A DNA stretch of 42,435 bases from Candidatus Onthousia faecigallinarum (GTDB lineage Bacteria; Bacillota_I; Bacilli_A; RF39; UBA660), in assembly GCA_018716225.1 (NCBI GenBank), contig DVKE01000064.1:1-42435 (forward strand), given 5' to 3'. The notes beneath the pieces are model-generated. The model saw only the letters and a program-made list of their open reading frames with translations, was not told where the DNA came from and ran no database searches. Positions 1 to 42,435 of the stretch are shown one piece after another. How positions within the stretch are numbered: the first letter of the stretch is position 1; each line of letters opens with the position of its first letter. The translations under genes were made by a program, and so were the position numbers.

Positions 1-166
1 CATCCATACTCATTTTCTCCATAATCGTTTTAACTTGGTCTTCTAATAATAAATTACTTTTCTCATCTTCTAAAACAACATCTTTTTTACTAAAAAAAGC
101 TATATAAATAACAACTACTGCAACTACTACAAATAAGATAATACCTACTTTCTTAAGCTTATGCAT
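1..166 (-). CDS. N-terminal fragment of a signal-anchored protein, possibly a GH3 beta-N-acetylhexosaminidase (runs off window)
   Basis: Minus-strand translation MHKLKKVGIILFVVVAVVVIYIAFFSKKDVVLEDEKSNLLLEDQVKTIMEKMSMD: N-terminal TM plus a start resembling the GH3 'MEKMT.EEKIGQ' motif; truncated at window edge. Confidence 0.4.
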   Translation of the reverse strand, partial: MHKLKKVGIILFVVVAVVVIYIAFFSKKDVVLEDEKSNLLLEDQVKTIMEKMSMD

Positions 167-171
167 AAATA

Positions 172-1086
172 TTAACTCTCCTTTTGTAAACGCAATGCTA
201 ATTCTTTTATTTTTCTAAAACGATGATTTAATCCTGATTTCGTAATCTTTTTTCCTGTTTCCAAAGAGATAATTTCGCTTAATTCTTTTAAGGATGCTTC
301 TTTGTATTTTTCACGATAAATCAAGGCTTCTTTGGTCTTATCATCTAATAGATCAAAAGCAGCATTTTTTCGAATCATTTCAATTTGTTTTAACTGTTCT
401 AAAGCGGTTGATACAATACGATCGGTATTCGCTTGTTCACAATTATTTAGACGATTCGTTTCATTCTTCTTTTCATGATAGACTCTAATATCTTCAAAAT
501 ATAATACTGCTTTTGAAGTTCCTAGTATTTTTAAAAAATCACTGATTTTTTCAGCTTCTTTTAAATAGACCATATACCCTTTCTCCCGATTCAAAAGTTT
601 TGCATTGAGATCAAATTGATTAAGCAATTTTTGAACAAAAACAGCTTCTTCTGGATAATCTATAACAATTTCCATGTGATAACGGGAAGTTTTAGGATCG
701 TTTACACTTCCTCCATTTAAAAAAACTCCTCGGATATAACATCTTGCTTCCTCTTCCTCTCCTACGAGATAAAAAGGGGGTGTTTCTTTTTGGTAAGCAA
801 TTTTAGTTAATAATTGTTCAATATTTTTACTAATTACAATCCTATATAAGTTGTTTTTACTAAAATTATTTCCACTCTTTACTTCCGTATAATATTCTAA
901 GTCTTCTTCTTTTAACTGTTCTCCTAAATAATCTATCACTTCCTTGTTTTCACTACTTAAAACAAGTTTATCTTCTTCCCAAGTCGCATTATTGCGAATA
1001 AAACCAGAGAGCAAGGCAATTCTTTCGGTGTCATTTCTCATTGGAAATGATAAAATTTCTTTTTTAATCTCAGTCGTAAAGGACAT
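172..1086 (-). CDS. whiA: DNA-binding protein WhiA
   Basis: 304 aa; MSFTTEIKKEI N-term, LAGLIDADG-like WhiA core and C-terminal HTH (LKELSEIISLETGKKITKSGLNHRFRKIKELA); adjacent to yvcK. Confidence 0.95.
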   Translation of the reverse strand: MSFTTEIKKEILSFPMRNDTERIALLSGFIRNNATWEEDKLVLSSENKEVIDYLGEQLKEEDLEYYTEVKSGNNFSKNNLYRIVISKNIEQLLTKIAYQKETPPFYLVGEEEEARCYIRGVFLNGGSVNDPKTSRYHMEIVIDYPEEAVFVQKLLNQFDLNAKLLNREKGYMVYLKEAEKISDFLKILGTSKAVLYFEDIRVYHEKKNETNRLNNCEQANTDRIVSTALEQLKQIEMIRKNAAFDLLDDKTKEALIYREKYKEASLKELSEIISLETGKKITKSGLNHRFRKIKELALRLQKES

Positions 1087-1088
1087 TT

Positions 1089-2039
1089 TTACCTCATTAA
1101 ATAAGACATAATAATAGAACTTAATTTTTGACTGTTATGTTTTAGAGTGTTATCAACAATAGTAAGCAAGTCATCTTCGATGAGTTCTATATTTAAATTA
1201 GCAAGAACAGGATAATCAATTTTTACCGGATCTTTCTGCTCTAAAGTGGAATATTTTTCTACCATTTCTTGGGAGATCTTAGAATTTGAAGCAATGACGA
1301 CATCTAATTTATGTTTTCCTAAATATTGATTGATTAGTTTTACATGATCGCTAACAGCAAAATCATCGGTTTCTCCTGGCTGCGTTACGATATTACATAA
1401 GTAAACGATCGGGACTTTGGTGTGATCAAAAGCTTCAATCACTTGTTTTGCTAAAAGATGTGGAATTAAGCTAGTGTAAAGGCTACCCATACTAAGAAGA
1501 ATCATATCTGCTTCCTTGATCGCTTCGATTACTTCATCCAATACTTTTGGTTCTTTTTTATAGAAAAGGCGCTTGACCTTTCCGCTATGTTCTGTGATAT
1601 TACTTTCGCCTTCAACAATTTCTCCATTCGTCATTTCCGCCATTAAGGTAATAGTAGCATCTTCTGATAATGGTAATACTTTATGTTTTACATCGAGTAG
1701 TTTACAAAGGTCTTGAATAGAATCTTTTAAATTTCCAGTAATGTTGAATAAGGAAGTCAAAATTAAGTTTCCAAGGGCATGACCATTTAGATCACTAGTT
1801 GTTTCAAAACGATATTCTAACATTTTCTTAATATCTTCTTCGGTTGTAGATAAACTAGTGATTACTTTTCGAATATCTCCAACGGCCGGAATATGAAATT
1901 CCTCTCTTAATTTCCCAGTGCTTCTGCCATTGTCGGATACGGCGATCACCGCTGTGATGTCTACGGGAAAATCTTTTAATCCACTTAATAAATAGGATAG
2001 TCCTGTTCCTCCTCCAAATACCACAACTTTTTTTCTCAT
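1089..2039 (-). CDS. yvcK: YvcK/CofD-like gluconeogenesis factor; start trimmed to MRKKVVVFGGGTG
   Basis: VVFGGGTGLSYLLSGLKDFPVDITAVIAVSDNGRSTGKLREEF motif; ATG at 2039 overlaps the trxB stop by 4 bp. The longer ORF to 2126 runs inside trxB. Confidence 0.93.
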   Translation of the reverse strand: MRKKVVVFGGGTGLSYLLSGLKDFPVDITAVIAVSDNGRSTGKLREEFHIPAVGDIRKVITSLSTTEEDIKKMLEYRFETTSDLNGHALGNLILTSLFNITGNLKDSIQDLCKLLDVKHKVLPLSEDATITLMAEMTNGEIVEGESNITEHSGKVKRLFYKKEPKVLDEVIEAIKEADMILLSMGSLYTSLIPHLLAKQVIEAFDHTKVPIVYLCNIVTQPGETDDFAVSDHVKLINQYLGKHKLDVVIASNSKISQEMVEKYSTLEQKDPVKIDYPVLANLNIELIEDDLLTIVDNTLKHNSQKLSSIIMSYLMR

Positions 2040-2929
2040 TTTGCTACCTCCTCCAAAAGATTTAGAGCGCATGCTGCTGCTTCTCCCATTGCAATTACAA
2101 TTTGATAGTGTTCTTTTTTTATACAATCTCCTATAGCATATATGCCCTTTTGTTTTGTTTCAAAATTAGAATTCACTTCAATGTAACCGTCTTCCGTTAA
2201 AATATTTAATTTTTTTAAGAAATCAGTAGTGGGGATTTGTCCAATACAGGGAAAGAGGCCATCTACTTGTAAGTTGGTCTGATCTTTCAAACGCACTTTA
2301 TCTAATTTGGTTTCTCCTTCTAATTCTTCTACTTCTCCAGTTTGAAAAATAATATTTTTTTGCCCTTTTACTTTTTTGATAAGAAAAGAATCAGCTCGAT
2401 AAGTATTTCTACGATGTAGAAGAATAACTTGCTTGGCAATATGACTTAAATAAAGAGCAGACTCCATGGCGCTATTGCCACTTCCTATTACTAGGACATT
2501 TTTTCCTTTATAAAGAGAGCCATCACAAATCGCACAATAACTAAGCCCTTTGTTGCGTAGTTTTTCTTCTCCTTTTACTTCTAATCTTTTTGGATGTCGC
2601 CCTGTTGCAATGATAATTTTATCCACTTCAATTTCTTCTTTGGAACAAAGGATCCTTTTTTTCGTTTTCCCTATTTTTATTTTTTCTACTTTATCATATT
2701 GTATTTTTACGTTTAATTCTTTTAATTGTTTTAAGATAGCTAAGGTTAAATCACTACCACTAATTTTCGTAAAACCGGGATAGTTTTCTATATCATTGTT
2801 ATTGATAATTTGTCCTCCAGGAGCAGCTTGTTCTAAAAGGATACAATCTATTCCAGCTCGCGCTAAATAAATCGCTGCTGTCATACCAGCTACTCCACTA
2901 CCAATAATTCCTACCGTTGTTTTTTTCAT
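2036..2929 (-). CDS. trxB: Thioredoxin reductase / FAD-dependent NAD(P)-disulfide oxidoreductase
   Basis: GxGxxG FAD motif (IIGSGVAGMTAAIYLARAG), CAIC redox motif, second Rossmann GSGNSAMESALYL, GIYAIGDC. Confidence 0.93.
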   Translation of the reverse strand: MKKTTVGIIGSGVAGMTAAIYLARAGIDCILLEQAAPGGQIINNNDIENYPGFTKISGSDLTLAILKQLKELNVKIQYDKVEKIKIGKTKKRILCSKEEIEVDKIIIATGRHPKRLEVKGEEKLRNKGLSYCAICDGSLYKGKNVLVIGSGNSAMESALYLSHIAKQVILLHRRNTYRADSFLIKKVKGQKNIIFQTGEVEELEGETKLDKVRLKDQTNLQVDGLFPCIGQIPTTDFLKKLNILTEDGYIEVNSNFETKQKGIYAIGDCIKKEHYQIVIAMGEAAACALNLLEEVAK

Positions 2930-3723
2930 GTCAATTTCTCCTCTCGATATAACTTTTTTTCTTTTCTCTTGTAAAGAAAGTAAAAGTAAAAGCCTATGAT
3001 GAATAAAATAATTGATACTATTTGTGCAATTCGAAATTGTCCTAACATCAAACTGTCCGTTCGCATACCTTCAATCATAAAACGAGCAACAGAATACCAC
3101 ATAAAATAGAAACCGGTTAATTGGCCCACTCGTAAATTTTTTTTCTTTTTTCGTAACAAAAGAAGAAGAAAGAAACCAATCAGATTCCATAAGGATTCAT
3201 AAAAGAATGTTGGCTCGTGGTAGTCTCCGTTGATATACATGCCATGAATAATGAATGATGGTAAAAAAAGCGATTTTAAATGTTCTAGCGTCGTAATGCC
3301 TCCATAAGCTTCTTGATTAAAAAAGTTACCCCAACGCCCGATCGCTTGTCCTAGAATGAGTCCTATTACAATAATATCTAGTAACTTTAATAAATTTATT
3401 TTATTTTTTTTACAATAAAAGATGAGAAAAATAAGCCCCGCTAATATTCCTCCATGAATCGCTAAACCACCTTCCCAAATTTTAAAGATGTGAATAGGAT
3501 TTTTTTGATAAAAGTTTAAATTAAACAATACATAATAAAGTCTAGCACCTATGATAGCGACAATAGCAGTATAGAAAACCATATTGAAAAATTGATCTTT
3601 AGCCATGCCTTGTTTTTTTGCCTCTTGATAGATAACAAAAACGGCACAAAGGACTCCCAATAGAATAAATATAGAATACCAATAAATATGAAAAAAGCCA
3701 AAGTCAAGTGCTATTCTATCCAT
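2926..3723 (-). CDS. lgt: Prolipoprotein diacylglyceryl transferase
   Basis: Multi-TM; IGRWGNFFNQEAYGG signature, GMRTDSL. Confidence 0.95.
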   Translation of the reverse strand: MDRIALDFGFFHIYWYSIFILLGVLCAVFVIYQEAKKQGMAKDQFFNMVFYTAIVAIIGARLYYVLFNLNFYQKNPIHIFKIWEGGLAIHGGILAGLIFLIFYCKKNKINLLKLLDIIVIGLILGQAIGRWGNFFNQEAYGGITTLEHLKSLFLPSFIIHGMYINGDYHEPTFFYESLWNLIGFFLLLLLRKKKKNLRVGQLTGFYFMWYSVARFMIEGMRTDSLMLGQFRIAQIVSIILFIIGFYFYFLYKRKEKKLYREEKLT

Positions 3724-4144
3724 GTTTTTGTACCTTCCTAATAATTGGGCGAATGACCAGTTCCTCCATAAAGAAATTCATAATAGAGATTAAAATAGAG
3801 ATAAAAAGAGCTACCCAAAAATCTTTTAAATCAAAATGATCTAACAAAATCCAATCCGTTAATTTTAAAATAAACAAATTGATAAAAGGATAAAAGAGGC
3901 CAAAGGTTAAGCCTGTAATTGGAATAGTTAGACTAACTAAAAATGGTTTTACGGCTTTGTTTAAAAGGTAAATAATAAGAACGGCCAAGGTGCAATAGAA
4001 AAGAGGATGCTTTGGATCGATAGAGAAGGATTTAAACAATTTTGATACGATAAAAAAGACAAATAAATAGCCAACAAAATATAAAAGCCATTCTAAAAGC
4101 CGATTAAAATGCAGCTTCTCTTTTTCTCCGACAACAATTCTCAT
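3716..4144 (-). CDS. Small multi-TM protein, phage holin family 4 (YvlD-like)
   Basis: MRIVVGEKEKLHFNRLLEWLL...; four hydrophobic segments, GLTFGLFYPFINLFILKLTD typical of YvlD-type proteins. Start trimmed from ORF 4291 because upstream part overlaps uvrA. Confidence 0.6.
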   Translation of the reverse strand: MRIVVGEKEKLHFNRLLEWLLYFVGYLFVFFIVSKLFKSFSIDPKHPLFYCTLAVLIIYLLNKAVKPFLVSLTIPITGLTFGLFYPFINLFILKLTDWILLDHFDLKDFWVALFISILISIMNFFMEELVIRPIIRKVQKHG

Positions 4145-4155
4145 GTATAGCCCTC

Positions 4156-6963
4156 CTATAATTCTTTCTTTAAAAATTGGCCTGTATAAGATTCTTTCAC
4201 TAAGCTTACTTGCTCTGGAGTTCCTGTTGCCACAATGGATCCACCACCATCTCCGCCTTCTGGGCCTAGGTCGATGATATAATCGGCACATTTGATGACA
4301 TCTAGATTGTGTTCAATGACAACTACGGTATCTTTATTATCTACTATTTTCTGTAAAATTGCAAGAAGGCGCTTAATATCATCCGTATGAAGCCCTGTTG
4401 TTGGTTCATCTAAGACAAATAAAGTCTTCCCAGTTGCTTTCTTTTGTAATTCTTTGGCAAGTTTAACCCGTTCCGCTTCTCCTCCCGATAAGGTTGGAGC
4501 ACTTTGCCCTAGTTTAATATATCCTAAACCTACATCTTCCAAGACTTGCAATTTGTTTTTGATCTTCGGGTGATTTTCAAAGAATTTTACTGCTTCACTC
4601 ACTCTCATATCTAATACATCGGTAATATTTTTTTCTTTATAATATATGTTAAGAGTTTCACGATTATATCTTGTTCCATGACAAACTTCACAAGGAACAT
4701 AAACATCTGGCAAGAAATGCATTTCTATTTTTTTAACTCCATCTCCTCGACAAGCTTCACACCGTCCACCTTTGACATTAAAAGAGAAACGATTTTTTTC
4801 ATAGCCTAGCATTTTTGCTTCCTTCGTATTGGTAAAGAGTTCTCTAATATCATCAAACACACCTGTGTAAGTAGCTGGATTGCTTCGCGGCGTTCTACCA
4901 ATGGGATTTTGGGAAATATCTACAAGTTTATCAATATTTTCAAGTCCTAATATTTTTTTATGTTTTCCAGGCTTATTTTTACTTTTATAAAGATAGTTAG
5001 CAGCACTTTTCACAAGAATTTCCGTAATTAAACTACTTTTTCCAGAACCACTAACTCCCGTTACACAAGTAAAGGTTCCAAGAGGAATTTTGACATCGAT
5101 ATTTTTTAGATTGTTTTCGCAAGCTCCTTTAATAGTAATAAATTTTTCATTTCCTTTTCTTCTGTTTTTTGGAACTTCAATACATTCTTTTCCACTTAAA
5201 TAACGTCCAGTAATACTATTTTCGTTCTTCATTACTTCTTCCGGCGTACCTGCTGCTACGATTCTACCCCCTTCGTCTCCTGCTTTCGGTCCTACATCTA
5301 CTAAGTAGTCAGCAGCAAGCATAGTATCGGTATCATGCTCTACCACAATTAACGTATTACCTAAATCTCTCATTTCTTGTAAGGAATGAATCAAACGCTC
5401 ATTATCTCTTTGATGAAGTCCAATACTTGGTTCATCTAAGACATATAAAACACCAGTTAACTGCGAACCAATTTGCGTAGCTAAACGAATTCTTTGCGCT
5501 TCTCCTCCCGATAAAGTTCCAGCACTACGAGCTAAAGTTAAATACTCTAAGCCAACGTTTTTTAAGAAATTTAAACGAGACTTTATTTCTTTTAATAAAA
5601 GGTCAGCAATTTGCGTTTGCTCTTCCGTTAATTTTAAGTTTTCAAAGAAAGGAATTAACTCTTTAATACTCATGCAAGTAACTTCATAGATGTTTTTTCC
5701 TCCTACCAAGACAGACAAAACATTATCTTTTAATCTGGAACCTTTACAAGTTTCACAAGTATGTTCTACCATATAGCGCTCTAACCATTCTCTAATCCAA
5801 GTACTACTTGTTTCCATATAACGACGTTCTAGATTGGTAATAATTCCTTCATAGTATTCCGTTTGATTAAAGAGATTACCACTTTTTGATCTATAGTAAA
5901 AGTGAATTGGTTCATCACTACCATATAAAATCCAATTTTTCTCTTGTTCAGTTAATTTTTTAAATGGCTTTTTCATACTTATTTTATAATGCTTACAAAC
6001 ACATTCTAGTTTTTTATAATAAATACCATCCTGATCATCGCCAAGCGTTACAATGCAGTTTTCCGAAAGACTTAAATTTTGATTAGGAATTACTAAATCA
6101 GGATCCATTTGGAGTTTTACGCCCAATCCTTTACAGTCGGGACAAGCTCCATAAGGGGCATTAAAACTAAAGATTCTAGGTTCCAGTTCTGGAAGGGAAA
6201 AATCACAATAAGGACAAGCAAACGCTTCAGAGAAGATGACTTCTTTTCCTCCAACGAAACTGACTACGACTTTGCCTTTACTTAGTTTGGTTGCATTCTC
6301 TAAACTTTCCGTTAGCCGAGAACGACTATCTTCTTTTAAAACAATGCGGTCAATTACCACTTCAATATTTGATTTTTTGTTTTTCTCTAATTCAATTTTT
6401 TCTCCTAAATCATGCATTTCACCATTAATGCGAACCCGAACATAACCTTCTTTTTGTAGTCTTTCTAAAAGATCTTTATGCGTTCCTTTTTCCCCATAAG
6501 CAACAGGGGATAAGATCATAAGCTTTGTTCCCACTGGATATTCTAATATTTTATTGGCCATTTCTTCAACGCTTTGACTTTTAATGGGAATATGATGGGT
6601 AGGACAATAAGGAGTCCCAATCCGAGCGAATAAAAGCCGTAAATAATCATAAATTTCCGTAACCGTTCCTACGGTACTTCGTGGATTTTTACTAGTTGTT
6701 TTTTGATCAATACTAATCGCTGGACTAAGTCCTTCGATAGAATCTACATCCGGTTTTTCTGTCCCCCCTAAGAATTGTCTAGCATAAGCAGATAAACTTT
6801 CAACATATCTTCTTTGCCCCTCTGCATAAATCGTATCAAAAGCTAAACTACTTTTCCCGCTACCTGATAAGCCAGTCATAACAATTAATTTGTTTTTAGG
6901 AAGTTCTATATTTACATTTTTTAAATTATTTTCTCTTGCACCTTTTACAATAATTTTATCCAT
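4156..6963 (-). CDS. uvrA: Excinuclease ABC subunit A
   Basis: Duplicated ABC ATPase with Walker A (GLSGSGKSSLAFDT, GVSGSGKSSLI), zinc-finger CxxC pairs, LSGGEAQRIRLA. Start trimmed to MDKIIVKGARENNLKN. Confidence 0.98.
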   Translation of the reverse strand: MDKIIVKGARENNLKNVNIELPKNKLIVMTGLSGSGKSSLAFDTIYAEGQRRYVESLSAYARQFLGGTEKPDVDSIEGLSPAISIDQKTTSKNPRSTVGTVTEIYDYLRLLFARIGTPYCPTHHIPIKSQSVEEMANKILEYPVGTKLMILSPVAYGEKGTHKDLLERLQKEGYVRVRINGEMHDLGEKIELEKNKKSNIEVVIDRIVLKEDSRSRLTESLENATKLSKGKVVVSFVGGKEVIFSEAFACPYCDFSLPELEPRIFSFNAPYGACPDCKGLGVKLQMDPDLVIPNQNLSLSENCIVTLGDDQDGIYYKKLECVCKHYKISMKKPFKKLTEQEKNWILYGSDEPIHFYYRSKSGNLFNQTEYYEGIITNLERRYMETSSTWIREWLERYMVEHTCETCKGSRLKDNVLSVLVGGKNIYEVTCMSIKELIPFFENLKLTEEQTQIADLLLKEIKSRLNFLKNVGLEYLTLARSAGTLSGGEAQRIRLATQIGSQLTGVLYVLDEPSIGLHQRDNERLIHSLQEMRDLGNTLIVVEHDTDTMLAADYLVDVGPKAGDEGGRIVAAGTPEEVMKNENSITGRYLSGKECIEVPKNRRKGNEKFITIKGACENNLKNIDVKIPLGTFTCVTGVSGSGKSSLITEILVKSAANYLYKSKNKPGKHKKILGLENIDKLVDISQNPIGRTPRSNPATYTGVFDDIRELFTNTKEAKMLGYEKNRFSFNVKGGRCEACRGDGVKKIEMHFLPDVYVPCEVCHGTRYNRETLNIYYKEKNITDVLDMRVSEAVKFFENHPKIKNKLQVLEDVGLGYIKLGQSAPTLSGGEAERVKLAKELQKKATGKTLFVLDEPTTGLHTDDIKRLLAILQKIVDNKDTVVVIEHNLDVIKCADYIIDLGPEGGDGGGSIVATGTPEQVSLVKESYTGQFLKKEL

Positions 6964-7084
6964 TTTGACACCTTCTTTTTTCTGCTCTTTATTATAGCAC
7001 TTTTTTGGCTCTTTCACTATAGCATATTCAATTTTTCTAGTCAAACAAATTTTCTATAGCAAAAAAAGAATAGGTATCTATTTT

Positions 7085-7741
7085 TTAAGAAGTCAAAGCA
7101 TAAATCCAAGCGATAAGAGGAATGAGCAAACTCACTGCTATAATTGAAAAAGATAAAAGAAATTGTGTAACAAAAGCCGCAGTATTATTTTTGGACTCTT
7201 CTTCTCGTTCTGCAAAAGCTCGTCCTGCTGCTGTTGATTTTGATTTTTGAATTCCTTTTCCTCTTCCCCCTTCTTCTTGTAAACTCTTATCCAGTTTATC
7301 TATTTGAATCTTGTTTTGGGTATCTTTAAAGTCGCTATAATAAGTGTAACTTTTTTGAGTCAATACCTTTTGATAATAAAGCGTGTCTTCAGAAGGAAGA
7401 AATATTTTAAATTGAGCAAATTCTGTTTTTAAAAATTCCGGTGTTAAATAAGGAAGTGTATCCGAATAAATTCCAACTTCTAAAAAGGCAAGATTATAAA
7501 TATTTTGATCAATTTCTTGTTCTTTTTGTCCATCAAAAGGAACAAGACTTTTATATTCCACTATTGGAATATCATTTTCTGCTTCATAAAGATTAATTTT
7601 TTCCGGATTAAAGTTTGCAACATAATAATTATTCTCATGAATATTTTTCATGGTTTTATCCATGATATAAAAGGTTTTTTGATATTCTTCTTGACTATGA
7701 TAATGATTAGACCATTCTTTTAAGTTTTGTACTTCTCGCAT
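7085..7741 (-). CDS. Hypothetical protein with a C-terminal TM segment (tail-anchored topology)
   Basis: ~218 aa, ATG at 7741 with AGGGTG upstream; single hydrophobic C-terminal helix FVTQFLLSFSIIAVSLLIPLIAWIYAL; no family recognised. Confidence 0.6.
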   Translation of the reverse strand: MREVQNLKEWSNHYHSQEEYQKTFYIMDKTMKNIHENNYYVANFNPEKINLYEAENDIPIVEYKSLVPFDGQKEQEIDQNIYNLAFLEVGIYSDTLPYLTPEFLKTEFAQFKIFLPSEDTLYYQKVLTQKSYTYYSDFKDTQNKIQIDKLDKSLQEEGGRGKGIQKSKSTAAGRAFAEREEESKNNTAAFVTQFLLSFSIIAVSLLIPLIAWIYALTS

Positions 7742-7831
7742 GGCACTCACCCTATTATCATTTTAACTTATTTTTTCATATATTTCAATCTGATCTTACT
7801 ATTTCTAAAGGAGGAAAAATAAGATTCAAAA

Positions 7832-7856
7832 AAAACCAAGCTTGTTTCTCGGTTTT
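7832..7856 (-). terminator. Intrinsic terminator downstream of the decayed SGNH-like gene
   Basis: Minus strand AAAACCGAG-AAACAAG-CTTGGTTTT followed by T-run: 9-bp stem (one G-U). Confidence 0.65.
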
Positions 7857-8997
7857 ATATTCTTTTCCTACTTTTTTGATAAACTTTGGCAAAGACTTCT
7901 TCTTCTCTTTTTTGCTCTTCTTCTTTCGCCGCAAATACTTCTTTTTGATACCCCGAAGAACTTTCTTTCATTTTCCTTGCTTTATAAACATCTTCATGCA
8001 AATTAAGTTGAACCCCTAAAGCACCATTATCTTTTACTTCTGGATGCTGACATTTTTTTAAAGCAAAGTTTTCACCTTGTCCTAATCGGGAAGCCATTTG
8101 ATAAATAATTTCTCGTGAAAGATAAAACGGTGGCTTTTTACTAATATAATTCATAACAGGATTTTGACAGTTTTCTTCTTCCAAAATTCGACTATTAATA
8201 TAAGAAACACCATACTCTTTACAAGCTTGTTGTAGTTGATCATTATACATTAAAATAGTTTCTTTAAAGGGTTGTTCATAATCTTCCTGCATTTTTGTAT
8301 AGAGATAAGCACATAAGGCATAAATCCCACTTTTTTCGTTTAAACCTAGTATTTTATCAAAGTTACTCCTATGACCATCAACAACTTTTCTTATTGTTTC
8401 TTTTGATACTCTTTCTTCGGCATAGCGATAGGCTTGTTGATCCTTGGATTAATAAGCGGCTTTTAAACTAAATGGATTAATATGTAATTGATACATAATA
8501 TCATTAATTCCACTTGCATAAACCACAATAGGCGCCGTTGCTCTTTCTATCGTATCCGCTAGTTTTATTTTCTGATCTTTCTCTTTTATTCTGGTAATCG
8601 CTGGAATAGGTAGGTTTAAAGCTTGCTTTATCTCATTTTGAGTACCATAAGCTTGCATTCTTTTTATTTCTTCTAGACTAATATTATTCATTATATAATA
8701 ATCAATATGTCGTGTCTTGTTAAACAGCATAGAGCTGGTATCAAAAGATATAATATCATAATCTTTTTCTCTTAAAGCCTCTTCTAAATACCGTAAGATA
8801 CTTTTCTTAATATTAAATCCCCTATTATCCCATTAAACCAATTAAAGTTAGAGGCTGCCCTTTTAACTTATTTTTATAATATGTTCTTACTTTTTTAGCC
8901 TCTTCTAAATTTCTTAAATCTCCCTACTTATTCTGCACGAACAAAGGGAATAACAAGATTTGCAAGCGAAAATTCTTCTTTTTTTCCTATACCATTT
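7855..8997 (-). pseudogene. Decayed gene, SGNH/GDSL hydrolase-like
   Basis: ORFs 8449..8730 and 7855..8292 are in the same frame, split by a TAA at 8449-8451 (...NPFSLKAAY*SKDQQAYRYAEERVSKETIRK...). Further upstream, homologous-looking sequence (IPFVRAE / GDLRNLEEAKKVRTYYKNKLKGQPLTLIGLM / GDNRGFNIKKSILRYLEEAL) needs frame changes near 8830 and 8926. 'APIVVYASGINDIMYQ' resembles an SGNH block. Confidence 0.7.
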
Positions 8998-9027
8998 CAA
9001 AGTTCACATCTCTTTTCTACTTAATCT

Positions 9028-9639
9028 TTACTTATCTATTTTCAAGTATTCTTTCAATTGATATCGGCTATGTTTTAAAGATTTGGTTACGGTTTCTGTT
9101 GTAGTATTCAGTAAGGTTGCAATTTCTTTGTATTGAAAGCCATTAATTCTTAATTGTAAAATATGAGAAGCAAAGGGTTCTGCTTGGTAAAGATATGATT
9201 TTACTATTTTTTCTAATTGTTTTTCCTGATAAATCTTTTCTGGGTCTTGATCTCTTACTTCATAAGTACGATATTTTTCTTGATAATAGTCTTCTATTTC
9301 ATAATCATAGGGACTGTGTTCTAGTAAAGAACGATTCTTTTTTTGATATGTTTTACGTTTTACTAGTTTTAAACTACTTGTTAGACAGATTAAAAAGAAA
9401 GTATAAAAGGTTACATTCTTTTTCTCATCAAATCCTCTTACTGCTTTCATTAAGGAACTTTCACAGATAGATAAATAATCTTCAAAACTTACAATCATAC
9501 TTTCTTCTTCCTTATAATAATCTCTACAAAGAGCAAGGCAAATCGGTCGATATTTTTCTCTTAGTATACAAAAAGCTTCTTCATCTTCTAAATCAATTAA
9601 ATAAAGTAATTCATAATCATTATATTGTTCTTCTTTCAT
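9028..9639 (-). CDS. sigH: Sigma-70 family RNA polymerase sigma factor, positional equivalent of SigH
   Basis: 203 aa; region 2 (FEDYLSICESSLMKAVRGFDEKKNVTFYTFFLICL) and region 4 HTH (YKEIATLLNTTTETVTKSLKHSRYQLKEYL); located after cysS-mrnC-rlmB as sigH is in B. subtilis. Confidence 0.75.
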   Translation of the reverse strand: MKEEQYNDYELLYLIDLEDEEAFCILREKYRPICLALCRDYYKEEESMIVSFEDYLSICESSLMKAVRGFDEKKNVTFYTFFLICLTSSLKLVKRKTYQKKNRSLLEHSPYDYEIEDYYQEKYRTYEVRDQDPEKIYQEKQLEKIVKSYLYQAEPFASHILQLRINGFQYKEIATLLNTTTETVTKSLKHSRYQLKEYLKIDK

Positions 9640-9644
9640 AAGTC

Positions 9645-10349
9645 CTACTTTCTATTTCGGACTACCTCGTAAATCATGATACCACTTGCTACTGATGCAT
9701 TTAAACTGTCAAGTCCCTTTTTCATCGGAATGGTAGCGATAAAGTCACAAGCTTCTTTCACCAACCGACTCATTCCTTTTCCTTCATTTCCAATAATTAG
9801 AGCAATCTTCCCTTGATAATCAATCGTACGATAATCTTGTCCAACTAAATCTGTGCCAACAAACCAAAAACCATCTTCTTTTAATTCTTTTATCGCTCGG
9901 TTTAAATTGACAACTTCGGCAATGTTCATATCATATACTGTTCCAGCGCTTGCTTTAATTACACTAGCTGTTACTCTCGCTTGACGATCTTTGGGAACTA
10001 AAATAGCATCAACTCCTGCAGCATAACAAGTTCGAATAATCGCACCAAAGTTATGAGGATCTTCTAAGTGATCTAAAATGACGAAAAAGGAAGGATCTTT
10101 TTCTTTTACAGTAGCAAAAGATGTATATTGGTAGTCCTCCATGTCTAGGATTATACCTTGATGTACTCCATTTGCCAAATGGTCCATTTCCTTTTTTCCG
10201 GCAATTTTTATGCTGAATTTTGAATTTTCTCCTAGGGAATTTTGAAAATTCCCCCGAAAATTGTCCTGAATATAGATTTTTCTAACTTTTTTCAAAAGTT
10301 TTTCATCTGATAAAATTTTTTCTGCTACATTTCGTCCATATACTAACAT
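9645..10349 (-). CDS. rlmB: 23S rRNA (guanosine-2'-O-)-methyltransferase RlmB (SpoU/TrmH family)
   Basis: MLVYGRNVAEKIL..., LDHLEDPHNFGAIIRTCYAAGVDAI, IGNEGKGMSRLVKEACD, SLNASVASGIMIYEV. Confidence 0.95.
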   Translation of the reverse strand: MLVYGRNVAEKILSDEKLLKKVRKIYIQDNFRGNFQNSLGENSKFSIKIAGKKEMDHLANGVHQGIILDMEDYQYTSFATVKEKDPSFFVILDHLEDPHNFGAIIRTCYAAGVDAILVPKDRQARVTASVIKASAGTVYDMNIAEVVNLNRAIKELKEDGFWFVGTDLVGQDYRTIDYQGKIALIIGNEGKGMSRLVKEACDFIATIPMKKGLDSLNASVASGIMIYEVVRNRK

Positions 10350-10726
10350 AGTTCCTCCCGTAATATTTTGTTCATTAATTCTTTTATTCTTTCTTCTTGT
10401 TTTTCAATTTTTAAATAACCAATGATAGCTTCTAAAGCAGTTGCAAGTTGATACGTGCCTCTATCACAGCCTTTTGGTGGTTGATGGCTTTTCGTATTTC
10501 GAGCCCGTCGAAGGATGGTAAGCTCTTTTTCGAAAAAGAAATTATCTTCGATTAGCTTTTTTAAATAGAGTGCTTGTCTTGTGGCTGTTACATACTTTTT
10601 GGCTTCTTCTTGCAATTCCTTTACTTTTCCTATTCCTCTTCTTATTAGAAATTCTCTTACATAAAGTTCGTAAACACTATCCCCTAAATAAGCCAGAACA
10701 AGCGAATTAATTTCTATTGTTTTCAT
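10343..10726 (-). CDS. mrnC: Mini-ribonuclease III
   Basis: LAYLGDSVYELYVREFLI, RRARNTKSHQPPKGCDRGTYQLATALEAIIGYL; between cysS and rlmB. Confidence 0.92.
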   Translation of the reverse strand: MKTIEINSLVLAYLGDSVYELYVREFLIRRGIGKVKELQEEAKKYVTATRQALYLKKLIEDNFFFEKELTILRRARNTKSHQPPKGCDRGTYQLATALEAIIGYLKIEKQEERIKELMNKILREELC

Positions 10727-10745
10727 TTCTTTCCTTTCCTTTAAA

Positions 10746-10766
10746 GAAAAAAGACTATTAAAGTCT
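10746..10766 (-). terminator. Intrinsic terminator of YugP-like gene
   Basis: Minus AGACT-TTAAT-AGTCT-TTTTT; short 5-bp stem overlapping stop. Confidence 0.45.
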
Positions 10767-11463
10767 AATCTCTATCATTTCCCATAATAATTAATACCAG
10801 TCTTAATAAATCAAAAATTGTACTGATTAAAGATGCTACATAAGTAAGAGCAGCAGCAGTTAACATATTACTAGCATCTTTTCTTTCTTGACTCGTAATA
10901 ATTCCTTCTTTTACTAAAAGACTCTTAGCGCGCTCTGAGGCGTTCAACTCTACTGGTAGGGTTACTAATTGAAATAATAACATGGTGAGTAAAAGTCCTA
11001 CTCCAATCCAAGCAACATTGGTCGCTCCAAAAATAAGACCTACTAACACAGCAATATAACCAAATTTCGTTCCAAAGTTTACAAAAGGTATGATGGCAGA
11101 ACGAAAACGCATGTAAGAATAACCTTCTTTATCTTGAATAGCATGGCCACATTCATGAGCCGCTACTGCCACAGAAGCAATGCTTGTTCCATGATAAATG
11201 TCTGTAGATAAACGAACCACTTTTTGAGATGGATCATAATGATCGGTTAAATATCCTTTTGTTTCTACCACATAGACATTATCAAGGCCATTCTTAGCCA
11301 ATATTTCCCGAGCCGCTTCCGCTCCTGTTTTACCACTTTTTGCTTTTACTTTCTTATATTTACTATATCTTGTTCTAAGATAAATATCAGCAGCTAGGGT
11401 TACAATAAATGCTATGATAATTAACCCATAACCAATAAAACTAAAAGTTGAATAATAATACAT
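10765..11463 (-). CDS. Membrane zinc metallopeptidase (YugP family)
   Basis: HECGHAIQ zinc motif, GxxGAxxAREIL N-term, LPVELNASERAK. Confidence 0.92.
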   Translation of the reverse strand: MYYYSTFSFIGYGLIIIAFIVTLAADIYLRTRYSKYKKVKAKSGKTGAEAAREILAKNGLDNVYVVETKGYLTDHYDPSQKVVRLSTDIYHGTSIASVAVAAHECGHAIQDKEGYSYMRFRSAIIPFVNFGTKFGYIAVLVGLIFGATNVAWIGVGLLLTMLLFQLVTLPVELNASERAKSLLVKEGIITSQERKDASNMLTAAALTYVASLISTIFDLLRLVLIIMGNDRD

Positions 11464-11471
11464 TTTCCCTC

Positions 11472-12854
11472 CTATAATTTCTGATAAGTTGTACCATCTC
11501 TACCATCAATTAATTTAATTCCTTTTTCTAGTAGAGTATCTCTAATCTTATCCGCTTCTTCAAAATTTTTATTCTTTTTCGCTATTTTTCTTTGTTCGAT
11601 GAGACGAAGAACTTCTTCGTCAAGATCTATTATATCATCTTTTTGCAAATCTAAGCTTAAAACCTTATCAAATTCTTCTATTAATTCTTGTTTGGTTCTA
11701 TCACTAGTATCAAGTTTTAATACTTCATAAAGGATGGTTAAAGCCATAGCTGTATTTAGATCATCCGCTAGAGCTTCTTTAAATTTTGTAATATATTGAT
11801 CAAAATTTTTTTTATCAAGGGCTCCTTCTTTTGTGAGTAAAGAGATGCGATTTTTAAGCTTTTTATAAGCCTTTTCGGATTGCTTTAGGGCTTCATAAGT
11901 AAATAATAAAGGCTTTCTATAATGAGATTCTAAACACATATAACGGTAACTTAACGGATTAAAGCCATTCTCTTCCAACGTACCAACCGTTAAAATATCT
12001 CCTTTTGATTTACTCATTTTTCCACTCTTATCATTCAAGTGTTCTCCATGAACCCAGTAATTACACCATTTATGACCAAGATAAGCTTCACTTTGCGCGA
12101 TTTCATTGGTGTGGTGAGGAAAAATATTATCAACGCCACCACAATGAATATCCAAATATTCACCAAAATTTTTAATGGCAATGCAAGAGCACTCAATATG
12201 CCAACCAGGATAACCTACCCCAAAAGGACTATCCCACTTTAACTCTTGGGAATCAAACTTAGACTTCGTAAACCATAAAACAAAGTCTGCTTGATTTCTT
12301 TTATTACTATCAAATTCGACTCCTTCGCGAACCCCTACTACCATATCATCAATTTTATGATTGGTTAAAGCATAATAATCTGCTACTTTAGAAGTATCAA
12401 AATAAACATTTCCTCCTGCTTGATAAGCATAGCCTTTCTTTAGAAGTTTTTCGATCATGTTGATATAAAGATCAATATTTTCTGTCGCCGGGCTAACAAT
12501 ACTAGGCCACTTAATATTCAATTTTTCTGTGTCTTTTTTAAACTCCTCCGTGTAAAAATTTGCAATGTCTAGTACTGATTTATGTTCTCGTTTCGCACTT
12601 TTTAGCATTTTATCTTCCCCGCTATCCGAGTCACTTGACAAATGCCCTACATCTGTAATATTCATACAACGCTTCACTTTATAACCTAACATGTTTAAGG
12701 TTTTCTCTAAAACATCTTCCATAATGTAAGTTCTCAGATTACCAATATGAGCATAATGATAAACAGTTGGTCCGCAAGTATACATCTTTACTTCCTCTTT
12801 ATCAATAGGAACAAATTCTTCTACTTGCCTTGTAAGAGTATTATATAGTTTCAT
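11472..12854 (-). CDS. cysS: Cysteinyl-tRNA synthetase
   Basis: CGPTVYHYAHIGNLRTY, GWHIECSCIA, KMSKSKGD; 460 aa. Confidence 0.98.
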   Translation of the reverse strand: MKLYNTLTRQVEEFVPIDKEEVKMYTCGPTVYHYAHIGNLRTYIMEDVLEKTLNMLGYKVKRCMNITDVGHLSSDSDSGEDKMLKSAKREHKSVLDIANFYTEEFKKDTEKLNIKWPSIVSPATENIDLYINMIEKLLKKGYAYQAGGNVYFDTSKVADYYALTNHKIDDMVVGVREGVEFDSNKRNQADFVLWFTKSKFDSQELKWDSPFGVGYPGWHIECSCIAIKNFGEYLDIHCGGVDNIFPHHTNEIAQSEAYLGHKWCNYWVHGEHLNDKSGKMSKSKGDILTVGTLEENGFNPLSYRYMCLESHYRKPLLFTYEALKQSEKAYKKLKNRISLLTKEGALDKKNFDQYITKFKEALADDLNTAMALTILYEVLKLDTSDRTKQELIEEFDKVLSLDLQKDDIIDLDEEVLRLIEQRKIAKKNKNFEEADKIRDTLLEKGIKLIDGRDGTTYQKL

Positions 12855-12910
12855 CCTATCACCTCCTTGCTTACTAATTGTCTATATTATAGCAAAAAAA
12901 ACAGGAAAAG

Positions 12911-12940
12911 AAAATAAGAGACTTTTCTTCATCTCTTACT
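12911..12940 (-). terminator. Intrinsic terminator downstream of pseudogene 12962-13679
   Basis: Minus TAAGAGA-TGAAGAAAAG-TCTCTTATTTTCTTTT: 7-bp stem. Confidence 0.5.
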
Positions 12941-12961
12941 TAATTATATGATTCTCTTTTC

Positions 12962-13679
12962 TTATCTTTTCTTCTTTTGTAACACAAATTTATCTTTTTC
13001 ACTTATAATATCAAAATCATAAGACTTTCTAAGACCTTTTTTCATTTTTAATATAATCGGTTTCCTATTATCAGCACTATCGATTAAATCAATATGATAA
13101 CTGGATAACTCATCATTAGGAATCGGAACGGTTAGGGCATCATATACATCATCTAGTGTTAAAAATCCTCTTTCTTTATTAACAGAGATTATATCTTGAG
13201 CCGAATAATAATGAATAGAAATGGGACTTTTAAGCTTATATATATTTTCTAAGTGTAAATGAATACTTCCCGGACAAATAGACATTTCAATTTCTTGGCT
13301 TTTTTTAAATTTATTTCTAAAAGTCGTTGATAGCACAAGATCTAAATCATCTGCTAAAATATCTTTGGCTTTTTTTCCAAACTTTTGACTATCTAGAATT
13401 GTTAAAACTTCATCGGAACAGTAAACCCCTTTTTTTCTTTTTCACTCCTGATCCGAATAAACTACTTGAAAATATTCTATCTAACCTGTTATGTTTTAAA
13501 GTATAATCATACACAAGATCTCTTCTTTGAGAATTAACAGAAAAAGTCAAATTTTCAAATTCACTATCCAATCGAGAATATTTTTTTAGTTCTTCTAATT
13601 TCCTTTGTATTTTTTGATATTCCACTCTTAAGCCGAATATAACATCGCTTGATTTATAGAATTCTCTATTCCCCATCAT
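12962..13679 (-). pseudogene. Frameshifted gene of unknown function (two ORFs 13410..13679 and 12962..13336 are one reading frame apart)
   Basis: Frame change at a 7-A run (plus T-run 13430-13436): ...LFGSGVKKKK|GVYCSDEVLTILDSQKFGKKAKDILADDLDLVLSTTFRNKF... restores one continuous ~240 aa protein if one A is removed. Confidence 0.75.
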
Positions 13680-13727
13680 GTTTCTCTCCTTTGCTTATCT
13701 CAATTATATATTATTATTACTTTATGT

Positions 13728-14994
13728 CTATTTTATTTTATGTTTCGTTAAAAAACTCAAGACTTTAATCGGGAGACTACTATAATTTATAACGTTAGAG
13801 ATAGGTATAATATAGTTATTCTCATCTAACTTCGTAAAGGTATCATAAAAACAGATAATACCTCCCGCACCTATTTCTTTTATCGTTTTTTCTAATTTAG
13901 CAAAATTCTTAATCATTTCTTTTTTAGGAATAGCAGTTTTTTTATTTCTAAGGAATATAACTTATTGTTCTTATAAAAAATTAAGTCTATTTCATTTTTC
14001 TCTTTATCACGATAATAATAAAGATTAGGTGTAATTACTCTCGCATTATAGGCTTTGATTATTTTACTAATGATAAAAGTTTCTAGGTAGTATCCTGAGT
14101 TTGAACCAAGCTGTAACTCTCTAGCACTAGTATATCCTGCTAAATAAGCAGCAAGACCCGTGTCCATGAATATAATCTTAGGTAAATTGGTTATTCTTTT
14201 TAATTCACTATTCATATAAGGTTCGAGTAAATAAACTAGTCCTGATGTCACTAGGATACTTAGCCATCTAACAGCAGTTGGAACACTAATTAAAGCATCA
14301 TTTGCAAGAGCTGTATAATTAAGTTGTTCCCCTGTTCTAGAGGCAACACTGACAATAAATTTTCTAAAACTAAGCTCGTTTCCTATTTCTGTTAATTCTC
14401 TAACATCTCTTGATATATAAGTATCGAGATAACTGCGAAAATAAATATCATGAGACAAATCTTTTTCCATATAAAGAGCTGGCATTCGCCTTTGAAGATT
14501 ATCTCATATAATTTATTAACATCTATCTTAGGAATTACTTTCATTTCATTTAATCTAGCGGGATCAAACAATTCTTTTCTTTCATTTTTAACAATTTCTG
14601 AATACATAAAGCTATTTAAATTAACAATACCGACTCGTCCAGCCAAAGATTCACTTACGTTTTTCATTAAATGGAATTGCTGTGATCCTGTTAACCAATA
14701 CATTCCATTTTTATTTTCTTTATCTACATTTATTTTTATATAAGAAAATAAATTTGGAGCATATTGTACTTCGTCAATTAATAAAGGGGCAGGGTGCTCT
14801 TCTAAAAATAATTTAGGATCGTTTCTAGCTTGTTCCCTAAGCACCTCATCATCTAATGTTATATATTTCATATTATCCGGTTTTAAACTTAACAGTAGTG
14901 TCGTTTTCCCTACTTGTCTTGGACCTGTAACTAGCAAAACTTTAAACGTCTTATTAATATTTTCTATTGCTTATTTGGCTTCTCTTGAATACAT
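13728..14994 (-). pseudogene. Decayed AAA ATPase with DUF4143-type C-terminal domain
   Basis: LVTGPRQVGKTTLL Walker A, LLIDEVQYAPNLF Walker B, LTGSQQFHLMKNVSESLAGR; C-terminal RSYLDTYISRDVREL...FMDTGLAAYLAGY. Lesions: in-frame TAA 14971-14973 (MYSREAK*AIENINKTFKVLLVTG), frameshift near 14485, frameshift at 7-A run 13937-13943. Confidence 0.88.
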
Positions 14995-15155
14995 AAACTT
15001 CACAACTCTTCCATTAGATAATGCAACTTAATGTTATAAAAGTCAATATAATTAAATTGGCCGTATACATAGTATTAAAATAGTCATACTTGATACTTTA
15101 AATTGGTCATTTTATATTTTTAAAATTTCTTAAGTATAAAATAAGCTAAGATAAA

Positions 15156-17450
15156 TTAAACTGTAATTTCTTTTTCCCCTTTATACCAAGCATCTACAAT
15201 AACTGGTGTTACCATACTATCAATAATTTTATCCACTTGTCTTGCTCCATATTTTTCATAATTGGTTTTTTCTATCATTTTTTCCACAATTTTTGGGGAA
15301 ATCTTAACATTGATATTTTTCTTTCGAAAGGCTTTTGTTAAAACAGATAATTTCTGACTCATAATTTTTTTAATACTTTCTTCTTTTAAAGGTTGAAATT
15401 GATAACTTTTTCCAATTCGATTCACAAATTCTACTCCCAAAAATTCTTCTAACTCTTCGTTTGCCTTTATGGTTGAGGTAGTAAATCCTACTTCTTGTTT
15501 TTGGGATCCTAAATTGGTAGTCAAAAACAAAAAGACATTATCAAAAGAAACTTTTCTGCCCTTGGAATCTTTTAGATATCCTTCGTCCATGACTTGTAGG
15601 AATAATTTTAATACTTCTTTGGAGGCTTTTTCAATTTCATCTAGTAAAACAACGGAATGAGGATGAAGCCTAATATGATCTAGTATAGTTCGATGATTGT
15701 CAAAACCGACATATCCAGGAGGAGAACCGATAATCTTACTAATGGAATGAGGCTCTTTATATTCACTCATATCTAATCGAATAAAGTTTTCTTTTCCATA
15801 AAGAAGATTCGCAAATTCTTTTACCAAAAGTGTTTTCCCTACTCCCGTGGGGCCACTTAATAAAAAGGTATGAATCTTTGGCTTTTCTTGAAATCCTAGT
15901 TGCACTTTTTTCGTATGATTACATAAATCATGAATAATTTCATCTTGCCCAATTATTTTCTTTTTCAACTCATTTTCTAGATTTAACAGAACATTTCTAC
16001 TACCTTCGACAATTTCATAGACGGGGATTTTTGTTTTTAAATAAATGACTTCGGCTACCATTTCTTTCGTAATCTTATGAGGTTTTCTTTTTTTCATTAA
16101 AGAAAGTTCTAATTGATTTTTGGTGCTTGCTATTTCTTGTTCTTGTTTTTTTAACTGTGAGGCCTTGTCAAAGTCTTGATTCATAATTGCTTCTTTTTTC
16201 TTTAAAAAAGTTTGTTGAAGCTCTTTATTTAGTTGTTGAAGCTTTAAATCTTTTTTATCTTGTGTAAGAGAAGCTTTGGAACAGACTTCATCTAAAATAT
16301 CAATGGCTTTATCCGGTTGAAAATATTCATAAATATAAGTATTGGATAATTCTACAATCAATTCTAGTATTTCATCAGATATACTAACAGAGTGATAGGC
16401 TTCATAAAGGGGTTTTAATTTTTTTAATATTTCCAAGGTTTTCTCTTTATCCGGTTCTTCTACCATGACTATTTGAAAGCGACGATTTAAAGCTTTATCT
16501 TTTTCAATAAATTCATGATATTCTGCTACGGTAGTCGCACCGATCAAATGAAGTTTTCCTCTTGATAAGGCTGGTTTCATAATATTGGATGCATCAATCG
16601 CGCCTTCCGCTCCGCCTGCTCCAACAAGGGTATGAATCTCATCAATGAAAAGAATAAAATCATCGTTTTCTTCTAATTCTTTTAATATTTTTCCAATTCT
16701 TTCTTCGAATTCTCCTCGATATTTTGTTCCTGCTACAAGGCTTGCCATCGGAACGGAAAGAATGGTTTTACCTTTTAAAGGTTTAGGAACATTATCTTCT
16801 ACTATACGTCTAGCTAGTTCTTCTACAATTGCTGTTTTTCCAACTCCTGCCTCTCCTAATAAAAGAGGATTATTTTTCGTTCTGCGACATAATATTTCGA
16901 TTAAATAATTCAATTCTTCCTCTCTACCAATAACAGGATCTACTTCATTACTTACTACTTTCTTATTCAAATTGACTGAGAATTCTTCTATCAATAATTT
17001 CTTGTGAATTCCTTTTTTCTTTTCTCTTAAGCTGCTTGCAAATTCTTGGTATAACTCATCAATATCCACGTTCATTCCTAATAATAAACGAATCGCAATT
17101 CCTTCTCCTTCATCTAATAAGGATAGAAAAAGCTGATTGACACTAACTTCACTTTCTTTTTTCTCTTTACTATCTAATATAGCTGTTTCAATTACTCTTT
17201 TTAATAATGGCGTATATAAAAACCATTCATTGCTTTCTTTCCCAATTCCTACTATTTTTACTAATTCTTCTTTGAATTTCTTGTATGTGATACCATATTG
17301 GTTCAATCGTTTTGTAAGAGGTAAATAATCCATTGATAATATTGATAACAATAAATGTTCACTACCAACATAGGGATGTTTTAATAGTTTCATTTCCTTT
17401 TTTGCTAATACAAGAGCTTTTTGAGCTTCTTCACTAAATTTAGAAAACAT
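15156..17450 (-). CDS. clpC: ATP-dependent Clp protease ATP-binding subunit ClpC
   Basis: Clp N repeats, Walker A GEAGVGKTAIVEEL and GPTGVGKTLLVKEF, UVR-like middle motif (AIMNQDFDKASQLKKQEQEIA), 764 aa. Confidence 0.95.
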   Translation of the reverse strand: MFSKFSEEAQKALVLAKKEMKLLKHPYVGSEHLLLSILSMDYLPLTKRLNQYGITYKKFKEELVKIVGIGKESNEWFLYTPLLKRVIETAILDSKEKKESEVSVNQLFLSLLDEGEGIAIRLLLGMNVDIDELYQEFASSLREKKKGIHKKLLIEEFSVNLNKKVVSNEVDPVIGREEELNYLIEILCRRTKNNPLLLGEAGVGKTAIVEELARRIVEDNVPKPLKGKTILSVPMASLVAGTKYRGEFEERIGKILKELEENDDFILFIDEIHTLVGAGGAEGAIDASNIMKPALSRGKLHLIGATTVAEYHEFIEKDKALNRRFQIVMVEEPDKEKTLEILKKLKPLYEAYHSVSISDEILELIVELSNTYIYEYFQPDKAIDILDEVCSKASLTQDKKDLKLQQLNKELQQTFLKKKEAIMNQDFDKASQLKKQEQEIASTKNQLELSLMKKRKPHKITKEMVAEVIYLKTKIPVYEIVEGSRNVLLNLENELKKKIIGQDEIIHDLCNHTKKVQLGFQEKPKIHTFLLSGPTGVGKTLLVKEFANLLYGKENFIRLDMSEYKEPHSISKIIGSPPGYVGFDNHRTILDHIRLHPHSVVLLDEIEKASKEVLKLFLQVMDEGYLKDSKGRKVSFDNVFLFLTTNLGSQKQEVGFTTSTIKANEELEEFLGVEFVNRIGKSYQFQPLKEESIKKIMSQKLSVLTKAFRKKNINVKISPKIVEKMIEKTNYEKYGARQVDKIIDSMVTPVIVDAWYKGEKEITV

Positions 17451-17550
17451 ATAATCTCTCCAATCTAGTTTTATTGTAATTTTTTTTAGTGGTTTCTTTC
17501 AAGAAAAATAAACCCCAAAATAATGACAAAAAAAGAAAGGAAAGGCAAAG

Positions 17551-17598
17551 AAAAAAGTTCAGTTTTTTTAAGAAACTTTGCTTCTCATCTGAACTTTT
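17551..17598 (-). terminator. Intrinsic terminator for the YfcC-type transporter gene
   Basis: Minus AAAAGTTCAG ... CTGAACTTTTTTC: perfect 10-bp stem plus T-tail. Confidence 0.75.
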
Positions 17599-18997
17599 AT
17601 ATTAATAATAAAATGGTAAATATAATAAATAGAACGACTACCAATGCTACTAATAATTTCCAAATGTATTTAAACCATGACTTATAAGGTACATTTAAGT
17701 AAGATAAAGTAATCATAAGTGGAATACTAGTTGGTGCTACTAAAGTAACTAATCCATACATACTTTGGAAAATAACAGCAACAAGTGGATAAACGGAAGT
17801 ATCTGTTATTACACTTACAAAATATGGAACGACATTATAAAATGCATATAAGACATCTCCATTGATAATGCTTGAAACTACAACAACTAAACCGGTTGTA
17901 AAGATGTTAAATCCTTTTGTTAATCCTAGGATAGCTTTGTAAATAACTAATTGGAATGGATGATAGGTTGTTAATACTAAGCAAGTATAAATAACTAACA
18001 CGATTAGTGCAGGTACAATTGCTTTACGGATTCCCTTGCCAAATCCTTCCATTACATCATCCCATTTAATTTTATAAACAAATTTGATGATAATGATTGC
18101 CAAAGCTAATATGGCAATAAGCTCTACTAGAGTCCAACTTCCAAAAGCACTGATATTGGAACCTAAAATTTTTCCAAAGAGTGGGAAGCCACCAATTTCA
18201 AATTCGGTTACAGCATTTGTTGCTTCGGTAAAAGCTGTTATGTTGAATGCTCCACTCCAAGAAATAAATCCTAAGATCATAACCACTAAAATAGCATCTA
18301 AAATGATGACTAATGGCCAGTTACTTCTCTTTTTGATTCCTCTTGCTGGTTCTGGAATGTAGTTTTCTTTGTCATCGGCTTCTTTTAAACTCTTTTTCTT
18401 TCCAAAGACAAAAGTATTAAGAATTAATAAAGCGAGTCCGATGACTAAAATAATAATTTTAGCTGCAATATTTGTTGTAATTTCTGTTTTTAGATATTGT
18501 TGTAATATTTGCGTTGTACTATATGCAAAGGTAGTTCCCATTAGACCTACAGCAACACTTCCTGCTGTTGCAGCAACTGCTACTAGTTTACTGTATCCCA
18601 TCATTAGAACAAGAGAAATGACAAATGGGAAAAAGAGAATTAAAGCGAGTTGAACACCACAAAATGATGTTAAAAAGGCAAAGATAACCATAATGATTGA
18701 TATTACAATTGCCTCTTTTCCTGTAAACTTTTTCACAATAGCATCTAATATTCTACGATAGGCACCTGTCTTATATAAAACTCCATAGAAACCTGCAACC
18801 ATTAAAATATAAACTGCAATATAACCAAAATAGCCTAATACGGTATTTTGATATGAGAATATATCAAAAAATCCAATTTGAGCCCGTCCTAGTTCATAGT
18901 AACTAGTTTGATACGTTGCAGCTGGTAAAATCCAGGTTAAAAGCATAAAGACAAGCATAGTAATTACCACAATTTTTAGTGCATTATGCTTCTTCAT
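17597..18997 (-). CDS. Multi-TM carboxylate/amino-acid transporter, YfcC/DcuC-like
   Basis: ~12 hydrophobic segments; MKKHNALKIVVITMLVFMLLTWILPAATY N-terminus typical of YfcC-like proteins; GGAG RBS before ATG at 18997. Confidence 0.75.
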   Translation of the reverse strand: MKKHNALKIVVITMLVFMLLTWILPAATYQTSYYELGRAQIGFFDIFSYQNTVLGYFGYIAVYILMVAGFYGVLYKTGAYRRILDAIVKKFTGKEAIVISIIMVIFAFLTSFCGVQLALILFFPFVISLVLMMGYSKLVAVAATAGSVAVGLMGTTFAYSTTQILQQYLKTEITTNIAAKIIILVIGLALLILNTFVFGKKKSLKEADDKENYIPEPARGIKKRSNWPLVIILDAILVVMILGFISWSGAFNITAFTEATNAVTEFEIGGFPLFGKILGSNISAFGSWTLVELIAILALAIIIIKFVYKIKWDDVMEGFGKGIRKAIVPALIVLVIYTCLVLTTYHPFQLVIYKAILGLTKGFNIFTTGLVVVVSSIINGDVLYAFYNVVPYFVSVITDTSVYPLVAVIFQSMYGLVTLVAPTSIPLMITLSYLNVPYKSWFKYIWKLLVALVVVLFIIFTILLLI

Positions 18998-19096
18998 ATT
19001 TTTTTCTCCTTTCATAAACATTATACGAAGAAACCCTATATTTTACAAGCTTTTCATACGATTTTAAGCATTTTCCCACACTTTTTCTTATTTCTA

Positions 19097-20233
19097 TTAT
19101 TTTTTTCCTAATCTTCCTTGGTAATCAGCACCTTTTACCAATATTTCCTCTGCTAAATCTTCCGGAGCCAGTTCTTTCACCACATCAATTAATTTTCCAT
19201 AACGATTGTTAATTCTATCTAGTTCATTTTTTGTCCATGTTTTTTCGCGCTCCAAAAATAAATTGTTTTTACAAAGCTTATCAATCTCATTATAAAGTTT
19301 CATCTCCAAAGGCGATATTTTTTTCGCTCCTTCGTATTCTAACTCTTGATCAAAAGCCCTTTTTAATTCTTCTTTGGATTTTGTCGTTTGATAAGGTAGA
19401 AACTCTGTTAAAGTAGAACTTATGCTTTTATATTTCAAAGGAACAAAATTAGAAGTTTTTTGATTATGAATACTATTATTTAAACTAGAGCAAATCATCA
19501 TTTCAAGAGGAATTTTTCCTTTACTTTCGTCCTTAAGGTATTCTTTGATCGAATGTTCTCCTGTTCCTTCGAAGTAATAAAGGCCACTATTTTCAGAAAA
19601 AGGCAATAATGATGCCTCATATGGCGTTTGGTCAAGATGTTCTTTTAATTTAGTTGTAGCCATAGTCATAACTTCAGGATCGTTAATATCAAGGAAACTC
19701 ATGGTAGTTGCTTTTAAACTACTGGTATCTTGCATGGTGGCAATGGCAGTAACGGATATTTGTGATAAAATCAAAGAAATTTCTTCCTCACTATATTGTT
19801 TTTCTTTCATATATTCTTCTAACTTTTTTTCTGCTTCCATATACGTTCTTGTACCATCACAGTAAGTCATAATATTAATATTGCGCATTTTTCTTTCTAC
19901 TTCTAATAAATCCTTTTTTTCTTCTCCTAAAAGAGGAATAAAAACTTCTTCTGCTAACGCTTCTCCTGCTGACCTTCTATTTTGCTCAAGCTGATAACTC
20001 ATTCCAAGAAAATGAACAGGAAAATTGGAAACATCATAGCCTGGACCATCTTCTTGACTCGTGCGAACTCTTGCGGCTTGCATCCCTTCTCTTATTAAAC
20101 CAAAAACAGATTTTGGAAGTCTATCTTGAGCTGAAATACAAAGAAGAAAGGGTTCTTCTTTTACTTTCTCTATCTTTTTGATTCCATAAGGATTACTACT
20201 TTCCTTTGGTACTCTTTCATAAATTTCTAACAT
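19097..20233 (-). CDS. Hypothetical protein, 378 aa
   Basis: Long ORF with RBS context and no overlapping alternative; no recognised domain, no TM. Confidence 0.6.
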   Translation of the reverse strand: MLEIYERVPKESSNPYGIKKIEKVKEEPFLLCISAQDRLPKSVFGLIREGMQAARVRTSQEDGPGYDVSNFPVHFLGMSYQLEQNRRSAGEALAEEVFIPLLGEEKKDLLEVERKMRNINIMTYCDGTRTYMEAEKKLEEYMKEKQYSEEEISLILSQISVTAIATMQDTSSLKATTMSFLDINDPEVMTMATTKLKEHLDQTPYEASLLPFSENSGLYYFEGTGEHSIKEYLKDESKGKIPLEMMICSSLNNSIHNQKTSNFVPLKYKSISSTLTEFLPYQTTKSKEELKRAFDQELEYEGAKKISPLEMKLYNEIDKLCKNNLFLEREKTWTKNELDRINNRYGKLIDVVKELAPEDLAEEILVKGADYQGRLGKK

Positions 20234-20285
20234 TTTCTACTCCTTTTCCACAACTTCTGTGAACAATTCTTCTTCTTTTATTTTA

Positions 20286-21005
20286 TCATACTCTTTTTCC
20301 TTGTTCCATTTTTCTTCTTACTACTTCAAAGAAAGTCTTAAATAATTTTTTCGAAAAAGCATCTTTTTCTATCAAATTTTCTGGATGCCATTGTACACCA
20401 ATACAAAAAGTATTGTTCGGATCTTCTATTCCTTCAATTAAGCCATCTGGGCTTCTCGCACTAATATATTTTTCTTCGATTTCTTTGATATGATAATTAT
20501 GACGAGAATTTACCATAATTTCCCTCTTCCCTATAATCTCGAATAGTTTGCTTTCTTTTTTTATTTGCACTTTATGTACTTTATCATTATCTAACTGACA
20601 ATGATTTATTTTGGTGTTATTTAAAATCGTATTATCTTTGGCTATTTGCTTTTCTTTAGAAAAAACTTTTCCTAATGTTTGCATACCAAGACAGATCCCA
20701 AGCAAGGGAAGATCTTTTTTTCTAGCATAGTCAATGGTCAGCTCATCTAGTTCATACCAGCTATCCCCTCCTGGAAGCAAAAATCCATCACACAAGGCGA
20801 GTAGTTGTTCAAGATCTTCTTTTTCTTGTTTACTATACTTTTTGGCTTTTTCTGGTTCTACTCTAGCATCTTCTTTTTGAACGGATAAAAGAACAATAGG
20901 AATTCCTCCAAAACGGATAATCGCTTCTCTTGCTCCTTCTATAATGGCAAAATATTCTTTTCCTTCTAATTTTCGACTCATTAAACCAATTCTTGGCTTT
21001 CTCAT
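20286..21005 (-). CDS. Gamma-glutamyl-gamma-aminobutyrate hydrolase family (class I glutamine amidotransferase, peptidase C26)
   Basis: GFLLPGGDSWYELD, LGICLGMQTL nucleophile elbow, GVQWHPENL catalytic His. Confidence 0.9.
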   Translation of the reverse strand: MRKPRIGLMSRKLEGKEYFAIIEGAREAIIRFGGIPIVLLSVQKEDARVEPEKAKKYSKQEKEDLEQLLALCDGFLLPGGDSWYELDELTIDYARKKDLPLLGICLGMQTLGKVFSKEKQIAKDNTILNNTKINHCQLDNDKVHKVQIKKESKLFEIIGKREIMVNSRHNYHIKEIEEKYISARSPDGLIEGIEDPNNTFCIGVQWHPENLIEKDAFSKKLFKTFFEVVRRKMEQGKRV

Positions 21006-21086
21006 TTTTGAGCCTCCTTATAATACTTTATGAATTATGAAAAAAATAGGTCACTAAAGCTTATTTTTCGTTTTCTAATATTGTAA

Positions 21087-22574
21087 TTATTTATCAAGGG
21101 GTTTCATGGTAGGAAATAAGATGACATCACGAATGGATTCTAATTCAGCAAATAACATCATCAAGCGATCAATACCATAACCAATTCCGCCTGCTGGCGG
21201 CATACCATATTCTAAGGCTTCAATAAAGTCCATATCAATGTCATTCGCTTCTTCATTGCCCAATTTTTTCTCTTTCAATTGCTCTTCAAAACGTTCTAAT
21301 TGATCATCTGGATCATTTAATTCTGTATAGGCATTAGCAAATTCTTTTCCGCCAATAAATAGTTCAAAGCGATCTACAAATCTTGGATCATCTTTATTTT
21401 TCTTTGTAAGAGGTGATATTTCTACAGGATGACCATATAGAAAAGTTGGTTGAATTAGCGTCTGTTCTACATATTTTTCAAAGAAAAGATTAATGATATG
21501 ACCTACGGTTTTTTCATGCTCTTGTACTTCTATATTGTGTTCTTCTGCTAGCTTTAAGGCTTCTTCTATCGTCATTTCTTCTTTAAAATCAATACCAATT
21601 GTTTCTTTGATGGCATCTACCATACTAATTCTTTTCCATGGTCCTTCTAAAGAAATGTCATATCCATACCAATGATAATCCATCTTTCCTACTACATCTT
21701 TTGCAATCATTTGGAATAAATTTTCTGTTAAATCCATCATACCTTCTAAGTCTGAATAGGCTTGATAAATTTCCAGCATCGTAAATTCTGGATTATGTCT
21801 TGTATCCATTCCTTCATTACGGAAAGTTCTTCCGATTTCATAGACACTTTCCATCCCTCCCACAAGAAGCCGTTTTAGGGGTAATTCTAAGGCTATTCTT
21901 AGATACATATCCATATCTTGAGCATTATGATGGGTAATGAAAGGTCTAGCAGAAGCTCCTGTTAATAAGGTTGATAGTACCGGAGTTTCTACTTCAACAA
22001 AGCCTTTGTTATCTAAGTAATGTTGGATCGCCCGAATAATTTTTGGCCTTAAGAAAGCCACTCTTCTAGAATCTTCATTCATAATCAAATCAACATAGCG
22101 TCTACGGTAACGTTCTTCTTTATCCGTTAAACCATGGAATTTTTCAGGAAGGGGTCTTAAAGCTTTAACAAGATGCGTATATTCTAAACATTTGATGGTT
22201 ACTTCCCCTGTTCTTGTTTTCATGATTTTTCCATAAACACCAACAATATCACCAAGATCGGCTGTTTTAAACAAGTTATAAACATCTTCTCCTACATCAT
22301 TGATAGAAATATAAATTTGGATTGAACCGGTTTTATCTTTTAAAGAGAAGAAAGAAGCTTTTCCCATCTTTCGAATAAACATGATTCTTCCTGCAACTTT
22401 AGCAGTATCCGTCATATTTTCAAAAGCATCATGATCTACATCTTTATATTTTTCCTTAATATCCATCGCAAAAGAATCCCGATCATAACGATGACCAAAA
22501 GGATCAAGACCAAGCTTTCTGATATTTTCGGCTTTTTCTCTTCTTACTAATTCTTGTTCTGTTAATTCTCGCAT
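21087..22574 (-). CDS. lysS: Lysyl-tRNA synthetase (class II)
   Basis: MFIRKMGKASFFSLKD OB fold, FRNEGMDTRHNPEFTMLEIYQAY motif 2, GGIGYGIDRLMMLF motif 3. Confidence 0.98.
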   Translation of the reverse strand: MRELTEQELVRREKAENIRKLGLDPFGHRYDRDSFAMDIKEKYKDVDHDAFENMTDTAKVAGRIMFIRKMGKASFFSLKDKTGSIQIYISINDVGEDVYNLFKTADLGDIVGVYGKIMKTRTGEVTIKCLEYTHLVKALRPLPEKFHGLTDKEERYRRRYVDLIMNEDSRRVAFLRPKIIRAIQHYLDNKGFVEVETPVLSTLLTGASARPFITHHNAQDMDMYLRIALELPLKRLLVGGMESVYEIGRTFRNEGMDTRHNPEFTMLEIYQAYSDLEGMMDLTENLFQMIAKDVVGKMDYHWYGYDISLEGPWKRISMVDAIKETIGIDFKEEMTIEEALKLAEEHNIEVQEHEKTVGHIINLFFEKYVEQTLIQPTFLYGHPVEISPLTKKNKDDPRFVDRFELFIGGKEFANAYTELNDPDDQLERFEEQLKEKKLGNEEANDIDMDFIEALEYGMPPAGGIGYGIDRLMMLFAELESIRDVILFPTMKPLDK

Positions 22575-23278
22575 ACGATTTCCTCTTTTCTTGTATTTGC
22601 TAATACGACTTCAGTTCCTACTAACTTATCATGAAGTCCTTGTTTGCTTTTGGTAAAACCAATCATAAGTGCACTGATAATTAAAACTCCATATTGTAAG
22701 ATGCTTAAGAAGGTATTTACACTTAAATAGGTTGTCTTATTCAAAAAGAAGATAAGACATAGACAGATAATATTGTAGAAAATACTATTATTAATCATAG
22801 AACGAAATAGCATATCATTCATACTAAGTGGTGAGTCATCGCATTTTTTGACTCTAATCTTAAATAGTTTTTTGGCCAAAGTTTGACCATTCTGATACAC
22901 TGGAATAATGACATAGTAAATTAGATAAATAACTATATTGACGATGGTTAATACAACGGTCTGTCTAGAAATATCATAACTAATATCTACCATTTGATTG
23001 ACATAATCTTCCATACTTATCTCTTGATTCAAGTAGTTTTCCATAATTGTTGTTTGCTCTCCATATAACTTCGCAGCTGTATCATTTATAGGGATCAAAG
23101 CTGTAATAAAAGACGCTATTAAAGATACGATGATCGCATCAAGTAGGAAAGCGAGCAATCTTTGACTGAAAAAAGCCTTGATTTCAGTACTTTCTTTTTT
23201 TAAACTCGACTTTTTCTTTTTCGAGTTATTTTCCGCTTTTACCACTTCTGCGTCCATTACTTTCTCTTTCTTTTTCAT
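22562..23278 (-). CDS. RDD family membrane protein
   Basis: [35 protein letters not shown]; overlaps dusB 3' end. Confidence 0.85.
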
Positions 23279-24260
23279 CTAATTCCTCCTTAAATTCTTC
23301 TAATACTTGTAGTATATCATAAAGTTTCGTCATTTGGAAAATTTTATTTTTAATCTCATTCGCACCCTTTACTCCTTTTAAGTACCAACTAATATGATTT
23401 CTTATTTCTAATACAGCACGATGTTCCTCTTTTAAGGAATATAACAAGGAAAGGTGTTTTTCGATCATGTTTATTTTTTCTATGGCGGTAGGAGCAGGTT
23501 TTAATGGATTTCCTTCTAAATAATCAACAGTATCGCGAATTAACCAAGGATTTCCTAAAGCAGCTCGCCCAATCATCACGGCATCACAGCCCGTCTCATC
23601 AAGCATTTGTTTCGCTTTTTCTTTGCTTGTGACATCTCCATTGCCAATTACTGGAATCGATACCGCTTCTTTTACTTTTTTAATGATAGACCAATCTGCT
23701 TTTCCACTATAGCCTTGACTTCTCGTCCTAGCATGAACACAAATGGCTTTGGCACCATTATCTTCACAAATTTTGGCAACTTCAACGGCATTGATATGGT
23801 CTTGATCCCAACCACTTCTGATTTTAACAGTTACAGGAATCGAAACGGCATCACTGACTGCTTTTACAATTTCACCTATTTTCTTAGGATTCTTTAAAAG
23901 AGCACTACCCGCTTGGGCTCTTAAGACAACTTTCGGAACAGGACAACCCATATTAATATCAATAATATCTGGCTTCATATTTTTTTCAATATATTTGGCA
24001 GCCTCCACAAAACTATCAACATCCCTACCAAAAATTTGTTGCACAAGCGGTCGTTCTTCTTCTTTCATATAAAGCATATCAATGGTTTTCTTATTATCAT
24101 AGCAGATCGCTTTATCACTTACCATTTCGGCATAAATTAATCCACAACCCATCTCTTTAATAATCTGACGGTAAGCACTATTGCCAATCCCCGCCATGGG
24201 TGCTAAAACAACTTGGTTAGCAATTTCAACATTTCCAATTTTCCATTTCACTTGTATCAC
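23226..24260 (-). CDS. dusB: tRNA-dihydrouridine synthase (DusB type)
   Basis: [47 protein letters not shown]. Confidence 0.95.
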
Positions 24261-24282
24261 TTCGCTTCCGCTTTATTATAAT

Positions 24283-24314
24283 CGAAAAGAAGCTTGCTTT
24301 CAAGGCTCCTTTTA
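24283..24314 (-). terminator. Possible intrinsic terminator
   Basis: Minus AAAAGGAGCCTTG-AAAG-CAAGCTTCTTTT imperfect stem. Confidence 0.4.
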
Positions 24315-24989
24315 TTTTCTTTTATTTCGGTAATAAGATAATAATCTTTCTGTACTTTCTACCAATTGTTTTTTATCTTGCATCATATCAAATTCCATAA
24401 TGGAAGCAGGATACTTGGCTTTCAAGGTTTCTTCATATAGTTCAAAAGGAATCTCAGCAGCTAGCGAATCATAAGCTAACAGATCATACCTTCCTTGCTC
24501 AAAAAGCTGTAAAGCCACTAATTCTTCTGGTAGAGATAAAAGCCCTGTTAGTCTATAGTATCTTTTCTTTTCTAAGTTTGAGTAAAACGATTCTCGCTTC
24601 CCGCAAAGCAAAAGGTTTTGAAAATAGATGTTTTCCCCTCGAGAATTTTCCTGAAACGTCCGAATTAAATGATTGTCTCTATATTTTCCCTGTACAAATT
24701 CTTCTCTTATTTGATCTCTTAGGGCGCTTTCGTAATGTGATTCATCTATATTAACAGCATAAAGAGCTAAAAAATTATTATTTTCACTCTTCTCTAAGTC
24801 GTCGAATGAAAAATTATCTTCTTCTTGAAATTTATCAAACCATTGTTCTCGGTCGGTTTCAAAATGATAAATATCAAATTCTGACGAAGGCAAATGATCT
24901 CTACGATAATTTTCTAAAACTTCCTTTGTCGCTTTTAGTTCTTTTATGAGTAAGCTTTTTCCACTTTCACTAAATTCATATAATTCCAT
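24312..24989 (-). CDS. Hypothetical soluble protein, 225 aa
   Basis: ORF start coupled to mscL stop; no recognised family. Confidence 0.6.
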   Translation of the reverse strand: MELYEFSESGKSLLIKELKATKEVLENYRRDHLPSSEFDIYHFETDREQWFDKFQEEDNFSFDDLEKSENNNFLALYAVNIDESHYESALRDQIREEFVQGKYRDNHLIRTFQENSRGENIYFQNLLLCGKRESFYSNLEKKRYYRLTGLLSLPEELVALQLFEQGRYDLLAYDSLAAEIPFELYEETLKAKYPASIMEFDMMQDKKQLVESTERLLSYYRNKRK

Positions 24990-25399
24990 TATTTTTCTCC
25001 TTCCTTCTTTTGTTCTTTTAATAAATCTCTAATCTCACTTAATAGAATTGTTTCTTCGCTTTTTTCTACTTTGTTTTCTTTCTTTTCTTCTTTCTTAAGT
25101 CTTGTAAAGAGTTTTACCATCGCAAAAATACATAAAGCAATAATTAAAAAATCAATAATTGATTGAAGAAAAGATCCATAAGCTATAGTAGAATCTTTTA
25201 TTTTAATGCTTAAATTGCTAAAGTCTAATCCACCTAATAAAATACCAAGCACAGGTGTTAAAATATCATTCACTAAGCTTGTTACAATTTTACCAAAAGC
25301 ACCTCCTATAATAACACCAATTGCCATATCTACAACATTTCCCCGCGAAATAAATTTTCGAAATTCATTGGCTTCTTTTTTGATAAATCCTTTTTTCAT
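24989..25399 (-). CDS. mscL: Large-conductance mechanosensitive channel
   Basis: [40 protein letters not shown]. Confidence 0.97.
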
Positions 25400-25504
25400 A
25401 GCTCTTCCTTCCTTTTGATTTTTACCTTATCGTACAAACAAGGAGTTGTCAATGACTTTTACAAAATCTATACATACGAATTTTCGTATTGCCTTTCTCT
25501 TAAT

Positions 25505-25527
25505 AAAAAAAGCGAATTATTTTTCGC
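25505..25527 (-). terminator. Intrinsic terminator of ftsH
   Basis: Minus GCGAA-AAATAA-TTCGC-TTTTTTT overlapping the stop. Confidence 0.65.
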
Positions 25528-27484
25528 CTTCTAGAGCTTTTAATAATTCCGCTTTGTTCATTTTAGAATATCCTTTAATACCTTTTTCTTTGGCAATTTC
25601 TTTTAATCTTGTAATAGACATTTTTTCATAGGTTGTTTCCTCTTCTTCCGGAGGCATTTTACCATGTTCTACTAAGTAATCAATTTGTTCTTTTGTTAAC
25701 GTTTCATATTCTAGTAGATTCGTTGCTAACAAGTCAAGGAGTTTTCTATTTTCTTTGATGATTTTAGTCGCATGTTCATAACATTCTTCAATAATTTTAC
25801 GCATTTCCGTGTCGATTTCATGCGCTACTTCGTTGGAAAAGTTTCTTGTTTTGTTATAATCTCTTCCTAAGAAGACACTTCCTTCTTGTTGTTCTAATTG
25901 CATTGGTCCTAAATCACTCATACCATATTCAGTTACCATACTACGCGCTATTTTTGTAGCTTTAGCAAAGTCATTTTCTGCTCCTGTGGTCACTTCATGG
26001 AAAACTACTTCTTCAGCAACACGTCCCGCTAAGAGTCCCGTGATTTGTTCTAGTAAATCGGTCTTAGTAGAGCAAATTTTCTCTTCACTTGGAATCATCA
26101 TATTATATCCACCTGCTGACCCACGAGGTATAATCGTTACTTTTTGAACATCACTTGCTCCTTTTAATTTAATTCCTACCACTGCATGTCCCGATTCATG
26201 ATAAGCGACAAGTTTACGATCGCTTTCACTTCGATTGGCACTTGATTTGGCTGGACCCATTAAAACACGATCGCTCGCTTCATCTATTTCACTCATCGTA
26301 ATGGCATCTTTATTTCTTCTAACCGCAAGAAGAGCAGCTTCGTTTAATAAATTCTCAAGGTCAGCTCCGGAATAACCCGGTGTTCTTTTAGCAATGGTAG
26401 ATAGTTTTACATTTGGAGCTAACACTTTGTTTCTAGCGTGCACAGCCAAGATTTCTTCTCTCCCCTTAACGTCTGGTAAGTTTACCATAATCTGACGGTC
26501 AAATCTACCTGGGCGAAGTAAAGCAGGATCTAGTACATCCGGACGGTTTGTCGCAGCAATAATGATAATTCCTTCATTTTCTCCAAATCCATCCATTTCG
26601 GTTAATAATTGGTTTAAGGTTTGCTCTCTTTCATCATGTCCTCCCCCTAAACCTGTACCACGTTGACGTCCAACCGCATCAATTTCATCAATAAAGATTA
26701 AGCAAGGTGCTGTTCTTTTCGCTTGTTGGAACATATCACGAACTCGACTTGCTCCAACTCCTACAAATAATTCTACAAAGTCAGAACCACTAATATAGTA
26801 GAATGGAACATTTGCTTCTCCAGCAACAGCTCGTGCTAACAAAGTTTTACCAGTTCCAGGAGGCCCATATAATAAGACTCCTTTTGGAATTCTAGCTCCT
26901 AATTTTTGGAATTTTTTTGGATTTTTTAGAAAATCAATTAATTCTTTTACTTCCTCTTTTTCTTCCTTCAAACCGGCCACATCTTTAAAAGTTACTTTGT
27001 GCTTATCACTAGAAAGCTTGGCTTTACTCTTTCCAAAATCAAATGAATTCTTTCCGCCACCCATTTGTTTTGATAAAAACCAAAAAGCAAATCCACCAAG
27101 AATAATAATAGGTAATATATTAACTAGGATAAGAAGAAATGAATTTGACTCTGGATCTGTTGTTGCTTCAAATTCAAAATCTTGTACTTCACTAGCATCC
27201 ACAAGTCTTTTCATTACTTGCTCGGATAAAGGTACTCTAACAAAGAATGATTCATTTGGTTCATAATCTTTTAATTTTCCTGTTATTTCATATACTTTTG
27301 CTCTATCTCTTGGTGTTACTTCTAATTCCGTAATTTCAGAAGTATCTAAAGCATTCATAAACTCATCATATGTTAAAACATTGACTTGTTGATTTCCAAT
27401 ACTAACGAAATAGAAAACCCCTATGATAATGAGCAACAAGAATACATAAGGTAATAATCCCTTTTTTACTGTTTTTTTATTCAC
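25517..27484 (-). CDS. ftsH: ATP-dependent zinc metalloprotease FtsH with C-terminal Rho_N/SAP-like extension
   Basis: [31 protein letters not shown]-term ...[41 protein letters not shown]. Confidence 0.97.
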
Positions 27485-27502
27485 GTCATCTCTCTCCTTC
27501 TT

Positions 27503-28819
27503 TTATTTATATCTTAGTATTATATCACAAAAGTCCTCTTTATTCTTATCAAATTTAGACTTTTTCAAACCTGGAACAAAAACAATTGTATTTTTACTAT
27601 CTACAACAATAGGCCAAATCTCTCGATCTTTGGGAACTATCTTTTTTTCAATAAAAATATCTTTTATTTTTTTATGACCTCCACCTTTTAAAGCCATTAC
27701 ATCACCATACTCTCTTGTTCGAACCCGCAAAGGCAAAGTAAGCTCTTTACTCGATAAGCGAATAACGTTGTTGCTGTTGGAATTCTCTGTTAATACTTCT
27801 TCTAGAACATGTCCATTTGGAAGACGAGTATATTTATTAAGTTCAATTTCATAGTGAGAAATTTCTTCTAATACTCGATGAAGAAAAAATTCATTATAAT
27901 TTTTTGTTGCAACAACATCATTTGGAAGCATTACTTCACTATTTGCTTTTCTACTTTTAATCAAGTTTAGTAATAAAGTAATGTGCTTTTCATTGATTAA
28001 GATCAAATCATCTTGATAATAATTTTCTAAGATGTCTTCTAAAATTGTCTGTTGTATTAATTCGTCTTGCTCCAAAAATTTGTTAATAAGAATCCTATCA
28101 TGAAATGAAACTTTTTTCAAGGCTTTTGTTGTTTCTCGTTCAATATAATCGTTCGCTTTTAAAATTGTTTTACTAAATTTCAAGAATTTTTCATGAACTC
28201 TGGGGTCTTCCTTTTTTAAGAAAGGAAGAATTGTTTTACGATAACGATTTCTTGTATAGACACTACTGTTATTACTGCTATCAATCGCATAAGGAACCTT
28301 ATTTTCTCGATCATAAGTTAATAAATTTTCTTTGGTCTGTTCAATAAATGGTCGATAAATAATATATCCCCCCATATTAATTTCTTTTTTAAAGCCACTA
28401 TAACCTTCTAAGGTCGTTCCTCTTACAATTCGCATTAAAATGGTCTCAATCAAATCATCTCCATGATGCGCTGTCATAAGATATTTTGCTTGATACTTCA
28501 TCACGATTTCTTCAAAAAAATGATAGCGAATCGTTCTAGCCTCATTATGAAAATTATCATCTCCGTAACGTTCGATTTTCATATATTCAAATACAACCTG
28601 ATGTTTTTCACAATAATGCTCAAGGTCTTGTTGTTCTTCTTCACTTTCTTTTCTTTTTCCATGATTTACATGAGCACAAATTAGCTTTATTGGTATTTGT
28701 TCTCTTAATTTTAATAAGGTGTGAAACAAAGCCATAGAATCTGGTCCATAGCTGCAACCAAAAACAATAACATCATCTTTTTCTATTTTTAGTTCTTTAT
28801 ATAATTCTTTTATATCCAT
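27503..28819 (-). CDS. tilS: tRNA(Ile)-lysidine synthase
   Basis: FGCSYGPDSMALFHTLL (SGGxDS-like PP-loop), AHHGDDLIETILMRIVRG; between divIC and ftsH. Confidence 0.92.
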   Translation of the reverse strand: MDIKELYKELKIEKDDVIVFGCSYGPDSMALFHTLLKLREQIPIKLICAHVNHGKRKESEEEQQDLEHYCEKHQVVFEYMKIERYGDDNFHNEARTIRYHFFEEIVMKYQAKYLMTAHHGDDLIETILMRIVRGTTLEGYSGFKKEINMGGYIIYRPFIEQTKENLLTYDRENKVPYAIDSSNNSSVYTRNRYRKTILPFLKKEDPRVHEKFLKFSKTILKANDYIERETTKALKKVSFHDRILINKFLEQDELIQQTILEDILENYYQDDLILINEKHITLLLNLIKSRKANSEVMLPNDVVATKNYNEFFLHRVLEEISHYEIELNKYTRLPNGHVLEEVLTENSNSNNVIRLSSKELTLPLRVRTREYGDVMALKGGGHKKIKDIFIEKKIVPKDREIWPIVVDSKNTIVFVPGLKKSKFDKNKEDFCDIILRYK

Positions 28820-28840
28820 CTTTTCCTCCTACTTTTCCAA

Positions 28841-28862
28841 AAGAAAAATACCTATTTTTCTT
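28841..28862 (-). terminator. Intrinsic terminator/hairpin of divIC
   Basis: Minus GAAAAATA-GG-TATTTTTC-TTTT near-perfect hairpin overlapping the stop. Confidence 0.45.
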
Positions 28863-29154
28863 CTTCAGGTATTCGTAAGATATACTCTCCATCTTTTGAA
28901 TAATAGTATTTTTCTCTAGCATACCGGGCAATATAATCTGCATCTTGTAGTTTCGTAACATCTGCTGCTAATTCTTCTTCTTTATCTTTTAAACTTGCTA
29001 ACTCTTTTTTTAAACTTGCTTTTTCTTGGTATTTTCCGTATATTTCCATCCAGTACTTTCCAATTGTATACGTGGTTCCTAAAATGACAAAAAGAGAAAC
29101 AAAACATAAAAGAAGAGGTCCTAGTTTTTTCTTTTTCTTCTTTTTCTTTGCCAT
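28852..29154 (-). CDS. divIC: Septum formation initiator DivIC/FtsB family
   Basis: Poly-Lys N-term, one TM, coiled coil (LKKELASLKDKEEELAADVTKLQDADYIARYAREKYYYSKDGEYILRIP). Confidence 0.9.
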   Translation of the reverse strand: MAKKKKKKKKLGPLLLCFVSLFVILGTTYTIGKYWMEIYGKYQEKASLKKELASLKDKEEELAADVTKLQDADYIARYAREKYYYSKDGEYILRIPEEEK

Positions 29155-29199
29155 TTTTTCACCCACTTTCCTAATTTATATTATAAAGGAAAAGGCTTT

Positions 29200-29532
29200 T
29201 TATTTCAATCGATTCGTCGTTTCTTTCTTTTTTTTGACACTTTTAGGCAATTCTTTTAGAAATTTACGAAGAGGAACTCCTTTCTTGAAAGTTAAGAGAA
29301 AACCTAGAATAAGAAAAAGATAAAAATAAGGATGTAATATTCCCTCATTTATTTTTTTCATGATCAAAAAGTAAAGCATGGCAAAATCAGATAAAAAAAG
29401 AAGATTAGAAATACTTCTTAAAAGACGTGATCCACTAAAGAGAATATTATAATTTAGATTTAAAAGAAGAGAGAAAATAATTCCATAAAGAAAGGAAAAG
29501 AGACTAGAAATCACTTGAATTTTTAAAGACAT
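29200..29532 (-). CDS. yabQ: YabQ-like sporulation membrane protein
   Basis: ~110 aa multi-TM, sits between yabP and divIC exactly as yabQ; sequence itself only weakly diagnostic. Confidence 0.6.
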   Translation of the reverse strand: MSLKIQVISSLFSFLYGIIFSLLLNLNYNILFSGSRLLRSISNLLFLSDFAMLYFLIMKKINEGILHPYFYLFLILGFLLTFKKGVPLRKFLKELPKSVKKKKETTNRLK

Positions 29533-29828
29533 TATTTAAAAAGACGATTAAAAATACTGGTTGTAGTGGTTTCTTTTTTATTATTATCGGCCATATAGGA
29601 AAAGGCAGTTACCATTCCTTTGATTGATACATTTCCTGATATGGTATCTAGTTTAATTAATTCCAATCCTTCTCCTTTTACTACTAAAAAACCCATGGTT
29701 GTTTCCAATAAAAATTCTTCATTATCAAAGTTTTCAATTTTTTTAACTCCAGTAATTAATAAATTTTTTCTTTCGGTTAAGGTAATACTATGATTATAAT
29801 TACTAACAATTGCTTCTTTTGTTTCCAT
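29532..29828 (-). CDS. yabP: YabP/YqfC family sporulation protein
   Basis: HSITLTERKNLLITGVKKIENFDNEEFLLETTMGFLVVKGEGLEL...VSIKGMV matches YabP pattern. Confidence 0.85.
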   Translation of the reverse strand: METKEAIVSNYNHSITLTERKNLLITGVKKIENFDNEEFLLETTMGFLVVKGEGLELIKLDTISGNVSIKGMVTAFSYMADNNKKETTTTSIFNRLFK

Positions 29829-29878
29829 GTTTCTTCCTCCCTAGTAAAAGATATGAAAACAAGAAAAAAGTATGATAA

Positions 29879-29908
29879 AAAAAGAATCTATTCTTCTGTA
29901 GATTCTTT
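29879..29908 (-). terminator. Intrinsic terminator overlapping spoVG 3' end
   Basis: Minus AAAGAATCT-ACAGAAGAAT-AGATTCTTTTTTT, 9-bp stem with T-run; the stem lies inside the spoVG coding end. Confidence 0.65.
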
Positions 29909-30163
29909 ATCAACGTTATTATAAGCTTCTAATATTTTATCTTGAAACATAGCTCGTACTTCAGGATTGATAGGATGTGCAATATCGCGGTAACCACCCG
30001 TTTGAGTTTTCTTACTTGGCATAGCGATAAATAAACCGTTGTCTCCTTCAATAATACGAATATCATGAACAGCAAAACTGTCATCAATTAAAACAGATGC
30101 GATTCCTTTCATTCGAGATCCTTCTTTTTCAATTTTTCTTACATTGACAGATGTAATTTTCAT
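29888..30163 (-). CDS. spoVG: SpoVG septation/RNA-binding regulator
   Basis: MKITSVNVRKI...MKGIASVLIDDSFAVHDIRIIEGDNGLFIAMPSKKT...YRDIAHPINPEVR. Confidence 0.97.
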   Translation of the reverse strand: MKITSVNVRKIEKEGSRMKGIASVLIDDSFAVHDIRIIEGDNGLFIAMPSKKTQTGGYRDIAHPINPEVRAMFQDKILEAYNNVDKESTEE

Positions 30164-30239
30164 ATGTCTATCCTCCTTTTAAAGCACTAACACTTTATAA
30201 GAATATTTTATACTATCTTATTCGGAAATGCAATAAATT

Positions 30240-30455
30240 TTACAATATTTCAAGGCTTTCTGTCAATAAATCGTTGTAGGTGAAAGATTTAATTTTAGGA
30301 GGAGTTCCTTTTAAGCGAATTAAAAAAATCGCAGGATAGGTTTCTATAATTTCCCCCGTAAATTCTTCTACTTGATTTCTGCTACCATTAAATTTAAAAT
30401 GTAGAGTTTCTCCTTCTTTCTTTCTAATTTGTTCTCTTAATTTTTCTATATTCAT
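30240..30455 (-). CDS. veg: Veg family protein
   Basis: 71 aa: LREQIRKKEGETLHFKFNGSRNQVEEFTGEIIETYPAIFLIRL. Confidence 0.9.
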   Translation of the reverse strand: MNIEKLREQIRKKEGETLHFKFNGSRNQVEEFTGEIIETYPAIFLIRLKGTPPKIKSFTYNDLLTESLEIL

Positions 30456-31255
30456 CTTGGATACCCCACATACATCGTTCCACTTGTAATAATTCCTCCC
30501 ATACCAGCACTGCCATAATGTGTTTTTTCAATTAAAGAAAGAAGGTCAATTTCTTTGTTTTTCGGGGATAAAGCAACTAAAGAGGCAATAATCGCTGGAT
30601 CTAGGGCATGAATGTTAATCCGTTTCGGACTAGAAGCAAAATTCGCTCCTGCTTTAATAAGCTCCTCATAATTAGATTGGCAAGCTCCTGCAATAATAAT
30701 TAATTTATCTTGACTTTTTTCATATTTTCTTGTTTCTTTTACTGCTTCTGTGAAATTAGAAGAATTCTGATAATTCGCATTTTTGTCTTTGTCTTTGGCA
30801 CCTTTTTTAAAAGAATCATGGCCTGTAATAATCACAATATCGGGCTTATAAGTTTCTAAATATTTTGTAATTTCTTCTTTCATATCTTTTTCTTTTATAT
30901 TAATACCATAAGCCTCTAGATGCATTTCTTTGTAAAAGGAAATACAACGTTCTAAATAATCTTTATCTCCATCTAAATGAAGAATTTTTCCCGGTAAATA
31001 AAAGTATTCACTGCGATCTAGCTGGATCATCTTCTGTAATTTTGTAACTTCTTCTCGATCTTCTTTTTTTTTGATAAGAAGATTTTCTTCTACTAACTGC
31101 AAATCATCTAGTTCACTATCTGCATATAGTCTTACATCTATTCCTTTTAAATAAGCTATATTGTCTTCTATGTCAATAATTTTAAATAGTAAATCATTAT
31201 GATAGGAATTGCGGGTTACCAGATCGCCTATTTTAAATATCATAAAATCACCCAC
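30452..31255 (-). CDS. yabG: Sporulation-specific peptidase YabG
   Basis: FKIGDLVTRNSYHNDLLFKI..., VIITGHDSFKKG..., IIAGACQSNYEELIKAGANFASSPKRINIHALDPA; probable start at MIFKIGDLV (31243). Confidence 0.93.
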   Translation of the reverse strand: MGDFMIFKIGDLVTRNSYHNDLLFKIIDIEDNIAYLKGIDVRLYADSELDDLQLVEENLLIKKKEDREEVTKLQKMIQLDRSEYFYLPGKILHLDGDKDYLERCISFYKEMHLEAYGINIKEKDMKEEITKYLETYKPDIVIITGHDSFKKGAKDKDKNANYQNSSNFTEAVKETRKYEKSQDKLIIIAGACQSNYEELIKAGANFASSPKRINIHALDPAIIASLVALSPKNKEIDLLSLIEKTHYGSAGMGGIITSGTMYVGYPR

Positions 31256-31277
31256 TTCATTTTATGTGGATGATTTT
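31244..31277 (-). promoter_or_regulatory. 12-bp hairpin between ksgA stop and yabG start
   Basis: Minus AAAATCATCCAC-ATAAAATGAA-GTGGGTGATTTT-ATG: the 3' arm directly abuts ATG at 31243. Confidence 0.55.
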
Positions 31278-31280
31278 TCT

Positions 31281-32078
31281 TTATTCATACAAACTATTCG
31301 CTAAATCAACAAAAACGTTATATTCTATATTTTCTGCTCTTGTGGATAAGTCATAATGATATTTTTTTAATACGGATTCTACTTTTTCTAAATTATAATT
31401 TTTTAAATTATTGCGAATTGTTTTTCTTTTAAATTGAAAACTATCATGAACAAGTTTTATAAAAAAAGCTTCATTTTTTAGGTTTTCACGATTTTCTTTT
31501 GGGGTAAAAGATACTACAACACTATCTACTTTTGGTATAGGATAAAATTGATTTCTAGAAACAAAAAACTCTTTTTTCGTATCAAAGTAGTAATTTAATA
31601 GTACGGTTAAGGCTCCATATTCTTTTTTTCCTTTCGAAGCACAGAAACGATCTCCTACCTCTTTTTGTACCATCATAACAATTTTCTGAAAATAAAGAGA
31701 AGAAGAGATTAATTTAAAAAGAATAGGAGTTGTAATATAGTAAGGAACATTGCTTACAAAATATAAATTTTTATAATGGTAGTTCTTTGAATCTGCTTTT
31801 AAATCTGCTTTTAAAAAGTCTTGATATAAAATACTTATATTGTTATAAGATTTCAAATTTTCTGTTAAGATCTTTTCTAAAGTTTTATCAATCTCATAGC
31901 ACAACACATTTTTTGCTCTCACGGCAAGATCTTTCGTAAGCGAACCTGCTCCAGGACCTACTTCTATAACAAAATCTTCTTTCGTTAAGCCTACAATATT
32001 AGCAATGCGAGCGATCGTATTTTGATCTTTTAAAAAATTTTGACCATATTTTTTCTTGAATACAAATTTATCTTCCAA
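31281..32078 (-). CDS. rsmA: 16S rRNA (adenine1518/1519-N6)-dimethyltransferase
   Basis: KKYGQNFLKDQNTIARI, EVGPGAGSLT, NVPYYITTPILFKL. Confidence 0.97.
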   Translation of the reverse strand: MEDKFVFKKKYGQNFLKDQNTIARIANIVGLTKEDFVIEVGPGAGSLTKDLAVRAKNVLCYEIDKTLEKILTENLKSYNNISILYQDFLKADLKADSKNYHYKNLYFVSNVPYYITTPILFKLISSSLYFQKIVMMVQKEVGDRFCASKGKKEYGALTVLLNYYFDTKKEFFVSRNQFYPIPKVDSVVVSFTPKENRENLKNEAFFIKLVHDSFQFKRKTIRNNLKNYNLEKVESVLKKYHYDLSTRAENIEYNVFVDLANSLYE

Positions 32079-32160
32079 CCTTTTTCACCACAAATTAATT
32101 ATATCGAAAAAAAAGAAAAAAGCAAATGAATTGTTATTCCCTTGCTATCTCATTCTTTTA

Positions 32161-32607
32161 CTAATTCTTTTTTCTAGAATCATCTTTTTCTTTATCTTGA
32201 AACATAAAGAAGAAATTTCCAATGCATAATCCATATAGTAAAACATTACAATAAGCTAAAAAAGTATTAAAATAATTAAAATCGATACCATAGCCATAAA
32301 CTTGATTTAGTACCATGTTTTTATCAGTAAAGGCCCGATATCCTGCATATAAAATGACTAAGAAGACTAAATTACAAGTAATGTTATAAAACAGATTGTT
32401 GGTTACTCCTTTTTGATGAAGAACAAGATTTAATACAAAAAAGAGTAAAAGAACAAAAAAAGGAATAAATACACTAATCGATGTCATAAAACTTTTTTCT
32501 AATCTAGTATTTATTTGAATTACAATAAAAATAGTTATTCCAAAAGCCGCAATAAATAGTAAATACTTTGTTATACTAAACAATACATTAAATATTTTTC
32601 TCATCAT
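32161..32607 (-). CDS. Four-TM membrane protein of SipW/TasA-like island
   Basis: 148 aa, four hydrophobic segments; 8 bp downstream of preceding ORF. Confidence 0.6.
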   Translation of the reverse strand: MMRKIFNVLFSITKYLLFIAAFGITIFIVIQINTRLEKSFMTSISVFIPFFVLLLFFVLNLVLHQKGVTNNLFYNITCNLVFLVILYAGYRAFTDKNMVLNQVYGYGIDFNYFNTFLAYCNVLLYGLCIGNFFFMFQDKEKDDSRKKN

Positions 32608-32614
32608 TTTGGCA

Positions 32615-33307
32615 TCAACCTCCTATTACGGTATTTTTATACCATTCTGAGACTTCTACTACTAAATCAAGGGAAGTATTATAATTTTCTAATATTGCAT
32701 AATAGCTATCTCTGGTTAAGCTAAAGATCGTGTTTTTATTATCATTATTGCTAAATTGATAATTGTCTGCATTTTCTATATTACTCATAATATAAGAAGG
32801 AGAATTCATCAATTTTTTGATATTTAAATTAATAAAAGGTCTGATATAACTAAGAGATGGAATATTCATTGATTGACTATCGCTACTACCTAATGCATTC
32901 ATCTGCATGATAACACAGTCATTTAAAATATTATTTTGATAAAATTCACCAAAGTCATAAACATCTTTTAAGGAATACTCTGTCTTATTTAAGTAATTTT
33001 GTGATTCTTCGGATTCAAAGCTTGCTACACAAGAATTTAATCTTAATTGAATATTATTCAAATCATAACTAATATAGTTTCCTTGGTAAGTGCTAGCATC
33101 ATAACTAGCAGCATTGGCTTTAATGGTATCAATTTTTGCTTGAACTTGTTCTCTTGTAGCTGTTAGATTGTCACTAACATCGATTATTTCGTCAATGTCT
33201 CTTGCATGATTATAGTTAATGAACAAAAGAGCAAAAGCTAAACCAAAGATTAAACCTGTAAAAGTATATCCTATTAAATTAGCATATTCTAATAATAATT
33301 TTTTCAT
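32615..33307 (-). CDS. Membrane protein with large extracytoplasmic domain, SipW/TasA-like island
   Basis: 230 aa, N-terminal TM (YTFTGLIFGLAFALLFINY), soluble remainder; 4-bp overlap with upstream gene. Confidence 0.6.
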   Translation of the reverse strand: MKKLLLEYANLIGYTFTGLIFGLAFALLFINYNHARDIDEIIDVSDNLTATREQVQAKIDTIKANAASYDASTYQGNYISYDLNNIQLRLNSCVASFESEESQNYLNKTEYSLKDVYDFGEFYQNNILNDCVIMQMNALGSSDSQSMNIPSLSYIRPFINLNIKKLMNSPSYIMSNIENADNYQFSNNDNKNTIFSLTRDSYYAILENYNTSLDLVVEVSEWYKNTVIGG

Positions 33308-33831
33308 TTTGATCCCTCCGTTTGGATTGTAATTTGATAGCTATAAGATTTATTGATCCAATCTGTATCCATAGTATCCTCATTTAACCATATTTTTAAG
33401 CTATATTTATTTTCTTTCTCGCCCTCAATACTTCTTTCATCTAAAACATTGTTCTTGATCTCATCTAAGGTTCCTTTTTTTATAACTTTTCCATTTAAAG
33501 ATAGTTCATAAGATAGTTGACTCCGTGATAAAGATTTATCTATGTTGGTCGTTACAGAATCCTCTAACAATACTTTATAAATAGTAGGATCTTTTGTTTG
33601 ATTATAGACAGTAAATTGATAAGGATCTACGGCATCTGTATTTTCTGTTGGTACCGCATCTTTCTCATGAATTGTTTTTTCATTATCTTCTAATTTTACC
33701 ATAAGATTCGATATTTTGGTGTTTTCCGTTCCTTTTTTTGTATAAAATATCTGATACCATCCAAAAGCGCTTAATACTATGAAAAGGAATAGGGTGATTC
33801 CTCCTAGAATGTAAAGTAGTTTTCTTTTCAT
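33304..33831 (-). CDS. Membrane-anchored TasA/camelysin-like protein (degenerate signal)
   Basis: 175 aa; TM followed by FYTKKGTENTKISNLMVKLED, alignable by eye to FSYSKTGEKVNTITTGSIVMSYNE of paralogues; C-term ..YSLKIWLNED...YSYQITIQ parallels YRLRMWIDQ..YKLRVNVYG. Confidence 0.55.
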   Translation of the reverse strand: MKRKLLYILGGITLFLFIVLSAFGWYQIFYTKKGTENTKISNLMVKLEDNEKTIHEKDAVPTENTDAVDPYQFTVYNQTKDPTIYKVLLEDSVTTNIDKSLSRSQLSYELSLNGKVIKKGTLDEIKNNVLDERSIEGEKENKYSLKIWLNEDTMDTDWINKSYSYQITIQTEGSK

Positions 33832-34517
33832 TTCTTATACCTCCTTTCGGATCCTTTTTTTGTTTCTATTTCTTTCAACTTTTTATTTTCTTTCTTTTCT
33901 TTCTTGGAAGATACTTTTCCTATTGTTTTAATAAGTTTTACAATATCATATGAAATAATAGCTAACGCGGGGATTACAATAATAAAAATCCAACCAGCTA
34001 AACTGCTTAAATAATATTGAATATATCCTACTTTTGGAATTCTTAATATGACTTTCCCATAAATATTATCGAACTTAATTCTAGTAGCATCCGTTGTATT
34101 GTTCGCATCTCCTTTTGTAGTAAACAAATACTGACCATCGGTTGTCTGTTCTATTTTATTAATACGGTGGGTTACTGTTACTCCTGAATAACGATAATCT
34201 GTGGAAGTGAAAGTAATAACATCTCCAACTTTTAAGTCTTCTGGTTTATTTACTCGAATGGTTACAACCATATCTAATACATTAATGGCAGGTACCATAC
34301 TAGGGCTAACAATAGTATAAGCAGAAAAAATCGGAGGTTTTGTTACGCCTTTTTTTATGTTTCTGTTTTGATCAAAAAAGTTGATCACAAAACAGATGAA
34401 AACGATCACCATAATAAAACACAAAGAATACATTATAACCGTAGAGATATAATGCAATATTTTTTTTATCGTGGTGCTTTTTTTATTCTTTTGTTCCATT
34501 TTCAAGTTCTCACCCAC
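33828..34517 (-). CDS. sipW: Signal peptidase I, ER-type (SipW-like)
   Basis: SPSMVPAINVLDMVV (Ser), VTVTHRI (His in place of the bacterial Lys), TKGDANNTTD; N- and C-terminal TMs. Probable start MEQKNKK at 34499. Confidence 0.9.
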   Translation of the reverse strand: MGENLKMEQKNKKSTTIKKILHYISTVIMYSLCFIMVIVFICFVINFFDQNRNIKKGVTKPPIFSAYTIVSPSMVPAINVLDMVVTIRVNKPEDLKVGDVITFTSTDYRYSGVTVTHRINKIEQTTDGQYLFTTKGDANNTTDATRIKFDNIYGKVILRIPKVGYIQYYLSSLAGWIFIIVIPALAIISYDIVKLIKTIGKVSSKKEKKENKKLKEIETKKGSERRYKK

Positions 34518-34571
34518 CCTATTATTCTTTTATATTTACTATATCATATTTTAAAATGTAAAAAAAGAATT

Positions 34572-35210
34572 CTATGTATCAATTTTTGCATTTACAGCCA
34601 CTTGTACGGAAAAGGTTCTAGAAGTCCCTGTAATTTCAGCATCATCGGCCATCCACATTCTAAGCCGATATTTAACAGAAGTTGTTTCATCCACAGAATT
34701 TTTAGTTAGAAGCATACTTCCTACGGAACTTCCAATTTCTGTTTGTTCAGTTAAGGGGGTAAAAACAGTAGGTTCCATCACTTCTTCGTAAATACCATTT
34801 TTTTGTTGTTCAAGATAAAGCTTTACCTCATTATTCTCTAAGGTTGAGTTTGTGGTCTTTTCAGCTGATATTTCATAGGTTGTAGTGGCTTTTCCTTTTA
34901 TCGTTGCTTGAATTGTAAAATCAAAATATTCTCCAGACCCATTTAATACTTTGCCCATCTCATCACTTAATGGCTTGGCATCAGTAATGGTAATACCATT
35001 GGTATCCTCTGTAAACATTAAGGATATATTTCCAGTATCTATCGTGTTAATATTATTTTCTTCATTTGTGAAGCTGTAGATTGCTGTAGAAAATCCCACA
35101 ATCATTAACAGAACAATTAATAAGCAAATAATACTAAAGAAAAAAGATTTATTTGATTGCCTTTTAATTTGTACTGCTTCCTCTTTTTTTTCTTCTTGTT
35201 CCATGTTCAC
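34572..35210 (-). CDS. TasA/camelysin-like secreted protein with SipW-type signal sequence (paralogue D)
   Basis: TM then STAIYSFTNEENNINTIDTGNISLMFTEDTNGITITDAKPLSDEMGKVL...YFDFTIQATIKGKATTTYEIS...YRLRMWMADDAE...FSVQVAVNAK. Confidence 0.8.
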   Translation of the reverse strand: MNMEQEEKKEEAVQIKRQSNKSFFFSIICLLIVLLMIVGFSTAIYSFTNEENNINTIDTGNISLMFTEDTNGITITDAKPLSDEMGKVLNGSGEYFDFTIQATIKGKATTTYEISAEKTTNSTLENNEVKLYLEQQKNGIYEEVMEPTVFTPLTEQTEIGSSVGSMLLTKNSVDETTSVKYRLRMWMADDAEITGTSRTFSVQVAVNAKIDT

Positions 35211-35287
35211 ACCCTCTTATTATGTGTTAATTGTATCATATATTTTTTTTAAGGTAAAGAGAGCTTTTCAAGAAAATAAATTTTGGC

Positions 35288-35330
35288 AGAAAAAAAGCCA
35301 TTAAATTTATTTTAAAATTTAATAGCTTTT
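35288..35330 (-). terminator. Strong intrinsic terminator of paralogue C
   Basis: Minus AAAAGCTATTAAATTT...AAATTTAATGGCTTTTTTT; ~16-bp stem (one wobble). Confidence 0.8.
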
Positions 35331-35332
35331 AA

Positions 35333-35959
35333 CTAAGCTGCGGCTGCACCATATACGTTAACTCTCAACTTATAAGTGCCTGAAGTTCCAAGACTACTGT
35401 AGTTTTGATCAATCCACATTCTTAAACGATATGCTCTTGTATTACTTGCTGCAAATGTATCTTCATATAGCTTGTATTGATCGGCAGGAGCTCCAGTTTT
35501 AGTAGTATCTGTGCCATCCGTTTGTTCCAAATCAGAAACTAGAGTTGGTGCTAAGATTTGGCTATCAGCCTCTGCATCCATGCTTGTTAGATATACTTTA
35601 ACTCCAGTATCAGGAATATCACTGTCTGCTTCTTTTGTAGCTGTGATTACATAATTAATTGTAGTTGAACCAGTAATCGTTGCACTTACATTGAAATCAA
35701 AGTATTCTTCGTGACCAGCAGTATTTCCTGATAAAGCCATGCCTTGAGCATCAGATATTGGTAAAGCATCTACCAAATTAATTCCATTGGTCGTTTCATT
35801 ATAACTCATAACGATACTACCTGTGGTAATGGTATTTACTTTCTCTCCAGTTTTACTATAGCTAAAAGCTGCGAATGATACTCCTACAACGGCTACCACT
35901 AAGATTGCTACTCCTAAGACCGATAATAGGATCTGTTTAGAATTGTTGTTTTCTTTCAC
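35333..35959 (-). CDS. TasA/camelysin-like secreted protein with SipW-type signal sequence (paralogue C)
   Basis: 208 aa; VVGVSFAAFSYSKTGEKVNTITTGSIVMSYNETTNGINLVDALPISDAQG...YRLRMWIDQNYSSLGTSGTYKLRVNVYGAAAA. Confidence 0.85.
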   Translation of the reverse strand: MKENNNSKQILLSVLGVAILVVAVVGVSFAAFSYSKTGEKVNTITTGSIVMSYNETTNGINLVDALPISDAQGMALSGNTAGHEEYFDFNVSATITGSTTINYVITATKEADSDIPDTGVKVYLTSMDAEADSQILAPTLVSDLEQTDGTDTTKTGAPADQYKLYEDTFAASNTRAYRLRMWIDQNYSSLGTSGTYKLRVNVYGAAAA

Positions 35960-36046
35960 GTCAGCTAACCTCCTTTACAATAATAAATATATCAAGTTTT
36001 TTTCTTTTCCGCAATAAATTGTTTCTTCGTTGTGTCAAATAATATT

Positions 36047-36673
36047 CTAAGCAGCTGCTGCGGCACCATATACATTAACTCTTAATTTGTATGTATAGGC
36101 TGTGTCAACACCAGTATAATCATCTGCTACCCACATTCTCAATCGATAATTTCTTGAATTTGTACTAGTAAATGTGTTTTCATGCAATTTGTATTGAGCT
36201 GCTGGTGCTCCAGTATTTTGAGTGTCTGTTGCATTTGTTTGTGGAAGCGCCGAAACTTTTGTTGGAGCTAACAACTGACTATCTGATGAATCCATATCAG
36301 TTAAATACACTTTTACTGCCGTGTCAGGTAAAGTACTCTCGGATTCTTTTGTTGCAGTAATTACATAATTAATTGTAGTAGTACCTGTTATGTTTGCTGA
36401 AACAGTAAAGTCAAAGTATTCTTCTTGACCATCAGTATTTCCTGATAGGGCTTTTCCTTGTTCATCACTCATAGGAAGTGCATTTGTTAAATTAATTCCA
36501 TTTGTAGTTTCCGCATAGTTCATAGTAATTGAACCAGTTGTAATCGTATTTACTTTCTCTCCAGTTTTACTATAGCTGAAAGCCGCAAATGATACTCCTA
36601 CGACTGCCACCACTAGAATCGCTACTCCTAATACTGAGAGTAAAACTTGCTTTGATGAATTTTTCTCTTTCAT
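36047..36673 (-). CDS. TasA/camelysin-like secreted protein with SipW-type signal sequence (paralogue B)
   Basis: 208 aa; near-identical N-terminus to paralogue C, C-term YRLRMWVADDYTGVDTAYTYKLRVNVYGAAAAA. Confidence 0.85.
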   Translation of the reverse strand: MKEKNSSKQVLLSVLGVAILVVAVVGVSFAAFSYSKTGEKVNTITTGSITMNYAETTNGINLTNALPMSDEQGKALSGNTDGQEEYFDFTVSANITGTTTINYVITATKESESTLPDTAVKVYLTDMDSSDSQLLAPTKVSALPQTNATDTQNTGAPAAQYKLHENTFTSTNSRNYRLRMWVADDYTGVDTAYTYKLRVNVYGAAAAA

Positions 36674-36749
36674 TTTCTATCCTCCTTGTATACTAATATA
36701 GCAACTTTTTCGGATTTTGAAAAGAGACTTTGCGATTTTTTTTGAAATG

Positions 36750-36798
36750 ACAAAAAAATAGAGTCAATTGACTCTATTACTTGACTCTATTACTTATT
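36750..36798 (-). terminator. Intrinsic terminator of paralogue A containing a perfect 22-bp palindrome and a tandem partial copy
   Basis: 36757-36778 AATAGAGTCAATTGACTCTATT is its own reverse complement; T7 follows on the minus strand; TGACTCTATTACT repeated directly. Confidence 0.8.
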
Positions 36799-36808
36799 TC
36801 CTTTACAC

Positions 36809-37429
36809 TTATTTTGCTTTTCCGTATACATTTACTCTTATTTTATAAATTTCACTAGGAGCTGTTCCTACATAATTTTGATCAATCCACATTCTAAGCC
36901 GATAAGAGCGATTGCCTGTTTTTTGAAAAGAATCCGTTTTTAAAAGATATTGATTTGGAGGAGTTCCCGTTTCTTCGGTATCTCTTGCATCGGTTTTCTT
37001 CAAAGAAGAAACAAGAGTTGGACTTAATACTTGATTTTCCATATTTCCTTCTAAGGAAGTTAAATAGACTTTAATTCCAGAATCTGGTATAGTACTTCCC
37101 ATTTCTTTTGTTGCTGTTATTGTGTAATTTATTGTTAAATCTCCTGAAATACTAACACTGACATTAAAATCAAAATATTGTTCTTTGTTAGCTTCTGTCC
37201 CAGAAAGAGACATCCCTTTCGCATCACTCATAGGATAAGCATCCACTAGATTGATTCCATTCGTTATCTCATTATAACTCATAACAATCGTACTAGTTGT
37301 AATCGTATTAACTTTTTCTCCGGTTTTACTATACTGAAAAGCTGCATAACTGACTCCTACGACTGCTAATAACAAAATAATGATTCCAACAAAAGCTAAT
37401 ACTTTTTGATTTGATTCTTTTTTATTCAC
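36809..37429 (-). CDS. TasA/camelysin-like secreted protein with SipW-type signal sequence (paralogue A)
   Basis: 206 aa; VVGVSYAAFQYSKTGEKVNTITTSTIVMSYNEITNGINLVDAYPMSDAKG...YRLRMWIDQNYVGTAPSEIYKIRVNVYGKAK. Confidence 0.85.
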   Translation of the reverse strand: MNKKESNQKVLAFVGIIILLLAVVGVSYAAFQYSKTGEKVNTITTSTIVMSYNEITNGINLVDAYPMSDAKGMSLSGTEANKEQYFDFNVSVSISGDLTINYTITATKEMGSTIPDSGIKVYLTSLEGNMENQVLSPTLVSSLKKTDARDTEETGTPPNQYLLKTDSFQKTGNRSYRLRMWIDQNYVGTAPSEIYKIRVNVYGKAK

Positions 37430-37517
37430 ATTCTTTCCTCCTTTTTATTCACTTATTATTAACGTATCATAAACATAGCAAAAAAACAAGAATCTCCCCC
37501 CTCTTTTTCTCCTTAGT

Positions 37518-38279
37518 TTACTCCTTTATTTTAAATATCTTTTTTGCATTTTTAGTAGTTTCTTCTTCCACTTTTTGTAAGGTTACACCTTTTATTTTAG
37601 CTATTTCTTCTGCAATAACGGGAATATTCTTCGATGAGTTTTTCTTTCCGCGATAAGGCTCTGGAGATAAATAAGGGCTATCTGTTTCTAAAACAATATT
37701 ATCAAAAGAAATCTGTTCTACCACTTTCTTTAAATTGCTATTTTTGAATGTTACAACACCACCAATTCCTAAATAATAACCTAGTTTTATATATTGTTTC
37801 GCTACTTCTAAACTTCCACTAAAGCAGTGGATGATCCCTTTTACTTTGCCTCTATATTTTTCTAATATCAAAAGAGTATCTTCTGTAGCATCTCTAGAGT
37901 GAATAACAACAGGAAGATGATTTTTTTCTGCTAGTTGCAATTGCTCTTCAAAAAGTGTAATCTGTTTGTCTTTTTGATCTTTACCATAATGATAATCAAG
38001 ACCAATTTCTCCTATTCCTACTACTTTGGATTCTTTTAATTGTTCTTCTAAAGAAAGAATATCTTCTTTTTTTATTTTTTCTGCTTCTTCCGGATGATAA
38101 CCTAAAGTAATATAAACTTCTTTGTATTTTGTACTTAACTCTTTTGCTTCCTTCATATTTTCTTTGTTGCAAAAAGAAACAATAATAGGAGATACCCCCG
38201 CTAAAACGCTTTCTTTTATTACTTGATCAATATCTGTATAATCACCTTTACTTAAGTGACAATGTGTATCTATATACAT
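37518..38279 (-). CDS. tatD: TatD family DNase
   Basis: YIDTHCHL, GEIGLDYHY, VIHSRDA, HCFSGS, LETDSPYLSPEPYRGKKN. Confidence 0.97.
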   Translation of the reverse strand: MYIDTHCHLSKGDYTDIDQVIKESVLAGVSPIIVSFCNKENMKEAKELSTKYKEVYITLGYHPEEAEKIKKEDILSLEEQLKESKVVGIGEIGLDYHYGKDQKDKQITLFEEQLQLAEKNHLPVVIHSRDATEDTLLILEKYRGKVKGIIHCFSGSLEVAKQYIKLGYYLGIGGVVTFKNSNLKKVVEQISFDNIVLETDSPYLSPEPYRGKKNSSKNIPVIAEEIAKIKGVTLQKVEEETTKNAKKIFKIKE

Positions 38280-38322
38280 TTTTCCTCCTTTTTTATATTT
38301 ATTCTAATTTAATTATAACAAA

Positions 38323-38349
38323 AAATGTAGACATTTTTAGCCTACATTT
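38323..38349 (-). terminator. Intrinsic terminator of small membrane protein gene
   Basis: Minus AAATGTAG-GCTAAAAATGT-CTACATTTTTTG, 8-bp stem plus T-run. Confidence 0.6.
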
Positions 38350-38540
38350 CACTTCTTTAAAAATACAGCTTTTTCTTTCTTCTTATCCAAAAGAAATAAT
38401 CTTACTATACAAACGGTTAAACAAATAAAGTAAAATTTATCAAGCAAATTCTCCCCGATTATGGCACATAATGCAATTGCCATATAAAATGCTGAAAACA
38501 TTATTTTGGAGATACTACATTTCTTGAATTTTTGAAGCAT
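38349..38540 (-). CDS. Small membrane protein (hypothetical)
   Basis: Start at MLQKFKKCSISK preceded by AGGAAAGG; two hydrophobic segments; own terminator. Confidence 0.5.
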   Translation of the reverse strand: MLQKFKKCSISKIMFSAFYMAIALCAIIGENLLDKFYFICLTVCIVRLFLLDKKKEKAVFLKK

Positions 38541-38666
38541 TCTCTTTTCCTTTCTTCCTGCCACTCAATTTTCTCTCCTGCCCTTCGAGCATAACAAGAT
38601 TTAGGAGAAAAGTCACTGGATTTCTTATTCTTTTGGTTTTATTTACATTTTATTTTACAGGCAATT

Positions 38667-40199
38667 TTAAGCTAAAAACGTTTCTTTATCAATACGAGCG
38701 AATAAAACTTCTGGATCGTTTAATTCATACTTATTATTTAAATTTAGTTGTTCTGTTTTATCTTCCGTATTTAATTGTCTTAATATTTCTTGACTGGTAG
38801 ACGGTAGAAAAGGTTCTAACTTAATAGCGCAAACTCGAATGGATTCCAGAAGATGATATAAAACTGTTTCAAGTCTTTCTTTTTTGTTCTCTTCTTTGGC
38901 TAAAATCCAAGGGGTTGTTTCATCAATATATTTATTGCTTGCTCTTAAAACCTCAAAAATGACACTAATACTTTCTGCTACTTCTAATGTTTTCATTTTT
39001 TCGTCTATTTTATCTCTTAAATTATTGATTTGAGTAATTAACTCATCATCTAAATCTTCTTTTCGACCTTTGTATTCTACTTTTTTATTAAAATATTTTT
39101 TGGCCATAGAAATCGTACGTTGCACAAGATTTCCTAGTACATTAGCTAAATCTCCGTTGATACGCTCTATTAGTAATTCATAAGTAATATTTCCATCACT
39201 AGAAAAAGGTATTTCATGAAGAAGATAATAACGAACAGCATCTACCCCAAAGTATTCTACTAAATCATCTGCATATATTACATTTCCTTTTGATTTACTC
39301 ATTTTATCATTGCTCATTAAAAGCCAAGGATGTCCAAAGATTTGTTCTGGTAGAGGTAGATCTAGCGCCATTAGAAGAATTGGCCAATAGATGGTATGAA
39401 AACGTAAAATATCTTTTCCAATTAGATGAAGATTGGCTGGCCAAAGTTTTTTAAACTGTTCTGTACTACCCTCCGGATCATAACCAATAAATGTAATATA
39501 ATTTGTTAAAGCATCAATCCAAACATAGATGATATGTTTGGGATCAAAATCAACAGGAACCCCCCATTTGAAAGATGTTCTTGAAACGCAGAGATCTTGT
39601 AATCCGGGTTTTAAAAAATTATTTACCATTTCATTTTTTCTTGAGATTGGTTCGATAAAATGAGGATGTGATTCAATGTACTCTTCCAATCTTTTTTGAT
39701 ATTTACTCATTCGAAAGAAATAAGCTTCTTCTTTCGCTTTTTTCACTTCTCTTCCACAGTCTGGACACTTACCTTCTTTTAATTGACTTTCGGTAAAAAA
39801 AGATTCACAAGGAGTACAATACCATCCTTCATACACTCCCTTATAAATGTCCCCTTGATTATATAATTTTCGAAATATTTTTTGCACTTTTTTCTCGTGT
39901 TCTTTATCAGTAGTACGTACAAATTTATCATAACTAGTATTCATTAAATCCCAAATTCTCTTGATTTCAGCTGCTATTTTATCCACATATTCTTGTGGAC
40001 TAACACCTGCTTCCTTTGCTTTTTCTTCTATCTTTTGCCCATGTTCATCAGTTCCAGTTTGAAAAAATACATCATAGCCCATTTGTCTTTTATAACGAGC
40101 GATCGCATCTGCTAAAACAATTTCATACGTATTTCCTATATGTGGTTTCGCAGAAGTATAAGCAATTGCCGTAGTTATATAATATTTTTCTTTTTCCAT
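38667..40199 (-). CDS. metG: Methionyl-tRNA synthetase
   Basis: YTSAKPHIGNTYEIVLADAIARY, CxxC zinc pairs (CTPCES, CPDCGRE), KMSKSKGN. Confidence 0.97.
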   Translation of the reverse strand: MEKEKYYITTAIAYTSAKPHIGNTYEIVLADAIARYKRQMGYDVFFQTGTDEHGQKIEEKAKEAGVSPQEYVDKIAAEIKRIWDLMNTSYDKFVRTTDKEHEKKVQKIFRKLYNQGDIYKGVYEGWYCTPCESFFTESQLKEGKCPDCGREVKKAKEEAYFFRMSKYQKRLEEYIESHPHFIEPISRKNEMVNNFLKPGLQDLCVSRTSFKWGVPVDFDPKHIIYVWIDALTNYITFIGYDPEGSTEQFKKLWPANLHLIGKDILRFHTIYWPILLMALDLPLPEQIFGHPWLLMSNDKMSKSKGNVIYADDLVEYFGVDAVRYYLLHEIPFSSDGNITYELLIERINGDLANVLGNLVQRTISMAKKYFNKKVEYKGRKEDLDDELITQINNLRDKIDEKMKTLEVAESISVIFEVLRASNKYIDETTPWILAKEENKKERLETVLYHLLESIRVCAIKLEPFLPSTSQEILRQLNTEDKTEQLNLNNKYELNDPEVLFARIDKETFLA

Positions 40200-40221
40200 T
40201 TTTTAAACCTCCTAAAAATAA

Positions 40222-40435
40222 AAAAATTATTGTTCAAAAGGACGAGTCTTCCCGCGGTACCACCTTTTTTCGCAATAATTTGCACTCTTATTTGGAACAT
40301 AACGCGTCCTTACGTTCATACCTACTTATCGATATGACAGTTCCAGAGCCATATCCAAATGACCTTATCGCTTCTTTTCCATCATCCGAAGTCTCTATTA
40401 CTAAAAGTCAAAAGGACTCTCTTTCATCACTTTTA
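40222..40435 (-). promoter_or_regulatory. T-box leader (tRNA-responsive riboswitch) upstream of metG
   Basis: Minus strand AAGGTGGTACCGCGGGAAGACTCGTCCTTTT (T-box/antiterminator) preceded by stem I elements (GATGAAAGAGAG, GGATGATGGAAA, GTAGGTATGAACG) and terminator AAATTATTG...CAATAATTTTTTT. Candidate AUG specifier at 40350-40352. Confidence 0.93.
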
Positions 40436-40460
40436 TAGGATTATTTTAACATATTATTTT

Positions 40461-41006
40461 TTATTCTTCAATATATTTCCCCAAAAATTGAGCTACGATC
40501 TTAATTATTTTTTTCTCTTCTTCAGAAAAAGATAGATCTAGATGATCTTCAATCATAAGAACAAGGCCTACTGCTTCTCCATCTGCTAGAATAGGAAAAA
40601 GGATATAATTGTATTTTTCTTTCCCTTCTGTTTCTATTTCTAAAATTTGGTTTAATTCAACTTCTTTTTTAACTACTTTTTCTCGTTCTAAGAGATAACT
40701 TTCTAATATTTTGGAGATTGGTTTCCCTAAAAAATCTTTTTTAAGATCTCCACTGGCTGCAATGACATAATCCCGATCTGTAACAATCATATTTTTTCTT
40801 ATTGTATTAGACACGGTATCTAATAAGGCTTGAGATATCTCTGTTAGATCATTTGATACTGAAAACTTTTTTAAAGTTATCGCTTCATTATCTGTGAAAA
40901 TTTCCAAAGATTCTCCATCTCTAATTCTTAATGTTTTTCTTATTTCTTTTGGGATGACAATTCTTCCTAGGTCATCAATTCTTCTTACCACTCCAGTTGA
41001 TTTCAT
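40461..41006 (-). CDS. spoVT: Stage V sporulation protein T (AbrB N-term plus GAF-like domain)
   Basis: MKSTGVVRRIDDLGRIVIPKEIRKTLRIRDGESLEIFTDNEAITLKKF; 181 aa. Confidence 0.95.
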   Translation of the reverse strand: MKSTGVVRRIDDLGRIVIPKEIRKTLRIRDGESLEIFTDNEAITLKKFSVSNDLTEISQALLDTVSNTIRKNMIVTDRDYVIAASGDLKKDFLGKPISKILESYLLEREKVVKKEVELNQILEIETEGKEKYNYILFPILADGEAVGLVLMIEDHLDLSFSEEEKKIIKIVAQFLGKYIEE

Positions 41007-41177
41007 AAAAGCATCCTTCCTTTTCTCAGTAGTTATTTTCTCTAATTTCGCCCATTTTATACCATTTAATAAATCCTGTTTATTATATTATAAACTTAGG
41101 AAGATGATTTTTCTTTGGTAATTATTTCCAGTGCTTTTTGATTAATTCCTTTTAAATTGCTTTTATTCTTTATTAAC

Positions 41178-41206
41178 AAAAAAACTCATCTAATCAAATA
41201 GATGAG
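41178..41206 (-). terminator. Intrinsic terminator of 41190-41822 gene
   Basis: Minus CTCATCTA-TTTGAT-TAGATGAGTTTTTTT, perfect 8-bp stem overlapping the stop. Confidence 0.8.
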
Positions 41207-41822
41207 AATTTGCTTTTGTAAATAGAAATCGCGCAGTCTGCTCTTTAATGGCATTCATTAAGATAGTATCTTTTACTAATATTTTCATACTATAACTATC
41301 AATTAATTGGTTGGGGTAACTTTTATTGAAAAAAGTAGTGACTTCCAGCTTTAATTTTTCTGGTAATTCTTCTTCTATAAATAGTTCTTTTATATTTTCT
41401 CCTAAGGTTTGTTGTATATTTTTTAACAGTTCCTGCTTATATTCTTTTTTTAATTTCTGATTTAATTTTACAAAATCTTTTTTTAAAAGTCGAAAGATTT
41501 CTTCTTTTTCATTGGCTTTCATTTTATCTAATTCTTTCTTTAGCTGCTCTTCCCTTATTTTCCCAATATGCTTTACTTCTTCTTGCATTTTTTTTCTGTA
41601 TTCTTTTAAGACCTGATCAAGATATTTTGTATTTAAAATAAGAGAATAATCCTTCGCAAGCGATAGCAGTCTTTGTTTGATCTGATCCATTGTTTCTAGG
41701 GGTGGTTCTTCAAAAAAGGGAATGAGATCATTTTCCACGAAAGCTTTCGTATTATTGGTTATTAATTCTTGAATGGAACCATAATAGATTTCTTTATGCT
41801 GCTGTAACAGATCCTGATCCAT
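41190..41822 (-). CDS. Hypothetical Lys/Glu-rich coiled-coil protein
   Basis: 210 aa, no signal or TM, long charged helical centre; dedicated terminator. Confidence 0.6.
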   Translation of the reverse strand: MDQDLLQQHKEIYYGSIQELITNNTKAFVENDLIPFFEEPPLETMDQIKQRLLSLAKDYSLILNTKYLDQVLKEYRKKMQEEVKHIGKIREEQLKKELDKMKANEKEEIFRLLKKDFVKLNQKLKKEYKQELLKNIQQTLGENIKELFIEEELPEKLKLEVTTFFNKSYPNQLIDSYSMKILVKDTILMNAIKEQTARFLFTKANSHLFD

Positions 41823-41892
41823 TTTAATCCTTCTTTCTATTCTATTTTCTTTAGAATAACAGTTGTTTTTCTTTTCGTCAAGAACCCTTTTT

Positions 41893-42435
41893 TTAATTGG
41901 AAGAATTTTTTTCTGTTTTTTGGTTTTGTTCTTTGGTTCTTAATAACTTATCAAGTAATTCCGTAAGATAATATATTGGATGTTTTTCTAATTTTATTGT
42001 ATCTAAAATAATTGTTAGATCATTTTCTCTACTTTTAAAGCGGAACATGGCCGTAATGTGAAAAGCATCAAAGAATAGTTGCTCGGTATCAATAGTTTTG
42101 GTTACTTCTTGATTAAAATAAAGTTCAATACTATTTTTCGTTTGCCGTACACTGGTTACTGGAATCTTTTCTACTAATTTTTCAAACCATTCTTCATACA
42201 TATAGATAAGCATATCATCTGTGACTTTACCAAAACGGTCTTCTAATTCTTTTTTTGTTTGAAGAAGAGATTTTTTGCTATCAATGCCATTAATAAGACG
42301 GTGAATTTCGATCTTTAAGTCTTCCTCTCTTACGTAATTGTCAGAAATATGGGTCGAAATATTAAGAAGAGGTTGTGTAGATTCTTCTTGTTCTTCTACT
42401 TTCTCTCCTTTTAGTTTTTTTGTTTCTTCATTTAA
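41893..42435 (-). CDS. mfd: Transcription-repair coupling factor Mfd, C-terminal fragment (runs off window)
   Basis: Frame is open through window edge: ...STHISDNYVREEDLKIEIHRLINGIDSKKSLLQTKKELEDRFGKVTDDMLIYMYEEWFEKLV..., TRCF C-terminal domain pattern; adjacent to spoVT as in Bacillus. Confidence 0.85.
   Translation of the reverse strand, partial: LNEETKKLKGEKVEEQEESTQPLLNISTHISDNYVREEDLKIEIHRLINGIDSKKSLLQTKKELEDRFGKVTDDMLIYMYEEWFEKLVEKIPVTSVRQTKNSIELYFNQEVTKTIDTEQLFFDAFHITAMFRFKSRENDLTIILDTIKLEKHPIYYLTELLDKLLRTKEQNQKTEKNSSN

Follow-up and report, generated by a model that had tools for sequence, protein, structure and literature searches.

Between tatD and ksgA in Candidatus Onthousia faecigallinarum lies an island of TasA-like genes, a SipW-type signal peptidase gene and further membrane-protein genes. 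What does this island build, and how is its product held at the cell? Outside Bacillus, where this task falls to TapA or CapP, little is understood of how TasA-type fibres start and are held at the membrane of Gram-positive cells. The window analysed here, a stretch of 42,435 nucleotides, is one of the 67 contigs in a 1.15 Mb draft genome that is 92% complete. The source lineage consists of uncultured gut Bacilli carrying the ‘Tenericutes’ label. The reading we favour, and hold to be probable, is that the island is one functional unit that makes and anchors SipW-dependent surface fibres, with T5, MPa and MPb as their membrane base and lectin-headed proteins as co-substrates.

The island occupies positions 32161–37429 on the minus strand and reads T1-T2-T3-T4-sipW-T5-MPa-MPb. 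The open reading frames and coordinates given by a first-pass annotation were all confirmed on this strand. Its one factual error was a count of seven genes: eight are present, and its own list sums to eight, namely four TasA-like genes (T1–T4), an ER/SipW-type signal peptidase, T5, MPa and MPb. The genes and their flanks are as follows.

37518–38279, minus strand: tatD, the upstream flank (TIGR00010, 284 bits)
36809–37429, minus strand: T1, TasA-like, 206 aa, with an N-terminal hydrophobic segment and the SipW-type motif GVSYAAF
36047–36673, minus strand: T2, TasA-like, 208 aa, with the motif GVSFAAF and 76% identity to T3
35333–35959, minus strand: T3, TasA-like, 208 aa, with an AlphaFold2-predicted beta-sandwich behind a signal helix (pLDDT 87.7)
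34572–35210, minus strand: T4, TasA-like, 212 aa, adjoining sipW and belonging to the sipW-adjacent orthologue clade
33828–34517, minus strand: sipW, an ER/archaeal-type signal peptidase of 229 aa, assigned by TIGR02228, SEC11 profile matches and alignment
33304–33831, minus strand: T5, TasA-like, 175 aa, with one transmembrane (TM) segment, no SipW cleavage motif, and homology to T1–T4 by hhalign
32615–33307, minus strand: MPa, 230 aa, with one N-terminal TM segment and a predicted all-helical domain, apparently a new family
32161–32607, minus strand: MPb, 148 aa, with four predicted TM segments, apparently a new family
31281–32078, minus strand: ksgA, the downstream flank (PF00398, 204 bits)

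Upstream, beyond tatD, translations indicate metS and a SpoVT-like gene; downstream, beyond ksgA, yabG is followed by veg-like and spoVG-like genes, these last two assigned from translations only. Inside the island, sipW and T5 overlap by 4 nt, T5 and MPa likewise by 4 nt, and MPa and MPb are 7 nt apart, while the T genes are separated by 50–135 nt. This spacing is conserved: over 54–63 loci the median gaps are −4 nt for sipW–T5, 0 for T5–MPa and +1 for MPa–MPb, with the T genes again further apart. The coupled operon that the overlaps had first implied holds. A promoter scan of the island gave no excess over shuffled sequence.

Comparison with relatives shows that this gene block is not a chance arrangement. 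In other genomes 52 MPb loci were compared: all 52 have MPa directly upstream of MPb, 50 have sipW in context (contig ends truncate the other two), and 42 have ksgA directly downstream. Wherever a contig reaches far enough, the two membrane genes stand together with sipW. T5 precedes MPa in 45 of the same loci, and the seven without a recognisable T5 indicate that it is not strictly needed. Counting instead from sipW, in the window and 40 sipW loci of the bacterial family, MPa-MPb stand behind sipW and T5 in 11 genomes, and others have a simpler arrangement, tatD-T-sipW-ksgA; the two sets of loci share some species and so do not give independent counts. As many as five T paralogues lie upstream of sipW. 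In a few loci (L145–L149) the same module is found away from tatD and ksgA, which implies that it moves as a unit. The synteny T-sipW-T5-MPa-MPb, which the first-pass annotation had proposed to look for in related genomes, extends across many genera. It is very improbable, then, that this is a decaying or neutral surface-protein island without coherent function: some dispersed copies in the genome are indeed frameshifted or truncated, but many genera preserve the order and spacing of the genes, the T4 lineage and the catalytic residues, which already contradicts decay.

The same loci bear on the genomic site. The island had been described as inserted between tatD and ksgA and as standing where rnmV would be expected. 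Its location is correct, but the tatD–ksgA site is the operon's usual position in this lineage rather than a unique insertion. Similarly, no rnmV lies between tatD and ksgA, and no match in the genome passes the TIGR00334 cutoff, yet in relatives tatD is separated from the T genes by a 3D-domain (YabE-type) gene, so the island is not a simple replacement of rnmV. A 195-aa gene adjoining tatD in relatives was considered as rnmV and rejected, being this 3D-domain gene.

The peptidase is of the ER type, as the first reading held. SipW scores above the TIGR02228 cutoff (93.1 versus 51.85 bits), and its profile matches SEC11A/C, subunits of the signal peptidase complex (E 4e-12). Across an alignment of 16 homologues S73, H117, D137 and D143 are invariant, giving a Ser/His rather than Ser/Lys enzyme with conserved Asp. 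The protein falls below the Bacillus SipW equivalog NF046067 (81.9 versus 190 bits). Ordinary SPase I was not found in the source assembly, probably through an assembly gap: 132 of 145 genomes from the family encode the enzyme above cutoff, one of them from the same genus. This distribution led us to reject SipW as the sole signal peptidase, and the enzyme is best read, from sequence, as a second, specialised one beside ordinary SPase I.

Which proteins might such an enzyme process? T1–T4 each consist of an N-terminal hydrophobic helix, a motif region and about 160 further residues. The motif is G-V-S-[FY]-A-A-F followed by N-T-I-T-T in T1–T3, and the variant G-F-S-T-A-I-Y followed by N-T-I-D-T-G in T4. 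The strict cleavage motif occurs in 114 of 169 island T proteins and is missing from about a third. Comparison of T proteins with PF12389 members by hhalign gave E 2e-5 and a probability of 77%, mainly over the signal and first strands, and T1–T4 share with that family a SipW-type signal followed by an NxxxxG strand motif. The curated TasA/camelysin models PF12389 and NF046066 nevertheless gave no match, either to T1–T4 in the window or in the genome, and NF046066, the NCBIfam TasA model, was weakly matched by 6 of 104 homologues (best E 0.0028). The HMM search once proposed for this locus thus secured the SipW type, through TIGR02228, but placed T1–T4 outside the curated families; they are TasA-like in layout, though not TasA/camelysin members by HMM.

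The beta-sandwich that the TasA/camelysin-like label called for is confidently predicted in T3, and model confidence drops directly after the signal. TasA has its donor strand at the corresponding position (PMC9674648, PMC10151520), and we count this low-confidence segment in favour of a fibre. In a fold search with T3, the Pyrobaculum bundling pilus 7ueg, an archaeal TasA-like pilus, ranked third (probability 0.97, E 2.5e-3, TM about 0.3) among matches that were weak throughout (E at least 1e-3, TM-score about 0.3) and included unrelated beta proteins; TasA was absent from the top 50 PDB fold matches. PDB sequence searches with T, T5 and MPa returned chance or TM-driven matches only.

The failure of T1–T4 to match TasA/camelysin HMMs could instead mean that SipW secretes a coat or matrix that does not polymerise. 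T1–T4 would then be monomeric, secreted or wall-associated, and T5-MPa-MPb would regulate or sense the envelope. That similar T domains head large lectin-like proteins, for which polymerisation is not required, points the same way. We consider this account unlikely: directly behind its signal the T3 model has a flexible stretch like that of donor-strand subunits, the pilus is among the top T3 matches, and known fibre operons likewise set several short paralogous subunits beside a SipW (PMC13082335, PMC7395162).

T4 groups with the sipW-adjacent proteins of 25 loci in a clade that contains no others (25 of 25, support 0.86), which marks it, by sequence, as an old orthologous lineage. Of the 96 other T proteins, just 15 find their nearest relative within their own locus, so most T paralogues predate the species.

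T5 and T1–T4 are homologous (hhalign 99.1%, E 1.7e-18), but the strict cleavage motif occurs in 7 of 56 T5 proteins and is absent from 49, against 114 of 169 for T. T5 thus appears to have lost the cleavage motif and to stay in the membrane. The two membrane proteins beside it match no family in Pfam or NCBIfam. MPa, modelled as an all-helical domain (pLDDT 88.3) with one TM segment and with invariant C93 and C131, has nothing above cutoff in Pfam, NCBIfam or a PDB sequence search, and its model has no PDB fold match at E ≤ 0.001. Most MPb proteins are predicted to have four TM segments; MPb has no Pfam match above cutoff (best DUF3397, E 0.59) and none in NCBIfam. Both are, by these searches, new families. 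A search of 288 genomes from the order recovered MPa in 36, every one belonging to the same bacterial family, and among 392 genomes of the phylum its sole match outside that family is a 23-bit partial one.

Might T5-MPa-MPb serve the peptidase rather than the fibre? As a SipW secretion or quality-control partner, the three would act as a receptor presenting T proteins to the enzyme. In favour of this, the genes from sipW to MPb are the most tightly coupled in translation, the T genes being more widely spaced; the module travels with sipW; and MPb and SipW are both integral membrane proteins. We judge such a role improbable, because T5 has a full TasA-like extracellular domain, unexpected in a peptidase co-factor, and many sipW-T loci of the family are without MPa and MPb, so SipW does not need them.

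A role as fibre base remains our preferred reading, and the rest of the genome suggests what else the pathway may handle. T1 is matched by the A7 profile at 252 bits in the own-genome profile search, and about 20 further places in the genome have T- or T5-like domains. Several of these dispersed proteins, 626–650 aa long, join the same N-terminal domain to C-terminal DUF6273 domains, for which published models show a C-type-lectin fold (PMC10743442). The lectin-headed proteins are probably SipW co-substrates. Where the 5' parts of about nine copies overlap, they are roughly 90% identical in nucleotide sequence; most of these copies run into a contig break, so the assembly under-represents the family. 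A diversity-generating retroelement acting on the lectin-like heads was considered and rejected: both reverse transcriptases encoded in the genome resemble the group II intron type (QGG motifs).

Tracts of G accompany many of these genes. Six of these genes have a common leader, in which a tract of 6–11 G precedes a terminator-like hairpin; Rfam recognised no family in such leaders. In relatives, the poly-G tracts separate a TTGAC-like from a TATAAT-like box ahead of T genes (L066 twice, L077, L093, L124). Runs of at least 7 G fell upstream of T-like genes well above expectation, in 5 of 8 cases elsewhere (3.4% expected) and in 4 of 5 in the source genome (1.5% expected); the expectation allows for the share of sampled DNA upstream of T-like genes, and as the own-genome sample was picked around T-like genes and the copies are related, the probabilities are indicative only. 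Within the window itself, no T gene carries a G run of this length. Poly-G tracts in the promoter or leader of many such genes suggest phase variation.

From these parts we infer how the system may work. T1–T4 would enter the membrane through their N-terminal hydrophobic signals and be cut by the dedicated SipW. The freed N-terminal segment of each subunit could then complement the beta-sandwich of the subunit that follows, so that the paralogues would build up a fibre with T4 as a specialised, conserved member. T5, with its cleavage motif lost, would keep its membrane helix and form a membrane-held first or last subunit. Together with MPa (one TM segment, a helical outer domain and two invariant cysteines) and the multi-TM MPb, it would make the base or assembly platform. 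The large lectin-headed proteins with the same N-terminal domain would be further SipW substrates, joining the fibres or the surface as adhesins. More tentatively, and here we claim a possibility rather than a likelihood, T5-MPa-MPb, as a membrane platform not described before, would initiate and anchor TasA-like fibres while the same SipW pathway displays lectin-headed subunits switched by promoter poly-G slippage, so that one operon would yield phase-variable fibres with exchangeable tips in uncultured gut Bacilli. The original idea of an expanded or alternative fibre system has survived every test run.

The conserved T5–MPa–MPb set, translationally coupled to sipW, supplies concrete candidates for an anchor or assembly platform. 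Its hosts are a large group of uncultured, small-genome gut bacteria whose surface is essentially undescribed, and together the poly-G promoters and lectin-headed co-substrates suggest that these bacteria make phase-variable contact with the host or community.

Known systems set the measure of what is new. Like Bacillus subtilis tapA-sipW-tasA, the island pairs an ER-type SipW beside ordinary SPase I with putative substrates that carry N-terminal SipW-type signals and a predicted beta-sandwich domain, and the accessory protein proposed at the B. subtilis fibre start has a proposed counterpart here (PMC9674648, PMC10151520). Unlike B. subtilis, it can have up to five T paralogues upstream of sipW, two extra membrane families, T proteins missed by TasA HMMs and another genomic site; unlike TapA, T5 is TasA-like and apparently membrane-held. 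The archaeal bundling pili (AbpA) of Pyrobaculum, to which T3 shows its weak likeness across domains, are reported to be TasA-related and donor-strand-complemented (PMC9674648).

The first-pass annotation's premise that known fibres use one TasA, one TapA and one SipW was too narrow, given the operons of B. cereus, with two camelysins plus CapP and SipW (PMC13082335, PMC10151520), and C. perfringens, with sipW-bsaABCRSD (PMC7395162). The B. cereus sipW-tasA-capP-calY operon likewise combines several TasA-like paralogues, one SipW and an accessory assembly protein (PMC13082335); its CapP is secreted and wall-associated, and membrane proteins of the MPa/MPb type do not appear in the parts of its published description consulted. 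The C. perfringens operon is also a SipW operon with polymer-forming extracellular proteins and accessory secreted proteins (PMC7395162), but its two-component system bsaRS is absent here, and its described accessory genes encode secreted rather than integral membrane proteins. Paralogue number alone is therefore not new, since B. cereus has more than one TasA-like subunit (PMC13082335) and the C. perfringens sipW operon is comparable (PMC7395162). What is new here is the conserved membrane pair MPa/MPb, the apparently uncleaved T5 and the suggested poly-G control.

Dispersed adhesin genes of the SipW type, whose products are probable substrates of the ER-type signal peptidase SipW, have a leader of ~150 nt in common at six loci of the Onthousia genome outside the window. 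Read 5' to the start codon, the leader comprises a poly-G tract and an intrinsic-terminator-like hairpin, making it a candidate phase-variation/attenuation switch:

L043, 5340-5530, plus strand, 11 G
L044, 5310-5500, plus, 10 G
L045, 6470-6660, plus, 8 G
L049, 5714-5870, minus, 7 G
L047, 5240-5345, plus, 6 G
L040, 620-800, minus, 10 G

Loci from other genera have tracts of 8-10 G within the spacer separating -35- and -10-like boxes, with TasA-like genes downstream of most of these tracts:

L066, 6887 and 7883, minus
L077, 7854 and 19708, minus
L093, 10145, minus
L124, 1699, plus
L171, 1422, plus

Near-identical TasA-like copies in the Onthousia genome are frameshifted or truncated, possibly representing pseudogenes, phase variants or assembly hybrids:

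L041, 6837-7109 and 5173-6672
L040, 63-533

Four large proteins begin with a domain resembling that of the island proteins T1-T4 or T5, followed by:

L047, 5343-7244, DUF6273 (C-type-lectin-like) domains
L048, 3253-5130, the same
L051, 4090-6030, the same
L049, 3806-5713, a C-terminal region FGE-like by eye, without a Pfam match

The genome also carries two group II intron-like reverse transcriptases, and PD-(D/E)XK-type (Rpn-like) transposase-nuclease genes, identified by eye, adjoin two dispersed adhesin copies:

L096, 2062-3369, minus, reverse transcriptase
L097, 4011-4847, minus, reverse transcriptase
L044, 4366-5184, plus, transposase-nuclease
L046, 1842-2099, plus, transposase-nuclease

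T-box leaders (Rfam RF00230) occur twice, the first immediately upstream of metS:

window, 40235-40436, minus
L047, 7332-7544, plus
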